DNA of 64,000 nt from Anaerofilum hominis (GTDB lineage Bacteria; Bacillota; Clostridia; Oscillospirales; Ruminococcaceae), in NCBI RefSeq assembly GCF_014287275.1, contig NZ_JACONZ010000001.1:62001-126000 (forward strand), written 5' to 3'. Positions 1 through 64,000 of this stretch are shown piece by piece (the first letter of the stretch is position 1; every line of letters begins with the position of its first letter). Made by a program: the position numbers and the translations under genes. The notes under the pieces are model-generated. The model saw only the letters and a list, made by a program, of their open reading frames with translations, was not told the DNA's origin and made no database searches.

Positions 1-642
1 GGTATGGCTGATGCGCAGGATCTCGTTTTGTCCAGAAAACTGGACTTCGTGCTCTCCTGCAAGATTCCCGCCTCGCAGAGAATGGAGAACGATCTCCTCT
101 TCCTGGCGGGGCACGGTACTTTGAGCCTCGGTGCAGATGCTGTAGTCTCCGCCCCGGTTCATGGCGTCCGCCAACGCCAGGGCCGTACCGCTGGGGGCAT
201 CCAGCTTGGCCCCGTGGTGCTTTTCCACTATGTCGACGGCATAGCCGGTCCCCAGCACCTCCGCCGCCATGCGGCAGAGTTCCTGCATCAGATTGACGCA
301 CAGCGACATGTTGGCGCTGTTGAACAGTGGGATCTCCTGGGCGCAAAAGTTCATGGTGTGCAGTGCGGACGCCCCGAGGCCCGTGGTGCAGATCACGCAG
401 GGAAGCCGCGCCGCGGCGCAGTAGAGCATGGCGCGCTGCGCGCAGAGGGGCGAGGAAAAATCGATCAGCACGTCCGCGCTTTGGGGCACTTCCTTGATGT
501 CGGAGTAGATGGGGAAGGGGAGGCCGGGCGGCCGCCCGCCGCGGTCGACACCGGCGGCGACCGTGCAGTCCGGCTGCGCCGCCACATAGTCTGCAAGGCA
601 GCGCCCCATCCGCCCCAGCGCGCCGTTCAATAAAATTTTCAT
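1..642 (-). CDS. dapB: 4-hydroxy-tetrahydrodipicolinate reductase, partial (3' end outside window)
   Basis: DapB reduces hydroxy-tetrahydrodipicolinate with NAD(P)H in the cytoplasm, the step after DapA towards diaminopimelate and lysine. The reverse strand opens with MKILLNGALGRMGR, the N-terminal nucleotide-binding GxxGRMG signature. The substrate-binding stretch EKHHGAKLDAPSGTA and the later RGGNLAGEHEV motif are also present. About 214 codons are visible, against a usual 240-270, so the C-terminus lies beyond base 1. The ATG overlaps the dapA stop by four bases (ATGA), which indicates translational coupling in an asd-dapA-dapB operon. Confidence 0.95.
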   Translation of the reverse strand, partial: MKILLNGALGRMGRCLADYVAAQPDCTVAAGVDRGGRPPGLPFPIYSDIKEVPQSADVLIDFSSPLCAQRAMLYCAAARLPCVICTTGLGASALHTMNFCAQEIPLFNSANMSLCVNLMQELCRMAAEVLGTGYAVDIVEKHHGAKLDAPSGTALALADAMNRGGDYSICTEAQSTVPRQEEEIVLHSLRGGNLAGEHEVQFSGQNEILRISHT

Positions 643-1541
643 AACTGAGACGGGGAGAGAAGCCCCAGCCCCTCCATCGCCTCGTCCACCCGGCGGCAGA
701 CCTCCGCGGCGGGGGACACGAGCGGGAGGCGGCACGGCCCGGCCGCAAAGCCAAGGCGGTTCAGCGCATACTTTACCGGGATGGGGTTCACGTCTGCAAA
801 AAGGGCTGTGATCAGCGGGGTGGCTTTCAGCTGCAGGGCGGCCGCCCGCGCGGTGTCCCCGGCAAGACAGGCGGCGCAGATCTCTTTTGTCAGCGCCGGA
901 GCCACGTTGGCCAGCACCGAAATGACCCCCACTCCGCCCAGCGACATCACCGGCACGATCTGGTCGTCGTTGCCGGAATAGACCCAAAGGTCGTCGCCGC
1001 AGAGCTGTTTTGTGCGGGCCAGTGCGGCAATGTCCCCGTTCGCCTCTTTTGTGGCTGCAATGCGCGGATGCCGCGCCAGCTGGCGGTAGGTCTCGGGCTG
1101 GATGTTGAGCCCGGTGCGGGAGGGCACGTTGTACAGGATGACCGGCAGCGAGACGCTGTCCGCGATCGCGGTGAAATGACGGACCAGCCCTGCCTGCGAG
1201 GTCTTATTATAATAAGGTGTCACAAGCAGCAGCGCGTCCGCGCCCAGCGCTTCGGCCTCACGGGACTGGGCAATGGCGTGGCGGGTGTCGTTGGACCCGG
1301 TGCCGGCGATCAGCGGCACCCGGCCATGCACCGCCTGCACGGCGCAGCGGATGACGTCCATGTGCTCTTTTTGGTCAAGGGTCGGGGCCTCGCCGCTGGT
1401 GCCGCAGACCAGGATCGCGTCTGTTCCGTTTTCGATCTCGAATTCGATGAGCTGCTTTAAAACATCCAGATTGATTGAACCGTCCTCATTCATGGGCGTC
1501 GCCAAGGCGACGCACGATCCTGTGAAGACGCAGGTTTTCAT
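639..1541 (-). CDS. dapA: 4-hydroxy-tetrahydrodipicolinate synthase
   Basis: DapA condenses pyruvate with aspartate semialdehyde, the branch point into lysine and peptidoglycan diaminopimelate synthesis. The 300-residue protein is full length. It has GTSGE at residues 47-51, the catalytic tyrosine in YNVPSRTG (Tyr137) and the Schiff-base lysine in ATKEANGD (Lys165). The start is preceded by GGGAGG at good spacing. It sits 23 bases after asd and overlaps dapB by four bases, so the three genes form one leftward operon. The product is a cytoplasmic TIM-barrel enzyme, often feedback-inhibited by lysine; that last point is family knowledge, not seen here. Confidence 0.97.
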   Translation of the reverse strand: MKTCVFTGSCVALATPMNEDGSINLDVLKQLIEFEIENGTDAILVCGTSGEAPTLDQKEHMDVIRCAVQAVHGRVPLIAGTGSNDTRHAIAQSREAEALGADALLLVTPYYNKTSQAGLVRHFTAIADSVSLPVILYNVPSRTGLNIQPETYRQLARHPRIAATKEANGDIAALARTKQLCGDDLWVYSGNDDQIVPVMSLGGVGVISVLANVAPALTKEICAACLAGDTARAAALQLKATPLITALFADVNPIPVKYALNRLGFAAGPCRLPLVSPAAEVCRRVDEAMEGLGLLSPSQL

Positions 1542-1564
1542 GCAGACCTCCCACTATTCAGTTT

Positions 1565-2584
1565 TCAGATTATTTCGTGCCCGATCATGTACCGCGCGAT
1601 CTGCACCGCGTTGGCGGCGGCGCCCTTGCGGATATTGTCCGCCACGCACCACAGGTTGAGGCCGTTTTCCACGCTCTCATCCCGGCGCAGGCGGCCCACA
1701 TACACTTCGTTTCTGCCGCAGGCAACGCTGGCAAGGGGGTAGACGTCGTGGGCCACATCGTCATACAGGACAAGCCCTTCCATCTCGGACATGGCGCGGC
1801 GCACGTCCGCCAGATCATAGGGCTTTGCCAGCTCCACGTTGATGGATTCGCTGTGGCCGTTGAACACCGGCACCCGCACAGTGGTCGCAGTGATACGGAT
1901 CGAGTCGTCTCCCAGAATTTTATGCGTCTCGTCGATCATCTTATGCTCTTCCTTGGTATAGCCGTCCTCCATAAAAACATCGATGTGGGGGATGCAGTTG
2001 GAAAAGATGGGATAGGGGAACTTTTGAAGCTCCGCCCCCTCTTTGCCCTCTGCAAAAGCCCGGGCGCCGTTTGCCAGATCATCCCAGCCCTTGACCCCTG
2101 CGCCGGACACCGCCTGATAGGTGGAATAGACCACGCGGCGGATGCCATACCGGTCGTGCAGCACCTTGAGGGGAAGCATGGCCTGTATCGTGGAGCAGTT
2201 GGGATTGGCGATAATGCCGTTGTGCCATTTGAGGTCGCCGGGGTTGACCTCGGGCACCACCAGCGGCACCTTGGGGTCCATGCGCCACTGCGAGCTGTTG
2301 TCGATGACCACACAGCCATGGGCGGCGGCGATGGGCGCAAACTTTTTGCTGATCCCCGCGCCGGCGGAGAACAGCGCCAGGTCAAACCCCTCGTCAAAAC
2401 TCTGTTCGGTCAGCTCTTCCACAGTGTATTCCTGTCCCAGCAGGGTCAGCTTTTTGCCGGCGCTGCGCGCGGAGGCAAAAAGCTTGTATTTTGACACCGG
2501 CAAATCGAACTCTTCCAGCACCTTGAGAAAGGTGCGGCCCACCATGCCCGTGGCGCCCACGACGGCGATCCGATACTGTTTCAT
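1565..2584 (-). CDS. asd: aspartate-semialdehyde dehydrogenase
   Basis: Asd makes aspartate semialdehyde from aspartyl phosphate with NADPH and feeds lysine/DAP, threonine and methionine synthesis. The reading frame is open further upstream, but the start at 2584 (MKQYRIAVVGATGMVG) was chosen because GGGAG lies just before it and it begins at the nucleotide-binding GxTGxxG motif (residues 10-16). The catalytic cysteine is in NPNCST (Cys130), and a conserved histidine lies in the later FNGHSES stretch. The length of 339 residues is normal. It is the first gene of the asd-dapA-dapB operon, behind a promoter at 2841-2870 and a roughly 250-base leader. Confidence 0.96.
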   Translation of the reverse strand: MKQYRIAVVGATGMVGRTFLKVLEEFDLPVSKYKLFASARSAGKKLTLLGQEYTVEELTEQSFDEGFDLALFSAGAGISKKFAPIAAAHGCVVIDNSSQWRMDPKVPLVVPEVNPGDLKWHNGIIANPNCSTIQAMLPLKVLHDRYGIRRVVYSTYQAVSGAGVKGWDDLANGARAFAEGKEGAELQKFPYPIFSNCIPHIDVFMEDGYTKEEHKMIDETHKILGDDSIRITATTVRVPVFNGHSESINVELAKPYDLADVRRAMSEMEGLVLYDDVAHDVYPLASVACGRNEVYVGRLRRDESVENGLNLWCVADNIRKGAAANAVQIARYMIGHEII

Positions 2585-2834
2585 CTCACATACTCCCTTT
2601 TCCAACATTTTGACCCTCTCTATCGCAGCCCCGCCGCGCTGTGCAGTGGAGCAAGCGTCAAAAATAAAAGCCCCGGCCCGCAAAGAAAAAACGGGTCCGG
2701 CCGGGCCCTGCGCGGCCGCGGCTTGAAAACCGGAGCCCGATGCAATATAATAATGTAGCCGCGCAGACCGGGGACACCGGCGGCGCGGGCTTTGCGCAGC
2801 AGACGGCCTGCCTGCGCAGAGCCGGCGGCTTTTC
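2585..2834 (-). promoter_or_regulatory. structured leader of the asd-dapA-dapB operon, type unknown
   Basis: About 250 untranslated bases separate the promoter from asd. Read leftward they contain a strong hairpin (TGCGCA-G-GCAG paired with CTGC-TGCGCA, about 2795-2820). A terminator-like stem follows (AAGCC-CGGCC with GGCC-GGGGCTT, about 2673-2721), then a T-rich run (TTTTATTTTT). Structure followed by a terminator ahead of a biosynthetic operon suggests attenuation, possibly by a lysine-responsive RNA or leader. I could not match lysine-riboswitch or T-box consensus elements, so the ligand is unknown. Confidence 0.45.
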
Positions 2835-2840
2835 TTCCCT

Positions 2841-2870
2841 ACTATAGCATCGAGCCAGGGGACGTGTCAA
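2841..2870 (-). promoter_or_regulatory. sigma70-type promoter for asd-dapA-dapB
   Basis: On the minus strand the -35 box is TTGACA (2865-2870) and the -10 box is TATAGT (2841-2846), with an 18-base spacer. Transcription would start near 2834. Confidence 0.8.
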
Positions 2871-2974
2871 TGAAAAAAGCCGCAAAACAGGCAAAATTGT
2901 CGTTTTGTACAGAATAAGTGTTCGCTATAGAAGTACACAAAGAAACGCAAAAACAGGAAAGGTCGAATAAAAAG

Positions 2975-4003
2975 ATGCAGAAAAGTGACTTCTACTATGA
3001 CCTGCCAAAAAGCCGCATCGCGCAGGAGCCCGCCGAGCCAAGAGATTCCGCCCGCCTGATGGTACTGGGGCGCAGCGATGGGGAGATCAGCCATCATGTG
3101 TTCCGCGAACTGACTACTCTATTAGATGACGGCGACCTGCTGGTTGTGAACAACTCCAAGGTGCTGCCTGCCCGGCTGCTGGGCGTCAAAGAGGGCACCG
3201 GGGCCGCCTGCGAGATCCTGATCCTGCGGCCCCGGGGCGACGACGTCTGGGAATGTCTGGCCAAGCCTGGTAAACGGCTGAAAACCGGCGCCAGGGTCGT
3301 GTTTGGGGACGGCGTTCTGACAGCCGAGATCCTTGAGACCACCGAAGAGGGAAACAAGATCGTCTCTTTTACCCATCCGGACCGCAGCTTTTACCAGGCG
3401 CTGGAGCTGGTGGGCCGTCTGCCTCTGCCGCATTATATTGAAAAAGAGATGGAGGACGATTCCGAATATCAGACCGTTTATGCCAAAGAACCCGGCAGCG
3501 CTGCAGCCCCCACAGCGGGACTGCATTTTACCGGGCGGCTGCTGGAGGAGCTGAAGCAAAAAGGCGTGCGGGTGGCCGAGGTCACGCTGCACGTGGGGCT
3601 GGGCACTTTCCGTCCTGTAAAGGTGGACGACATCACACAGCATCACATGCACACCGAGTGGTATTCTGTGTCAGAAGAGACCGCGGACCTCATCCGCCGG
3701 ACAAAGGCCGCGGGCCGCCGGGTGATCGCAGTTGGCACCACCAGCTGCCGTACCCTGGAATCCGTCTATCAGGCGCATGGAGAGGTCTGCGCCTGCCAGG
3801 GAGACACTGACATTTTCATGTATCCGGGGTTCACCTTTCGGGTGATCGACGGCCTCATCACCAATTTTCATCTGCCGGAAAGCACGCTCATCATGCTGGT
3901 TTCGGCTTTTGCCGGTTACGACCATACCATGGCCGCCTACCGCACCGCGGTGGAAGAGGGCTATCGCTTTTATTCTTTCGGCGACGCAATGCTGATCCTG
4001 TGA
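2975..4003 (+). CDS. queA: S-adenosylmethionine:tRNA ribosyltransferase-isomerase
   Basis: QueA transfers and isomerises the ribosyl moiety of SAM onto preQ1-modified tRNA, giving epoxyqueuosine. The 342-residue product matches the family length. It opens with the typical SDFYYDLPKSRIAQEPAEPRDSARL-type N-terminus and carries the conserved GxxxAAPTAGLHFT and HVGLGTFRPV stretches. The start at 2975 was preferred over an upstream ATG at 2918 because the homologous region begins there and GGAAAGG lies about 12 bases before it. The partner enzyme gene tgt lies 11 kb away at 14419, unlike the adjacent arrangement in many Firmicutes. Confidence 0.95.
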   Translation: MQKSDFYYDLPKSRIAQEPAEPRDSARLMVLGRSDGEISHHVFRELTTLLDDGDLLVVNNSKVLPARLLGVKEGTGAACEILILRPRGDDVWECLAKPGKRLKTGARVVFGDGVLTAEILETTEEGNKIVSFTHPDRSFYQALELVGRLPLPHYIEKEMEDDSEYQTVYAKEPGSAAAPTAGLHFTGRLLEELKQKGVRVAEVTLHVGLGTFRPVKVDDITQHHMHTEWYSVSEETADLIRRTKAAGRRVIAVGTTSCRTLESVYQAHGEVCACQGDTDIFMYPGFTFRVIDGLITNFHLPESTLIMLVSAFAGYDHTMAAYRTAVEEGYRFYSFGDAMLIL

Positions 4004-4024
4004 AGCCGCCCCTCGATAAAAAAA

Positions 4025-4069
4025 CAGGCGCCATGACAGCGCTGATTTCTTGCGCTGTCATGGCGCCTG
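4025..4069. terminator. perfect 18-bp hairpin terminator between queA and the LysR gene
   Basis: The arms at 4025-4042 and 4052-4069 are perfect inverted repeats with a 9-base loop. Six As precede the left arm, so the minus-strand transcript of the LysR gene gains a U run. On the plus strand only CTTTGT follows, so termination of queA is probably weaker. Confidence 0.85.
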
Positions 4070-4128
4070 CTTTGTCCCCGATACTCTTTTTGAAAAGGCC
4101 CGCGCCCCTGCGGGCAGGCCGGCGCAGC

Positions 4129-5034
4129 TCAGGGGCGCCGTTGATCTGCGGCCAAATTGGCCGACGCTTTTTTGAGCCGTTCCAAAAACAGCTCTGCGGG
4201 TTTGGAAAAGATCTGATATTTCTTCCAGACGATATCCAGCCCCACCTCCAGCCGCGGCTCCAGAGGGCGAAAGCAAAGAGAGGCGTTGCCCGAAGTGCCC
4301 ACCAGCTTGTCCAGGCAAAGGGCGCATCCCAGGCCCTCTTCCACCATCAGCGCCGCATTGAAGATCAAATTAAAGGTGCCGACGATGTTCAGGCCGTCAA
4401 ATTCCTGTCCGAACCATCTTGAAAATTCGTTTTTTATCATGCTGCGCCGAGAGGAGAAAAGCGGGATGCCTTTCAGGTCCTGCGGCCGGATGCTCTCCCG
4501 CTGTGCCAGGGGATGGTCCCGGCGCATCAGCACCCCCCAGGTATCGGTGACCGGCAGTTTGAAGCAATCGTACTTTTTCATGTCAAAGGGCTCGATCAAA
4601 ACGCCAAAATCCAACAGCCCTTTGTCCAGCCGTTCCGTTACGTCGTCGGCGTTGCCGCTGAACAAATGATAATGCAAAAGCGGATGATCGGCCCCGAGCT
4701 CTTTTGCCACCCGGGCGATCAGACGCATCGCCTGCGTCTCGCCTGCGCCGATATAGACCTTGCCTGCAACGCTCTCGCCCGGCTCTCGAAATTCTGCCTC
4801 GGTCTTGTCCATCAGCTCCACGATCTCCAAAGCGCGCTTGCGCAGCAGGATACCGTCCTCCGTCAGCGTGACCCTGCGCTTGCCGCGAATAAAAAGCTGC
4901 TTGCCGAGCTCCGACTCCAGCTCCATCAGCTGGCGGGACAGGGTGGGCTGGGTGAGATGAAGCACTGCGGCGGCGCCGGTGATACTTTCTTCCCGGGCAA
5001 CAGCCAAAAAGTAGCGCAGCGTGCGGATATCCAT
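4129..5034 (-). CDS. LysR-family transcriptional regulator
   Basis: The 301-residue protein has the LysR architecture. An N-terminal winged helix-turn-helix (about residues 1-60, MDIRTLRYFLAVAREESITGA, with LTQPTLSRQL as recognition helix) is followed by a substrate-binding-type effector domain (about 90-295). It is divergent from the aldo/keto reductase genes starting at 5193, with both promoters in the 158-base gap. By family logic it probably controls that operon and itself. The effector is unknown. The gene ends 60 bases before a strong hairpin terminator. Confidence 0.93.
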   Translation of the reverse strand: MDIRTLRYFLAVAREESITGAAAVLHLTQPTLSRQLMELESELGKQLFIRGKRRVTLTEDGILLRKRALEIVELMDKTEAEFREPGESVAGKVYIGAGETQAMRLIARVAKELGADHPLLHYHLFSGNADDVTERLDKGLLDFGVLIEPFDMKKYDCFKLPVTDTWGVLMRRDHPLAQRESIRPQDLKGIPLFSSRRSMIKNEFSRWFGQEFDGLNIVGTFNLIFNAALMVEEGLGCALCLDKLVGTSGNASLCFRPLEPRLEVGLDIVWKKYQIFSKPAELFLERLKKASANLAADQRRP

Positions 5035-5060
5035 AAAAATTCCTCCCCGCGTTTTCTCTC

Positions 5061-5089
5061 ATCCTATCTCTTTCAGCCATACCTGTCAA
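5061..5089 (-). promoter_or_regulatory. promoter of the LysR gene
   Basis: On the minus strand TTGACA (5084-5089) and TAGGAT (5061-5066) are separated by 17 bases. Confidence 0.75.
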
Positions 5090-5116
5090 GCATGGAAAAT
5101 CATCTGATATAAGTAT

Positions 5117-5145
5117 TTGTGGCTTGCCTGAGGGCGTGATAGAAT
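5117..5145 (+). promoter_or_regulatory. promoter of the aldo/keto reductase operon
   Basis: TTGTGG (5117-5122) and TAGAAT (5140-5145) are separated by 17 bases, and the start codon is 48 bases downstream. The weak -35 box fits an activator-dependent promoter, for example one controlled by the divergent LysR protein (inference). Confidence 0.6.
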
Positions 5146-5192
5146 AAGGATGAAATAGGAAAAGCAGCATGCATCAGGGGAGGGGAAAGTCA

Positions 5193-6296
5193 ATGGCGGA
5201 AATGGAGTATAGAAAACTTCCGCATGGGCCAGAACGGATCAGCGTGATCGGGCTGGGGATGGGCTCTATCCATGAAGGGGACGAAGCGGAGATCGAAAAG
5301 ACCGTGCGCCTTGCCCTGGATGCGGGGATAAATTACTTTGACATGGCCGCGTCGGAGGGCAAGCCTTATGCCTGCTATGCCCGCGCTCTGGACGGCCGCA
5401 GGCAGGCGGCTTACCTGCAAATGCATTTCGGCGCCGTATACGACGGGGGCAAATACGGCTGGACCCGCGATCTGTCCAAAATCAAACAGACCTTTGAAAA
5501 CCAGCTGAAGACCCTGCACACAGAATATGCGGATTTTGGGTTTGTCCACTGCATCGACGAAGAGGATGATTACCACAAGATCATGTCCAGCGGTATCTGG
5601 GATTATATGAAAAGCCTGAAAGAGGACGGCGCAGTCCGGCATCTGGGGCTTTCTTCTCATGATCCCGGCATCGTGCGCCGTTTTTTGGACACCGGGCTGG
5701 TGGATATGATCATGTTCAGCATCAACCCTGCTTATGACTATTCCACCGGCGCTTACGGCATCGGCACGGCGGCGGACCGAAGCAGTCTTTACCGGGAATG
5801 TGAAAAAGCGGGGGTCGGGCTCTCGGTGATGAAGCCCTTTGGCGGCGGCCAGCTGCTGCAGGCTGCCACCTCTCCCTTTCGTCAGCCGCTGACCCGGGTC
5901 CAGTGTATCCAGTACGCGCTTGACCGGCCGGCAGTGCTCACGGTGCTGCCCGGCGTGCGGAACAGCGCCGACCTGCTGGAAGTGCTCGCCTACCTGGATG
6001 CAGGGGAGAAAGCGCGCGATTATTCGGTCATCAGCGCGTTCACGCCGCAGAATGCCGAGGGGATCTGTGTTTACTGCAACCACTGCCAGCCGTGTCCCCA
6101 GGGCTTGAACGTGGGGCTGATCAACAAATATTATGATCTGGCGCTGGCCGGCGACGTGCTGGCAAAGGGGCACTATGGCAAGCTCCGCCTCAAAGCGGAC
6201 AGCTGCGTGCAATGCGGTCACTGCGAATCCCGCTGCCCATTTCACGTCAAGCAGGAAGCGCGGATGCAAAAAATCGCCGCATATTTTGGTGGCTGA
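5193..6296 (+). CDS. aldo/keto reductase fused to ferredoxin-like 2x[4Fe-4S] domain
   Basis: The 367-residue protein has an aldo/keto reductase TIM barrel (about residues 1-280) and a C-terminal ferredoxin-like part. The latter has two cysteine clusters, CVYCNHCQPCP (about 297-307) and CVQCGHCESRCP (about 341-352), predicted to bind [4Fe-4S] clusters. The start at 5193 follows a strong AGGGGAGGGG site. The usual AKR catalytic set looks eroded: FDMAA replaces the FDTA core and I find no clear lysine of the TK motif, though the histidine in FVHCID remains. Its substrate is unknown. A frameshifted paralogue follows 62 bases downstream, suggesting one operon under the divergent LysR regulator. 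Confidence 0.9.
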   Translation: MAEMEYRKLPHGPERISVIGLGMGSIHEGDEAEIEKTVRLALDAGINYFDMAASEGKPYACYARALDGRRQAAYLQMHFGAVYDGGKYGWTRDLSKIKQTFENQLKTLHTEYADFGFVHCIDEEDDYHKIMSSGIWDYMKSLKEDGAVRHLGLSSHDPGIVRRFLDTGLVDMIMFSINPAYDYSTGAYGIGTAADRSSLYRECEKAGVGLSVMKPFGGGQLLQAATSPFRQPLTRVQCIQYALDRPAVLTVLPGVRNSADLLEVLAYLDAGEKARDYSVISAFTPQNAEGICVYCNHCQPCPQGLNVGLINKYYDLALAGDVLAKGHYGKLRLKADSCVQCGHCESRCPFHVKQEARMQKIAAYFGG

Positions 6297-6358
6297 GCCG
6301 CCGCGGTCACGCGGCTTGCCGCACAGTCTGCACAGAGGACAGAGAGGGAGGAACTAAG

Positions 6359-7494
6359 ATGATCTATAAGGCGTTTCGGGATGTAAAGCTCTCCGCGCTG
6401 GGGATGGGGGCGATGCGCCTGCCCCTGCTGGCGGGAAAAACCAGTGAGATCGACGAAGCGGCTTTGAATGATATGGTAGCCTGCGCAATGGAACAGGGCG
6501 TCAATTATTACGACACCGCATGGGGGGGTATCACGACGGCCGGTCGGAAGCCGCGTTGGGCCGCGTACTGAGGCGGTATCCCCGGCAGAGTTATTTCCTG
6601 GCCGATAAGTTCCCGGGCTATGACCTTGCCAACATGGACAAGGTGGACAGGATCTTTGAAGAGCAGCTGAAACGGTGCGGGGTGGAATATTTTGATTTTT
6701 ACCTGTTCCACAATGTCTGCGAGATGAATATCGACGCCTATCTGGACGAACGCTATGGGATCTTTGCCTATCTTCTGCGGCAAAAAAAGGCCGGGCACAT
6801 TCGCCATCTGGGTTTTTCCGCCCACGGCAGCGCCGCCGTTATGCAGCGCTTTTTGGAGGCTTACGGCTCTGAGATGGAATTTTGCCAGATCCAGCTGAAC
6901 TATATCGACTGGACTTTTCAGGACGCAAAAGCCAAAGTGGAGCTTTTGCGCCGTCATGAGATCCCGGTATGGGTGATGGAGCCCCTGCGCGGGGGCAAAC
7001 TTGCTTCTCTTGAACCCGACAATGCGGAAAAGCTGCGTGCCCTGCGGCCGCAGGAATCGGTCCCCGCCTGGGCTTTCCGCTTTCTGCAAAGCGTGCCCGG
7101 GGTCACGATGATCCTGTCCGGCATGTCCAACCTGGAACAGCTGCAGGAAAACATCGGGACTTTTTCAGAAAACCGGCCGCTCAGCGCACAGGAGATGGAG
7201 ACATTGCTGCAGGTCGCCGACGATATGGTGCAGCGCATCGCGCTGCCCTGTACGGCCTGCCGCTACTGCACCAGCCACTGCCCGCAGGGGCTCGACATCC
7301 CGTCGCTGCTGGCGCTTTACAACGAGCATTGCTTTACCGGCGGAGGATTTCTTGCGCCGATGGCTCTGTCCGCCCTGCCTGCGGAAAAGCAGCCGGGCGC
7401 CTGCCTTGGCTGCAGAAGCTGTGAAGCGGTCTGCCCCCAGCAGATCAAAATCGCACAGGCCATGGCGGATTTTGCACAAAAGCTTTCCCAGTAG
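6359..7494 (+). pseudogene. second ferredoxin-fused aldo/keto reductase, frameshifted at a G7 run
   Basis: The gene starts at ATG 6359 after GGGAGG. It reads MIYKAFRDVKLSALGMGAM and continues in frame to NYYDTAWGG, where a run of seven G (6522-6528) shifts the frame. The family sequence then resumes in another frame as YHDGRSEAALGRVL and continues to 7494. The C-terminal half carries the AKR barrel remainder and two cysteine clusters (CTACRYCTSHCP and CLGCRSCEAVCP), as in its upstream paralogue. Five or eight G would restore an intact protein of about 378 residues. This could be a sequencing error, a slippage-prone phase-variable tract or real decay; the rest of the gene is undamaged, so decay would be recent. 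Confidence 0.85.
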
Positions 7495-7657
7495 TGGCGG
7501 TTTTTATTCCCGGCTGTTTTGGATCTGAAAGGCAGGTCTCCCAAGAAAGGCTGTTTTTGCCGGTACGCAGAGGCAAAAAGCGCGATACCTGCTCTTTCCT
7601 CCCATCGGCAAATACGAGAAACACAGCGGGCAAAAGATCTTGTTTTGCTGCCGCAGG

Positions 7658-7710
7658 ATAAACAAAAAGACAGGGATGAGCGCAGCGCCCATCCCTGTCT
7701 TTTTGTTTAT
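7658..7710. terminator. perfect 21-bp bidirectional hairpin terminator
   Basis: The arms at 7658-7678 and 7690-7710 are perfect inverted repeats with an 11-base loop. A/T-rich outer stem ends give a U run in both directions. It serves the rightward reductase operon and the leftward gene ending at 7745. The 160 bases before it (7495-7657) show no gene. Confidence 0.88.
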
Positions 7711-7744
7711 CGTTTGGAGCCGCGCGACGGTCCGCTTTTTCCAG

Positions 7745-8068
7745 TCAAGCGGACAGTTCCATCCCCAGCTTATCGGCGATCTCTTCCAGCTTCATGCCCG
7801 ATTTCTGCGCGGATCTTACCAGCTCTTTTATCTGCTCCGCTTTGCTCTTGTGGGGCTTTTTCTTTTTGGGGGAAAGCAGGGATTTCTTTTTGCCGCGCAG
7901 CCCGGCGATCCTCTTTTGTATAACGGCTATTTTGGCGTCATACTCCTGACAAGCTGCCGTTCTTTTTACCTCCAAAGCTTTTATATGTTCTTCCTGCTCT
8001 GCGATCCGGACGTCGAGATCCGCAGCGATCTGCTCCGGCGTTCTCCTGATCCGCTTTTGTTCCGCCAT
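7745..8068 (-). CDS. small charged coiled-coil protein of unknown function
   Basis: The 107-residue, lysine/arginine-rich protein starts at 8068 after AAAGGAG with nine bases spacing. Residues about 10-58 form a predicted coiled coil (heptad-like IAEQEEHIKALEVKR). A basic linker with KKKK runs follows. The C-terminal 35 residues (SKAEQIKELVRSAQKSGMKLEEIADKLGMEL) resemble a small helix-turn-helix or a UBA-like three-helix unit. I do not recognise a named family. The strong ribosome-binding site and good terminator make a real gene likely. A DNA-associated role is a guess from the charge alone. Confidence 0.7.
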   Translation of the reverse strand: MAEQKRIRRTPEQIAADLDVRIAEQEEHIKALEVKRTAACQEYDAKIAVIQKRIAGLRGKKKSLLSPKKKKPHKSKAEQIKELVRSAQKSGMKLEEIADKLGMELSA

Positions 8069-8879
8069 AGGCCAACGCTCCTTTATGAAAGAAAATCTGT
8101 ACTTTTAATATAGCAATGAGCGATTTGTAAGAATTACAGGATTTCTGACAGCGCTTTTTTAAACGGAAAAGTTTCGTTCTTGGTCCGCTTGCTTTCCGTC
8201 TCTGCGGTCCTGTCATAAATGACCGCAATAAAGCAAGAGCGCTTTGTGGTACCGATCTGTTTTCGCGCCGGAAAAAGGCAGGGCCGCCGCAGGATCGCGC
8301 GGCCAAAACAGGGCCGCGCAGCAAAGGCGTTTTTTGCGCCGCTCCTTCCCGCCAGATCCGATTTTTTTCATTCCCCTACATTTTTTAAAGGGGAGGGGAG
8401 ATACTTTCTGCTTTGGGCCTCCTAAATGTGTGCCTCATCTCCTCTTCCAGCGGCGAAAGGGGATTCACCGCAGGCCCGGGCCCCTGCGTGCCGGCACAGC
8501 TTTCGAAGCCCTTTTCTCCTCGCGGGCGCCGCGTGCTCTTCTTCGCGCGATAGATATAGATATTGATAACGGGCTTCAACAGGGAAAGGGACTTCGGGCG
8601 CAATGCCGATTTCCTGGATGCGGATGGCCGGCGCGCTCTTTGGGAAAGATAGACCAAGGACAAAACCGCGCATGCCGCAGCAGCCGGAGGACGCGCGGTT
8701 TCCTCCCAAGCCGTCCCGCGTCAAGGCCGAAAAGCCAAGCTGAGACCCGCGGCGATGAGACCGCCGGTGCGGCCCCGCGCACAAAGACGTCACCCGGCAG
8801 GAAATGCTCTTTCAGGGAAAACTTCTGCCCCGTAAAAACCAGACCGGGCTTTGCGGGCGACCGTCAAAAAGGAAGCGCA
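8069..8879. other. long intergenic stretch without a supported gene
   Basis: No reading frame here has both a ribosome-binding site and a plausible protein. The minus-strand portion next to 8068 has an extended -10-like TGCTATATT (about 8109-8117) that may serve the small coiled-coil gene. A 9-bp inverted repeat (8663-8671 with 8693-8701, AAACCGCGC) is the only clear structure. No cobalamin-riboswitch B12 box was seen, although the next gene encodes a ribonucleotide reductase. Confidence 0.5.
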
Positions 8880-8904
8880 AATATATACTATTTTTGTATA
8901 TATT
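8880..8904. promoter_or_regulatory. 9-bp inverted repeat upstream of nrdA promoter, possible operator
   Basis: AATATATAC (8880-8888) and GTATATATT (8896-8904) form a perfect inverted repeat 22 bases upstream of the -35 box. Such A/T-rich dyads occur in NrdR boxes, but the full NrdR consensus is not matched. It is a candidate regulator site only. Confidence 0.4.
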
Positions 8905-8925
8905 AATATAAAATGTGTTTTGCTA

Positions 8926-8954
8926 TTGAAAAGGCACAAGATATCGTATATTAT
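8926..8954 (+). promoter_or_regulatory. promoter of nrdA-nrdB
   Basis: TTGAAA (8926-8931) and TATTAT (8949-8954) are separated by 17 bases, 38 bases upstream of the nrdA start codon. Confidence 0.75.
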
Positions 8955-8992
8955 TGAGATAATTTCCTGTTTGTGCCAGAGGGAGGGCCAAA

Positions 8993-11506
8993 ATGCAGAT
9001 CAAAAAAAGAAGCGGCGCGCTGGAGGAGTACGATCCAGCCAAAATCACGCAGGCCATAAAAAAGGCGTTTTTCAGCGTGGGCGAACAGCCCGGGGAAAGT
9101 TTGCTGGCAGGCCTGCTCACCGATGTGGAGGGCCGCCTGGCAGACGGTGAACTTTCCGTGGAGCGCATTCAGGATCTCGTGGAACGGGTCATGATGGAGC
9201 ACGGACATTTCAACGCTGCCAAAAGCTATATCCTTTACCGGCAGAAAAGGGCAGAGCTGCGCGGCGCGCGTCAGGCTTTGGCGGGCCAGATCGGGGTCGA
9301 CGGGCTGGAGGAATGTCTGTCCCGGATCCAGGCTGAATTTGACCCCGCGCTTTACCCGGTCACCGCTTTGTCCGCGCAGTTTGCGGGTTTTGCAAAGCCC
9401 GATATGGACCCGGCGGAACTGTTGGCGGTGCTCACCAAAGCCGCGGTGGAACTGACCAGCCCCGAAGCGCCTCAGTGGGAGCTGATCGCCGCCCGCTTTT
9501 TAAATCTCGGCTTCCGCCTGCAGCTGCAGGAAGAATGCTGCCGCCGCGGTATTGGCAGCTTTTATGAAAAGCTGGTCTATCTCACCCGGGAAGGCCTTTA
9601 CGGCGAATACATCCTGCAGAACTACACAAAAGCGGATCTCGATGAGGCCGCAGGCTTTATCGACGAAAAAAGGGACGACCGGTTCACCTGGTCTGGCCTT
9701 GATCTCCTGCTCAAGCGCTATGTGATCCGCACCCGCCAGCACGTGGCGCTGGAAACGCCCCAGGAGATGTTTTTGGGCATTGCGCTGCATCTGGCCATGA
9801 ATGAAAAAAAGGACCGCATGGTCTGGGTACGGCGGTTTTACGATATGCTCAGCCTGATGCAGGTCACCATGGCGACGCCGACCCTCTCCAACGCGCGCAA
9901 GCCCTATCATCAGCTTTCCAGCTGTTTTATCGACACCGTGCCCGACAGCCTGGAGGGGATCTATCGCAGCGTCGACAGCTTTGCCAAAGTGAGCAAGTTC
10001 GGCGGCGGCATGGGGCTGTATTTTGGCAAAGTGCGGGCCACCGGCAGCAGCATCCGCGGCTTTGAAGGGGCGGCGGGCGGCGTGATCCGCTGGATCAGGC
10101 TGGTCAACGACACCGCTGTGGCAGTGGACCAGCTGGGCATGCGCCAGGGGGCGGTCGCGGTCTATCTGGACGCATGGCATAAAGATCTGCCGGAATTTCT
10201 GCAGCTGCGCACCAATAACGGGGACGACCGCATGAAAGCGCATGACGTTTTTCCGGCCGTGTGCTGGCCGGACCTGTTCTGGAAGCTGGCGTCCCAGGAC
10301 CTGGACGCCCCCTGGTATCTGATGTGTCCCCACGATATCCTGACGGTCAAGGGATATGCGCTGGAGGATTATTGGGGCGAGGAATGGGAGCGGCGTTACC
10401 ACAGCTGTGTGGAGGACCCCCGCATCCCGAAACGCACCGTGACGGTAAAGGAGATCGTGCGTCTGGTCCTGAAAAGCGCGGTGGAGACCGGGACCCCTTT
10501 CACCTTTAACCGCGACGCGGTGAACCGCGCCAACCCCAACGGGCACAAGGGCATGATCTACTGCTCCAATCTCTGTACCGAGATCGCGCAGAACATGGCC
10601 CCGGTCGAGACCGTGAGTACCGAGGTGCTGACGCGCGAGGGTGATACCGTGGTGGTGACCACCACCCGCCCGGGTGAATTTGTAGTCTGCAATCTGGCCA
10701 GTCTCTCCCTGGGCAACCTGCCGGTGCAGGATGAGACCGCGATGGGCGAGATCGTGCGCACGGCGGTGCGGGCGCTGGACAACGTGATCGACCTCAACTT
10801 TTATCCGCTGGCCTATGCCCGCCTCACCAACCAAAAATACCGCAGCATCGGCCTGGGGGTAAGCGGCTATCACCACATGCTGGCAAAGCACGGCGTCCGC
10901 TGGGAAAGCGAGGAGCATCTTGCCTTTGCCGACCGCGTGTTTGAGACCATCAACCGCGCCGCCATCACTGCAAGCTGCGAACTGGCCGAAGAAAAAGGCG
11001 CTTACAGCCTGTTTTCCGGCAGCGACTGGGCCACCGGCGCCTATTTCGAAAAGCGGGGCTATACCAGCCCTGCCTGGCAGGCATTGGCACAGCGGGTGCA
11101 GCGCAGCGGGATGCGCAACGCCTATCTGCTGGCCGTGGCCCCCACCAGCAGCACCAGCATCCTGGCGGGCACTACCGCAGGCGTTGACCCGGTGATGAAC
11201 AAGTTTTTTCTGGAGGAAAAAAAGGGCAGCATGCTGCCCCGGGTGGCGCCGGAGCTCTCTCCGGCCACCTATTGGTATTACAAAAACGCCCATCTGATCG
11301 ACCAGCGCTGGAGCGTCCGCGCCTGTGGCGTGCGGCAGCGCCATATCGACCAGGCCCAAAGCATGAACCTGTATATCACCAACGAGTACACGCTGCGCCA
11401 GGTGCTGGACCTGTATCTGCTGGCCTGGGAACAGGGTGTAAAGACGATCTATTATATCCGCAGCAAATCATTGGAAGTGGAAGAGTGCGAGAGCTGCTCT
11501 TCCTGA
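8993..11506 (+). CDS. nrdA: class I ribonucleoside-diphosphate reductase, alpha subunit
   Basis: NrdA reduces ribonucleoside diphosphates to deoxyribonucleotides, using a thiyl radical generated by the beta subunit encoded next. The 837-residue protein begins with an ATP-cone allosteric domain (about residues 1-90, MQIKKRSGALEEYDPAKI). The barrel has conserved cysteines in SSCFIDTV and VVCNLASLSL, the NxCxE radical-site motif (SNLCTEI), the PTSSTSILAGT loop and the redox-shuttle CESC at the extreme C-terminus. GGGAGGG precedes the ATG. It is in an operon with nrdB, 13 bases apart. An oxygen-dependent class I enzyme in a probably anaerobic organism suggests use under microaerobic conditions. 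Confidence 0.96.
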   Translation: MQIKKRSGALEEYDPAKITQAIKKAFFSVGEQPGESLLAGLLTDVEGRLADGELSVERIQDLVERVMMEHGHFNAAKSYILYRQKRAELRGARQALAGQIGVDGLEECLSRIQAEFDPALYPVTALSAQFAGFAKPDMDPAELLAVLTKAAVELTSPEAPQWELIAARFLNLGFRLQLQEECCRRGIGSFYEKLVYLTREGLYGEYILQNYTKADLDEAAGFIDEKRDDRFTWSGLDLLLKRYVIRTRQHVALETPQEMFLGIALHLAMNEKKDRMVWVRRFYDMLSLMQVTMATPTLSNARKPYHQLSSCFIDTVPDSLEGIYRSVDSFAKVSKFGGGMGLYFGKVRATGSSIRGFEGAAGGVIRWIRLVNDTAVAVDQLGMRQGAVAVYLDAWHKDLPEFLQLRTNNGDDRMKAHDVFPAVCWPDLFWKLASQDLDAPWYLMCPHDILTVKGYALEDYWGEEWERRYHSCVEDPRIPKRTVTVKEIVRLVLKSAVETGTPFTFNRDAVNRANPNGHKGMIYCSNLCTEIAQNMAPVETVSTEVLTREGDTVVVTTTRPGEFVVCNLASLSLGNLPVQDETAMGEIVRTAVRALDNVIDLNFYPLAYARLTNQKYRSIGLGVSGYHHMLAKHGVRWESEEHLAFADRVFETINRAAITASCELAEEKGAYSLFSGSDWATGAYFEKRGYTSPAWQALAQRVQRSGMRNAYLLAVAPTSSTSILAGTTAGVDPVMNKFFLEEKKGSMLPRVAPELSPATYWYYKNAHLIDQRWSVRACGVRQRHIDQAQSMNLYITNEYTLRQVLDLYLLAWEQGVKTIYYIRSKSLEVEECESCSS

Positions 11507-11519
11507 AACGGAGGTAAAA

Positions 11520-12563
11520 ATGGCACAGCTGATCAAAAAGCCGCTCTTCAATCCGGGCGGAGACACCGATGTGCGCCTGCGCCGCATGATCGGCGGCAAC
11601 ACCACCAACCTGAACGATTTCAACAACATGAAATATCCCTGGGTCAGCGATTGGTACCGGCAGGCGATGAACAATTTCTGGATCCCGGAAGAGATCAATC
11701 TGGCGCAGGACGTGAAAGACTATCCGCAGCTGACGGCCGCTGAGCGCACCGCTTATGACAAGATCCTCAGTTTTCTGGTGTTCCTGGACTCCATCCAAAC
11801 CGCCAATCTGCCCAATATCGGCGAATATGTCACCGCCAACGAGGTCAACCTCTGCCTGTCGATCCAAACTTTTCAGGAGTGCGTCCACAGCCAGAGCTAC
11901 AGCTATATGCTGGACACCATCTGCAGCCCGGTAGAACGCAACGATATCCTTTATCAGTGGAAAACCGATGAACACCTGCTGCGGCGCAATACCTTCATCG
12001 GCGATCTTTACAACCGCTTTCAGGAGAAGAAAGACCCTGAGACCTTTCTGCAGGTGCTGATGGCCAACTATATCCTGGAGGGCGTCTACTTTTACAGCGG
12101 CTTCATGTTCTTTTACAACCTGTCCCGCAACGGAAAGATGCCCGGCTCCGCACAGGAGATCCGCTATATCAACCGGGATGAAAACACGCATCTCTGGCTT
12201 TTCCGCAGCATCCTGCTGGAATTGCAGAAAGAGCAGCCGGAACTGTTCACGCCGGCCAATATCCAGACATTGAAAGAAATGCTGGAAGAGGGGGTACGGC
12301 AGGAAATCGCCTGGGGCAGCTATGTGATCGGCGACGAGATCCCCGGCCTCAACAGCCGCATGGTCACCGACTATATCCGCTATCTGGGGAACCTGCGCTG
12401 GTCGGGCCTGGGCTACGGATATCTCTTTGAGGACAACCGGGAAGAGCCGGCCAGCATGGGCTGGGTGAGCCAATATTCCAACGCGAATATGGTGAAGACT
12501 GATTTTTTTGAGGCAAAAAGCACCGCCTATGCCAAAAGCACGGCCCTGGTGGACGATCTGTAA
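11520..12563 (+). CDS. nrdB: class I ribonucleoside-diphosphate reductase, beta subunit
   Basis: NrdB is the dimetal ferritin-like subunit that stores the radical used by NrdA. In this 347-residue protein the predicted metal ligands are Asp90, Glu120, His123, Glu187, Glu221 and His224. Tyr127, four residues after His123, occupies the radical-tyrosine position, so the radical site looks intact, unlike Phe-substituted class Ic proteins. GGAGG lies seven bases before the start. There is no nrdI or nrdH nearby, which argues against a class Ib (nrdHIEF) set. A strong terminator follows at 12701-12739. Confidence 0.96.
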   Translation: MAQLIKKPLFNPGGDTDVRLRRMIGGNTTNLNDFNNMKYPWVSDWYRQAMNNFWIPEEINLAQDVKDYPQLTAAERTAYDKILSFLVFLDSIQTANLPNIGEYVTANEVNLCLSIQTFQECVHSQSYSYMLDTICSPVERNDILYQWKTDEHLLRRNTFIGDLYNRFQEKKDPETFLQVLMANYILEGVYFYSGFMFFYNLSRNGKMPGSAQEIRYINRDENTHLWLFRSILLELQKEQPELFTPANIQTLKEMLEEGVRQEIAWGSYVIGDEIPGLNSRMVTDYIRYLGNLRWSGLGYGYLFEDNREEPASMGWVSQYSNANMVKTDFFEAKSTAYAKSTALVDDL

Positions 12564-14219
<1,656 letters not shown>

Positions 14220-14280
14220 ACGCGGCGAGTCCAAAAGCGGGCGCGGCGGACGGCATTTCTTAAGGCCCACACCGCCCGCG

Positions 14281-14309
14281 TTGACTTTCGGCCGTGAAGC
14301 AGCTATAAT
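14281..14309 (+). promoter_or_regulatory. near-consensus promoter of tgt
   Basis: TTGACT (14281-14286) and TATAAT (14304-14309) are separated by exactly 17 bases. Confidence 0.88.
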
Positions 14310-14326
14310 AAACAAAAGATAAAAAA

Positions 14327-14367
14327 GGCGGTGCTGAGGAAGTGTTCCCCGGCGCCGCCCGTTTTTT
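14327..14367 (+). terminator. terminator-like hairpin in the tgt leader (possible attenuator)
   Basis: GGCGGTGC (14327-14334) pairs with GCGCCGCC (14352-14359) and is followed by CGTTTTTT. It lies between the tgt promoter and the tgt start, so it would stop transcription before the gene unless bypassed. It cannot be a simple eno terminator because the tgt promoter lies upstream of it. No preQ1 aptamer consensus was recognised next to it. Confidence 0.55.
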
Positions 14368-14400
14368 GGCAGAAGGGCCTATGCCCGGCGCCTCTGATAA

Positions 14401-15549
<1,149 letters not shown>

Positions 15550-15564
15550 AATGGGGGAAAAAGC

Positions 15565-15593
15565 TTGCAAGCAGCCCGCGATGCGGCTATAAT
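15565..15593 (+). promoter_or_regulatory. promoter of yajC
   Basis: TTGCAA (15565-15570) and TATAAT (15588-15593) are separated by 17 bases, and AGGAGG lies before the yajC start. Confidence 0.85.
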
Positions 15594-15638
15594 GGATATT
15601 GTATTGTAATCGACCAAACTTTAGGAGGAAGATTTTAG

Positions 15639-15950
15639 ATGTTTCCAATTTTTCTGACCACCGGTTCTGACGCTACGTTTGGAATTATCGGCACGATCCT
15701 GCCGTTTGCCCTCGTTCTGGTTGTGATGTATTTTCTCATGATCCGTCCCCAGAAGAAAAAGGACAAGCAGCTGCAAGATCTGCGCAACGCGCTGGAGATC
15801 GGCGACAACGTCACCACGATCGGCGGCATTGTGGGCCGTGTCGTGGCGCTCAAGGACGACACCATCGTGTTGGAGACCGGCACCGAGCGCAATAAGGTCC
15901 GCTTCAAGCGCTGGGCCGTGCAGGATGTGGAGAAACTCGTCGTCGAGTAA
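15639..15950 (+). CDS. yajC: Sec translocase accessory subunit YajC
   Basis: YajC is a small membrane protein that associates with SecDF and the SecYEG translocon. The 103-residue product has one N-terminal transmembrane helix (about residues 14-34, ILPFALVLVVMYFLMI). The family motif RPQKKKDKQ and a soluble domain with LEIGDNVTTIGGIVGRV follow. It has its own promoter and an AGGAGG site. A hairpin terminator follows directly. Confidence 0.93.
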   Translation: MFPIFLTTGSDATFGIIGTILPFALVLVVMYFLMIRPQKKKDKQLQDLRNALEIGDNVTTIGGIVGRVVALKDDTIVLETGTERNKVRFKRWAVQDVEKLVVE

Positions 15951-15964
15951 CCAAACATAAACGC

Positions 15965-16009
15965 AAACACCTCTGAATACACTTTAGCAGTGTATTTGGG
16001 GGTGTTTTT
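15965..16009 (+). terminator. terminator of yajC
   Basis: An imperfect hairpin (AACACCTC-AATACACT with AGTGTATT-GGGGTGTT) ends in TTTTT. The next gene starts four bases later, so its ribosome-binding G run lies inside the hairpin's right arm. Confidence 0.75.
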
Positions 16010-16012
16010 GAT

Positions 16013-16429
16013 ATGGTGAAAAAAACGGCTGCAATAAAAAAGCAGGAGCGTTCTTTTGTCCCGGCGCTTATTTTGGCATTCTTGACCGCCGTGGGGCTGA
16101 CCTTGGTGCAGTTCGCACTGGTGAGTTCGGTGATGTGCCGGGTGGACGTGGCCCCCAGTATGCTGGGCCCCCTCTCAACGGTGATGGTCTGCATCTCCGC
16201 ACTGGCGTCCGGTATGGCGCTCGCTTTCTGCATCGGCAGCAAGGGGATGCTGCTGGGGTTTGCGGGCGGCGCGGTCCTTTATCTCATCCTTATGGCCGCA
16301 GCGTTCCTGCGCGGGGATTTTGAGCTTTCCAGCATGGCGTTCATCAAACTGATCGCAATGTGTGCCGCAGGCGCTGTTGGGGGATATCTTGGCGTGAGCC
16401 TGGCGGAGCGCAGGCGGCGCAAGCACTGA
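16013..16429 (+). CDS. TIGR04086-type small membrane protein
   Basis: The 138-residue protein has a basic N-terminus, four predicted transmembrane segments (about residues 16-38, 50-72, 80-98 and 108-130) and a basic RRRRKH tail. Length, topology and position directly after yajC match the TIGR04086 membrane protein family common in Clostridia. Its function is not known. GGGGG inside the yajC terminator's right arm is the only ribosome-binding candidate, so expression may depend on readthrough past that hairpin. Confidence 0.72.
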   Translation: MVKKTAAIKKQERSFVPALILAFLTAVGLTLVQFALVSSVMCRVDVAPSMLGPLSTVMVCISALASGMALAFCIGSKGMLLGFAGGAVLYLILMAAAFLRGDFELSSMAFIKLIAMCAAGAVGGYLGVSLAERRRRKH

Positions 16430-16758
16430 ACGGCAAAAGACGGCAGAGCGGCAGAGCCGGGACACACGTCCCACAGGCCCGCCGTGCGTTCCCGTTCGAC
16501 CTTGCAGGTCCGTCCAAAGTCCCGGCCGGCAAGAGGCCGCGCTGTGGGGCAAAGGCCCCTTGGGGACTTTTTGCAGAGGACGGCGCGGTTCCTCTGCCCG
16601 CTGCGTGCTTTTCCTGTTGGAAAGGCACGCATTTTTTTGAACGCGATCTTCTGCGCTGCATCCTGCGGCGGCAAAGCATAAACCCCGCTTTTGCGGAATA
16701 GGCTTGTACTGTGATCATCGTAAAAAGTACAGGCTGTTGGCAAAGCGAGGTTTTTTCG
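16430..16758. other. intergenic region with one weak terminator candidate
   Basis: AAAGTCCC (16516-16523) pairs with GGGACTTT (16563-16570), followed by two more Ts. The long interior makes it a weak terminator candidate for the upstream membrane protein gene. A short CCGC-TTTT-GCGG hairpin lies near 16684. No gene was found. Confidence 0.35.
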
Positions 16759-17355
16759 TTGAGAAAAAGAGTGGATCTTCAAAACAGGCTCGTCACCTAC
16801 ACGGTTTTTGGGCTTTACTATCTGGGCCTGATCCTGGGCGCTGTCTATGCCGCCGGACACAGGGGAGAGCAGAACAACTATTTTTGGTACTATATCGAAA
16901 GCTTCCTCCAAAATCACAATGCAGGCAGCTTTTTGCCCGTGTTCTCCGTCTCGTTTCTCTCGGTGCTGGGGCTCAATCTGCTGCTTTTGATCTGCAGCTT
17001 TTCCTGCCTGGGCGCGCCGTTTATCCTTATGCTGCCGTTATTGCGCGGCATCAGCGCGGGGATGGTCAGCGCAGTGCTCTATCTGTCCTATGGCCTGAAA
17101 GGCCTGCTGTTTGAACTCTTTTTGCTGCTGCTGCCCACTGTGGTGCAGGCCCTGGAGCTGCTGCTTTTTGCGGCTGACACCTTCGACACCTCTGTAAAGC
17201 TTTTTCGCTGTGCACTATTGCACCGCAGCAGCGTGGCTCTGATCGATCCGCGCAAAGCGCTGCAGGGCTTTGTCCTTTACTCCTCAGCGGGGCTTGCCGC
17301 CGCGATTTTGGAGGGTTTTTTCGCGCTGCTGCTGGGCCCGGTCTTTCGATTTTAA
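16759..17355 (+). CDS. spoIIM: SpoIIM-like stage II sporulation membrane protein
   Basis: In Bacillus, SpoIIM works with SpoIID and SpoIIP in septal peptidoglycan remodelling during engulfment. This roughly 198-residue protein has five predicted membrane segments. It follows the SpoIIM pattern: an N-terminal LGLILGAVYAAG helix, SFSCLGAPFILMLPLLRGISAGMV, an LLLLPTVVQ helix in place of the usual LPQN, and a final AAAILEGFFALLLGPV. The neighbouring XerD-like gene recalls the spoIIM-xerD neighbourhood of Bacillus. Start choice is uncertain. TTG 16759 has AGCGAGG eight bases upstream, while GTG 16711 and GTG 16771 lack a good site. Its stop is only three bases from the convergent recombinase stop. 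Confidence 0.75.
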   Translation: MRKRVDLQNRLVTYTVFGLYYLGLILGAVYAAGHRGEQNNYFWYYIESFLQNHNAGSFLPVFSVSFLSVLGLNLLLLICSFSCLGAPFILMLPLLRGISAGMVSAVLYLSYGLKGLLFELFLLLLPTVVQALELLLFAADTFDTSVKLFRCALLHRSSVALIDPRKALQGFVLYSSAGLAAAILEGFFALLLGPVFRF

Positions 17356-17358
17356 GAT

Positions 17359-18438
17359 TTACTGTAAGTCCGCCATCGCCACGCCGTCCTCGTCCTGCGG
17401 CTGCGGAGCATCCTCCTCCTTTTTGGGCGATGCCTGTTTTTTCACCCTTTTGATGCCTGCAAGGGGAGAAGACTTTACAGCTTCGTCCAACTGGGTCCGG
17501 GAAATGTGGGTATAAATTTGGGTCGTGGAGACATTGGCGTGCCCCAGGATCTCCTGCAGCGCCAGCATGTCGACCTGTCCGCTGCGGTACATCAGCGTGG
17601 CCGCGGTATGGCGCAGCTTATGAGGGGAATACCCCTTGCCCGCAAGGCCCGCCTGCGCCAGACATTCGGCGACGATCTGCTCCACCCTGCGGGCGGTAAG
17701 GCGCTTTCCCGTCCGTTTTGAGACGAACATGGCATTGCGATCCTTTAAATTGGTCAAAGCTGCCCGGGCGGCCAGGTAAGGTTCGATGGCGGCCTGACAG
17801 GCCTCGGTCAGATAAACGGTGCGCTCTTTATTGCCCTTGCCGACAATGCGGATGGTCTCTTCCTTAAAATCGGTCAGGTTGATCCCCACCAGTTCGGACA
17901 GACGCATGCCGCAGTTGAGAAACAGGGTGATGATGCAGTAATCCCGCTCTGTAAATTCCGTCTGGATACTGCGCAGCAACTCAAGACATTCCTCCAAAGA
18001 GAGATAGCGGGGCAGGGCTTTTTTAAGCGAAGGGGAGTCCACATCCAGGGCGGGGTTGCTCTCCAGCAGATTTTTTTTGTTGACATAATAACGAAAAAAG
18101 GCCTTGATGCTGCATAACTTGCGTGCCCGTGTATTCGAGGCGTTGCCCCGCTCCCGCGTGATATAATACATGAACTCATACACTTCAGCCTTGGTGACCG
18201 CCTGTACAAAATCGAAAGAGAGCTCCTTGATGGAGATCTCCTCCAGCATCAGCTCATCCTGTACCTCGCCGCGAAAACGGCGCAGAAAGCGGAAAAAAGT
18301 GCGCAGATCAACGGCGTAGCCGTCCACTGTGCGCGGCGACAGGTTGCGGATAGAGAGCGCATAGTAGAGAAAATCGCGCAAAAATCCCGGGCAGTCGGCA
18401 TATTCGTCTTTTTTTATTCCGGCGGAACTGTTTGCCAT
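17359..18438 (-). CDS. XerD-like tyrosine recombinase
   Basis: The 359-residue protein has an N-terminal SAM-like core-binding domain (about residues 15-125) and a C-terminal catalytic domain. The catalytic set is complete: Arg in GMRLSEL, Lys in GKGNKER, HxxR in HKLRHTAAT, His in GHANVSTTQIY and the following Tyr. The charged, proline-rich C-terminal extension of about 40 residues is unusual for XerD. Start 18438 follows GAGG. A very good promoter lies 370 bases upstream with a 30-base palindrome at the start of the leader. It may be the chromosome dimer recombinase or a dedicated enzyme; which one cannot be told here. Confidence 0.88.
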   Translation of the reverse strand: MANSSAGIKKDEYADCPGFLRDFLYYALSIRNLSPRTVDGYAVDLRTFFRFLRRFRGEVQDELMLEEISIKELSFDFVQAVTKAEVYEFMYYITRERGNASNTRARKLCSIKAFFRYYVNKKNLLESNPALDVDSPSLKKALPRYLSLEECLELLRSIQTEFTERDYCIITLFLNCGMRLSELVGINLTDFKEETIRIVGKGNKERTVYLTEACQAAIEPYLAARAALTNLKDRNAMFVSKRTGKRLTARRVEQIVAECLAQAGLAGKGYSPHKLRHTAATLMYRSGQVDMLALQEILGHANVSTTQIYTHISRTQLDEAVKSSPLAGIKRVKKQASPKKEEDAPQPQDEDGVAMADLQ

Positions 18439-18512
18439 TGCTGAGCACCTCGTCACTTTCGTCTTTTTTATAGTTATTTATGGTTAAAAATGCGGAAGTC
18501 AAAAAGCCGCAA

Positions 18513-18650
18513 TTAAGAGGGGGGCGTCGAATTCCTTCCAAACCGCTCAAACCACAGTCGTCTTCTACCCGCTGCGTCTTTAGTGAACGCTTGTTTTTGG
18601 ACCGCTCTTTTGATCGCTTGATCGATTTGCCCGCTTAGCGCTGTTTCCAT
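18513..18650 (-). CDS. small ORF or gene remnant in the recombinase leader
   Basis: A 45-codon frame starting METALSGQIDQAIKRAV and ending in STPPS lies on the transcript leading to the XerD-like gene. It stays open upstream of the ATG for about 20 more sense codons (KAHALYLWESENLKLLQQ), giving a coherent amphipathic helix. This suggests the truncated end of a longer coding sequence. No ribosome-binding site precedes the ATG. I do not recognise it. It may be a degraded gene or a chance frame. Confidence 0.3.
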   Translation of the reverse strand: METALSGQIDQAIKRAVQKQAFTKDAAGRRRLWFERFGRNSTPPS

Positions 18651-18765
18651 TTGCTGCAGAAGCTTGAGATTTTCAGATTCCCAAAGATAAAGGGCGTGTG
18701 CCTTGAGAGATCAGCAGGAGGCAGGGCATTGGCTGAGATCTTCATCAAGGTCAAAGGAGTGACGC

Positions 18766-18795
18766 TATTTCGCTAAATGTAAGTTTAGCGAAATA
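18766..18795. repeat. 12-6-12 palindrome upstream of the XerD-like gene
   Basis: TATTTCGCTAAA (18766-18777), spacer TGTAAG, and TTTAGCGAAATA (18784-18795) form a perfect palindrome about 15 bases after the predicted transcription start. The repeat TGACGCTATT flanks it on both sides (18760-18769 and 18808-18817). Its geometry matches either a repressor operator or a tyrosine-recombinase core site (two arms around a six-base spacer). The arms do not match known dif sequences. Confidence 0.6.
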
Positions 18796-18814
18796 TGGGG
18801 AAGTGATTGACGCT

Positions 18815-18843
18815 ATTATACCTTTTACAGTCTGATTTGTCAA
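18815..18843 (-). promoter_or_regulatory. consensus sigma70 promoter upstream of the XerD-like gene
   Basis: On the minus strand TTGACA (18838-18843) and TATAAT (18815-18820) are separated by 17 bases, a perfect consensus. It fires into the palindrome at 18766-18795 and, 370 bases later, the recombinase gene. Confidence 0.9.
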
Positions 18844-18937
18844 CGATCGGACCTGTCGCGATCTCGAGCTTTATCCTTGGACTTAAACGACGAATAAAAT
18901 GATTTTTAATCTTTAAAATAAATCCAGCAGCCAAAAA

Positions 18938-18979
18938 GCAAACTCCCGCCGAGCCTGACCAGGACTCGCGGGAGTTTGC
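18938..18979 (-). terminator. terminator of the DUF6873-like gene
   Basis: GCAAACTCCCGC (18938-18949) pairs with GCGGGAGTTTGC (18968-18979), with a further GAG/CTC inside. On the minus strand it is followed by TTTTT. Confidence 0.85.
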
Positions 18980-19036
18980 CGCATGCGGAACTGTTTATCT
19001 CCGCCTGTGTTGGACGGGATTTTTCTTCCTCTTATT

Positions 19037-19777
19037 TTATTCTTTTTCCGCAATGACCAGCCATCCGCCAATGTCCTGCATGGGCCCGGAGATCAGGCTC
19101 ACTGGTTCCACATCAAAGCGCGATAAAAATTTTCTGATCACCTCGTGCTGGCTCAGCGCTGTAAAATCGCCGCAGAACGCCAGCTGCGATGCACTGAGCT
19201 TGCCGCAGCAGCCGCCCAAAAAGCCATATTGATACCCGCGCAGCTGGATGCCCGGTTCCGGCTGCAGCTCCAGCACTTCCAACCCGGCGCCGCGGGCCGC
19301 GGCGGCAATGCCTTTATCCGCAGTCATCAAAGCGTTTTCGGTCACCGGCACAATGGAACAGCGCGCATAGCCCTGGCGGACCTGAAGCGCCTCCAATTTA
19401 TTTGTTTCGAAACTCTTCAGAGCAGAAAGCGCAGTTTCTCCCCCGATCAGCGTTTTTCCCACCACCGCGGCATTGAGGGCCGTTTCAAACGGATAGCCGG
19501 GCTTCAGCCCATCAAAGCGCACGGTCTCCACACCGCTTTTTTGCAAGCGCGTGTGCAGTTCCCGCTGGTCGGCAGCTAAAAGCAGCTTACCCGCCCTGGG
19601 AGAAAACGCCAGCATATCCGCATGGCTCGCCACCGGCGCGGAGAGCGCCCGGGACGGGCGGGTTATGTAGCAGGTAAGGCCGCGCTGCTCCAATGCGCGG
19701 ATCACCTGTTTGTTGCTGCCGGATACCACGCACAGGCATGCGGCGCCCTGCGGCAGATTTGGCCTGCTGAATTTCAT
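19037..19777 (-). CDS. DUF6873-like protein (probable GME/amidinotransferase-like fold)
   Basis: The 246-residue protein has no signal peptide or membrane helix. It contains SHADML, NAAVVGK, a cysteine in GYARCSIVPV, ENALMTADKGIA and GGCCGKLS. These spaced His-Ala-Asp and Cys motifs resemble the DUF6873 family common in Clostridia, thought to share the guanidino-modifying (GME) fold of arginine deiminases. Its substrate is unknown. It starts five bases after the stop of the permease gene upstream (19783), so it is last in an adaptor-permease-DUF6873 transcription unit, ended by the terminator at 18938-18979. Confidence 0.6.
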   Translation of the reverse strand: MKFSRPNLPQGAACLCVVSGSNKQVIRALEQRGLTCYITRPSRALSAPVASHADMLAFSPRAGKLLLAADQRELHTRLQKSGVETVRFDGLKPGYPFETALNAAVVGKTLIGGETALSALKSFETNKLEALQVRQGYARCSIVPVTENALMTADKGIAAAARGAGLEVLELQPEPGIQLRGYQYGFLGGCCGKLSASQLAFCGDFTALSQHEVIRKFLSRFDVEPVSLISGPMQDIGGWLVIAEKE

Positions 19778-19782
19778 CGCTT

Positions 19783-20973
19783 CTACTCCCCTCTCAACGC
19801 GTCCACAGGCTTCATGCGGGCCGCCCGCAGCGCTGGAAAAACCCCGAACAGGATCGATAGCCCTATTGTAGCAAAAATGCCGCCGAGAAGCAAAGGCAGA
19901 TCCATCTGCAGCGGCAGACGGAACATGGCGAGCAGCAGCCAGCAGAGCAGGCCGCTGATCAGGGTGCCCAACAATGCGGCCCCGAGAGCGGTGAAAAGGA
20001 TCTCTGCCAGAAACTCCTTTACAATTACCGAGGGCGGGGCTCCCAGACTTTTTTTGATGCCGATCTCCCTGCGCCGGGTGTGCACCGCCGTGCCCACCGA
20101 GCTGCTGACCGCCAGCCCGCCCACCACCAGCGAGATGCCGGCGATCAGGGCCAGCGCTGCGGATGCGACCGTGACGATGCGGTCTATGCTGTCCCGCTGT
20201 GCCGCCAGATCATTGAGCACAAAGGTGCTCTCTTCGCCCTGTGTGAGGCCGCGCAGGGCGGCGGTAAGCGCCTCTTTGACCTCATCCAGCCCCTCCGGCT
20301 GAAAGGCGGTAAAAATGATCTGGTCAAACCCCTCTTTTGCGCTGAAAAAGGACAGCGTCGAATAGGGCAAGTAGACAAAGTTCGGCATCACACTGCCGGT
20401 AAGGCCGTTGAGCAGGCTGCTGCCCGCCTTGACCACGCCGATCACCGTGTAGCCGTCTGTTACGCCGTTGATGGTCAGGCGGATCGTTTTCCCCACGATA
20501 TTAGTCCGCTGGTAAGCGTCTTGGGCGATCTTTTCGTCCACAATGCAGACCTTCCTGGCCCCCAACACCTCTTCGCTGCCGATCATCCGGCCGTGCAAAA
20601 GCTCCAGCGTGACGATGTTTTCCGCTTTGGGCGCGATCCCCCAGAAAAAAGCGTTCCCTGTTTTGGCTCCCAGTTCATAAGCGCCGCTGTCCATCACGAC
20701 AGGTGTGCTGTCTTTGACGCCGGAGACCGTCTTCAACTGTTCATAGAGCGCCGCGGTCATCTGGTTCCTGTCGGTCTTTTCCGCGGCCGAGAGCGCTACG
20801 CCGTCCAGTCCCAGGCTGGAAAGTTCAGTGTCGATCAAAGAAGAACCCACGCCGGAGATCGCCGAGACGATGACGATGGCTGTGATGGCGATCGCGATGG
20901 AAAGCGCGGCCGTCCGGTAAGGGGCAAACTCGCTTTTGAGTTCCGCTGCAAACAGGCCCAGCTTTTTCTTCAA
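19783..20973 (-). CDS. MacB/FtsX-type ABC transporter permease
   Basis: The 396-residue protein has the MacB layout. An N-terminal transmembrane helix (about residues 20-43) is followed by a large extracytoplasmic domain (about 45-265). Three C-terminal helices (about 270-300, 325-350, 360-382) end in the FtsX signature ALRAARMKPVDALRGE. It overlaps the upstream adaptor gene by four bases. No ATPase gene is adjacent, so the nucleotide-binding subunit must be encoded elsewhere or the complex is incomplete. Such pairs export peptides, antibiotics or lipids; the substrate here is unknown. Confidence 0.9.
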   Translation of the reverse strand: MKKKLGLFAAELKSEFAPYRTAALSIAIAITAIVIVSAISGVGSSLIDTELSSLGLDGVALSAAEKTDRNQMTAALYEQLKTVSGVKDSTPVVMDSGAYELGAKTGNAFFWGIAPKAENIVTLELLHGRMIGSEEVLGARKVCIVDEKIAQDAYQRTNIVGKTIRLTINGVTDGYTVIGVVKAGSSLLNGLTGSVMPNFVYLPYSTLSFFSAKEGFDQIIFTAFQPEGLDEVKEALTAALRGLTQGEESTFVLNDLAAQRDSIDRIVTVASAALALIAGISLVVGGLAVSSSVGTAVHTRRREIGIKKSLGAPPSVIVKEFLAEILFTALGAALLGTLISGLLCWLLLAMFRLPLQMDLPLLLGGIFATIGLSILFGVFPALRAARMKPVDALRGE

Positions 20974-21971
20974 GCCGCTTTCTCCCCTTTCAGCCGCACC
21001 AGCTGCCCTGCGCTGCGGATCAGCGAATGGTCCTCCACGATCGACGCCCCCAGCTCGAGTCCGCTTTGCACCTCCACGGCGTCCTCCAGTTCCTGCCCGG
21101 TGACGATATAAGACTTCACGGCGCGTCCATTCTCGATGCGATATACATATTCGCCGTTCTCGTCCTGACCGATCGCTTTATAGGGTATCGTCAGCAGCTG
21201 CTGCCGGTCTGCGATCAGCACGGTGGAGGTGACCGTCAGCCCATTTTCCAGATACTCGTCGCCCGCTTCCACCGTCGCGTAAACGTCCGCGACGCTGCGA
21301 TAGCCGGTGGTAGTCAGCTGGCGGCGGATGTTTGCGGGGGTGTTCTCCACCACCGCGTAATATTCGCGGTCATCATAGGCGACAGGGCGAAAGCGCACTG
21401 CGCTGCCCACCGGGATATCGCCGAGGCGGTCCTCCGGCACAGTGAGCTTGAGCCGGTGCGCGCCGCCCGAAGAGACGGTACAAATGCCGGTGTTGGCCGG
21501 GACAAACGCGCCTTCTTCCAGGTTGAAGCCCTCGATATAACCGTCGTTAGAGGCGTAAATGGCCGCCGGGATCTCTTCCAGCGCCGAGGCCGTCCCTTTG
21601 TCGAGAGACGCGGCGGCGGCCACAGCTTTTTCCAGATCCGCCGGTTCCAGCTGCGAAAAGTCGTCGCTCGCACCGGCGGCAGCGAGCGCGAGCAGTTTTT
21701 GCCGGTCCACGTCCAGCAGTTTTTGTCCCCGCACCACATAACTGCCGTTCTGCACATACAGCTTTTCCACACAGATCGGCATTGCGGCGCTGACCACCGC
21801 GATCTCCGACGCGATCACCGTGCCGCTGCAGTTCAGCGTCCGGGTATAGGACGTAAGCATTGGGGCCGTCAGCCCGCAGACCGGCAGGGCACCGTAAAAA
21901 GCCGCCGGGGCGGCGGCGCTGAAAAGCAGCAGCAGAACACAAAGGCTGGCGTAGATCCTTTTTTTGACCAT
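20970..21971 (-). CDS. HlyD/RND-type periplasmic adaptor (membrane fusion) subunit
   Basis: The 333-residue protein starts at ATG 21971 after GGGGGGA (an in-frame TTG at 21977 is less well placed). Residues about 7-30 are a signal anchor. The body shows the adaptor plan: a split biotinyl-lipoyl domain (VEKLYVQNGSYVVRGQKLLDVD ... AIYASNDGYIEGFNLEEGAFV), then beta-barrel and membrane-proximal domains (LTIPYKAIGQDENGEYVY). It pairs with the MacB-type permease through a four-base overlap. The role, linking the permease to the exterior, is inferred from the family. Confidence 0.87.
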   Translation of the reverse strand: MVKKRIYASLCVLLLLFSAAAPAAFYGALPVCGLTAPMLTSYTRTLNCSGTVIASEIAVVSAAMPICVEKLYVQNGSYVVRGQKLLDVDRQKLLALAAAGASDDFSQLEPADLEKAVAAAASLDKGTASALEEIPAAIYASNDGYIEGFNLEEGAFVPANTGICTVSSGGAHRLKLTVPEDRLGDIPVGSAVRFRPVAYDDREYYAVVENTPANIRRQLTTTGYRSVADVYATVEAGDEYLENGLTVTSTVLIADRQQLLTIPYKAIGQDENGEYVYRIENGRAVKSYIVTGQELEDAVEVQSGLELGASIVEDHSLIRSAGQLVRLKGEKAA

Positions 21972-21986
21972 AGACAAAATCCCCCC

Positions 21987-22019
21987 GGCAAACTAAAAAT
22001 CACTGCATTCTAGTTTGCC
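21987..22019. promoter_or_regulatory. 9-bp inverted repeat upstream of the efflux operon
   Basis: GGCAAACTA (21987-21995) and TAGTTTGCC (22011-22019) form a perfect inverted repeat 16 bases before the adaptor start codon. No T run follows it in the operon's direction, so an operator or mRNA hairpin is likelier than a terminator. Confidence 0.45.
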
Positions 22020-22094
22020 AAAGGGGGATGGTTTTATGAGTTTTGCAAAGAAAAAGCCTTTTTGCAGGACGCGCGTCCGCACAGCGCGCGCAGC

Positions 22095-23474
22095 TCACAG
22101 CAGGGTGATCGCGCCTCGGATGGAAGAGACTCCCGCCAGTTCCAGGCCCGGGTAGGCCGCCGGGTCCAGCTGCGACAGGCTGTGTTTGGGGGCGATCACC
22201 CGGGAAAAGCCGATCCGGGACGCCTCTCTCAGGCGGGTGTCCAGGTTGCTGACGCTGCGCACCTCACCGCCCAGCCCCACCTCGCCTATGGCGACTGTGC
22301 CGTCCGGGATGGGCTTGTCCAGCAGGCTCGACACCACGGCCAGGATGACCGCCAGATCACAGGCTGTCTCGTCCAACCGCAGGCCGCCCACGATATTCAG
22401 GTAAACATCCAGCGTGCCCAAAAAATAGCCGCCCCGCTTTTCAATGACGGCCAGCAGGAGATTGGCGCGGTTGAAGTCAAAGCCGGAGGTGGTGCGCCGC
22501 GGGGACGGAAAGCTGCTCTTGGTGACCAGCGCCTGGACCTCGGAGAGGATGGGCCGGGTGCCCTCCATGGTGCAGGCCACGCAGTTCCCCGAAACCCCCA
22601 AAGGCCTGCCCTCCAGCAGCAGCTTGGAGGGGTTGACCACCTCGCGCAGGCCATCTCCCGTCATGTCGAACATTCCGATCTCATTGGTGGACCCATAACG
22701 GTTTTTGACCGCCCGCAAGATCCGGTACGGGAGCATCCTGTCCCCCTCAAAATACAGCACCGTGTCCACGATATGCTCCATGACCTTTGGGCCGGCAATG
22801 GCGCCGTCCTTGTTGACATGGCCCACAATAAACACCGGGATCTCCAGCGTCTTTGCGGCGTTCAGCAGCTGTCCAGAGCACTCTTTTACCTGGGAAACGC
22901 TGCCCGCGGACGAGGAGACCGCCCCTGAGTGCATCGTCTGGATAGAGTCCACCACCACCAGGTCCGGGTGCACGGAGCGGATGAGCTCCACAACGGACTC
23001 GATCTCCGTCTCCGCCGCCACCGTGACATTTTCACCGCTGACATTCAGGCGGTCGGCACGCAGCTTGATCTGACGGACCGACTCCTCGCCCGTGACGTAC
23101 AGCACGTGCAGTCCGGGGGGGATGGAGGCGCAGATCTGCAGCAGCAAAGTCGATTTGCCCGCCCCGGGCTCGCCGCCCAGCAGTATGACCGAACCGATCA
23201 CGATGCCGCCGCCCAGCACCCGGTCCAGCTCAGAAATGCCGGTGACGATGCGCGAGCGCTCGTCATTGGTGTCGATATCATACAGCCTGGCAGAGCGCAC
23301 CTCGCCTGCCAGCACCGGGGCCTTGGCGGCCTTGACGCCGCCCGCGGGCTGGCGCACCACGTCTTCCACCATGGTGTTCCACTCGCCGCAGCTCGGGCAG
23401 CGCCCCATCCAGCGCGGGCTCTGCTCCCCGCAGGCATTGCAGACATAAATGGTTTTGAGTTTTTCCTTTGCCAA
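22095..23474 (-). CDS. radA: DNA repair protein RadA
   Basis: RadA is a RecA-like ATPase that promotes branch migration in recombinational repair. The 459-residue protein has an N-terminal zinc finger (CNACGEQSPRWMGRCPSC), Walker A GEPGAGKST, the RadA-specific KNRYGSTNEIGMF motif and a C-terminal Lon-protease-like domain ending in SIRGAITLL. The start is a TTG at 23474, chosen because GGAGG lies eight bases upstream and AKEKLKTIYVC is the normal N-terminus; the open frame upstream has no site. A small membrane ORF ends just upstream, its stop overlapping the radA ribosome-binding region. Confidence 0.95.
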   Translation of the reverse strand: MAKEKLKTIYVCNACGEQSPRWMGRCPSCGEWNTMVEDVVRQPAGGVKAAKAPVLAGEVRSARLYDIDTNDERSRIVTGISELDRVLGGGIVIGSVILLGGEPGAGKSTLLLQICASIPPGLHVLYVTGEESVRQIKLRADRLNVSGENVTVAAETEIESVVELIRSVHPDLVVVDSIQTMHSGAVSSSAGSVSQVKECSGQLLNAAKTLEIPVFIVGHVNKDGAIAGPKVMEHIVDTVLYFEGDRMLPYRILRAVKNRYGSTNEIGMFDMTGDGLREVVNPSKLLLEGRPLGVSGNCVACTMEGTRPILSEVQALVTKSSFPSPRRTTSGFDFNRANLLLAVIEKRGGYFLGTLDVYLNIVGGLRLDETACDLAVILAVVSSLLDKPIPDGTVAIGEVGLGGEVRSVSNLDTRLREASRIGFSRVIAPKHSLSQLDPAAYPGLELAGVSSIRGAITLL

Positions 23475-23478
23475 GAAA

Positions 23479-23637
23479 TCATCCTCCGTCAAACGAGCGC
23501 GCGTCCACCGCATAAGCAGCCGCAGGGCGGGCCGCATTCAGCAGCGCCCTGCCCGTCAGGCCGTCCGCTACCCGGTAGACAAGCAGCCCCAGGGCCAAAA
23601 GGATCAGCGCGATCAAAAATTTTTCTCTCAGTTTCAC
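23479..23637 (-). CDS. 52-residue single-span membrane protein, unrecognised
   Basis: Between hslO and radA a GTG-initiated frame (GTG at 23637) encodes KLREKFLIALILLALGLLVYRVADG and a short tail ending in SFDGG. GAGG lies eight bases before the GTG. Residues about 7-21 form a hydrophobic helix flanked by charges, with the basic end inside. Its TGA stop lies within the radA ribosome-binding stretch, so the two would be translationally coupled. It fills an otherwise empty 200-base gap in a tightly packed operon. I do not recognise the family. Confidence 0.5.
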   Translation of the reverse strand: MKLREKFLIALILLALGLLVYRVADGLTGRALLNAARPAAAYAVDARSFDGG

Positions 23638-23680
23638 GGCATTCACCTCATACTGCAATCATATGAGCGAAAGCCTTTTT

Positions 23681-24553
23681 TTACCCCTGAGCTTCTTCCC
23701 GCTTGACATAATCCGCCGCATGCAAATGATAGGCTTTGTTGCAAAACTGGCATTTCATCTCCACCGTTTCCTGCTCGGTGGCGATCCTGCGCAGCTCCTC
23801 CTGCCCCAGGCTGATATAGGCGCGCTCCACCCTGTCGCGGCTGCAGTCGCAATGATACTGCACCTCGCTCTCGTCCAGGACGTTGGGGGAAAAGCCCTTT
23901 AATATTTCTTCGATGATCTCGTAAGGCGTTTTTCCATCGCACAGCAGCTCGGTCATGCTTCTCATGCGCCCCACGTTCTCCTCTAGCATGCTGATCTCCT
24001 GCTCGGTGGCGCCCGGCAGCAGCTGCAGCAGATAGCCGCCGGCCCTTTTGATGGTCAGGTCGCGCTCTACCAGCACGCCCAGCGCACATACGGTGGGGAT
24101 CTGCTCGCTGGTGGCATAATAGGAGGTGAGGTCCTCGGCGATCTCACCGGAAACCAGCGGCACCTGCCCCACATACGGCTGCCCCATGTCCTTGATCACA
24201 GTGAGGGTGCCGTCCCGGCCGACGGCGCCGCCCACATCCAGTTTGCCGTCCTCCCGGGGCGGAAGCTCCACGATGGGGTTTTCCACATAGCCCTTGACAT
24301 TGCCGCGGCCGTCCGCCACGGCGAGCAGCAGGCCCGCCGGCCCGTCTCCCTTTACCCGCAGCGTCAGCGAATCGTCCCCGCTTTTCAGGTTGGCAGCCAT
24401 CAAAACGGCGCCGGTGACCAGACGCCCCAGCGCCGCAGAGACCACCGCGCTGGGGTGATGCAGCCTTTCCATTTCCGCGACGATCGCGGTGGAATCCAAG
24501 ATCGAGACCACCGCGCCGCCATTTTCTGAGATCGCTCTTATCAGCTTTGACAT
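23681..24553 (-). CDS. hslO: redox-regulated chaperone Hsp33
   Basis: Hsp33 is a cytoplasmic holdase activated by oxidation of a zinc-bound cysteine centre. The 290-residue protein carries the CxC (HCDCSRDRVE, about residues 233-235) and CxxC (KCQFCNKAYH, about 266-269) zinc ligands. The N-terminal domain has TGAVLMAANLKSGDDSLTLRVKGDGPAG-type sequence. AAAGGAG precedes the start, which overlaps the end of the methyltransferase gene by 13 bases. It is part of the leftward lon-ysxC-methyltransferase-hslO-radA block. Confidence 0.95.
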   Translation of the reverse strand: MSKLIRAISENGGAVVSILDSTAIVAEMERLHHPSAVVSAALGRLVTGAVLMAANLKSGDDSLTLRVKGDGPAGLLLAVADGRGNVKGYVENPIVELPPREDGKLDVGGAVGRDGTLTVIKDMGQPYVGQVPLVSGEIAEDLTSYYATSEQIPTVCALGVLVERDLTIKRAGGYLLQLLPGATEQEISMLEENVGRMRSMTELLCDGKTPYEIIEEILKGFSPNVLDESEVQYHCDCSRDRVERAYISLGQEELRRIATEQETVEMKCQFCNKAYHLHAADYVKREEAQG

Positions 24554-25296
24554 TGTCTCTCCTTTTCAGCCACAAAAAGCAGGCGCTGGCTGTCTGGCAG
24601 CGGCGCGCAGAAGCGCTCGCCGTCCACGATCTCCAGTACCCGGAAGCCGTGCCTTTCGCACAGGGCTTCCAGCTCCTGCGGCGTGCAGTAATATTCGTAA
24701 AAACACTCTTTATAGTGGACGGGATCCCCTGTGTAGGCGATGTCGATCGAGATGCGGGTGCGGCGCTGCGCCTCCTGCAGTTCGTTGGTCCAGACGCAGA
24801 CCGCGTCCTCATCCTCCAGTATAAAGGTCTCATTCCCCAATATTTTGCAGTGCTTATAGGGGGTATTGACGTCAAAAATGAACAGTCCGTCTTTTTCCAT
24901 AAAAAGGCCCGCCTTTTCGATGGCGCGTCCCATCGTCTCCAGCGGCCCCAGATGGTTGAGGGTGTCAAACGTACACACAGCCCCGTGGATCGTCCCGTAA
25001 AGGTCAAGGCAGGTCAGGTCCTGTTCCAGCAGCAGCAGGCCCTGCCTGCCCTCTTCCGCCAGTTTTTCGCTGAGCATCGCCAGCATATCCGGCGAACCGT
25101 CTACCGCGATCAGATCATAGCCGTCTCTGGCAAGGCGCAGGGTCAGTTCCCCTGTTCCACAGCCCAGGTCGGCCACGATGGGGCCGGGCAGCCCATGGCC
25201 GGAAAACCGTTCCCGGATGAACGCATACAGGGCATCGTAGTCGGCTTCCCCGTTGAACTCATCATAAAAATAGGCAAAATCTCCATACCCTGCCAC
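24541..25296 (-). CDS. class I SAM-dependent methyltransferase
   Basis: The 251-residue protein has the Rossmann-fold methyltransferase motif I VADLGCGTGELTLRLA (about residues 41-56) and motif II VDGSPDML. It opens with the YGDFAYFYDEFN stretch typical of small uncharacterised Firmicute methyltransferases. The acceptor substrate is unknown. It lies 45 bases after ysxC and overlaps hslO, so it belongs to the same transcription unit. Confidence 0.88.
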   Translation of the reverse strand: MAGYGDFAYFYDEFNGEADYDALYAFIRERFSGHGLPGPIVADLGCGTGELTLRLARDGYDLIAVDGSPDMLAMLSEKLAEEGRQGLLLLEQDLTCLDLYGTIHGAVCTFDTLNHLGPLETMGRAIEKAGLFMEKDGLFIFDVNTPYKHCKILGNETFILEDEDAVCVWTNELQEAQRRTRISIDIAYTGDPVHYKECFYEYYCTPQELEALCERHGFRVLEIVDGERFCAPLPDSQRLLFVAEKERQCQS

Positions 25297-25341
25297 CGGT
25301 CTTTCGCCGCCTTTCTCTTTGGCCTGAAAAAGGGAGGGTTT

Positions 25342-25929
25342 TCAAAAGGCCTCGGCCGCAGCCTCGATGACCCGCTGCAGCTCTTCCACGCCCCGCCCGT
25401 TCTGGGCGCTGGTAAGTATGACCCCTTTACATCCATACTCCGCACAAAGCGAGGCAAATTCCCCGGCTGCGCGCTCGGCCTCCGCCTTTTTGAGCTTGTC
25501 GGCCTTGGTGAGCGCCGCCACAAAGGGAATGCCGTGATGACGCAGATATTCCAGCATCATCCTGTCATCGGCAGAGGGGGCGTGCCGGCTGTCCAGCAGC
25601 TGCACCAGCAGGGTACAGCGTTCAGACACGGCAAAATAGCTGTTGATCAGATCGTCCCAGCGCGCCCGCTCTGAGGCGGACACCTTGGCGTAACCGTAGC
25701 CGGGCAGATCCACCAGATAGGCGTCCCCCAGATCATAATAATTGATGGTAGCGGTCTTGCCGGGGGTGGCGCTGACCCGGGCCAGGCTCTTGCGGTTGCA
25801 GAGCTTATTGATCAGGGAAGATTTTCCCACGTTGGACCGGCCCGAAAAGACGATCTCGGGCCGGTCGTGGTCGGGCAGCTGGGAGGAAAGCCCGTAGGAG
25901 GCCTTGAAAGCGGCCTGACTGTATTTCAT
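25342..25929 (-). CDS. ysxC: ribosome biogenesis GTPase YsxC/EngB
   Basis: YsxC is an essential GTPase for 50S subunit assembly. The 195-residue product has the G1 motif GRSNVGKSS, G3 DLPGYGYA, G4 TKAD and a G5-like TSA near the C-terminus. The start 25929 (MKYSQAAF) is preferred over 25944 because the purine-rich GGAAGGATGAGG site is correctly spaced only for it. It follows lon by 11 bases, the conserved lon-ysxC order. Confidence 0.95.
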   Translation of the reverse strand: MKYSQAAFKASYGLSSQLPDHDRPEIVFSGRSNVGKSSLINKLCNRKSLARVSATPGKTATINYYDLGDAYLVDLPGYGYAKVSASERARWDDLINSYFAVSERCTLLVQLLDSRHAPSADDRMMLEYLRHHGIPFVAALTKADKLKKAEAERAAGEFASLCAEYGCKGVILTSAQNGRGVEELQRVIEAAAEAF

Positions 25930-25940
25930 AAGCGAAAACC

Positions 25941-28307
<2,367 letters not shown>

Positions 28308-28420
28308 AAAGCAGTTCCTCCCTGATAGAAAATCAGAAAGCGGCAAAACAGCCGCTATCCATATTATTATAACCATTTCCCTTTCGGGGTGCAACTTTTC
28401 GCTGTCCTATTAAAAAAATA

Positions 28421-28449
28421 TTGACAATTTGTCCATATTTGGGTATCCT
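28421..28449 (+). promoter_or_regulatory. promoter of the uracil permease gene
   Basis: TTGACA (28421-28426) and TATCCT (28444-28449) are separated by 17 bases. Confidence 0.75.
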
Positions 28450-28466
28450 ATTAAAAGTGTATGCGG

Positions 28467-28492
28467 CAAAACAAACTAGAGGGGTGTTGCGG
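28467..28492 (+). promoter_or_regulatory. PyrR-binding-loop-like hairpin in the permease leader
   Basis: A short stem (CAA-AC with GT-G-TTG) presents a purine-rich UAGAGGG loop, resembling the PyrR-binding hairpin of pyrimidine attenuators in Firmicutes. It lies ten bases before a terminator hairpin and ahead of a uracil permease gene. The match to the published consensus is partial and judged by eye. Confidence 0.4.
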
Positions 28493-28501
28493 GATGTTGC
28501 T

Positions 28502-28540
28502 GCCTGGGGCAAAAAGATGCTTTCTGCCCGGGCTTTTTAT
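28502..28540 (+). terminator. first terminator in the permease leader
   Basis: GCCTGGGGCA (28502-28511) pairs with TGCCCGGGC (28525-28533), with one bulge and one G-U pair, followed by TTTTTATT. It is upstream of the permease gene, as in attenuators. Confidence 0.72.
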
Positions 28541-28570
28541 TCCCTTTTTCACCTGCAATAGCGTTATGGA

Positions 28571-28602
28571 AAATTAAGCTGTTTTCAGCTTAATTTTTTT
28601 TT
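28571..28602 (+). terminator. second terminator in the permease leader
   Basis: A perfect 11-bp stem (AAATTAAGCTG, 28571-28581, with 28586-28596) and TTTT loop are followed by six Ts. It lies only 38 bases before the permease start codon. Confidence 0.75.
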
Positions 28603-28639
28603 GCGCTCTGCCGTGTCAAACTGTGAGGAGGAATGTGTC

Positions 28640-29950
28640 ATGAAGTCAGAAAGCCCGATCTGGGACGCCAAAAAACTGGGTATCCCCAAAATGCTGCTGC
28701 TTGGCCTGCAGCACACTTTTGCCATGTTTGGCGCCACGGTACTGGTGCCCATCATCACCGGCCTGAACGTCTCCACCACCCTTTTGTTCGCCGGTCTCGG
28801 CACCCTGCTGTTCCATCTGATCACCAAGGGCAAGGTGCCCGCCTTTCTGGGTTCTTCTTTCGCTTTTCTGGGCGGCTATGCCATGGTGGCGCCAAAGCTG
28901 GCCGACGGTTCCCCCAACGCGGAGCTGCTGCCCTACGCCTGCGGCGGCGTGGTGGCTGCCGGCCTTGCTTATGTGGCGCTCTCTGCGCTGATCAAGGCCT
29001 TTGGCGTCAAAAAGGTCATGCGCTTTTTTCCGCCCGTTGTGACCGGCCCCATCATTATTTCCATCGGCCTCATCCTTGCCCCCACCGCGGTCACCAGCGC
29101 CAGTGAGGACTGGCTTCTGGCCTTTGTGGCGCTGGCCATCATTGTGGTCTGCAATATCTGGGGCAAGGGGATGGTCAAGATCATCCCCATCCTGCTGGGC
29201 ATCGTGGGCTCTTACCTGCTGGCCGTCTGCCTGGGCCGCGTGGATTTTACGGCGGTAAAAGAGGCGCAGGTCTTTGCCCTGGCGCCCATCACCATGGCCA
29301 AGTTCAGCATCAGCGCCGTCTTTACCATCATGCCCATCGCTCTCGCGACTATGATGGAGCACATCGGTGACATTGCCGCGATCGGCGCCACCACCGGCAA
29401 GAATTATATCAGCGACCCCGGCCTGCACCGCACCCTGTTGGGCGACGGCCTTGCCACCAGCCTTGCCGGGCTGTTCGGCGGCCCGGCCAATACCACCTAC
29501 GGCGAAAACACCGGCGTTCTCGCCCTGACCCGCGTCTATGACCCCCGCGTCATGGAGCTTGCCGCCGTCTTTGCGGTCGCGCTCTCCTTTATTCCCAAAT
29601 TCGGCGAGATCATCCATTCCATCCCCAACGCCATCATCGGCGGCGTCAGCTTTATCCTCTACGGCATGATCAGCGCCATTGGCGTGCGCAATGTGGTGGA
29701 AAACAAGGTCGATCTGACCAAGTCCCGCAACCTGATCATCGCTGCGGTCATCCTGGTCAGTGCCCTGGGCTTCAACAGCATCGGCGGGCTGTCTTTTGCG
29801 GTCACCGCCGATATTACCATCTCGCTGTCCGGCCTTGCCATCGCCGCGATCCTGGGCATCGTCCTCAACGCGGTCCTGCCCGGAAACGACTATATCTTTG
29901 ACGATGAAAAACCGGACGACGGGAAAACGTCCGTCTCGTTCAAGGTCTGA
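28640..29950 (+). CDS. uraA: uracil/xanthine permease (NCS2 family)
   Basis: This 436-residue membrane protein belongs to the NCS2 nucleobase:cation symporters and most resembles uracil permeases (LGLQHTFAMFGATVLVPIITGL N-terminus). Fourteen hydrophobic segments can be traced. The substrate-binding helix carries MMEHIGDIAAIG, followed by GDGLATSLAGLFGGPANTTYGENTG. The start 28640 follows GGAGG with eight bases spacing. It is the only rightward gene between clpX and lon. Its leader has two hairpin terminators and a PyrR-like loop, suggesting pyrimidine-controlled attenuation. Confidence 0.92.
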   Translation: MKSESPIWDAKKLGIPKMLLLGLQHTFAMFGATVLVPIITGLNVSTTLLFAGLGTLLFHLITKGKVPAFLGSSFAFLGGYAMVAPKLADGSPNAELLPYACGGVVAAGLAYVALSALIKAFGVKKVMRFFPPVVTGPIIISIGLILAPTAVTSASEDWLLAFVALAIIVVCNIWGKGMVKIIPILLGIVGSYLLAVCLGRVDFTAVKEAQVFALAPITMAKFSISAVFTIMPIALATMMEHIGDIAAIGATTGKNYISDPGLHRTLLGDGLATSLAGLFGGPANTTYGENTGVLALTRVYDPRVMELAAVFAVALSFIPKFGEIIHSIPNAIIGGVSFILYGMISAIGVRNVVENKVDLTKSRNLIIAAVILVSALGFNSIGGLSFAVTADITISLSGLAIAAILGIVLNAVLPGNDYIFDDEKPDDGKTSVSFKV

Positions 29951-30060
29951 CGGGCGGAACGTCCCTCTTCCCTGCGTTATCCCGTCAAAATCCCGCATCC
30001 CTGCCTGCCGCGCGGACAAGCCGGCGCGCAGGGGAAGTGCAAAACATGCACTGATTTGAT

Positions 30061-30112
30061 AAAAAATAGCCGCAAGGCTATTTTGGGGGCCATTCGCCCG
30101 GTTGCCGCGCAA
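30061..30112 (+). repeat. dispersed stem-loop repeat, copy A
   Basis: AAAATAGCC-GCAA-GGCTATTTT is followed by GGCCATTCGCCCGGTTGCC and GCGCAA. The same 52-base unit, with only a few changes, occurs on the opposite strand at 58928-58980. It lies about 110 bases downstream of the permease stop on the same strand. A second shared module, TTTTATTGC with GAGCAA and an A run, lies at 30143-30167. Confidence 0.75.
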
Positions 30113-30170
30113 GCGGCGAGGGCGGGCTATCAAGATAAGATGTTTTTTATTGCGGAGCAATAAAAAAATC

Positions 30171-30216
30171 GGCCTCCCGTTCCACGCCCGTTTGGGCTGG
30201 TGCGGGAGGCCTTTTT
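30171..30216 (+). terminator. terminator of the uracil permease gene
   Basis: GGCCTCCCG (30171-30179) pairs with CGGGAGGCC (30203-30211) and is followed by TTTTT. The 29951-30339 gap otherwise holds the dispersed repeat and the clpX terminator. Confidence 0.8.
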
Positions 30217-30275
30217 CTTCCACTCTCCTGATAAAGTAAAAAATTTGCACGCAAACGCATGAAAGCATGAAAAAA

Positions 30276-30301
30276 CGCGGCGAAGCCATCGCTTCGCCGC
30301 G
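30276..30301 (-). terminator. terminator of tig-clpP-clpX
   Basis: CGCGGCGAAGC (30276-30286) pairs with GCTTCGCCGCG (30291-30301) around a CATC loop. On the minus strand the stem is followed by TTTTTTCAT. Confidence 0.88.
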
Positions 30302-30339
30302 CACTAAAATTTATGGAGATAACTTGCCTCAAATGGAAC

Positions 30340-31665
30340 TCAATGGATGAGGGTATTGACGGTATTTTTATACCGTTTGCGCACCGCGCCGTATTCTAGC
30401 TTCGGTTTGCCCCCCAGCACCGCGTCTGCGTCGACGGTCACCTGGATGATGGTCGGATCGCTGGGCACCTCATACATGGTCTCCATCAGCGTCTGCTCTA
30501 CGATACTGCGCAGCCCCCGCGCGCCGCTTTTGAGCTTGATGGCTTTTTTCGCCATCTCGTGCAGCGCTTCGTCGGTGATGTCCAGCTCCACATTATCCAG
30601 CGCAAAAAGCGCCTTATACTGCTTTACGATAGAGTTTTTCGGTTCTTTGAGGATGCGCACCAGAGCCCCCTCATCCAGCGCGTCCAGCACCGTGACGATG
30701 GGCAGACGGCCGACCAGCTCGGGGATCAGGCCAAACTTGACCAGATCATGCGGCTCCACCAGACGCAGCATCTTGGCGTCGTCGGCATTTTTTTTCGGCT
30801 CTTTCAGCTGGCTGCCAAACCCCAGACCAGAGCTGTCGGTGCGTTTTTGGATATGCTTTGCCAGCCCGTCAAAAGCGCCCCCGCAGATAAACAGGATGTT
30901 TTTGGTGTTGATCTGGATGAACTCCTGCTGGGGATGCTTGCGCCCGCCCTGAGGGGGCACGTTGGCGACGGTTCCCTCCAAGATCTTCAGCAGCGCCTGC
31001 TGCACGCCCTCGCCGCCCACATCGCGGGTGATAGAGGGGTTTTCGCTCTTGCGGGTGATCTTGTCGATCTCGTCGATATAGATGATACCTTTTTCCGCCC
31101 GCTCCACGTCAAAATCAGCCGCCTGGATGAGCTTGAGCAGGATGTTTTCCACGTCCTCGCCCACATAGCCCGCCTCGGTGAGGGTCGTGGCGTCAGCGAT
31201 TGCAAATGGGACTTTCAGCATCCGGGCCAGATTCTGGGCCAGATAGGTCTTACCCACGCCGGAGGGGCCCACCAGCAAAACGTTGCTCTTCTGCAGCTCT
31301 ACATCATTGCTGTAGTCCCTGGCAAGGATGCGCTTGTAATGGTTATAGACCGATACCGCCAGCACCATCTTCGCGTCGTCCTGCCCGATCACGTACTGGT
31401 CCAGCCCCTCTTTGATCTCCTGCGGGGTCAGGATCTTGAAATCGTTCTGCGGCGCTGCCGGAGCGGGCTTTGCACCCGGCCGGGCAATGCGCTGCGGGGC
31501 GTGCTGTGCCGGTTTGGGCCGCACCCCCTCTTCGGAAAGAAGGGTGCCGCACAACTCGATGCACTCGCTGCAGATGTTAACGCCGGGGCCGATGATCATG
31601 CGTTCGACCGCGTCCTGGCTTTTTCCGCAAAAGCTGCAGGTGATATCCTTCTCTTTATTTGCCAT
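30340..31665 (-). CDS. clpX: ClpX, ATPase subunit of ClpXP protease
   Basis: ClpX unfolds tagged proteins and feeds them to ClpP. The 441-residue protein has the N-terminal zinc-binding domain with four cysteines (CSFCGKS ... CSECIELC, about residues 10-38), Walker A GPSGVGKT, Walker B YIDEIDKI, the sensor region and the ClpP-docking IGF-like loop equivalent GLGFGSQL. It starts 17 bases after the clpP stop and ends at a strong terminator. It is part of the tig-clpP-clpX operon. Confidence 0.97.
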
Positions 31666-31682
31666 GTTTCACCAACTTACTT

Positions 31683-32267
31683 TTATCGCTTTGTGGTCAC
31701 GGCGTCGATCAGGCCATAGTCCGCAGCCTGCTGTGCCGTCAGAAAATTGTCGCGCTCCGTGTCCGCCTCGATGCGCTCCAGCGGCTGTCCCGTGTACTGT
31801 GCGTACATCTCGTTCATTCTGCGGCGGATGCGGATGATGTGGTCGGCATGGATCTTGATGTCGGTCGCCTGGCCCTGCAGGCCGCTGAGCAGCGGCTGAT
31901 GGATCATGATCTCGCTGTTAGGCAGTGCAAACCGTTTGCCCTTGGCGCCGGCCGCCAACAGGAAAGACCCCATCGAGGCGGCCATGCCGATGCAGGTGGT
32001 GGAGACGTCGCACTTGATATACTGCATGGTGTCGTGGATCGCCATGCCCGCGGTGATGGAGCCGCCCGGGCTGTTGATATAAAGGCTGATGTCCTTGTCA
32101 GGGTCCTGCCCCTCGAGATACAGCAGCTGCGCGACTACCACACTGGCCGTGGCGTCGGTGATCTCCTCTGACAGCATGATGATGCGGTCGTTCAGAAGCC
32201 GTGAAAAGATGTCATAAGACCGCTCGCCGCGGCTTGTCTGCTCAACGACATAAGGGACCAAACTCAT
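31683..32267 (-). CDS. clpP: ClpP, proteolytic subunit
   Basis: ClpP is the serine protease chamber used with ClpX. The 194-residue product has the N-terminal propeptide-like [25 protein letters not shown]. The catalytic serine is in [11 protein letters not shown] (about residue 98) and the histidine in MIHQPL (about 123). The terminal segment [18 protein letters not shown] contributes the aspartate (about 172). It lies between tig and clpX with short gaps. Confidence 0.97.
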
Positions 32268-32293
32268 TGCAAAACCCTCCGAATGTGGAAATT

Positions 32294-33613
32294 TTAGTCG
32301 TTCTTTTCCTCCGCCTTTTCCTCTTTGGCGGCCTCTTCAGTCACCACGGCGTTGGATTTGATAAAATCAATGGCCTTGTTGAAAGCCAGATCTTTCTTGA
32401 CCTCGTCGACCGGGACGACGCTGCGGATCTTCTCCTCCTCCATCTGGTAGGCGGCGGCGATGCGCTTGATCTCGGCGTCAAATTCCTCTTCGCTGGCCTC
32501 GATCTTCTCCAGCTCTACGATCTTTTCCAGCGCAAGACGGATCTTGACCTGCTTTTCAGCCTGCTCGCGGAAACCCTCGCGGAATTTTTCCATGGTGCTG
32601 TTGGTGTACTGCAGATACATCTCCAACTTGAGGCCCTGCTGCTCAAGGCGATACTCAAAGTCGCGCACCATCTCGTCCACACGGTTCTCCACCATGCAGC
32701 CGGGGACCTCGACTTCCATGCCGTCCACGACCTGGTCCACCAGGGCGTTTTCGACGTTGAGCTCATCCTCTTTGTCGGTCTGCTCCTGCTTGCGCTTGAG
32801 AATGCTGTCTTTCAGCTCGGCCAGCGTGTCGTACTCGCTGACGTCCTTGGCAAACTCATCGTCCAGCTCCGGCAGCTCTTTGGTCTTGACCTCGTGCAGC
32901 TTGATCTTAAAGGTGGCAGCCTTGCCCGCCAGCTCTTTGGCCTGATACTCTTCCGGGAAGTTCACCTCGATGTCGAACTCCTCGCCGGCCACATGGCCCA
33001 CGACCTGCTCTTCAAAGCCGGGGATAAACTGGCCGCTGCCCAGCGCCAGAGAGAAGTTCTCACCCTTGCCGCCCTCAAAGGCGACGCCGTCCACAAAGCC
33101 CTCAAAATCGATCACTGCGATATCGCCGTTCTCCGCCTTGCCCTCGCGGGTGATGGTGCGGGCGTTGCGCTGCTGCATCTGGGCGATCTCAGCGTCGGCC
33201 TCGGACGCCTCTACAGTATGGACGGTCTTGGTGGCCTTTAAACCCTTGTATTCGCCCAAAGCGACCTCGGGCTTGACGGTGACGGTGACCTTCAGCACGG
33301 CGCCGTCCTCCAGGCTGGTGGAGACCAGCTCGGCTTCCGGGGCGGCTACCGGCTCGATCCCGGCCGCCTTGACAGCCTCGTCATAGACCTCGGGGAAGAT
33401 CTCGTTGACGGCGTCGTAATGGAAAACGTCCTTGCCGTACATCTGCTCGATCAGGTGACGGGGAGCTTTGCCCTTGCGAAAGCCGGGGACGTTAAAGTTT
33501 TTTGCATTTTTTCTGAACGCCTTGGAGACCGCATCGCTAAAAGCGGCGGCATCGACGGCGATCTCCAGCTCCACACGGCTGTTCTCGAGCTTTTCATTTT
33601 TCTTGAGTTCCAT
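32294..33613 (-). CDS. tig: trigger factor chaperone
   Basis: Trigger factor binds the ribosome exit tunnel and folds nascent chains. The 439-residue protein has the N-terminal ribosome-binding domain with GFRKGKAP (about residues 44-51), a central FKBP-type PPIase domain (about 155-245, [22 protein letters not shown]) and a helical C-terminal domain ending in an acidic tail. GGAGG precedes the start. It heads the tig-clpP-clpX operon from the promoter at 33645-33673. Confidence 0.96.
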
Positions 33614-33644
33614 TTTCTTTCCTCCATAAAAGACATTACATTTT

Positions 33645-33673
33645 ATTATAGCATACCAGCTATGAATTTTCCA
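33645..33673 (-). promoter_or_regulatory. promoter of tig-clpP-clpX
   Basis: On the minus strand TGGAAA (33668-33673) and TATAAT (33645-33650) are separated by 17 bases, with an extended -10 TGC directly before TATAAT. Confidence 0.82.
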
Positions 33674-33711
33674 TTAATTTATCAGGCTTTCAGGCAAACA
33701 AAACCGCTGTT

Positions 33712-34392
33712 TCAGCGCACCTGTACCGGGCAGAAGCCCAGTGCGTCGGCGGAGATGAGCTTGTAGCGGATCCCGTCCACTTCTCCCTGAATGGCGCCGC
33801 GGATGGAGGGGCCGTGCAGATGGCCGTACCAGCACTCCCGGACGCCAAATTCATGCAGCAGCGCCAGCACCTCGTCGGCGTTTCCGGCGGGGTAAAGGGG
33901 CGGATAGTGCAAAAACACCAGTTTTTCCGCATCCCCCGCGCTTTGCAGCGAGGCGCGCAGACGGCAGAGCTCCCGGTTCATGACCTTGGCGTCATGGGGT
34001 TTGCCCACGTCGAACAGCCAGCTGCGGGTGCCGCAGACAGCGGTCTGGCCATACCAGCAGCAGTTGTTGTTGAGAAACTGGATGCTGGAAAAGCCCTGGG
34101 CGGCGCAGAATCCCTCCATCTTGGCCATGGTGGCCCACCAGTAGTCGTGGTTGCCTTTCAGGATGATCTTGCGGCCGGGCAGGCGCTCGATAAAGCGGAA
34201 ATCCTCCACTGCGTTTTCCAGCTTCATCGCCCAGGAGATGTCCCCCGGCAGCACGACGGTATCTTCCGGCCGGACCAGACGGTTCCAGTTGGCCTCAAGG
34301 CGTGGGACGTAGTCTTTCCAGCCGCCGAAAATATCCATCGGCTTGTCGGCGCCCAGAGAGAGATGAAGGTCGGCAATGGCGTAAAGTGACAT
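33712..34392 (-). CDS. metallophosphoesterase
   Basis: The 226-residue protein has the calcineurin-like phosphoesterase motifs: the N-terminal DLHLS (Asp and His metal ligands), GDISW, GNHDYWW, the HYPPLYP histidine and the GHLHGP metal-binding pair near the C-terminus. It has no signal peptide or membrane anchor, so it is cytoplasmic. The physiological substrate is unknown. GGGGAGG precedes the start and the gene follows thrC by 11 bases in the same orientation. Confidence 0.9.
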   Translation of the reverse strand: MSLYAIADLHLSLGADKPMDIFGGWKDYVPRLEANWNRLVRPEDTVVLPGDISWAMKLENAVEDFRFIERLPGRKIILKGNHDYWWATMAKMEGFCAAQGFSSIQFLNNNCCWYGQTAVCGTRSWLFDVGKPHDAKVMNRELCRLRASLQSAGDAEKLVFLHYPPLYPAGNADEVLALLHEFGVRECWYGHLHGPSIRGAIQGEVDGIRYKLISADALGFCPVQVR

Positions 34393-34403
34393 GGCGCCTC
34401 CCC

Positions 34404-35861
34404 TCAGAGCGCGCGGGCGGCCGCCGGGATCCCCTCCGGGCGGATCGTCGCCTCAAAGCGCACCGGCTTTTCCCGCAGGGCCCGCAGTGGGGCCGGGGCA
34501 ACGGTGCCGGTGAGCTGCTCCAGAGCAGCGAGATCAGCAAAGTCGTCCTGCTGTGCCCGGCCGCCCAGCGCGCCGAGCACCGCGCCGGAAAATTTGTAGG
34601 GATTTGCCGTGGACAGCACCACGCAGGGCGTTTTGCCGTCTGCCTCAGCCCGCGCCACGGAAAGGGCCACCGCCGTGTGCGGGTCCGCCAGGTAATGGTC
34701 CTTCTCCCATGTCGCGGCGATCTCGGCAAAGCAGCGTTCCTCGCCGGTACAGCCAAAGGCAAAGCTTTCCGCTATGCGCTGCCCCAGGCTGCGCGGCACC
34801 TGATATTTTTTGTTTTCGGCCAGCGCGTCCATCAGCTGCGCGATGAGGTCCGCATCGCCGCTCTCGTGATACAGCAGCCGCTCCAGATTGGAGGAGACCA
34901 GGATATCCATCGAGGGCGAGGCGGTCTTGTAAAACGGGCGGTCGGCGTCGTATACGCCGCTGGCTCCAAAATCAGTGAGCACATTGTTTTTGTTGGAGGC
35001 GCAGAGCAGGCGGCGGACCGGCAGGCCCATGCGGCGGGCATAATAGCCCGCCAGGATATCGCCGAAATTGCCGGTGGGCACGCAAAAGTCCAGCGCGTCG
35101 CCCAGCTGAAGCTCTCCCTGGCGGACCAGCTCAAGGTAAGAGGCAAAATAATAGACGATCTGCGGGGCCAGACGGCCCCAGTTGATCGAATTGGCACTGG
35201 TCAGATGCTTGCCCTGCGCAGCGCACTCGGCTGCAAAAGCGGCGTCGGTAAACACCCGCTTCACGCCGGTCTGCGCGTCGTCAAAGTTGCCCTCGACCGC
35301 AAAGACATGGACGTTTTCGCCCTCCTGCGTGGCCATCTGCAGCCGCTGGGTCTCACTGGTGCCGTGGGCGGGATAAAAGACGGCGATCTCGATGCCGGGC
35401 AGGTCTTTATAGCCCTCCAGCGCGGCCTTGCCCGTGTCGCCGGAGGTCGCCACCAGAATCGCGGTCTTGCTGTTATCCCGGTTGATGCGCTTGGCCTCCA
35501 CCAGCAGCAGAGGCATCAGCTGCAGCGCGTAATCCTTAAAAGCGCTGGTGGGGCCGTGCCACAACTCCAGGCTGTACAGGCCCGGCTCCAGTTTTACGGT
35601 CTTTGCCGCCGCGCCCTCAAAGCGCTGCGGGCCATAGGCCTGCCGCGCGGCGCGCAGCAAAAACTCCTCGCTGTAATCGGTCAGATAAAGCCCCAGCAGC
35701 TTTGCCGCCAGCGCGCAGTAATCCAGTCCCTGCAGCGACGCAAGGTCCACCCGGGGGATCTCCTGCGGGACGAAAAGGCCGCCCTCCTCCGAGATCCCCT
35801 GCAGGATGGCCTGAGAAGCGGTGCGGCGCAGCGACGTGTCCCTTGTGCTGTGATAATTCAT
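34404..35861 (-). CDS. thrC: threonine synthase
   Basis: ThrC converts O-phosphohomoserine to threonine with pyridoxal phosphate. The 485-residue protein starts at 35861 (MNYHSTRDTSLRRTASQAI), behind GAGGGG. It has EGGLFVPQEIP, the PLP lysine in GPTSAFKDYALQLMP, the ATSGDTGKAAL phosphate loop and the TGNFGDILAGYYARRMG region, characteristic of the longer fold-type II threonine synthases. The open frame extends upstream but without a start site or homology. It is placed between yraN and a phosphoesterase. Confidence 0.96.
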   Translation of the reverse strand: MNYHSTRDTSLRRTASQAILQGISEEGGLFVPQEIPRVDLASLQGLDYCALAAKLLGLYLTDYSEEFLLRAARQAYGPQRFEGAAAKTVKLEPGLYSLELWHGPTSAFKDYALQLMPLLLVEAKRINRDNSKTAILVATSGDTGKAALEGYKDLPGIEIAVFYPAHGTSETQRLQMATQEGENVHVFAVEGNFDDAQTGVKRVFTDAAFAAECAAQGKHLTSANSINWGRLAPQIVYYFASYLELVRQGELQLGDALDFCVPTGNFGDILAGYYARRMGLPVRRLLCASNKNNVLTDFGASGVYDADRPFYKTASPSMDILVSSNLERLLYHESGDADLIAQLMDALAENKKYQVPRSLGQRIAESFAFGCTGEERCFAEIAATWEKDHYLADPHTAVALSVARAEADGKTPCVVLSTANPYKFSGAVLGALGGRAQQDDFADLAALEQLTGTVAPAPLRALREKPVRFEATIRPEGIPAAARAL

Positions 35862-35874
35862 CCTCTGTCCCCTC

Positions 35875-36237
35875 TCATGCGGTAAATGCGTTTTCGATCT
35901 GTTCCACGCGGGTGACGGCGTCGCCGCTGTAATAGACCTCGACCACGTCAAAGCGGACCGGCCTGCCGCTGTCCCCGAATTTTTCCAGATAGCCTTTGGC
36001 AGCTGCAACGATGCGCCGCTGCTTTGCGGGAGTGACCGCCTCCCGCGGGGAGGCGATGCCCCCCTCCGCCCTTGTCTTTACCTCGGCAAAGACAAGGCAG
36101 CCGGCCCCTTCCGCCACCAGATCGATCTCTCCCTGCCGGGTGCGGAAGTTGGAGGCCAGCAGGCGATAGCCCGCCTTTCGGTAAAGTTTCGCCGCCGCGA
36201 CCTCCCCCATGATCCCCGCTGTCTTTCTGTCCATCAA
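35875..36237 (-). CDS. YraN/UPF0102 family nuclease-like protein
   Basis: The 120-residue protein matches the YraN family, which has an endonuclease-like fold. Motifs are GEVAAAKLYRKAGYRLLASNFRTRQGEIDLVA and FAEVKTR, giving the E-x-K nuclease core, with a C-terminal RFDVVEVY strand. The biological role is unclear; a link to DNA processing is family-level inference. It overlaps rnhB by four bases, the common rnhB-yraN arrangement. Confidence 0.9.
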   Translation of the reverse strand: MMDRKTAGIMGEVAAAKLYRKAGYRLLASNFRTRQGEIDLVAEGAGCLVFAEVKTRAEGGIASPREAVTPAKQRRIVAAAKGYLEKFGDSGRPVRFDVVEVYYSGDAVTRVEQIENAFTA

Positions 36238-36839
36238 ACGATCCCTCTCTTTTTGAGAAAGCTCTTGCGATAAAAATCCTGAATGCCGTACTGCGCGATC
36301 AGCTCGTAGTGCAGTTTGGTGGGATATCCCTTGTGCTTTTCAAACTGATACTGCGGATACCTGCGCCCCAGCTCCGTCATATAGCGGTCGCGGGTGACCT
36401 TGGCCAGGACCGATGCCGCCGCGATGCAGGCGGACGTCGCATCCCCTTTCACCACGGCGCGCGCGGGCATCCCGAGCCCCTCCGGGCAGCGGTTGCCGTC
36501 GATCAGCACCAGGGCCGGCGCCGGGTCCAGCCCGCCGATCGCCTCCCGCATGCCTTTCATGGTGGCTTGCAGGATATTGATCTCGTCGATGACCTCCGGG
36601 CCCACGAGCACGATCTTGTAGCTGACGGCGTTCTCGATGATCTTGGGATACAGCGCCTCGCGGCGTTTTTCGGTCAGTTTTTTAGAGTCGTTGAGTTCTT
36701 CAAACACCGTGCCCTCGTCCAGAATGACCGCCGCCGTGCAGACGGGGCCGGCCAGGGGGCCGCGCCCCGCTTCATCCACGCCGCAGACAAGGCCGTGGCG
36801 GGCGATCAGCGGCCGGTCAAACTCATAAAGCGCGCTCAT
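36234..36839 (-). CDS. rnhB: ribonuclease HII
   Basis: RNase HII cleaves RNA in RNA-DNA hybrids, including single ribonucleotides in DNA. The 201-residue protein has the catalytic CGVDEAGRGPLAGPV motif (Asp-Glu) near residues 19-33, a later Asp in VLIDG and the metal site Asp in VKGDATSACIAAAS. It overlaps both yraN and rbgA by four bases, so the block lepB-rbgA-rnhB-yraN is translationally coupled. Confidence 0.96.
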   Translation of the reverse strand: MSALYEFDRPLIARHGLVCGVDEAGRGPLAGPVCTAAVILDEGTVFEELNDSKKLTEKRREALYPKIIENAVSYKIVLVGPEVIDEINILQATMKGMREAIGGLDPAPALVLIDGNRCPEGLGMPARAVVKGDATSACIAAASVLAKVTRDRYMTELGRRYPQYQFEKHKGYPTKLHYELIAQYGIQDFYRKSFLKKRGIV

Positions 36840-37738
36840 CCCTGCTCCACCTCTTCCCCGCAGACGCGTTCCGGCGGGCTTTCCAGCGAAAGATTTCCCA
36901 GCTTGCTGGCGCGGAACTCGTCCACTACCGTGACCGCCGCGCGGGCAAGGTCCACCTCGCCGCCCGAGATCAGCATCCCGCGGTTGCGGCCGATCTCGGC
37001 CAGCAGATCATACCGCTCTTGTTCCATCTGCTGCGGTTTCAGCCGGTAGCGCTCCTCCAGCTTTTGGGGGTAAAGGCGTTTTACCTCGCTCAGCAGTTCG
37101 GCCGCGATCTCCTCCATATCGAGGATCTCGTCCCGGATGGAGCCGATAAAGGCGAGATTCACCGCCGTGCGGCGATCCTCAAATTTTTTCCAGAGCACGC
37201 CGGGCATATCCAGCAGATCGTAATTGCCCGCCGTGACCCACTGCTTGCCCCGCGTCACGCCGGGCCGATCTTCCGCCCGGGCGCGCTGGCCGCCGGCAAA
37301 GCTGTTGATAAAGGTGGATTTGCCCACGTTGGGGATCCCCACCAGCATGAGGCGGATATGCGCGCCCGCAATGCCTTTTTGCGCCCGTCTGGCAAGCAGG
37401 GGCGCCAGTGCCCGCTCCACCTCTGCCTTTGCGCCGGCCGCCGCGCCGCGCCGTTTGCTGGACAGCGCCACGCAGGCGCTGTGCTCACCGCGAAAATGCG
37501 CCACCCAGCGCCGGGTCACAGCCGGGTCGGCAAGATCGCTCTTGTTCAGGATATAAACGCGCGGCTTGTCGCCCAAAAGCGCCTCGATCTCCGGGTTGAG
37601 GCTGGAAGCCGGGATGCGCGCGTCCAGCAGTACCAGCACAGCGTCTACATTTTTCAGCTCCGCCCCGATCAGGCGCAGCGTTTTTGTCATATGGCCGGGA
37701 AACCACTGGATCTGCCGCCCGCTGAAAGAATCGTTCAT
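36836..37738 (-). CDS. rbgA: ribosome biogenesis GTPase RbgA (YlqF)
   Basis: RbgA is a circularly permuted GTPase for late 50S assembly. In the 300-residue protein the order is G4 (NKSDLAD, about residues 64-70), then G1 (GIPNVGKSTFIN, about 135-146), then G3 (DMPGV). It begins with the diagnostic IQWFPGHMTKT. The C-terminal domain is helical. It overlaps lepB and rnhB by four bases each. Confidence 0.95.
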   Translation of the reverse strand: MNDSFSGRQIQWFPGHMTKTLRLIGAELKNVDAVLVLLDARIPASSLNPEIEALLGDKPRVYILNKSDLADPAVTRRWVAHFRGEHSACVALSSKRRGAAAGAKAEVERALAPLLARRAQKGIAGAHIRLMLVGIPNVGKSTFINSFAGGQRARAEDRPGVTRGKQWVTAGNYDLLDMPGVLWKKFEDRRTAVNLAFIGSIRDEILDMEEIAAELLSEVKRLYPQKLEERYRLKPQQMEQERYDLLAEIGRNRGMLISGGEVDLARAAVTVVDEFRASKLGNLSLESPPERVCGEEVEQG

Positions 37739-38280
37739 CGGATCGCTCCTATCGAGGAAAAGGGAAGGACGCGGAAAAACACCTTGCCCAGGATATCGCG
37801 GCTGTCGATAAAGCCCACGTCGGTATAGCGGCTGTCGAGAGAGGCCTGGCGGTTATCGCCCAGCACAAAGACCATGCCCTCGGGCACCGTCAAGGGAAAC
37901 TCCACGTCCCCCCGGCGCTGCGTGGGGGTGCCGAGATAAGGCTCGTTCAGGGCCTCGCCGTTCACCGTGACGGTGGCGGTCTCAAAGTTGATGTCCACCT
38001 CGTCGCCGCCCACCCCGATGATGCGCTTGACAATGGGCTCGCCGTAATTGATGTAGCCGTCCACCACGATGACGTCGCCGCGGCAGGGCTGGTAACCCAC
38101 GCCCTGCACGATGATCTTGTCGCCCCCATAAAGGGTGGGGATCATGGAGGTGCCGGACACCGTCACCGCGCGGAAAAGAAAAATGAACACAAGGATCAGC
38201 AGCGCCGTGGCAAACACCAGGCTCTCCACCCACTCGATGGCGGTCTGCGCGCCGCTTGGCTTTTTTTCGGTCTGTGCCAT
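37735..38280 (-). CDS. lepB: signal peptidase I
   Basis: This 181-residue membrane enzyme cleaves Sec signal peptides. It has an N-terminal transmembrane helix (about residues 18-38), the catalytic serine in SGTSMIPTL, the catalytic lysine in GEPIVKRIIGVGGDEV and the GDNRQASLDSR box. It is therefore a bacterial Ser/Lys type, unlike the two SipW-type Ser/His peptidases at 52982 and 56119. The start 38280 follows GGAGG. It lies downstream of rplS but after a terminator. Confidence 0.94.
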   Translation of the reverse strand: MAQTEKKPSGAQTAIEWVESLVFATALLILVFIFLFRAVTVSGTSMIPTLYGGDKIIVQGVGYQPCRGDVIVVDGYINYGEPIVKRIIGVGGDEVDINFETATVTVNGEALNEPYLGTPTQRRGDVEFPLTVPEGMVFVLGDNRQASLDSRYTDVGFIDSRDILGKVFFRVLPFSSIGAIR

Positions 38281-38428
38281 CTGCCCGGCCTCCTCTTTGG
38301 CCCCCGCAGGGGCGGTGAATACAAAAAAGAGGAACAGACCCCCGGCCGGCCCGCGCCGGGGCCGCACTGCCGGCCTGCCCAATCAACAGCAAGGTGCGGG
38401 TCCGATCCTCTTTTTGTGTCCTGTAAGC

Positions 38429-38455
38429 AAAAAAGGGACAATCCCTTGTCCCTTT
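38429..38455 (-). terminator. terminator of rplS
   Basis: A hairpin of AAAGGGACAA with TTGTCCCTTT reads into TTTTTTGC on the minus strand, just after the rplS stop. Confidence 0.8.
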
Positions 38456-38463
38456 CGCTGCAC

Positions 38464-38808
38464 TTATCTGAGCTGCTCTTTGACCTTGGCGGCCTTGCCG
38501 ACGCGATCGCGCAGATAGTACAGCTTGGCGCGGCGCACGCGGCCGTGACGGACGACCTCGACCTTCTCCACAAATGGGGAGTTGACCGGGAACACACGCT
38601 CTACACCGACGCCATAAGCGGTGCGGCGCACGGTGAAAGTCTCGGCAACGCCGCCGTGGCGCTTGGCGATAACGGTGCCCTCAAAGGCCTGGATGCGCTC
38701 CCGCTCACCCTCTTTGATGCGCACGGAAACGCGCACGGTGTCGCCGATGTTGAACTCGGGCCGCTCGGCTTTGACCATGCCCTCGGTCATGATTTTCATA
38801 GCATCCAT
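38464..38808 (-). CDS. rplS: ribosomal protein L19
   Basis: L19 sits at the 30S-50S interface. The 114-residue protein has the family sequence [35 protein letters not shown] and [32 protein letters not shown]. The start 38808 ([11 protein letters not shown]) is preferred because GGAGG lies about ten bases upstream; an in-frame ATG at 38838 has no site. It has its own promoter at 38937-38965 and a roughly 120-base leader, which may include an autoregulatory element. Confidence 0.95.
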
Positions 38809-38936
38809 AAATTGTGATCCTCCATTTTTTGTCGACATTCATACCCGCAGCATTGCGGGCCGCGGCAGAGGACTGTCTGTTTAATGATTGTCATTATCCC
38901 GCTGGATGGTTACCAACGGCACACTAACGCTTAAAT

Positions 38937-38965
38937 ATTTTAGCATACCGCACAGGCGTTTGCAA
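38937..38965 (-). promoter_or_regulatory. promoter of rplS
   Basis: On the minus strand TTGCAA (38960-38965) and TAAAAT (38937-38942) are separated by 17 bases. The 120-base leader that follows includes a small CCCGCA/TGCGGG hairpin near 38846-38861; an L19-type leader is possible but not proven. Confidence 0.72.
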
Positions 38966-38979
38966 GCTTTTTCGGCGTT

Positions 38980-39636
38980 TTATTCAAACTTTTCAAAGCC
39001 CGCTGTCAGCACCTGGGTGCGGCAGACCTCCGCCCTGGGCGCGGCGGCGCCCATTTCCGCCTCCATCGCGCCCAGCAGCAGGTCCGGGTTCAGGTTCAGC
39101 GTGCTGCCTGCGGGGAGGGTCAGGTCCAGACAGGCCTCCTGCGCGAGGGGGAGCCACTCCCTCTTCGCGATATGGGGCGCCAGGTCCACCTGCTTTGTGC
39201 CGCCCCGCTTGGTGCGCTTTTCCACCACGATCTCTTTTTGCGCCAGAAACGCGTCCACCGTCCGGCGCGCCTGCTCCGGGTCGCCCGCAAAACGGACCAG
39301 ATAGCGCGCCCAGGCGATCTCGCTGGGGCCCATCTTCGCCCCGGTGACGTCGTAGGCCCGGATGCCCCGTGGCAGGACCCGGTTCAAGTCCCAATAGATC
39401 GCCTCGGTGTCGATGATCTGCCTCTCGGTCTTGAAATCAAAGCTCTCGGCGATGCTCTGCTGGCCCAGCGGCAGCGGCAGCGCAAAGGTCAGATAGATAT
39501 GGGGGTTGAAGCCCTGGGTGTACCAGACGGGCGCCCCGGCGCATTTGAGGGCGCGCTGCACCACCCTTTGCAGGTCCAGATGGGAGATATAGCAGGCTTC
39601 GCCCTGCTTAGAGAACCACACTCTGATCGTTTGCAA
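38980..39636 (-). CDS. TIGR03936/DUF2344-like radical-SAM-associated protein
   Basis: The 218-residue protein begins with VWFSKQGEACYISHLDLQRVVQRALK and carries QGFNPHIYLTFALPLPLGQQS, both typical of DUF2344 (TIGR03936). Members are encoded beside, or fused to, the TIGR03960 radical SAM protein. The two genes overlap by 29 bases here, so they almost certainly act together, but the reaction is unknown. It lacks the radical SAM cysteine motif itself. Confidence 0.85.
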   Translation of the reverse strand: MQTIRVWFSKQGEACYISHLDLQRVVQRALKCAGAPVWYTQGFNPHIYLTFALPLPLGQQSIAESFDFKTERQIIDTEAIYWDLNRVLPRGIRAYDVTGAKMGPSEIAWARYLVRFAGDPEQARRTVDAFLAQKEIVVEKRTKRGGTKQVDLAPHIAKREWLPLAQEACLDLTLPAGSTLNLNPDLLLGAMEAEMGAAAPRAEVCRTQVLTAGFEKFE

Positions 39637-41473
39637 CGCATTTCCCTCCCCCCATCAGCTTGTTTGCGCCGCAGCCGCTGCATCTGCGGCTGCAGGGCAT
39701 CGTCGTCTCCGCGCGCTGGGCGCGCTGATACTCTTCAATAAGAAAACGCTTGTCCACGCCGTAACTGAAATGCTCCCACGGCGTGATCTCGTCGGTCGGG
39801 ATCGGGCGATTGGCAAAAAAGGCCATATCGATGCCGCACTTTTGAAAGCATTCCACCCAGGTGTCAAATTTAAAATGTTCGGCCCAGCCGTCAAAGCAGC
39901 ATCCGCTTTTGTAAGCCTCCTCCAGCACCCGGGAGAGCCTGCGGTTCCCCTTGGCAAAAACGGCCTCCAGAAAACTGATGCGCGCGTCGTGATAACTGAC
40001 CGAGATCTTCTTTGTGCGCACACAGCTGAGCAGATATTTCTGTTTTTCCTGCAGCTGCTCCATCGTGTCCTGGGCCGCGAACTGGAACGGCGTAAAGGGC
40101 TTGGGCACAAAGCAGGCCACGCTGATGGAGACTGTGACGCCCTTGCCCTTGGGGCGCTGGGGCAGGCTGTAGTACAGATCGACCACCGCCTGCGCCGTGT
40201 CCGCGATCCCCTTGATATCCTCCATCGTCTCGGTGGGCAGGCCCATCATGAAATAGAGCTTGACCGCAGTGTAGCCGTTTTGAAAGGCGAGCGTACAGCT
40301 TTTGAGCACCTCTTCCATCGTGACGTTTTTGTTGATGACGTCGCGCAGCCTCTGGGTGCCTGCCTCCGGCGCAAAGGTCAGGCCGCTCTTGCGCACCCGG
40401 GTGGTCTTTTCCACCAGGCTTTCCGAAAAATTGTCGATGCGCAGCGAGGGCAGGGCCAGATTGACGTGTTCGCCCTCTGTCCAGGTGAGCAGCTTGTCCA
40501 GCAGCGGCTCCAGCTGGCTGTGATCGCTGGTAGAGAGCGAGGTCAGCGACACCTCCTCATAGCCGGTATTGCGGCACAGGTCGCGCGCGGCGCTGTTGAG
40601 CATATCGGCGTCCCGCTCGCGCATGGGGCGGTAGATGAAACCGGCCTGACAAAACCGGCAGCCCCGGACGCAGCCGCGCAGCACCTCTATCATGGCACGG
40701 TCATGCACCGCCCCCACCATCGGCACGGTGAAATGGGTGGGCAGCGGCTGATGGCGAAAGTCCGGCAGGATCGCCTTTTCCACCACCCGCGGCGCGCCCT
40801 TGTGCGCGGTCACATGTTTTACCGTGCCGTCTTTGTTGTACTGCACGGTATAAAGCGAGGGCACATAGACGCCCTTGATCCTGGACAGGTTGAGCAGCAG
40901 TTCCTCCCGGGAGAGGCCGCGCCGTTTGGCGTCGATGACCGCGTCGCAGAGCGCGGGCAGCTGATGCTCCCCCTCTCCCAGCATGATCGCGTCAAAAAAA
41001 TCAGCCACCGGCTCCGCATTGCAGGTGCAGGGGCCCCCGGCCACGACCAGCGGGTGGTCCTGCCCGCGGTCCTTTGCGCGCAGCGGGATGCCGGCAAGGT
41101 CCAGCATGGCGAGGATGTTGGAATAGGACAGCTCGTACTGCAGCGTGAAGCCGACCACGTCAAATTCGGCCAGCGGCGTCTTGCTCTCGATGGAAAACAG
41201 CGGGATCTCTTTTTCCCGCATCTGCTCCAGCATATCCACCCATGGCATGAACGCCCGCTCGCACCAGATGTTTTCCCGCGCGTTCAAAATCTCGTAGAGC
41301 ACTTTCATGCCCAAAAAGGACATGCCCACCTCGTAGGTGTCGGGAAAGCAAAAAGCAAACCGGCACTCCATCTTTGCCGGGTCCTTGTAAATGCTGCCCG
41401 GCTCCCCTCCCGTGTACCGACCGGGTTTTTGGACCTTCATCAAAACCTGTTCAATCTGTTTTGGGATAGACAC
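39608..41473 (-). CDS. TIGR03960-like B12-binding-domain radical SAM protein
   Basis: The 621-residue protein has an N-terminal cobalamin-binding-like domain (about residues 30-200) and a radical SAM core with the [4Fe-4S] motif CVRGCRFC (CxxxCxxC). This is followed by QAGFIYRPMRERDADML. The C-terminus has further cysteines (CSRRCSGCGANK). It starts with GTG at 41473 behind AGAGGTGA. The family is widespread in Clostridia and its substrate has not been settled. The DUF2344-like partner overlaps its 3' end. A good promoter lies 207 bases upstream. Confidence 0.9.
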   Translation of the reverse strand: MSIPKQIEQVLMKVQKPGRYTGGEPGSIYKDPAKMECRFAFCFPDTYEVGMSFLGMKVLYEILNARENIWCERAFMPWVDMLEQMREKEIPLFSIESKTPLAEFDVVGFTLQYELSYSNILAMLDLAGIPLRAKDRGQDHPLVVAGGPCTCNAEPVADFFDAIMLGEGEHQLPALCDAVIDAKRRGLSREELLLNLSRIKGVYVPSLYTVQYNKDGTVKHVTAHKGAPRVVEKAILPDFRHQPLPTHFTVPMVGAVHDRAMIEVLRGCVRGCRFCQAGFIYRPMRERDADMLNSAARDLCRNTGYEEVSLTSLSTSDHSQLEPLLDKLLTWTEGEHVNLALPSLRIDNFSESLVEKTTRVRKSGLTFAPEAGTQRLRDVINKNVTMEEVLKSCTLAFQNGYTAVKLYFMMGLPTETMEDIKGIADTAQAVVDLYYSLPQRPKGKGVTVSISVACFVPKPFTPFQFAAQDTMEQLQEKQKYLLSCVRTKKISVSYHDARISFLEAVFAKGNRRLSRVLEEAYKSGCCFDGWAEHFKFDTWVECFQKCGIDMAFFANRPIPTDEITPWEHFSYGVDKRFLIEEYQRAQRAETTMPCSRRCSGCGANKLMGGGKCVANDQSVVL

Positions 41474-41679
41474 CAGATCACCTCTGCCCTTATATAATCG
41501 CCGCCCCGCGGCCCGCCGCTTATCTTTGCGTCCGACCCGCCCCTGTGCGCTTTTCCGCCCGTGCCGGGACCAGACAGCGCCAGGGGGGGGCGTTTTCCCT
41601 GCGGACGCGGACCGCAGGCATCCTGCTTTTCCCCGTATCGTCCGGCAGTACGGAAAGCGGAAGTCTGCCGCCGGTCCCT

Positions 41680-41708
41680 ATTATAACATACCTCCCCGGT
41701 CCCGACAA
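41680..41708 (-). promoter_or_regulatory. promoter of the radical SAM gene pair
   Basis: On the minus strand TTGTCG (41703-41708) and TATAAT (41680-41685) are separated by 17 bases. The 200-base GC-rich leader (41474-41673) contains no recognised RNA element. Confidence 0.78.
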
Positions 41709-42279
41709 ATAGCAATGCGGCAAAGCCGTATCCCGCTTTGCCCTTTTTACCGCCTGCGTTCTCCCATAGTTTTTTCAATCCCGATCGGCGGGGCCCAGCA
41801 AAAAAGAGAGACAGGCGCTGTGCCCGTCTCTCTTTTTCGGCGTCCTGCTGGGACAAGACTTTGCATCCTGCCCGGATGAAAAATGCGGCGGCCTGCAGCC
41901 AATGCTCGTCTTTTGCCCGCCGCTCCCGGCCAAAAAAGCAGGTGTCTTCCCGCTTTGGACGACCTGCGCGTTCAAGGATGCGCAGGCCGTCTGGCACCAT
42001 GCGCACCGGGAGGCCTGTGTTGGGACCGGCCCGCCTGCGCCTCTCCCCGTCTGCATCGTATGGACCGCCGCGGCATTCCGATGCAAAGGGGCTTCCTTCC
42101 GCACGTCTTTACAGACGCCTCACATCTTCGCGGACGCTCTCTGCCCCCTGGACGTCCATACGTGCGGTCCTGTGCCAGGGCGTCGTCCGAAAAAGCGCGC
42201 CGCCAGCGGATCCTCCCTCCCCGGCAGCTTTTTTCCGCCGCGGCGCCGCTTTCGGGTGAAGCTCAGCGCCAGCCCCGCC
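41709..42279. other. intergenic region downstream of the carboxymuconolactone gene
   Basis: Apart from one terminator (41801-41837), nothing is supported in this 570-base stretch. The long plus-strand reading frame that crosses it is antisense to the gene at 42280-42972 and has no ribosome-binding site. Confidence 0.45.
41801..41837. terminator. bidirectional hairpin terminator
   Basis: AAAAAGAGAGAC (41801-41812) pairs with GTCTCTCTTTTT (41826-41837), giving a U run on both strands. It is the only terminator candidate found after the leftward merR-AKR-CMD cluster, though 440 bases downstream of its last stop. Confidence 0.75.
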
Positions 42280-42972
42280 TTATCGCGCTTCCTCCGCCGC
42301 TTTGTTGATGCAGCTGATGGCGTTCAGGCTGCGGGGATAACCGATATAGGACAGGCATTGGGAGACCACCCGGATCAAAAACGCTCTGTCGTTGCCCAGG
42401 TTCATATTGCCTCGTGCATGAGAGACGAGCTGCGGCTCGCAGCCTCCCTGGGCCGCCAAAAAGCAAAAAGTGATCATCTCTCTCTGCGCCAGATCAAGGC
42501 CGGTGCGGGTGTAGTAGTCCCCAAAGCAATTGGCCGCCAGCCAGCGGTTGATATGTCCGGCTTTCCAGGCGTCTTTCATGTGTTCGCCAAAAATTTCCGC
42601 CTGGGCCGCCGCGCCCTTTTCCAGCCGGTCTTCAGCGGTAGTTGTGGCCTGTCCCGGCAGAGGCAGTTCTACGCCGCGGGCTTTCAGGACTTCGTTTGTC
42701 GCGTTCAAAAACGGCAGTACCCGGCCGATGCCCAGATAGTCCACAGCCTGATAAACGACTTCTTTCACCGCCGTTGGGACCACGCCTGCGTCCAGCGCGC
42801 GCGGAAGCGCCAGTCGGAACGCCTCCACGCCCTGGCAGCCGAGCAGGGCGGCAAGGATCGCGATATGGCGCGTTGTTTCCGCCAGCTGCTGCCCCTCCTC
42901 TTTGACCACCTCTTCCAATGCAAAGGCCTCAAAGCGTTCCATAAATTCAGGGTCGGTCTGATGCAGATCCAT
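42280..42972 (-). CDS. carboxymuconolactone decarboxylase family protein
   Basis: The 230-residue protein contains two copies of the AhpD/CMD helical fold. The first is about residues 30-110 (TRHIAILAALLGCQGVEAFRL) and the second about 140-225 (QREMITFCFLAAQGGCEPQLVSHARGNMNLG). Neither copy keeps a clear CxxC pair, so AhpD-type peroxiredoxin activity is doubtful. It follows an aldo/keto reductase by 29 bases, a common pairing in Firmicute reductase clusters. Its substrate is unknown. Confidence 0.86.
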   Translation of the reverse strand: MDLHQTDPEFMERFEAFALEEVVKEEGQQLAETTRHIAILAALLGCQGVEAFRLALPRALDAGVVPTAVKEVVYQAVDYLGIGRVLPFLNATNEVLKARGVELPLPGQATTTAEDRLEKGAAAQAEIFGEHMKDAWKAGHINRWLAANCFGDYYTRTGLDLAQREMITFCFLAAQGGCEPQLVSHARGNMNLGNDRAFLIRVVSQCLSYIGYPRSLNAISCINKAAEEAR

Positions 42973-43001
42973 ACTCGTATTCTCCCCCTATGCTGCTGGT
43001 T

Positions 43002-44039
43002 TTAAATTTTCTGGCAGCCGGGCGACCAGACCTGTTTCTCTTTGGCTGCGGCCGCCGTATTCTGCGCCATCACCCCCACCAGCGGGTGCGGCACGTACAG
43101 TTCTTCCAGATAGGCGATCTCTTCGGGCTGCAGCGTCAGCTCCACAGCCCGGGCCGCCCCCTCTATATGGGAGAGTTTGGTCGCCCCTACCACAGGGGCC
43201 GACACTTTGGACAGCAGCCAGGCAAGCGCGATCGCGGTCATAGACGTCTGCCGCCGGTCCGCCAATTCCGCCACGCGGCGGATGACGGGTTCGTCCTGCT
43301 TTGCCATGCCGTCATATTTCAGCCGGGCATAATCGTCCTCTGCCCGCCGTTTGGAGCTCTCCCCCGGGCGCTTTGCCAGCCGGCCTCCCGCAAGGGCGCT
43401 GTACGGCGTCATGGCGATGCCGTCCTCCCTGCACAGCCCCGCCATCTCGCGCTCTTCCTCCCGGAAGATCAGATTGTAATGCCCCTGCACCGAAATGAAT
43501 TTTGCAAACCCCTCCCGCTCGGCCAGGGCGTTCGCCTTTGTGAGCTGCCAGGCAAAACAGTTGGATATGCCGATATAGCGCGCTTTTCCGGCTTTCACCG
43601 TGCGGTCCAGCCCCTCCATAATGTCATACAGCGGGGTCTGATAATCCCACATATGGTAAATATACAGGTCCACATACTCCATCCCCAGGTTTTGCAGGCT
43701 GCTGTCCAGCATGCGCAGAATGTGCTGCTGCCCGCTGACGCCCGCGCTGATCTCCTCCTGTGTGCGCGGCAAAAACTTGGTGGCCACCACCACCTGGTCC
43801 CGGCGGGCAAAACTTTTTAGGGCCCGTCCCAGATACTGCTCGCTGCTGCCCCCCTGATAGGCGGACGCCGTGTCGAAAAAATTGACGCCCAGTTCCAGCC
43901 CGCGCCGGATGATCTCGCGGGACGTCTTTTCATCGACCGTCCAGGTATGCTGCCCGCGCGCAGGGTCGCCGAACCCCATGCAGCCCATGCAGATGCGGGA
44001 CACTTTCAGATCTGAATTGCCCAATTGGATAGATCTCAT
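43002..44039 (-). CDS. aldo/keto reductase
   Basis: The 345-residue cytoplasmic protein is a classical NADPH-dependent aldo/keto reductase. It has NFFDTASAYQGGSSEQYLGRAL (tetrad Asp and Tyr), VVVATKF (Lys) and LYIYHMWD (His), with a C-terminal SKVSAPVVGATKLSHI cofactor loop. The tetrad looks complete, unlike in the ferredoxin-fused reductase at 5193. GAGGGG precedes the start. The gene lies between merR and the CMD gene, so it is probably MerR-regulated. The substrate is unknown. Confidence 0.93.
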   Translation of the reverse strand: MRSIQLGNSDLKVSRICMGCMGFGDPARGQHTWTVDEKTSREIIRRGLELGVNFFDTASAYQGGSSEQYLGRALKSFARRDQVVVATKFLPRTQEEISAGVSGQQHILRMLDSSLQNLGMEYVDLYIYHMWDYQTPLYDIMEGLDRTVKAGKARYIGISNCFAWQLTKANALAEREGFAKFISVQGHYNLIFREEEREMAGLCREDGIAMTPYSALAGGRLAKRPGESSKRRAEDDYARLKYDGMAKQDEPVIRRVAELADRRQTSMTAIALAWLLSKVSAPVVGATKLSHIEGAARAVELTLQPEEIAYLEELYVPHPLVGVMAQNTAAAAKEKQVWSPGCQKI

Positions 44040-44118
44040 TCAAACTGCACCCCTCTCTCATTTTCTTATGATGCCCTGTTACCGGCCGCCAGCCGCCCGA
44101 AGGCCCAGGCGTTTTGGT

Positions 44119-44571
44119 TCAGTCCGTCTCTTCCGGGCGGCGGCTCTCCTCCGCGGCGCAGGCGGGCTGCTGGCCGCCGGAAATCGTCCGGCCCGCTTTT
44201 TGCCCGGTCCTTTGCTCTGCTCCCGGCCGGCTTTTTTGTATCTTGTGGCGCAGGCAGTCAAGGCGATCGAGCTGCCGCTCCCTCACATGGATCTCCTCCA
44301 GCAGGGCCGCCCGTTTTTTCGCCAGCATCCGCAGACGTTCTTCTTCGCTGTGCGGGCTTTCCAGCAAAAGGCGCATATAGGCCTCGGTCTCGTCGCCCGT
44401 AAACCCCATGTCCCGCAATCCCAGGATCATGCTGAGCCGTTCCAGATCCCGCCCGTCGTACTGCCGCGCGCCCGGCGCGTCCCCGCAGGCGCCGCACAAA
44501 CCCCAGCTCTCGTACTCCCGCAGCACCTGCATGGGGATATGATAGCGCTCGCTTGCCTGCTCCGCCGTCAC
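44119..44571 (-). CDS. MerR-family transcriptional regulator
   Basis: The roughly 150-residue protein has an N-terminal MerR helix-turn-helix (TAEQASERYHIPMQVLREYESWGL, then ARQYDGRDLERLSMILGLRDMGF) and a dimerisation coiled coil (about residues 75-115). The GTG start at 44571 was chosen because GGGAGG lies eight bases upstream. The longer frame to 44655 would be encoded by an inverted repeat, which looks regulatory. It heads the merR-AKR-CMD cluster and probably responds to a small molecule; the effector-binding tail is short. Confidence 0.82.
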   Translation of the reverse strand: MTAEQASERYHIPMQVLREYESWGLCGACGDAPGARQYDGRDLERLSMILGLRDMGFTGDETEAYMRLLLESPHSEEERLRMLAKKRAALLEEIHVRERQLDRLDCLRHKIQKSRPGAEQRTGQKAGRTISGGQQPACAAEESRRPEETD

Positions 44572-44591
44572 ATCAAACGCCTCCCGGCGAT

Positions 44592-44648
44592 AAAAATATA
44601 GGTGTCCCTTTTCGGCCGCGCCGGCCTTGAGGGGACACCTATATTTTA
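44592..44648. promoter_or_regulatory. 16-bp inverted repeat upstream of merR
   Basis: AAAATATAGGTGTCCC and its complement form perfect 16-bp arms around a GC-rich loop of about 24 bases. On the minus strand the second arm ends in TATTTTTATC, so it may be the 3' terminator of the adhesin operon. Alternatively it is an operator or attenuator for merR, whose start is 21 bases downstream. Confidence 0.6.
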
Positions 44649-44767
44649 AACCCATCTTCCTGTAAGGTCTAATGCTTATTTTTTATGCCGGGCCATAGCA
44701 CACGGGCATTCTTTGTCTTGTCCCGTAGCGCCCGCCTTGCGGGCAAAAGGCAGGCGCTGCAGAGCCG

Positions 44768-47700
44768 TCACTCCACGAGGATATTATACGGGAACTGCGC
44801 GTCCCCCAATTGAAAGACAAGGCGGTAAGTGCCGGGCGCGGTGCCCGCGGGCACCGTGACGGCGGCCGCGGCGCTGCGCGGATCATCGCCCGCAGCGCCT
44901 GTGACGCGCGCCTCCCACTGCGGCGCGAGGCTGACGTAACCGTCGGCTGTTTTGCGCTGGGGATCGACCGTGATCTCTCCCGGCCCTCTGCCGGTCAACT
45001 GAAAGCGCAGCTCTCCCCCGGCTTCGCCATTGACCACACGGCTTTGACCGTCGGACAGTTCCACCTTGAGGGCGTATTCGTACACATTCACCACAAGCCC
45101 TGCGGCAGCCGCCTCGCTCACGCTGTCCGCCAAAGGATAAGACGGATCTTCCGGCGCGCTGCAAAGGTCCGCTTTCAGCTGATAGTCGCCTGCCGGCAGA
45201 CCGGTGACTGAAATGGTATGGCTGCCGTTTTTGATGCCGTCAAAAGCCGCAAAGCTGCTGCGCACCGCGCTGGGCATGCGCCCGTCCAGCGTGATGCCAA
45301 GGCCTGCCGGAAAATCGATGCGGCTGCCGCTGCCGTCCAGCAGGGACAGCGCTATCACGCTGTTGTCCGCAGCGCCGGACACCGCCGCGGCGGCTGAGAT
45401 CTCTCCCTGGCCCGCTTGCGCGGTCAGGGAAAGGGCCCCGGCGGAGCGGGGCGCGGTCCGCGTGACGGTCACTGCCGTCTTGTCAATCTCCGCGCCGTTT
45501 TGCGTCAGCCGGATCACAAGGCCGGAGGAGGCAGCGGCCTCCTGCGGAAATTCCACGCAGAGCTGATACTGGATCTCCCGCGCGGTCTGGGCGTTTTCAT
45601 TTTCAAAAGTTCCGTGCACAACCGTTCCCATTTGATAAAAGTCGGTAGAGCGGACGCTTGCCGCCCCGACCTCCGGCACGATATAGTAAAAAAAGCGCGG
45701 TTTATCTGCGTGGCTCGGGCAGATGTCCAGCATAGTCAATTTTGTCCCCTTGGGCAGAGGCTCGGAAAATTGCAGGGTAAGCGGCGTCTCGGCGCTGTTG
45801 GGGATATAAAAGAACCCGTAAGACACGGTGAAAGCCCCGTTTGCCGCCGTTGTCACCGCTGTCGAGATCGGCACGCCGTCTTTGGTGCTCAGCCGCTCCA
45901 AAATCTTGCCCTCAGCGGAATAGATGACGGTGGTCTCAATGGTGAAAGGGATGAGATCGCTCTCCAGCCTGTCATAGTTGCCGGTCTCTTCTACCACAGC
46001 CTTTACATAATAGCTTCCCGCCTCCGTGGGCTCCGTTGTGAGAGGGCTGCTAAGATCAGCCGCCGTATAATAGGAATAGATGACTTCTCCCCACTTTGCC
46101 TGGGCATTCGGCCGCAGAGCCGTTCCATACTGGACGCTGGGGCAGGTCAGGTCGGTGAGCCACTGGTTCGTCCCTTTGGTCACCGCAAAGGTGTTGCTTC
46201 CGCTGATCTCCTCCAGCCCGTCCGCGGCGATCTTCCAATAGATGGTCGAGCTGCCGACATCCGTCCTGACGGGCGGACTGTCCTGCCAGCGGACCTGATC
46301 GGTGCTGTAGGAGACCTTTGCCCCCTCGGCCGGATAGGCCACCGTTACCCGGAAGATATGCTCTTCGCCCGTATACTCCGCTGCATAATCGGCGGCCCTG
46401 TAGGAAATGGCCCCCTCTTTTCCCAGCGTAATCTCCAGGCTGCCGTGCGCGGCGGCCGGCATGATGAGGAGTGCTTCGGCCGTCCGTTCATACTCCCCGC
46501 CGCCCAGCGGCGTTCCGTCGCGCTTCACAGTCTGTACGCCGGTGTCCGCGGGAAGCGTGATGCTCAGGCCGCCGTTTTCAGAAATGGCATATGCCGGGGC
46601 CTGCATATCACTGGGAAGCAGATAGCTGACCGCGCAGGCGGTAAAGACGGTTTTTGCGGACACCGAGTGGGCCGCGTCCGCCGCCGTGAGCCTGCTTCCG
46701 TCGTGGTAGCCCGCCAGCGTCCCCTCCGTCAGCAGGACCGAATAGGGCAGTGCGCCGCTCAGCGAGCTTGTCGTATAGGTATAGCTTTTTGCCGTGATCT
46801 GTTTGTTCTCTCCCCCCGATAAGGTCAGAAAACCGCCGTCTTTGGTGATGTTGACCGCGCCGCTGCCGCCGATAGGAGAAAAACGGGTGTCGGAGGAACT
46901 GATCTCCAGAGAGGCTGTGCCGCTGACCGACAGATCCAGCTCCGCCCCTTCCTGCACCAAAATGGCAGAGTGGCCCGCAGACGCAAGGTTATTATTAAAG
47001 CTGGACGCAGTGACGCTGAGCTTGCCGCCGTCTATCTGTATCACATTGCCGCTTCTCTGGGCGACCAGCCGGTCGATCATGACCGCATGCGTTCCGCCTG
47101 TCACAACAAGCAGACGAGAGGTGGGCAGGCCCCCGGAGGTGAGGAAAAGATCTCCCGTATATCCCGACAGCTTGTAGCCGCCGATGGTGACGCTTTCACT
47201 GTCTACCGCCGCGTTGGCGGTAGAGATATCCAGCGACAGGCGCGGCGTTGCGCTTCCCGCCCGGGTGACGAACAGCAGCTCCGTATTGGAAGTGACGGTC
47301 AGCCCATAGGCATAGCTGCCGCTTTTGGCGCTTTCAGCAGGTAAAAGAGTCATTGAGGTATCTGCAGAGCGGTAGGCGTCCACCGTATAGCAGTGCCCGC
47401 TGCCGTCATATGTTTTTGCCTGTACCCAAAAGGACAGCACATCGCCTGCCGGCACGGTCTGGGTCCCCATAAGCGGGATCGTCATGTCCGCATCGGCGTA
47501 CACCGTAAAACGGTCGTCATAGGGAAAATGTACGGAATAATAAACCTTTGCGGAGTTGTATTTCAAAATGCCCGCATATTTCGCCAGGACGCTGCCCGTA
47601 AATCCATTGCCGCCCGCGCTCGCCCCCGTCAATTCTGTATTTTCCGGCAGCCATAAATACAGGGTACCGCTGCCGTCGGTGCGCACGTCTTTCATTCCAT

Positions 47701-50700
47701 AGCCGGCCACGCTGATCGTGTCCACGGCGGTGTCCGCCATCCGCCGGTCCGCGTTGTACAGGGTGGCGCTGGTGAGATAAACATTGGCAAAACCGTTCGT
47801 GGGCGTTTTGGACATCATGGCGTTGAGGCTGCCGCCGGTCACTGTGATCGCAGCGCCCGCGTACCCCATCGTCTCGGAAAACCCGCCGCCGATCGCGCCG
47901 TTGGACGCCACGGTGCCGCCGGAGATCGCGACCTCGGCGCCGCCCCCGGCCACGTCGATGGAGTTTCCGCCGCCGATGCCGGTGCCGCCGGTGACAGTGG
48001 CAAGGATGTCTCCCCCCGATATCCGGACCTTCGCATATCCGCCGGCCTGTCTTGAAGACCCGCCTGCGCCGATGGCGACCCCGGAAGAGCTTATGTTTTC
48101 CGCCTGCACGATACCGCCGGAGATCGTGATCTCCGCGTCAGCGCCCACAGCCACGGTACCGCTGCCGCTGCCGATCGCGGGCGCGTTCCCGTTCTGGGTC
48201 GCGCTGATCTTGCCCCCGGTGATAAAGATCTCCGCAAAGCCGTTGCTGCCGCCGCCGATGCACGCTTCCGCGCCGCTGTTTCTGGTCGTGATGGTGCCGC
48301 CGGCGATGGTCAGCCCCGTGGCCGTGGACTTGTCTCCGGTGGCGCCGATGCAGCTGAAGCGGCCTTTCTGTGTGGCGTCGATGGTCAGCGAGCCGTCCAG
48401 CGCGCCGTCTCCCGCCGCGCTGGTGATCTTCAGCGTGGAGGCCGACCGCCCCGCTCCCGTCCCATGGCTATCCTCATTGATCGTATAATAGCAAATGGTG
48501 TTCAGCCTGTTTTCACCGCTTAAATAAAGCGTGACATGCTTTTCGGCCCCGGGGTAGGCGGGGATGTAAATGCTGCTGTCCACATCGCGGTTGTCGTCGT
48601 TGCCCGTGTTGTGAAAAGTTCTGTCTACATTGATGGAGTCCAGCACGACCTGAAAAGTCAAACCATTTCCCTGGAATGTGATGGTATTGGTCGTTGCGCT
48701 GACGGCAGAATCGCTCTGCCGGATGATATAGCAGGTCTGCGGGTCGTGCGTCCCGGTCACCGGCTGCCCCGCGTCGTCCGTGCCCGAATAGGTCTCTCCC
48801 AGCACGACCGGTCCTTTTGCAAGGTCAAAGAGCACGGTGCCGCTGGTCAGATCGGCGCTTGCTCCGCTTTTCACCTCGCCGGTAAAGACATAGATGCCCG
48901 ACCGTGCCGCCGTGACGGCGACATTATCCGGCAGCCAAAGATACACCGTGCCGGTCTGATCGGTCTTTACATCCGCCGCGCCGTAGACCGCGCCGGACGA
49001 CAGGGTAAACGAGTCGACGGCCAGGCCTGCCTGCGGCGCGCCGTTGCTTTTCAACGTGACCGCGGTGCGCTGTACCTGCGCTGCACCGTCACAGGTCGGC
49101 GTGCCGGTCACCGTACCGTCGACGCTGCCGCCGGTGATGCGGACCGAGGCGGCGGCATAGCTCTGTTCTTTTTCACTGTAGCCGCTGCCGATCGCCTTTT
49201 TACCCCCCGCTGTCGCGATGACCGTGCCGCCGCTGATGGAGATATCGGCCGTTCCGGCGGCCGCATCAGTCGAGCCGCCCGCGCCGATCGCGACGCCGCC
49301 CGCCCCCTGATTGGCCGCAGCGACAGTGCCGCCGGTGATCACGATCCTGGCGTCCGCGCCCGCAGCGGTGCCGCCGCTGCCGCTGCCGATCGCGGGGGCG
49401 TTGCCGGTGGCCTGGGTCGCGGTGATGAAACCGCCGGTGATAAAGATCTCCGCATACCCGTTGCTGCCGCCGCCGATCGCGGCTTCATACTCGTTGTTGA
49501 CGGCGGTGATGGTGCCGCCGGCCAGGGTCAGCCCGGTGGCCGGAGATCTTGTGCCCGTGCCGCCGATGCAGGTGTAACGGCTGCGCGCCGTCGCGTCGAT
49601 CGTCAAAGAGCCTTCCTCTGACCCGTCACCCGCCGCGCTGGTGATCTTCAGGGTCGAGGCGGAGACCTGCGTTCCGCTTGTATTGTCGGCTGAATGCGTA
49701 TAGTAAGCGATATTGTCCAGGACGTTGCTGCCGCTCAAATACAGGGTGACGTGCTTTTCACAGCCCTCATAGGCCGGGATAAAAATGCTGCTGTTCGCCT
49801 CGATGTCAGCGTCAGTCGTATCCTTACCGGCAAACGTCCTGCTGATGTTGACGCCAGCCAGTTCCACCCGGAAACTCAGGCCGTCCCCCTCAAATTTGAT
49901 GTTGTTCTCCGTGGCAGCCGCGCCGCTCTGGGTCACGACATAGTAATTGTCCGCCTGATGCGCCCCGGTCACCGCCGCCCCGCTGCTGTCCCGGCCCGAA
50001 TAATTCGCCCCCAGCGTGACGGGTCCCTGAGACAGATCAAAAACGATCGTCTCCCCGGCTGCGGCTTTTGCGGCAATGTAGAGGGAAAAGCTCTCAGCGG
50101 CAAACTTTACCGTGTTTTCCGCCAGGCTTTGAGGTGCAAGGGTCTCCACAAAATCAAACCCGCTGGTCTGGTCATTCTCTTTCAGGTGAAGTATGCTCAC
50201 ATCCCCGCTGGGCAGGTTTTCCACGTTGCGGATATTCACAGTGACACTTTCACCGTATTCTTCCGGCTGGTACTTCTCGCCGTCCACCAGCACAGCGATA
50301 TCCAGCGCAAAAAAGATCTCCGGCGCATCGCTGCCCAGAGCCCCTGATACCAGCTCCAGCAGGTCCGGCGTCAGTTCGGCTTCCTGCGCAAAGATCTGGG
50401 CGCTTTCCGGCAGGCTGCCGCTGATCTCCACCAGCTGTGTGCCTGCGGTGCGGGAGATGGTCTGCTGTTTCAAACTGCGGGGCAGCGTCTCCCACTGTGC
50501 GGCCAGACCGTCCTGCGGCAGCGCGCAAAAACTGTTGGCGGCCAGCACCGCCGTCTCGCTGCCCTCCGCTTTCCAGCCTGTAAAGCGATAGCCGGTCCGC
50601 GCGTCTCCCGGCTTTTTCAAGCCGGTCTTTTCATAAGCGGGCAAAAACGCGCCTTTCCCGGTGACCGGCATCGCATACGCGGCGCGATTCCCGAAGCCGT

Positions 50701-51652
50701 CGTCAAGGGGAACGACCGTCCAGGACAAAATTTCCGCGTAGCCTGCGCCGGCCGCCGCCGCAATAAAGCTCTGGTTGCGGCTTTCGGCACATTCAAACAC
50801 ACCAAGCCGGCCGGGATAAAAGATCTCTTCCCCTATCTCCTGCTGTGTCACGGGGGACTTTGCCGGTTGGGGCCCGGCGCCTGCCGGCGCCGGCTCTGCG
50901 GGGATGTCAAGCCCCTGAGGCTCCGCATCTGCCGCCGCAGGCGCTGCGCCAGCGTCCTGACCCGGCGCCGTACCGGCATCCGCGCCCGTGCCGCCCTGCG
51001 GGTCCGCGGACGGGGCCGTCTGCGGCGCTGTTTCCGGCGCATTTTCGGAAACAGACGGCGTTTCCTCCGGCAGTGCCATCTCCGCCCCCGCCACGGCGGT
51101 CGGCTGCGGCAAAGCGGTCGGTTCCGCCACGGCGGTCGGCTCAGGTACAGCGGACGGCTCCGGGGCTGCCGTCGGCTCAGATGCGGTCTCGTCCTGAGAA
51201 GAACTGTCCATCGCGGTAAAGTGGTTATAGACATAGGTGAAATCCGGGGCTGCGGCGGCGCTGTCCCCGGAAAACGCCTTTTCGCCGATGCGGACGACCG
51301 AGGCGGGCAGTATCAGTGTATCGGACAAATTTTCGCAGTTATAAAACAGATAATCGCCGACCGAAGCGACGCCATCAGCGATCTCGATCTGCCGGATGAG
51401 CTGCCGCTCTCCATAAAACGGCGCGCGGGCGCCATCGGCATCCCGGTAATCATAGGTATCCCCGGTACCGCGGACCGAGAGGGTCCCATCGCCGGAAAGC
51501 GAAGCCGTCACATGATCGCCGATCTGATAGACCGTTTGCGGGTTCAGGGCGTAAGAGGTAAAAATATCCCACTGGAAAAAAGACAGAACAACGAACAGCG
51601 CCGTCAGAAACGCGGCGCCTCTTTTTAACTTTTTGTGATATGCTTTCGGCAT
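44768..51652 (-). CDS. giant secreted adhesin-like surface protein (2294 residues)
   Basis: The start 51652 (MPKAYHKKLKRG) follows GGGAGG. Residues 1-36 are a Sec signal peptide. About 60-120 are a BspA-type leucine-rich repeat (FYNCENLSDTLILPASV). About 130-260 are Pro/Glu/Ala-rich linkers with EPTA repeats. About 300-390 include an InlB-like beta-repeat (GYRFTGWKAEG). Two tandem units (about 535-935 and 938-1355) of glycine-rich parallel-beta-helix-like sequence (IGSGSG, ITGGTV) follow. Then come MBG/YDG-like and Ig-like domains to the C-terminus. There is no LPXTG motif or membrane anchor. It is the last gene of the SipW/TasA-like operon and is probably a matrix-attached adhesin. Confidence 0.88.
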   Translation of the reverse strand: MPKAYHKKLKRGAAFLTALFVVLSFFQWDIFTSYALNPQTVYQIGDHVTASLSGDGTLSVRGTGDTYDYRDADGARAPFYGERQLIRQIEIADGVASVGDYLFYNCENLSDTLILPASVVRIGEKAFSGDSAAAAPDFTYVYNHFTAMDSSSQDETASEPTAAPEPSAVPEPTAVAEPTALPQPTAVAGAEMALPEETPSVSENAPETAPQTAPSADPQGGTGADAGTAPGQDAGAAPAAADAEPQGLDIPAEPAPAGAGPQPAKSPVTQQEIGEEIFYPGRLGVFECAESRNQSFIAAAAGAGYAEILSWTVVPLDDGFGNRAAYAMPVTGKGAFLPAYEKTGLKKPGDARTGYRFTGWKAEGSETAVLAANSFCALPQDGLAAQWETLPRSLKQQTISRTAGTQLVEISGSLPESAQIFAQEAELTPDLLELVSGALGSDAPEIFFALDIAVLVDGEKYQPEEYGESVTVNIRNVENLPSGDVSILHLKENDQTSGFDFVETLAPQSLAENTVKFAAESFSLYIAAKAAAGETIVFDLSQGPVTLGANYSGRDSSGAAVTGAHQADNYYVVTQSGAAATENNIKFEGDGLSFRVELAGVNISRTFAGKDTTDADIEANSSIFIPAYEGCEKHVTLYLSGSNVLDNIAYYTHSADNTSGTQVSASTLKITSAAGDGSEEGSLTIDATARSRYTCIGGTGTRSPATGLTLAGGTITAVNNEYEAAIGGGSNGYAEIFITGGFITATQATGNAPAIGSGSGGTAAGADARIVITGGTVAAANQGAGGVAIGAGGSTDAAAGTADISISGGTVIATAGGKKAIGSGYSEKEQSYAAASVRITGGSVDGTVTGTPTCDGAAQVQRTAVTLKSNGAPQAGLAVDSFTLSSGAVYGAADVKTDQTGTVYLWLPDNVAVTAARSGIYVFTGEVKSGASADLTSGTVLFDLAKGPVVLGETYSGTDDAGQPVTGTHDPQTCYIIRQSDSAVSATTNTITFQGNGLTFQVVLDSINVDRTFHNTGNDDNRDVDSSIYIPAYPGAEKHVTLYLSGENRLNTICYYTINEDSHGTGAGRSASTLKITSAAGDGALDGSLTIDATQKGRFSCIGATGDKSTATGLTIAGGTITTRNSGAEACIGGGSNGFAEIFITGGKISATQNGNAPAIGSGSGTVAVGADAEITISGGIVQAENISSSGVAIGAGGSSRQAGGYAKVRISGGDILATVTGGTGIGGGNSIDVAGGGAEVAISGGTVASNGAIGGGFSETMGYAGAAITVTGGSLNAMMSKTPTNGFANVYLTSATLYNADRRMADTAVDTISVAGYGMKDVRTDGSGTLYLWLPENTELTGASAGGNGFTGSVLAKYAGILKYNSAKVYYSVHFPYDDRFTVYADADMTIPLMGTQTVPAGDVLSFWVQAKTYDGSGHCYTVDAYRSADTSMTLLPAESAKSGSYAYGLTVTSNTELLFVTRAGSATPRLSLDISTANAAVDSESVTIGGYKLSGYTGDLFLTSGGLPTSRLLVVTGGTHAVMIDRLVAQRSGNVIQIDGGKLSVTASSFNNNLASAGHSAILVQEGAELDLSVSGTASLEISSSDTRFSPIGGSGAVNITKDGGFLTLSGGENKQITAKSYTYTTSSLSGALPYSVLLTEGTLAGYHDGSRLTAADAAHSVSAKTVFTACAVSYLLPSDMQAPAYAISENGGLSITLPADTGVQTVKRDGTPLGGGEYERTAEALLIMPAAAHGSLEITLGKEGAISYRAADYAAEYTGEEHIFRVTVAYPAEGAKVSYSTDQVRWQDSPPVRTDVGSSTIYWKIAADGLEEISGSNTFAVTKGTNQWLTDLTCPSVQYGTALRPNAQAKWGEVIYSYYTAADLSSPLTTEPTEAGSYYVKAVVEETGNYDRLESDLIPFTIETTVIYSAEGKILERLSTKDGVPISTAVTTAANGAFTVSYGFFYIPNSAETPLTLQFSEPLPKGTKLTMLDICPSHADKPRFFYYIVPEVGAASVRSTDFYQMGTVVHGTFENENAQTAREIQYQLCVEFPQEAAASSGLVIRLTQNGAEIDKTAVTVTRTAPRSAGALSLTAQAGQGEISAAAAVSGAADNSVIALSLLDGSGSRIDFPAGLGITLDGRMPSAVRSSFAAFDGIKNGSHTISVTGLPAGDYQLKADLCSAPEDPSYPLADSVSEAAAAGLVVNVYEYALKVELSDGQSRVVNGEAGGELRFQLTGRGPGEITVDPQRKTADGYVSLAPQWEARVTGAAGDDPRSAAAAVTVPAGTAPGTYRLVFQLGDAQFPYNILVE
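47590..50053 (-). repeat. two tandem ~1.2-kb coding repeats inside the adhesin gene
   Basis: The unit beginning VFDLSQGPVTLG (about 50053-48850) is repeated as LFDLAKGPVVLG (about 48840-47590). Matching landmarks run along both copies: EKHVTLYLSG, ASTLKITSAAGDG, AIGGGSNG/CIGGGSNG, NAPAIGSGSG, VAIGAGGS and LYLWLP. The copies have diverged, so this is an old duplication, but domain gain or loss by recombination is possible. Confidence 0.85.
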
Positions 51653-51678
51653 CGTATCACCTCCCGGCTGCGGAAAAA

Positions 51679-52422
51679 TCAAGGATCGGCAAGCGCAATG
51701 GAGCCGCCCTCTAAGAGCTTTTCGCCGACCGCAGGATGATCTGCAAGCGTACTTTCAAAGAAAACAAGAGAGTAATGGGCGTGGGGAGAAAGCCCTGACA
51801 AGGTCCCGCTTTCGCCTGACGTCCAGCCTGCCATCAGTTCGTTTGTGCTGTCAGGTACAAGATCTGCGCCGTAAATGATGGTAATGTCCTGGACCTTCGC
51901 CCCGATATAGAGATCCAGCACGAGATAATATCCCTGGTCGGTGATCCTGTATACCGTGTTTTCTCCGGGGTCCTGAAAAGTGAAAGAGGCGGACAAAGTC
52001 TTTTGATAGGGGGAAGCTGCGGCGGCAAAGATAGTCTTTGTCTCCCCCGCAGTCCCGGACAGGTCATACTCATCGCTGCTCTGCGCGCCGCCCTTTAAAG
52101 TGCGCGGCTCGGCACTTCCCTTTTCGCCAATGGTATAGCTGATATCCGCGCCTGTGGCGTTCAGCCCGTCATGATTGGCCACCCGGATATTGACTGAGCC
52201 GGTGTACACCGTATATGCGGCCCCGCCCTCTTTCAGGTAATCGCTCTCAAAATAAAAATCAGCGGCCGTCGCGATCTGTCCCTCTTCCCGCTGCAGCACG
52301 TAGCGGGAAAAGGTGACTGCGCTGCCGGACAGCAGCAAGATGCCGATGATCACCAGCACGGCGGGCAGCCGGTGATCCCTCTTCTTTTTTTTGCTGTGAA
52401 ACTTATATCTGCGGCGTTCCAT
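51679..52422 (-). CDS. SipW-dependent-type exported protein
   Basis: The 247-residue protein has a very basic N-terminus, a hydrophobic segment (about residues 20-40, AVLVIIGILLLSGSAVTFSRY) and an extracytoplasmic beta-rich domain. The SRY just after the hydrophobic stretch resembles SipW-processed camelysin/TasA-like signal peptides. GGGGAGG precedes the start. It lies between the 224-residue TasA-like gene and the giant adhesin in the same operon. No enzymatic motif is visible; a minor fibre or anchor subunit is an inference. Confidence 0.72.
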   Translation of the reverse strand: MERRRYKFHSKKKKRDHRLPAVLVIIGILLLSGSAVTFSRYVLQREEGQIATAADFYFESDYLKEGGAAYTVYTGSVNIRVANHDGLNATGADISYTIGEKGSAEPRTLKGGAQSSDEYDLSGTAGETKTIFAAAASPYQKTLSASFTFQDPGENTVYRITDQGYYLVLDLYIGAKVQDITIIYGADLVPDSTNELMAGWTSGESGTLSGLSPHAHYSLVFFESTLADHPAVGEKLLEGGSIALADP

Positions 52423-52454
52423 CGGGCCGTGCCTCCCCTCTGCCGTCGATCCTC

Positions 52455-52985
52455 TCAGGCCTGCGCCGGAAGAGACTGCTTTGCATTTATGACCAGCGTC
52501 ACCAGATCGATCTCCCGGGCGTAATCTTCAGCCGTCTTTTCTTTCGGCCAGCTCACAGTCAAAATATAGGTGTGAGCGGTCTGCTGCGCCGCGGGGAAAA
52601 GACCGCCCGTCCACACGCGCACGCCCTCACCCGCCTTTACACGGCCTGCCTCTTCGCCTCCGTCGGCAGCCAGCGCATAGGTGAGGGGCAGATTTCCCGT
52701 CGTCTCCACAGCGATCTCATACTCCTGGGCCACTTCACTGACGCGGCCGCCGGAGTAGTTGGCCACCTGAAACGAAAACGTTCTCACATCCCCGGGCTTC
52801 ATGCCGCTGACATCGATCGCCTCCTGCGAGGTGAGATCCAGCGCAGCGGCGGCGACTGCCGCTGTGCCGCTGCCGGACACCGGGGCGGAAAAGCGGGAAT
52901 AAGAGAGGCCGCCCACAGCGGCGAACACGGCGCTGAGACAAAGCGCATAGCCCAAAAGCCTGGCTGGTGTCAGATGTTTCTTCAT
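52455..52985 (-). CDS. TasA/camelysin-like SipW-dependent exported protein
   Basis: The 176-residue protein starts at 52985 (MKKHLTPARLLGYALC) with a four-base overlap on the preceding signal peptidase gene. A signal sequence (about residues 7-28, ending GGLSYSRFSA) leads into a single beta-sandwich-like domain with FSFQVANYSGGRVSEVAQEYEIAVETTGNLPLTYAL. That pattern is typical of TasA/camelysin-like proteins. Direct overlap with a SipW-type peptidase argues that it is its substrate. It lacks any LPXTG anchor. Confidence 0.76.
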   Translation of the reverse strand: MKKHLTPARLLGYALCLSAVFAAVGGLSYSRFSAPVSGSGTAAVAAAALDLTSQEAIDVSGMKPGDVRTFSFQVANYSGGRVSEVAQEYEIAVETTGNLPLTYALAADGGEEAGRVKAGEGVRVWTGGLFPAAQQTAHTYILTVSWPKEKTAEDYAREIDLVTLVINAKQSLPAQA

Positions 52986-53527
52986 TTTTCCCGCTCCTCT
53001 CCTTTCCTTTGTCGCTTCTGCCGCGGCCCGGTCAGCAGCAGGGCTCCAAGGCCCGCAGTCAGCACGAGCAAAAGTCCCGCAGGGGTGCGCAGGAAAAGAA
53101 CGACCCTGCCCGCTGCAGGCAGCCTGCACACCACCCGCCCCCTGATCTGCTGCGGCCGCAAAAGCGCCCCGTCCGCGGCGCTGTTCGCATCTCCCTTTGT
53201 GCGAAACCCATCCTCCTCGCGGCCAATGATCCGATGGGTGATCAATACGCCCCCGTCGGAAAAGGTGACGATATCTCCCGGCTCATAGCGGTCCTCCTGG
53301 CGGATGACCAGCAGATCCCCGGCTGAAAAAGCCGGCTCCATGCTGCCCGAAAGGACGGTCACCGCGGCATATCCGAACAGGGCGGGAAGCGGTTCTTTCC
53401 TGACGAACCTTTCATAGAGAAGCCACAGAGCCGCTGAAAGCGCCAGCAGCGCGATGCCCACGGCAAAGCCGCGGCTGATTTTTTTCAAAGCGCCCCGCCT
53501 TTTGACGCCCGCCCGCTTATTCCGCAT
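52982..53527 (-). CDS. second SipW-type (Ser/His) signal peptidase
   Basis: The 181-residue membrane protein has helices at about residues 18-40 and 150-168 around an extracytoplasmic domain. It contains the catalytic serine in TVLSGSMEPAF and histidine in LITHRIIG, followed by RTKGDANSAADG. This is the ER/SipW-type Ser/His set, with no catalytic lysine. It overlaps the Ser-rich protein gene upstream by 11 bases and the TasA-like gene downstream by four. Having two SipW-type enzymes in one operon is unusual and suggests separate substrate sets. Confidence 0.87.
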   Translation of the reverse strand: MRNKRAGVKRRGALKKISRGFAVGIALLALSAALWLLYERFVRKEPLPALFGYAAVTVLSGSMEPAFSAGDLLVIRQEDRYEPGDIVTFSDGGVLITHRIIGREEDGFRTKGDANSAADGALLRPQQIRGRVVCRLPAAGRVVLFLRTPAGLLLVLTAGLGALLLTGPRQKRQRKGEEREK

Positions 53528-55091
53528 GGATCTTCAGGCTCACTTTATAAGTCCGGTCCTGTGCAGCGCCCGCGGCTGTGTCGGCGCTGTCATCGCCGCC
53601 CTCGTACGACCATTCCCATTCGATCTTCAGGACTGCCGGTTCCTGCCCGATCGTGCCGCCGCCAAGGCGCAGGGCCTGCCCCTTTTGCAGGGTCTGCCAC
53701 CCACCCGCAGCGCCGTCCGGCAGGACAAGCCGAAAACGCATGGGCAGATGGAAACTGGATTCTGCGACCGTGATCGTATAGGTCAAATCAGTCTCGCGGC
53801 TGTTGACGAGCCGAAACTGGTAAGTCCCGCGCGCCCCGGGCTGAAGATCGCCGTTTTCAGCCGTGCCCGTGCGGTCGCGGAACAGGTCGATCTCACTTGC
53901 GCTCTCCCACGGGCTCCAGCCGCCGGGGGCATCCTGTTCCGCTGTCAGCTTTCCCTTGCCGTCGTCCTCCGGTTCCGAGGAGGAAGACGGCGGGACCGGC
54001 GTCTGGGCCGGAGCAGAAGAAGATGTGTTGGAGGAGGACGAGCCCGAAGACGACGAGCCTGAAGAGGACGAGCCGGCGGAAGAGGATGTACTGGAAGAGG
54101 AACCACCGCCGGAGGGCCCCGGCCCCAAACCGCTGCCCGGCGCGCCGGCGGAGCCGCCGCCAGGGCTGCCATCAGGCTCTCTCTGTCCGCCTGGGCGGCT
54201 CTGCGCGCCCCCCTCGGGGGCCGGGCCGCCCGCGCCGATCTGGTAGGGCGTCTGGGACGAAACGATCTCGCCGTCCGGCAGGCGGATGTCCCCCGCCGAG
54301 ATCACTGTCCCGTCCGGCAGGCGAACGCCGCCCTCCGCTTCCACCCGCTCCCCGCCGCCCGCTTCCAGCCCGTCGGCGGGGATGGGGGCGGCCGTGTTGT
54401 CCGGCAGGACCAGCCATCCCGATGCGACCACCGTGCCGTCGGTCAGGATCACGGTGCCGGAGGGCAGAACGATCACGCCCTTTGCAGCGTCTATCCCGTT
54501 TCCATCTGCAAAGAGCGTCCCATCGTCTTTCAGCGCCGCGGCGGTTTTGGGGATGAGCTTCAGCTCCTCCCCGTCCCCGCGCAGTTCTATGGCCAGCTCA
54601 ACAAAGCGCACCTCTGCGGAAAGCTGTACTGCATACCGGTCCTCGCCGGCCAGCGCCACCTCCACAGGCTGCGCACCGCCCCGGCTGACCGTGACGCCGC
54701 AGGAGGCAAGCACGGCTCCCTCTGCGTCCAGCACGGAAAAGGTGTGCTCGCCCAAATCGACGTTATCGTAAAAAAAGCGGCCCTGGGCATCCGTCCGGGT
54801 CATGCGCGGCTCGCTGTGCAGCTCGACCACGCTGTCCGCGCAGGCCGTGCCGTCCGCATACCGCACCTGCCCCGCAAGGTGGACGGCCCGGCCCCCATCC
54901 TGCCCGATGACGATGGTATCAAGGATCTGCCCGCGGTGGGGGTCCGTGTTGCGGCCAATGAGAAATCCGACAAGGACCGACGAAAAAACCGCCAACAGCG
55001 CCAGCACAAGCAGCAGAAACCAACGCATGCGCGCATTGCCTTTTGTCTTTTCCGGCGAAGGGCCGCGCGCGTCCTGTTCTTCCTCTCTCAT
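53517..55091 (-). CDS. membrane-anchored Ser-rich surface protein with TasA-like C-terminal domain
   Basis: The 524-residue protein has a charged N-terminus and a signal anchor (about residues 22-46). A carboxypeptidase-regulatory-like beta domain follows (about 68-136, TRTDAQGRFFYDNVDLGEHTFSV). Next come LPDGTVI-type beta repeats (about 205-280), a Gly/Pro then Ser-rich low-complexity linker (about 290-380), and a C-terminal domain (about 395-524) with GDLQPGARGTYQFRLVN resembling TasA/camelysin domains. GGAGGG precedes the start. It could tether fibres to the membrane (inference). The serine tract is encoded by near-repeats at 54000-54110. Confidence 0.78.
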   Translation of the reverse strand: MREEEQDARGPSPEKTKGNARMRWFLLLVLALLAVFSSVLVGFLIGRNTDPHRGQILDTIVIGQDGGRAVHLAGQVRYADGTACADSVVELHSEPRMTRTDAQGRFFYDNVDLGEHTFSVLDAEGAVLASCGVTVSRGGAQPVEVALAGEDRYAVQLSAEVRFVELAIELRGDGEELKLIPKTAAALKDDGTLFADGNGIDAAKGVIVLPSGTVILTDGTVVASGWLVLPDNTAAPIPADGLEAGGGERVEAEGGVRLPDGTVISAGDIRLPDGEIVSSQTPYQIGAGGPAPEGGAQSRPGGQREPDGSPGGGSAGAPGSGLGPGPSGGGSSSSTSSSAGSSSSGSSSSGSSSSNTSSSAPAQTPVPPSSSSEPEDDGKGKLTAEQDAPGGWSPWESASEIDLFRDRTGTAENGDLQPGARGTYQFRLVNSRETDLTYTITVAESSFHLPMRFRLVLPDGAAGGWQTLQKGQALRLGGGTIGQEPAVLKIEWEWSYEGGDDSADTAAGAAQDRTYKVSLKIHAE

Positions 55092-55133
55092 CGTTGTCCC
55101 TCCTTTCGCGGATGGTCTTCAACCGTTTGCAGG

Positions 55134-55182
55134 GCGCGCGGCCAGCCGCCGCGCGCTCTGCAAAGGGCTGAAAAGCCCTTGC
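55134..55182. promoter_or_regulatory. two intercistronic hairpins after the TasA-like gene
   Basis: GCGCGCGGC/GCCGCGCGC (55134-55142 and 55148-55156) and GCAAAGGGCT/AAGCCCTTGC (55160-55169 and 55173-55182) are back-to-back inverted repeats without a following T run. Such hairpins often stabilise the upstream part of an mRNA or partly terminate it. That would raise the ratio of the TasA-like subunit to the later genes. Confidence 0.55.
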
Positions 55183-55217
55183 TGACCCCGCCTGGCACAG
55201 GGGCGGGAAAATAGATT

Positions 55218-55832
55218 TTAAGCCGTGGGGGTATCCGTGGGGACGACCTGTTCCACCTTGCAGGTGATATCCAGCTTTGCGGTGTCCAGAGTTTCCTTGA
55301 CGCCAAGCGCGGTGTCAGCTGCGGCGGCACTGTCAGGGTCCCATCTCCAATGGAGATAGAACGTCTGGGCCGCGCTGCCCACCGCGACTTCCGTATCCGT
55401 CGGCTTCAAAGCCGTTGCCGCTGCCCATGCACCGTCTGCTGGATCGCTAGCATCGGTCGTGATCGCGTACTGCAGCGGAATATTTCCAGTATTGGTTTCC
55501 GCGATTTTGAAAGTAGGCTTGAGGGCGACCTCACCATTATTCTGCAGTGTGATCGCAACCTTGCCGCTGGTGCCGGGCGCCACGACGGCGGATGAGGCGC
55601 TTACTTTGTCGTTGTTATAAGCCTTACTGAAAAGGGCGGAAAGATCGATCTTCTGGCTGCCAGTTTGCTCGGTGGCGCCGTTCAAATCAAAGGCGAATTT
55701 TGCGACGGTGGCCGTCGCATCGCCGGTGACATCAGCGGTGTACTTTGCCAGCGTCCCGCCCATCAGGCAGGTGCTGATCAGGGTGAGCGCCAGGGCCAGA
55801 ACACCCAGGCGGCCCGCAGCTTTTTTCATCAT
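55218..55832 (-). CDS. TasA/camelysin-like major fibre protein candidate
   Basis: The 204-residue protein has a SipW-type signal peptide (MMKKAAGRLGVLALALTL, then STCLMGGTLAKYT). A beta-sandwich domain rich in Ala, Thr and Asp with few aromatics follows; it includes VVAPGTSGKVAITLQNNGEVALKPTFKI and NTGNIPLQYAI. These are hallmarks of SipW-dependent biofilm-matrix proteins (TasA, camelysin, BsaA). AAGGAGG gives it the strongest ribosome-binding site in the operon. It directly follows the first SipW-type peptidase. I infer it is the major secreted subunit. Confidence 0.83.
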   Translation of the reverse strand: MMKKAAGRLGVLALALTLISTCLMGGTLAKYTADVTGDATATVAKFAFDLNGATEQTGSQKIDLSALFSKAYNNDKVSASSAVVAPGTSGKVAITLQNNGEVALKPTFKIAETNTGNIPLQYAITTDASDPADGAWAAATALKPTDTEVAVGSAAQTFYLHWRWDPDSAAAADTALGVKETLDTAKLDITCKVEQVVPTDTPTA

Positions 55833-56118
55833 GAAGGGTTCCTCCTTAATAAAAAGAATCGGGTTGGGAAGCGTGTTTTCTGCTGCGGAACGCGCTTCCC
55901 ACTTGCCCGCAGCGTTTACCGGGCGGCCCCGGCTCTATGGGACATCCGCGGCATACTGTGCCTGTACCGCGAATGAGACCATCCAGATATCATTGCCGCC
56001 CACCGAGGGGCGGCCAAAAACAGAGAGGCGGGCAAGAGGCGAAAAGGCCGGCTTTTGCGTCATCCGCACTCTTTGGGACCTGCTGCCTGCAGAGAAGTGG
56101 GCGCCGAGGCGCTGGATA
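55833..56118. other. gap between the SipW gene and the TasA-like gene
   Basis: Two hairpins are visible: GCCGCCC/GGGCGGC (55991-56010) and GGGAAGCG/CGCTTCCC (about 55875-55910). No promoter close to consensus was found, so the TasA-like gene probably depends on transcription from upstream of sipW. Confidence 0.4.
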
Positions 56119-56742
56119 TTACTCTTCTCCCGCGCGGTCCCGGGCCGCTTTCAGGGCATTCAGCTCCGCTTCCAGCGCGTCGGCCCGGCTTTTTTCCTTT
56201 TTATCAGCTCTCCAGCGCGCAGCCATGTCCCAAAAGATCAACAGCAGGACGGGACAGACGATAAAAACGACCATGCCGGTGGTGCTGGACAGAAAAAGTA
56301 CAAAATTACCGGCCCCACCGATGCGGCCGCCCCGCCATATTCCCTGTACCTGCTCCGGGCGGACCGTTTCTCTGTCCTCGACACTGTTGGCGTCGCCCCG
56401 CGTGACGTATCTTATTTCGCCGTTCTCATCCTGCTCCAGCCGCACGACCCGGTGGGTCACCGCCTGCCCGGAGGCCAAGTAGCAGATCACATCCCCCTCT
56501 TTCAAGGTCTGGGGGTCTGCTTTATGTAAAAAGATCAGGTCCCCCGTCATAAAGGTATCCTCCATCGACCCGGAAAGGACCGCCACCGGCTTGATGCCGA
56601 ACGCGCCCGGGATCTCCTGAGGATGCAGATAAGTATTGGCAATGATGATCACATTGATCACGATGATCGGCAAAAGCAGGACGCACAGCAACAGGTTGAG
56701 GACCCGAAAAAGGTTTTTGGCCTTTGTGGGCGTTTTTGTCAT
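56119..56742 (-). CDS. sipW: SipW-type (Ser/His) signal peptidase, first gene of the surface operon
   Basis: The 207-residue membrane protein has helices at about residues 12-35 and 150-172 and a basic, coiled-coil-like C-terminal tail (about 175-207). The extracytoplasmic domain carries the catalytic serine in VAVLSGSMEDTFMTGD and the histidine in AVTHRVVRL, followed by TRGDANSVEDRE. The Ser/His set without lysine places it with Bacillus SipW, which matures TasA-type proteins. GGGGGAG precedes the start. It is the first gene of the seven-gene leftward operon and lies 260 bases from the putative invertible promoter. Confidence 0.9.
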   Translation of the reverse strand: MTKTPTKAKNLFRVLNLLLCVLLLPIIVINVIIIANTYLHPQEIPGAFGIKPVAVLSGSMEDTFMTGDLIFLHKADPQTLKEGDVICYLASGQAVTHRVVRLEQDENGEIRYVTRGDANSVEDRETVRPEQVQGIWRGGRIGGAGNFVLFLSSTTGMVVFIVCPVLLLIFWDMAARWRADKKEKSRADALEAELNALKAARDRAGEE

Positions 56743-57002
56743 CCAGCTCCCCCCTTTTGATTCAGAATAAAAGCGAATGTCCGGCAGCCGGCCTGCACGC
56801 CCCGGGCCGTTCCCTCAGGCTGTGGGCCGCCGGCTGCCGGCACTTCAAGAAGTCGTTCCCTCTGGTCTCGCATCCTTTGCAGCGGCTTCGCTTTGCGGCG
56901 GGTCCCCCGCATGTTTCCGCGCGTCCGTCTTTTGCCGGACGCATCTGCGCAAAGCGTGCCCGGGGCACACCATGGCCCCGCGGCCCGGTCGCCTGCCCGC
57001 AC
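56743..57002 (-). promoter_or_regulatory. GC-rich fixed leader between the invertible segment and sipW
   Basis: These 260 bases lie outside the invertible segment. They contain a long 12-bp inverted repeat (CCGGCAGCCGGC at 56781-56792 with GCCGGCTGCCGG at 56829-56840), followed on the minus strand by GACATTCGCTTTTATT. This could act as an attenuator. A smaller CGGGGC/GCCCCG dyad lies near 56951-56970. I see no -35/-10 pair, so the operon seems to lack a fixed promoter. Confidence 0.5.
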
Positions 57003-57021
57003 CACATAATTTGTATTATGT
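57003..57021. repeat. left inverted repeat of the invertible segment
   Basis: CACATAATTTGTATTATGT is a perfect inverted copy of 57276-57294. It is itself an imperfect palindrome (ACATAAT, TTGT, ATTATGT), as expected of a tyrosine-recombinase core site with two recombinase arms. Confidence 0.85.
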
Positions 57022-57209
57022 AGTACCCCTAAGCCCGGTGGCGGCGGGAACAATACATAAATGCCAAAATGAGGAAAAAAATATGGAACAAAAAATTTTG
57101 GGCCGTTTTTTGCTCTGCAGGCGAGGCAGCAAAAACAGAGTCAGGACCCCCTGGCTCTATTGAAGTTTACATTTCAGGTCATATTTCACATCATGATCTC
57201 ACTATAAAC

Positions 57210-57238
57210 TTGATTTTTGTACCCATTTCATGCATAAT
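57210..57238 (+). promoter_or_regulatory. promoter inside the invertible segment, currently facing away from the operon
   Basis: TTGATT (57210-57215) and CATAAT (57233-57238) are separated by 17 bases. In this orientation transcription would run into the recombinase gene as antisense RNA. The minus strand of the segment has only a weak TATAGT without a -35 box. Confidence 0.65.
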
Positions 57239-57275
57239 ATATAAAAAAGCGAACGCCCATCCGGGAAGATACACC

Positions 57276-57294
57276 ACATAATACAAATTATGTG
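57276..57294. repeat. right inverted repeat of the invertible segment
   Basis: ACATAATACAAATTATGTG is the exact reverse complement of 57003-57021. It ends four bases before the stop codon of the recombinase gene. Confidence 0.85.
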
Positions 57295-57298
57295 ATTG

Positions 57299-58153
57299 TC
57301 AGGTGCTGCGTGCCAGAAGCCCCAGTCGGGAGACCAGTCTTTTTTCTTCCCTGCCGGTGGTCGCAGTATAGATCCTTGTCGTCTCCACACTGGAATGTCC
57401 CAGCACATCGGCCAGCCGCACGATGTCTTTTTTCAGCCGGTAATAGGTCAGGGCAAACAGGTGTCGCAGGTTATGCGGGAATACTTTTTGCGCCGCTACC
57501 CGGGCCTGCAGGCAAAGGCGTTTCATCTCCGCCCAAATATTGCTGCGGTCCAAAACGCGGCCGGTGCGGGTGACAAAAACCGGCCCGGCACTGATCCGCC
57601 GCCGCGCGCAATAGTCCCGCAGCTGCCGGATAAGTTCAGGAGGCAGAAAGACCACCCTCTCCTTGCCCTTGCTGCGCACACGGACAGCGCCCTCACGCAG
57701 GGCCTGCGCCGTGACGAACCGATGTTCGCTCACCCGCAGCCCGGTGCTGCACAGCGTCTGCATCAACAGATACAGGCGCTCGTTTTTTTTGTTCTGCGCC
57801 GCTGCCAGCAGGCGGCGGTATTCCTCTTTCGACAGTTCTTTCTCCGCATGCCGGAAATTGGCGCGCTGTACCTTGAGCAGTTTTACCTGACAGTCGCCGC
57901 AGCCCAGAAAGGCCAAAAAGCGATTGACGGCAACCAGCATCGAGTTGGCGCTTGCCGTTTTATAATTTTCCGTCACATGGGCTTTATAGTCCATCACCCG
58001 CTCTTTTGTCAGCCATTTGTCCGGGGGCAGAAAAAAATAAAAGGCGCGGGCGTCACGCACATATTTTTCCACCGTTTTCGAACTGCGCTCCTCACGGACC
58101 AAATGGTCGCGGAAGCTTTCCAGCAGCGCGATATCCAGCAGTTGTCCATTCAT
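57299..58153 (-). CDS. tyrosine recombinase, probable invertase of the adjacent segment
   Basis: The 284-residue protein has a core-binding domain (about residues 5-95) and a catalytic domain. The catalytic set is Arg in STGLRVSEH, Lys in RSKGKERVV, HxxR in PHNLRHLFA, His in GHSSVETTRIY and the Tyr nucleophile. It is compact, like XerC/D and the invertases of phase-variable switches, with no N-terminal arm-binding domain as in phage integrases. GGAGG precedes the start. Its stop lies four bases from an inverted repeat, and there are no phage genes nearby, so a dedicated switch recombinase is the best reading. Confidence 0.87.
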   Translation of the reverse strand: MNGQLLDIALLESFRDHLVREERSSKTVEKYVRDARAFYFFLPPDKWLTKERVMDYKAHVTENYKTASANSMLVAVNRFLAFLGCGDCQVKLLKVQRANFRHAEKELSKEEYRRLLAAAQNKKNERLYLLMQTLCSTGLRVSEHRFVTAQALREGAVRVRSKGKERVVFLPPELIRQLRDYCARRRISAGPVFVTRTGRVLDRSNIWAEMKRLCLQARVAAQKVFPHNLRHLFALTYYRLKKDIVRLADVLGHSSVETTRIYTATTGREEKRLVSRLGLLARST

Positions 58154-58271
58154 TTTGCAGCCTCCTTTTCTTTTGCAGTTAGTATGCGCGGCGTCCCGTA
58201 TTTTTATTTTTGAGAAAGGTCGGCACGCGGCGGTTTACCCGTTCTCACTCTCCTCCCCGATTTTTTCCATC

Positions 58272-58312
58272 AAAAAACCCGCGCAGGGACGAAAGCCCTG
58301 CGTGGGTTTTTT
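58272..58312. terminator. bidirectional terminator upstream of the recombinase gene
   Basis: AAAAAACCCGCGCAGGG (58272-58288) pairs with CCCTGCGTGGGTTTTTT (58296-58312) around a seven-base loop; U runs follow on both strands. On the minus strand it separates an upstream promoter (58818-58845) from the recombinase gene. Confidence 0.82.
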
Positions 58313-58817
58313 AATTTGTTCTGTAAAAAAAGATCTGTTGCCCCGGCGGCGGTTTTCCCTGTGGGCGCTTTTCGCCCGGGCAGACCTGCTCTTTTGCTCC
58401 GGCGCCGGACGGCAGAGGTGTGTGTGTTTCCGCAGGCCCTGCGCCCGCCCGGCGGGGACGGGCGCCGTCTGCGGACGCCCTGCATCGGCCGCTGAAAAAC
58501 CCGGCGCGCGGCAGAGCGCCGCCGGGCTGCGCGCAAAGGCGCCGGAGAAAAAAGGACAAAACAAAAATCAGCGAAAACGCCGCAAAATGCCGCCCCGGGC
58601 GCACGCGTAAAAAAGCGATTTTCCCGCCGCATCACCCGCTGCAAACATGCCGCAGGACGCCGTCGTCTCGTTCCCCATCGTTGCGCGGAAATTGAAAAAG
58701 GGAGCTCCCAAAAATGATCTGCGGCTGTTTCTATTACGGTGCACAGCAGCGCGGCAAAAGCGCCGCCCCTATCCAGCCCCGGGCGGCAATGCTACTGCAG
58801 CGGCGTTTTAACACTAT
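58313..58817 (-). ncRNA. possible ~500-base non-coding transcript or recombinase leader
   Basis: A minus-strand promoter at 58818-58845 and a terminator at 58272-58312 delimit about 500 bases without a convincing gene. The sequence is GC-rich and could be a regulatory RNA or a leader that limits recombinase expression. It does not match RNase P, tmRNA, SRP or 6S signatures by eye. Confidence 0.25.
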
Positions 58818-58845
58818 ATTATCATACAACTTTTCTATTGTGCAA
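58818..58845 (-). promoter_or_regulatory. promoter in the gene-poor region upstream of the recombinase
   Basis: On the minus strand TTGCAC (58840-58845) and GATAAT (58818-58823) are separated by 16 bases in an A/T-rich island. Confidence 0.55.
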
Positions 58846-58927
58846 AAAATCTTTTATTGTGACAGCTTCTGCCTTTGCTGCGGAAGCGGCAGCCGGGAAC
58901 ACGGCCGAAAAAACGACCTGCGCGTTG

Positions 58928-58980
58928 TTGCGCGGCAACCGGGCGATCAGCCAAAAAAAATAGCCTTACGGCTATTTTTT
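58928..58980 (-). repeat. dispersed stem-loop repeat, copy B1
   Basis: Read leftward it gives AAAAAATAGCC-GTAA-GGCTATTTT, then GGCTGATCGCCCGGTTGCC and GCGCAA. This matches copy A at 30061-30112 over about 52 bases with few changes. The shared TTTTATTGC/GAGCAA module lies directly before it (58981-59002), whereas at copy A it lies after. Confidence 0.75.
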
Positions 58981-59030
58981 TGTTGCTCTGCAATAAAAGC
59001 TTTTTAATGGTCCGCCCCTCGTCCCTGTAG

Positions 59031-59153
59031 GATAACCGGGGCAATGGCCGAACAATAAGCCGCAAAGCTATTTTTAAACAATGACTTATTTCTATTCGCC
59101 GCGGCCTGAGGACAGGCCGCATGGCTACAAACAATAGCCTCCGGCTATTGTTT
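59031..59153 (-). repeat. two degenerate stem-loop repeats, copies B2 and B3
   Basis: B2 (59031-59075) reads AAAAATAGC, then GCGGCTTATTGTTCGGCCATT and CCCCGGTT. B3 (59114-59153) reads AACAATAGCC-GGA-GGCTATTGTT, then GTAGCCAT and GCGGCC. Both keep the order of stem-loop then GGCCAT-like block seen in copies A and B1. B3 begins at the stop codon of the gene ending at 59152, so this cluster forms its 3' untranslated region and may terminate it. Confidence 0.6.
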
Positions 59154-59721
59154 ACAACTCCGTTCTGCCCCCGTCCACCCGCTCCAGGCCCCAGGTGCGC
59201 CAGGCCCAAGAGGTTGTCTCGCCCTCACGGGTCAGGATGTTCAACCGGCCCGCTTCCAGCGACCATTGGCGCACCTGCGGCTGCAGGGCGGAGGACATCC
59301 ATACCGGCTGCGGCAGGCCGTCCGCCCAGCGGTAAATAAAGATGTGCTGCGAATAGCCGCCCCCGTCGCTTTCTACCCAGAAAGGCCGAACCGGGCCGTA
59401 GCTGCCCCGCTTCCACACCAGCAGCAGCAGTTCCTCCGCACCGTCTCCGTCGAGATCCCCGTGCAGATAATCCTCTACTTTCCAGTCCCCGTCCGTGCCC
59501 CACAGCGTCTCCCCATCCCGCAGCACCGCAAACGAGCGCCGCTCCAATAGAAACGTTTCCTGACGGCCGTCTCCGTCCGGGTCAAACACTTCCGTCCTCT
59601 GCTGCCAACGGGCGAGAAAAGCCCCGTCCAGCCACAGCAGCCCCAGGATAAGCGCGCCGCAGAACGCCGCCGCCAGCACGCCCCATCTAAGACGGCCCGC
59701 CGTGCCTCTGCTTTTCACCAT
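59152..59721 (-). CDS. membrane-anchored protein with two DxDGDG calcium-type motifs
   Basis: The 189-residue protein starts at ATG 59721, overlapping the stop of the DUF3160-like gene by three bases. A transmembrane anchor (about residues 11-33, LRWGVLAAAFCGALILGLLWL) is followed by an extracytoplasmic domain with FDPDGDGRQE and GDLDGDGAEELLLLVW. These are the short Ca-binding loops of FG-GAP/VCBS beta-propeller-like repeats. It is probably cotranscribed with, and works beside, the lipoprotein encoded upstream. The function is unknown. Confidence 0.75.
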   Translation of the reverse strand: MVKSRGTAGRLRWGVLAAAFCGALILGLLWLDGAFLARWQQRTEVFDPDGDGRQETFLLERRSFAVLRDGETLWGTDGDWKVEDYLHGDLDGDGAEELLLLVWKRGSYGPVRPFWVESDGGGYSQHIFIYRWADGLPQPVWMSSALQPQVRQWSLEAGRLNILTREGETTSWAWRTWGLERVDGGRTEL

Positions 59722-61916
59722 CCGCGGTCCGACGCGGTGAGAAACGAGGCCGTCCATTCGGGCGGGGGTACGTCAACGCTCTCATCCACAAAATTGCCGT
59801 TTTCATCAAATCGGTCGATGCCCAGCATCTTGCGCCATTTCTCGTCGGTAAGGCGCTGGTCCAGGGGCTGGGCAAACTCATAGAAAGAGAACACGCCGCC
59901 GCGCGCCAGACGCAGCACGCCGTCCACACTGACGATGACAAAGATGCTGTTCACCTGGCCGGTGCCCACCTCCAGCACCCGCCCGCCGTCCGGGTCGGTG
60001 GCCACATCGGTGATCACTGCCGCCGGGTGGTCTGCGCTGGTAATGACGCCGTCGCTGGCTTCATCCGCCAGCGCGTCATACCAGAAATGTTCCAGCTGGC
60101 CGCCGAAACTGAGGATCAGATCATATTCCTCATCGCTCAGCAGCTCATCCTGCAGCTCTTTTTCCGAGATGACCGTCAGCTGCCGCGCCAGCTCCGTCAT
60201 GCGTTCCAGATTATCAGCATCCGCGTCCCGCAGCACGCCGTACTGCGCAAGGCCGTCGGCGGTGGCGCGGGCAAGACCTGCCAGGCGGGAATAGAGCACC
60301 GGCTCCGGCTCCACATATCCCCGGTCGTCCTTCTCTTCCATAGGGCCGCCGCCCATCTCCCCGTAGACCTGTTTTGCATACAGCACGGTATCGTGTTTGA
60401 GCTCTGTCCAGCTGCCGAGAAAGCTGTTCAGATTTTTGCGCGTCCACGCCTCGTTCCGCATGAATTGGGGCCAGCCCGCGCCCTTTTCGGCAAGCAGAGG
60501 GCGCAGGGTGTTCAGCCATCCGCCATAGAGACTGGCAGTCCACAGCTGCTGCGGCGGGTCGGACAGATAGTCCTGCAGCTTCGCCAGATTTGCGCCGTAA
60601 CCCTCATACTCCATGGCCCCGGCTGCCGTCAGCAGCTTTTCCGCTTCAGCGGACCCCAGCGCCGCCGGAAAGTCCAGCGCAGATGGCAGCATGCGTCTCT
60701 CCCCCGCGGGATTCTGTCTCACCTGCCGATAAACCAGCTGCTGAAAAACAGAGGCGTCCAGCGTGAACCGCTGCCCCAAAAAGCGGAAACCGGCGATCGC
60801 TTCCTCCTGATCGGGCTGGATATCCTCGTCGAAGATGGGGATCGAGTTGATGGCGGGCGGGTCCAGCTTTTCCGCCGCCTGCCGGAACGCCTCCCAGGCA
60901 TCCCCGTTTTGCGGCAGATCTTTCACCTGGGGCCAGCCGCCATAGGCCTCCTCGATCAGGGGCGCATATTCATAGACGCCGGCGTCGTCGCTGTCGCCCA
61001 CAAAAAAGCTGGTGACGGTATAGATCTTTTCCCATTTCTCCCATGCCCCGCTGCCGGCCAGCGCCAGTGTCATCAGCAGCGCGCTGCGGCTCTGGTCCTC
61101 GTCGCTCTGCCGGAAAGTCAGCCGCCCGTACCACATCATGGCTTTGAAATAGCGTCCCAGCTCTTCCGCTGTCGTGTAATAGCCGCGGGGGATGTATTGA
61201 GAGTAGTCCTCCATCTCCTCTATCTCTGTCCCGCCGCCCAGATTCATTACCGGGGACACGTCAATGCCCTCCGCTTTCCCGATCAGGTCCAGTTCCCGCT
61301 GAACGGCGTCCCGCACCTTTGCCGGTATCTCGGCGTCGGGCTGCTGCAGCGCCAGCCCCACGGAAAAAAACGCCGCGTTCCGCAGGGCTGCGTTCTCCCA
61401 GCCGGTGCCCTTGAGCGCTTCCGCCTGGGTCAGGCTCTCGTCCCGCAGGACGGCGCTGACGGCGGCCAGATCGTCGCAAAAGTGCTCCCGCTCGACATTT
61501 TTCAGCAACCGGCTGAAAAACAGATGATAGGTGTGCATCATGGCGTCGGTGGTGACAAAATTCGGCGTGAGGGAATAGCGGTTGTTTTCATAGAGGCTGA
61601 AAAACTCCTCCATGCCGTCCTCCAGCACCACAAAGCCGTTTTGCGCGAGCAGCTGTTTTGCCTCATCGGTGAACACGCGCTCCCAGTCGCCATAGTTGAT
61701 CACATTGCTGAAATCCTCCGCCACCGCGTAGGCCGCCGCAGAGGGGACCAGCGCCGGATCATACAGGTCCTGCTGAGACGTCAAAAAAGCGCCGCGCTCA
61801 CCTGTTATGACGCCCGGCCCCCACGCCGGCGCTGCCCCCTGCGGCGCTTCTCCGCAGCCGAACAGCCCCATCGCCATCGCCCCTGCCAGAAAAAAAGCAC
61901 AGATCCGCTTCTTCAT
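59715..61916 (-). CDS. DUF3160-like lipoprotein
   Basis: The 733-residue protein has a lipoprotein signal peptide with LFGC lipobox (Cys21). A large extracytoplasmic domain follows, with LTPNFVTTDAMMHTYHLFFSRLL, a DUF3160 hallmark, and SDEDQSRSALLMTLAL. A C-terminal stretch around VLEVGTGQVNSIFVIVSVDG and FSFYEFAQPLDQRLTDEKWRKML also fits that family. AAAGGAGGG precedes the start. Family members are conserved in Clostridia but uncharacterised. The small DxDGDG membrane protein is translated from the overlapping 3' end. Confidence 0.85.
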   Translation of the reverse strand: MKKRICAFFLAGAMAMGLFGCGEAPQGAAPAWGPGVITGERGAFLTSQQDLYDPALVPSAAAYAVAEDFSNVINYGDWERVFTDEAKQLLAQNGFVVLEDGMEEFFSLYENNRYSLTPNFVTTDAMMHTYHLFFSRLLKNVEREHFCDDLAAVSAVLRDESLTQAEALKGTGWENAALRNAAFFSVGLALQQPDAEIPAKVRDAVQRELDLIGKAEGIDVSPVMNLGGGTEIEEMEDYSQYIPRGYYTTAEELGRYFKAMMWYGRLTFRQSDEDQSRSALLMTLALAGSGAWEKWEKIYTVTSFFVGDSDDAGVYEYAPLIEEAYGGWPQVKDLPQNGDAWEAFRQAAEKLDPPAINSIPIFDEDIQPDQEEAIAGFRFLGQRFTLDASVFQQLVYRQVRQNPAGERRMLPSALDFPAALGSAEAEKLLTAAGAMEYEGYGANLAKLQDYLSDPPQQLWTASLYGGWLNTLRPLLAEKGAGWPQFMRNEAWTRKNLNSFLGSWTELKHDTVLYAKQVYGEMGGGPMEEKDDRGYVEPEPVLYSRLAGLARATADGLAQYGVLRDADADNLERMTELARQLTVISEKELQDELLSDEEYDLILSFGGQLEHFWYDALADEASDGVITSADHPAAVITDVATDPDGGRVLEVGTGQVNSIFVIVSVDGVLRLARGGVFSFYEFAQPLDQRLTDEKWRKMLGIDRFDENGNFVDESVDVPPPEWTASFLTASDRGW

Positions 61917-62389
61917 TCACGTCACCCTCCTTTTGCGATGCGGGGCGCCCCTGCGCCGCACCCGCATCCTGTCCCTTTTATTCAAGGAACGCCTCCCGTT
62001 CCCTTTATCATACACAGACAGGCGCCGCCGCGCAAGCTGCAACAGCAGCACGGCCGGGACAGCCGGCCCGGCCATCTCAAAAAGAGCGGGGCGCAGCAGC
62101 CTCTTCCTGCTGCGCGACCGACCCGGGCGCTTTTGGGCAAGGCAGGCAAGGCTGTGTCTCTCAAGGGCATGGGCCCATGCGAAAGGGACCCCGGTACTGT
62201 GTACGGGGTCCCTTTTTTCAGTTTGATATCGCCTTTGCGCGCTGAAAAAGCGGCGCTTTCAGCCTTGTCTTGCAGAAAGCGCACTGCCGCCGCTTTCGCG
62301 CTTTTGACCGGAAGTCCGCGTCCCGCCCGCGCTTTTTTCAAGACGCCGTCGGCAGGGCTGCGCGGAAAATACAGGCGAAACCGGCTTTT
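61917..62389. other. promoter region of the DUF3160-like gene and terminator of the M50 gene
   Basis: On the minus strand an extended -10 (TGTGTATGAT, with ATCATA at 62007-62012) is followed at once by a GGAACG/CGTTCC dyad (61986-62002) that could be an operator. The strong hairpin at 62182-62217 is annotated separately. No gene is supported in the remainder. Confidence 0.5.
62182..62217. terminator. hairpin terminator downstream of the M23-M50 pair
   Basis: AAAGGGACCCCG (62182-62193) pairs with CGGGGTCCCTTT (62204-62215), with extra Ts on the plus strand. The U run is shorter on the minus strand, the direction of the M50 gene. Confidence 0.75.
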
Positions 62390-62971
62390 TTACGAGCGCA
62401 GGCTTTTGGCGCACAGGGCCAGCACCATCAGGCAAAAACCCAGAGACAGAAGAAAACCGGCGCCGCGGTATCGCAGCAGAACGCCGCCGAAAATGGCCAG
62501 CAAAAAGCAGCAGCAAAGGGTCAGTGCACGGAACAGCACCCCGTCCATGAGCCCAAAGCAGTTGGAGAGCAGCCGTCCGCCGTCCAAAAAGCCGATGGGT
62601 AGCAGATTGAAAAGCGCCATGCAGAGATTTTCACACGCAAAAAAGTAGCGCAGATACGAGGCGCGGTGCTGGATCAGCAGATAAGCGGCCAGCGCCGCAG
62701 CGAGATTTGCCGCCGGCCCGGCCAGCAGCAGCAGGTTTTCTTTTTGCAGCGAAAGCCGCACGCCGTCCATCTTCATCGCAAGGCCGGAAAGCGAACAGGT
62801 GACGTGTGGGAAATGCCCGGTGAGGGCGCAGAACGCCAGAATATGGCCGCCCTCATGCAGCGCGGCGCAGAGCAGCGACAGCTTGGCAAAGCCGGTCGCG
62901 TCCCACATCAGCAGCAGCGTCAGGGCGGCGAGCAACGGCACCGGCGCCCTGACCGAAAAAAAGCGTTTCAA
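62390..62971 (-). CDS. SpoIVFB-like site-2 (M50) metalloprotease
   Basis: The 193-residue membrane protease has the zinc motif HEGGH (about residues 39-43, in a CAALHEGGHILAF helix) and the third ligand in NLLPIGFLDGGRLL (about 114-127). Around five hydrophobic segments can be traced. It overlaps the M23-domain gene by four bases. In Bacillus the equivalent pair SpoIVFA-SpoIVFB activates pro-sigmaK in the mother cell, and the small size and gene order here fit SpoIVFB. Assignment rests on motifs and context. Confidence 0.8.
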   Translation of the reverse strand: MKRFFSVRAPVPLLAALTLLLMWDATGFAKLSLLCAALHEGGHILAFCALTGHFPHVTCSLSGLAMKMDGVRLSLQKENLLLLAGPAANLAAALAAYLLIQHRASYLRYFFACENLCMALFNLLPIGFLDGGRLLSNCFGLMDGVLFRALTLCCCFLLAIFGGVLLRYRGAGFLLSLGFCLMVLALCAKSLRS

Positions 62972-63798
62972 AGCCCCAGCGCCGCGGCCGGGTCCACCCG
63001 CACCCCGTCGATCAGCAGCTCAAAATGCAGATGCGGCCCGGTGGAAACACCGGTGCTGCCCACCAGCCCCACGGTCTCTCCCCGCTTGAGGCTCTGGCCC
63101 GTCTTTACCGATATCTGCGACAGATGATTGTAGGTGGTACAGACGCTGCCCGAATGGATCACCTTGACGTAGTTGCCGTTGATGTCGTCGAAGCCGGTCT
63201 CCGCGACCACTCCCGGCCAGACAGCGGCCGCCGGCGTCCCCAGCGGCGCGGCCAGGTCCACGCCGGTGTGGAAATCGGTCTTTCCTGTAATGGGGTGGAC
63301 GCGGTAGCCAAAGGGGGAGGTCAGCGTCCCCTGCACCGGCATGGCGGGCTTGTCGCTGAGCACATAGCCCGCCAGCGTCACTGTTTTCAGGTATTCCGCG
63401 TGGGTGACTTCATACTGTCCGCCCTGTCCCAGCGCACTGTCGGGCTTTTCTGCCCCCAGCTGTTCCACGGCGCGGCGCAGTTTCTCCTGCAAACTCTCGA
63501 CCCCTGCGCTGGCAAAGCGGAACAGCTCCCCGCTGCTGGTAAGAGACACGCCCTGGGTGAGCATTTCCCCATACCGCTTGCCCATCTGCGCAAAAAAATC
63601 AGGAGAGGCAAACCGCATCACCAGCACAAATGCCACCACACAGAGGCAGAACAGCAGCTGCACCGTCAGGATGGGGCTGACCTTGTCCTCTCCCCCTCTG
63701 CCGGTCTTTGCACCCGCCGCGCGAAAGATCTGTTTTTGCCCCGCCGCCTGTTCCCCGCTTTTTTTCTCTTCCTCTCCCTCTTTTACCCACGCGTCCAT
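62968..63798 (-). CDS. SpoIVFA-like membrane protein with M23 (LytM) domain
   Basis: The 276-residue protein starts at ATG 63798, 11 bases after GGGGAGG; the upstream GTG at 63810 abuts that site and is unlikely. It has a cytoplasmic N-terminus, one transmembrane helix (about residues 43-63), a coiled linker and a C-terminal M23 domain. The latter has PFGYRVHPITGKTDFHTGVDLAAPLGTP and HLHFELLIDG, so the zinc ligands appear intact. Coupling to an M50 protease suggests the SpoIVFA role of holding and regulating SpoIVFB; a SpoIIQ-like role is also possible. Confidence 0.8.
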   Translation of the reverse strand: MDAWVKEGEEEKKSGEQAAGQKQIFRAAGAKTGRGGEDKVSPILTVQLLFCLCVVAFVLVMRFASPDFFAQMGKRYGEMLTQGVSLTSSGELFRFASAGVESLQEKLRRAVEQLGAEKPDSALGQGGQYEVTHAEYLKTVTLAGYVLSDKPAMPVQGTLTSPFGYRVHPITGKTDFHTGVDLAAPLGTPAAAVWPGVVAETGFDDINGNYVKVIHSGSVCTTYNHLSQISVKTGQSLKRGETVGLVGSTGVSTGPHLHFELLIDGVRVDPAAALGL

Positions 63799-63856
63799 TC
63801 TGCCAGGCACCTCCCCGCTCTGCGATCCTCATTCCCTGCAATATATGCGGGGGCAG

Positions 63857-63905
63857 AAAAAAAGAGAACCACGTGTAATGCTGATCAGCTTTACATATGG
63901 TTCTC
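63857..63905 (-). terminator. terminator of the gene entering from the right edge
   Basis: GAGAACCA (63864-63871) pairs with TGGTTCTC (63898-63905), extended inward by GTGTAA/TTACAT. On the minus strand the stem is followed by TTTTTTT. Confidence 0.82.
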
Positions 63906-63964
63906 TCAAAAAACGGAAAGAAACGGTGCAGAAGATCACACCGCAAGGCCCGGGCTGCTTTCGC

Positions 63965-64000
63965 TCATTTCCCCTGGAGATAATCGCAGATGGCAGCGGC
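63965..64000 (-). CDS. 3' tip of an unidentified gene (partial)
   Basis: Eleven codons ending in YLQGK and a TGA stop (63965-63967) run in from the right edge, 59 bases before a strong terminator. In Bacillus the gene before spoIVFA is minD, but this tail does not resemble the MinD membrane-targeting helix, so no identity is given. Another frame is possible. Confidence 0.3.
   Translation of the reverse strand, partial: AAAICDYLQGK

Follow-up and report, generated by a model that had tools for sequence, protein, structure and literature searches.

A recombinase-adjacent inverted-repeat cassette in Anaerofilum hominis is a member of a large family of predicted clostridial promoter-inversion switches

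The fimS/FimB-FimE system of E. coli and the Mpi promoters of Bacteroides are known cases in which a tyrosine recombinase inverts a promoter in front of surface genes; both differ from the cassette described here in their recombinases and their repeats. The RecV switches of Clostridioides difficile (cwpV, PMC2784873; Cdi1-7, PMC5903667), as described in the available parts of these reports, resemble it in having an Xer-like tyrosine recombinase and inverted repeats of approximately 20 bp around a segment of approximately 200 bp ahead of surface genes. According to the same parts, recV is not near cwpV, whereas here the recombinase gene adjoins the segment, and most RecV repeats are mutually unrelated, whereas here the arms are common to many genomes. 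Inverton group 139 of the hCom2 gut strains (32 of 33 in Clostridia) is linked to a tyrosine recombinase (invertase group 35), and reads show orientation shifts for it (PMC11892184, available portions). Like the present family, this group comprises short clostridial invertons beside a tyrosine recombinase, and the repeats of two examples named there start 231 and 241 bp apart, which falls within the 149-372 bp (median 261) found in our family. Neither a variable centre nor a SipW operon is mentioned for group 139 in the available portions of that report. Compared by description, not by repeat motif, the family of our cassette is probably inverton group 139.

The window is the whole 64,000-nucleotide stretch of the A. 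hominis genome that was analysed (contig NZ_JACONZ010000001.1, positions 62,001 to 126,000). The sequence at 57003-57021, CACATAATTTGTATTATGT, is a perfect 19-nt inverted repeat of 57276-57294; when one mismatch is allowed, the repeats grow to 22 nt (57003-57024 and 57273-57294). The pair has an outer span of 292 bp. Both repeats are 7-4-7 dyads (ACATAAT-TTGT-ATTATGT) that can fold as hairpins in a computed fold, and with up to 2 mismatches this dyad occurs in just these two places in the whole window (0.03 expected). We refer to 57003..57021 (CACATAAT-TTGT-ATTATGT) as the gene-side site and to 57276..57294 as the recombinase-side site; the predicted invertible segment between them (57022..57275) is so named from the family, in which homologous segments occur in either orientation. 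A scan of the window for perfect inverted repeats of at least 16 nt with copies within 1 kb gives four pairs. Three of these, including a 22-nt repeat, are hairpins of 45-55 nt overall; the 57003/57276 pair alone encloses a long interior. The segment has a 39% G+C content, compared with 60% for the window, and this is the lowest value of all 292-nt stretches sampled each 10 nt across the window. Scans of the window against Rfam and for tRNAs gave no match.

The recombinase gene (57299..58153, minus strand) has an intact reading frame, and its 284-aa product matches PF00589 and PF02899 above cut-off. The gene ends 4 bases from the recombinase-side site, and this placement is typical: the left site starts no more than 70 nt past the recombinase stop in 93 of 96 family pairs. 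The sequence-only reading had described perfect 19-bp inverted repeats bounding an A/T-rich segment of 292 bp, each repeat itself a dyad and one of them four bases from the stop of a compact tyrosine recombinase gene, and every element of this description was confirmed. R140, K162, H227, R230, H253 and Y262, which we take to be the catalytic residues, are invariant across 33 aligned sequences (that of the window among them). The top NCBIfam matches are XerA, XerD and XerC models, all below cut-off, and the top PDB matches are an XerC-like protein, XerA and XerD. As a Xer/dif dimer-resolution enzyme the protein falls well short of the XerC and XerD models, scoring 111.5 and 107.9 bits against cut-offs of 329.6 and 335.15, and a serine DNA invertase (Hin/Gin) domain was not found in it, the domain search giving PF00589 and PF02899 only. 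The window has two of the features expected of an inverton: short inverted repeats around a small segment, and an adjoining PF00589 gene of the clade that the site tracks. We infer that this adjoining recombinase acts on the two sites. With high confidence, we predict that it recombines them and that the segment flips, likely switching a predicted seven-gene SipW-type operon ON and OFF.

Relatives of the recombinase were collected as 19 loci from a contig search, then from the 16 genomes holding them, and then from one order (295 genomes, with a recombinase match at E<=1e-50 in 82). Matches that were mostly weak or cut off were left out (7/43 from the 16 genomes and 15/120 from the 295-genome order), as were identical recombinases, giving 138 loci (window included) with recombinase identities to the window of 40-57%. 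New matches from the order of G016 (196 genomes) and the family of G179 (22 genomes) are outside all counts, and no closer relative of the window was present in either. Pairs were counted in the 117 distinct loci, that of the window among them, that have 500 nt or more of downstream sequence. At least one site is present in 106 of these, and 96 have an inverted pair with reverse-complementary centres just downstream of the recombinase, compared with 1 of 2,340 control shuffles and 0 of 128 upstream flanks. A further 13 of the remaining 21 loci have an inverted pair with changed arms (scores of 13-30, compared with 10 or less in 21 shuffles), leaving 8 of the 117 with no good pair. Among loci on early-ending contigs, a site is still seen in 19 of 21. 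The sequence-only reading had named, as counting against a switch, a lack of the repeats and segment in close relatives that keep the recombinase and operon; among the relatives covered here, the cassette is kept in 96 to 109 of the 117 loci.

Viral contigs (IMG/VR) were analysed separately: 33 of 40 loci were covered (L201-L207 were left out), none of them among the 138. The pair is present in 0 of 18 viral-contig relatives at 34-39% identity and in 9 of the 15 other viral loci, which indicates that the site goes with this recombinase clade. The nine viral or proviral contigs with both a recombinase and an inverted pair (9/33) are L168, L169, L170, L172, L173, L174, L176, L179 and L191; the cassette on these may be phage-carried, or may be trimmed host DNA.

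The core family site is ACATAAT-NNNN-ATTATGT, with a longer consensus of ACnACATAAT-NNNN-ATTATGTnGT (family motif ACATAATNNNNATTATGT). Information at the four central positions is 0.05-0.15 bit each, and 63 distinct centres occur among 96 loci when read from the recombinase side. Within a locus, the centres of the outermost two sites, a comparison not conditioned on a match, agree in 87 of 91 loci; of the four with mismatched centres, three are direct repeats on early-ending contigs. Palindromic centres are absent (0/96; 6.3% expected; p = 0.002). Recombinase distance is correlated more strongly with arm distance (r 0.34) than with centre distance (r 0.16), each with p 0.0005 by permutation. 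From these patterns, the conserved arms would be the stretch bound by the recombinase; the centre would lie within the strand-exchange stretch and need only equal that of its partner, its asymmetry enforcing inversion, not deletion. Spacer variants of Cre-LoxP (PMC10850332, available parts) are alike in that the arms are constant, the spacer influences which sites are partners and its asymmetry sets direction; they differ in being engineered, whereas here the variation of the centre is natural and its effect putative. The same parts note that a spacer change alone does not always yield orthogonality (PMC10850332).

Centres strictly private to each cassette of a genome were considered and rejected, as 9 of 58 within-genome pairs (24 genomes) share a centre, compared with 0.8% expected at random. 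Several loci can occur in one genome with mostly different centres: G001 holds L001, L020, L047, L153, L154 and L155, and G016 holds L019, L037, L048, L156 and L157. Two or three direct site copies, spaced 33-108 nt, are present on one flank in 15 of the 138 loci (L003, L009, L016, L047, L054, L061, L076, L080, L102, L108, L112, L113, L118, L119 and L155), and L016 has three copies per side, 34 nt apart. Small deletions between such copies may therefore occur too.

Opposite orientations of the segment were found among relatives. L050 and L051, whose recombinases are 82% identical in DNA, are collinear to position 847, inverted at 824-1095 and collinear again from 1071; the sites, at 823 and 1074, coincide with the inversion breakpoints. 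L051 and L052 are collinear along their full length, so that L050 is opposite to both beside collinear recombinases. The segment is likewise reversed, with breakpoints at the sites, in L137 relative to L141 and L144 (copies within one genome) and in L005 relative to L017 and L014. All of these differences are between species or paralogues, not inside one clone. The search for a flipped segment in related genomes, which the sequence-only reading had proposed as a check, is thus positive at the level of the family. Among viral loci, no flipped near-identical locus was found: the recombinases of L174/L184 and of L172/L173 are identical over their overlap and the orientation is the same. Contig ends within 400 nt of the recombinase are commoner on the switch side (18/118) than on the other side (6/118), an excess that is expected if assemblies break where orientations mix.

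These comparisons bear on whether the window pair could be a dead relic, i.e. a formerly active pair now locked in this organism. A flipped copy of the window's own segment was not seen among its relatives (40-57% identity), and the promoter-like match in the window is weak (see below). This reading is nevertheless very unlikely, as the recombinase frame is intact, the family-invariant residues are all kept and the sites are perfect. The cassette in the window is well formed and belongs to a large promoter-inversion family, and the promoter-inversion architecture claimed for the window from its own letters is supported in kind by the site pairs of the family and by the flipped homologous segments; a flip at the window locus itself, with its effect on the operon, would follow by analogy.

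Promoters were scored on both strands of 95 segments (window included) with a sigma-A matrix; L001 was excluded because of a run of N. The better strand has a mean score of 12.6, compared with 8.6 for shuffled sequences, and the other strand 7.2 compared with 6.6. Most family segments have one strong outward promoter-like match close to one end, the -10 being a median of 65 nt from the outer end at which it points. This match points toward the recombinase (OFF) in 72 segments and toward the downstream gene (ON) in 18, with 5 undecided. Among 25 homologous segment pairs of at least 90 nt, orientation and promoter polarity are both the same in 20 and both different in 4, with 1 pair undecided, so that the two properties are concordant in all 24 decided pairs. 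When short matches are added, 3 of 38 pairs are discordant (lengths of 47-75 nt); these three may sit in internal hairpins.

In the window, the promoter-like sequence TTGATT-17-CATAAT (57210..57238, plus strand) is directed toward the recombinase end as read and is 55 nt from the outer end, a position like that in the family. Its score of 9.3 is weak: the best match scores at least 9 in 37% of shuffles. A consensus promoter scan found three matches near the segment, compared with 1.0 expected. The window would be OFF as read, like 72 of the 90 decided segments. In the proposed mechanism, the recombinase would bind the conserved arms of both sites and exchange strands through the 4-bp centre, the asymmetry of which would make the outcome an inversion and not a deletion. 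In the orientation read here, the operon would be OFF, with the promoter directed at the recombinase and a terminator-like hairpin directed at the operon; once the segment has flipped, 56742-44768 would be transcribed from the promoter (ON).

The terminator-like element, a hairpin with a T-run at 57131..57162 (minus strand, toward the operon as read), is weak: 57125-57165 folds at -12.9 kcal/mol, a value equalled by 20 of 200 shuffles. The scan lists no such element for the opposite strand of the segment, where it would face the operon after inversion. Across the 95 family segments, terminator-like elements are found on the sense strand in 26 and on the reverse strand in 18, compared with 4.7% per strand in shuffles. 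In cwpV, according to the available parts of its report, a terminator is turned and the promoter is outside the segment (PMC2784873). On that precedent, inversion in the window could turn the hairpin and gate read-through from a promoter that lies at the recombinase or before it. The window has the weakly folding hairpin facing the operon, and promoter-like matches both inside the segment and at its edge, where an equally scoring minus-strand match (57316-57287), with its -10 inside the recombinase-side site and its -35 inside the gene, would face the operon now. Most family segments, however, carry a strong outward promoter-like match whose polarity flips along with the segment, and a terminator-like element is present on the sense strand of just 26 of 95; we therefore regard a terminator switch of this type as unlikely. 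Turning of a promoter and of a terminator could also act in combination.

The dyads themselves could be operators or terminators rather than crossover sites, given that they fold as hairpins and that a U-run lies outward of the dyad on the recombinase side in 34 of 95 loci, compared with 11 of 95 on the gene side. This is highly improbable: operators need no reverse-complementary centres, yet 87 of 91 loci have matching ones, the segments between the sites are found flipped, and a terminator role would be an extra one, the window copy having no U-run past its recombinase-side dyad. As crossover sites, the recombinase-side copies may double in some loci as terminators for the OFF-phase promoter. 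Loci with a U-run past this site include L009, L019 and L086. Antisense feedback, in which the OFF promoter would read into the 3' end of the recombinase gene, was also considered and is weakened in the family: a terminator-like element lies between promoter and recombinase end in 38 of 72 OFF loci, compared with 4.4% in shuffles. Since the window copy lacks the U-run, antisense transcription of the recombinase may still occur there.

Downstream of the switch, the gene-side repeat is approximately 260 nt ahead of the start (56742) of seven minus-strand ORFs reaching 44768, the intervening leader (56743..57002, minus strand) being defined by coordinates and the ORF list. All seven are on the minus strand. 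The first (56119..56742, 207 aa) encodes a signal peptidase I of SipW type by TIGR02228 (90.2 of 51.85, above cut-off), with a match to SipW model NF046067 (E 8.6e-28) that is below the cut-off of that model. It is followed by an exported-type protein of 204 aa (55218..55832) with no Pfam or NCBIfam match and 196 homologues, almost all unnamed; "TasA-like" is our own label for this protein, with no family match behind the name. Next are a 524-aa protein (53517..55091; PF13620 below cut-off) and a second signal peptidase I of SipW type (52982..53527, 181 aa), which passes the cut-offs of PF00717 and TIGR02228 but not that of the SipW model. A camelysin-like protein of 224 aa (52455..53129; PF12389 E 3e-4, just below cut-off) overlaps the preceding ORF and has an uncertain start codon. 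The last two are a 247-aa protein (51679..52422), known as an ORF only, and a large protein of 2304 aa with an LRR stretch (44768..51682; PF13306 E 1e-5, below cut-off). The claim that one repeat faces the leader of a seven-gene surface operon therefore holds for the seven-ORF run, while "surface" is a prediction, because the SipW, camelysin and LRR matches are below cut-off.

In two other genomes, the cassette (L158 and L159) precedes runs with two SipW-type peptidases approximately 2.3 kb apart, compared with 3.2 kb in the window. L158 has two ORFs between the peptidases, as in the window, and the last protein of its run has 1538 aa with Listeria-Bacteroides repeats. In the parts of the open-licence literature available, neither a variable, non-palindromic centre nor an invertible SipW operon was found. 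The letters of the site motif gave no relevant match in a literature search as judged from titles and abstract openings, and for SipW or TasA with inversion neither name was among the matches listed.

The first downstream ORF was taken as the longest early ORF, one per cassette, which is a crude choice (L136 gave none). Among the 95 obtained (window included), 6 match SipW-type models, 5 CpsB/CapC and 10 DUF4379; SPFH, zinc-ribbon, helicase-associated, LRR and SLH proteins also occur, as do a few restriction-like ones. We tentatively suggest, with a little less than even confidence, a widespread clostridial cassette in which one shared pair of arms picks the enzyme and a freely drifting, never-palindromic centre picks the partner, with the asymmetry of the centre turning every event into an inversion. 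In this picture, the cassette would stand before capsule, SipW-type, adhesin and restriction-like genes and be mostly OFF, and the recombinase-side site would double as a terminator in approximately one third of loci, shielding the recombinase from the OFF-phase promoter. If so, a recombinase-linked switch would turn a SipW-type, possibly fibre-forming surface operon ON and OFF, and a single explicit site would be tied to one recombinase clade, making such switches searchable by a single pattern, beyond read mapping alone. The matching, non-palindromic centres would also make testable a natural use of the tyrosine-recombinase spacer as a key to partner and direction.

On the other side of the recombinase gene, past its start, three related repeats are present at 58954-59152. 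The copies are 64-72% alike and lie 96 and 77 nt apart, and the first is a perfect 12-nt hairpin with a T-run.
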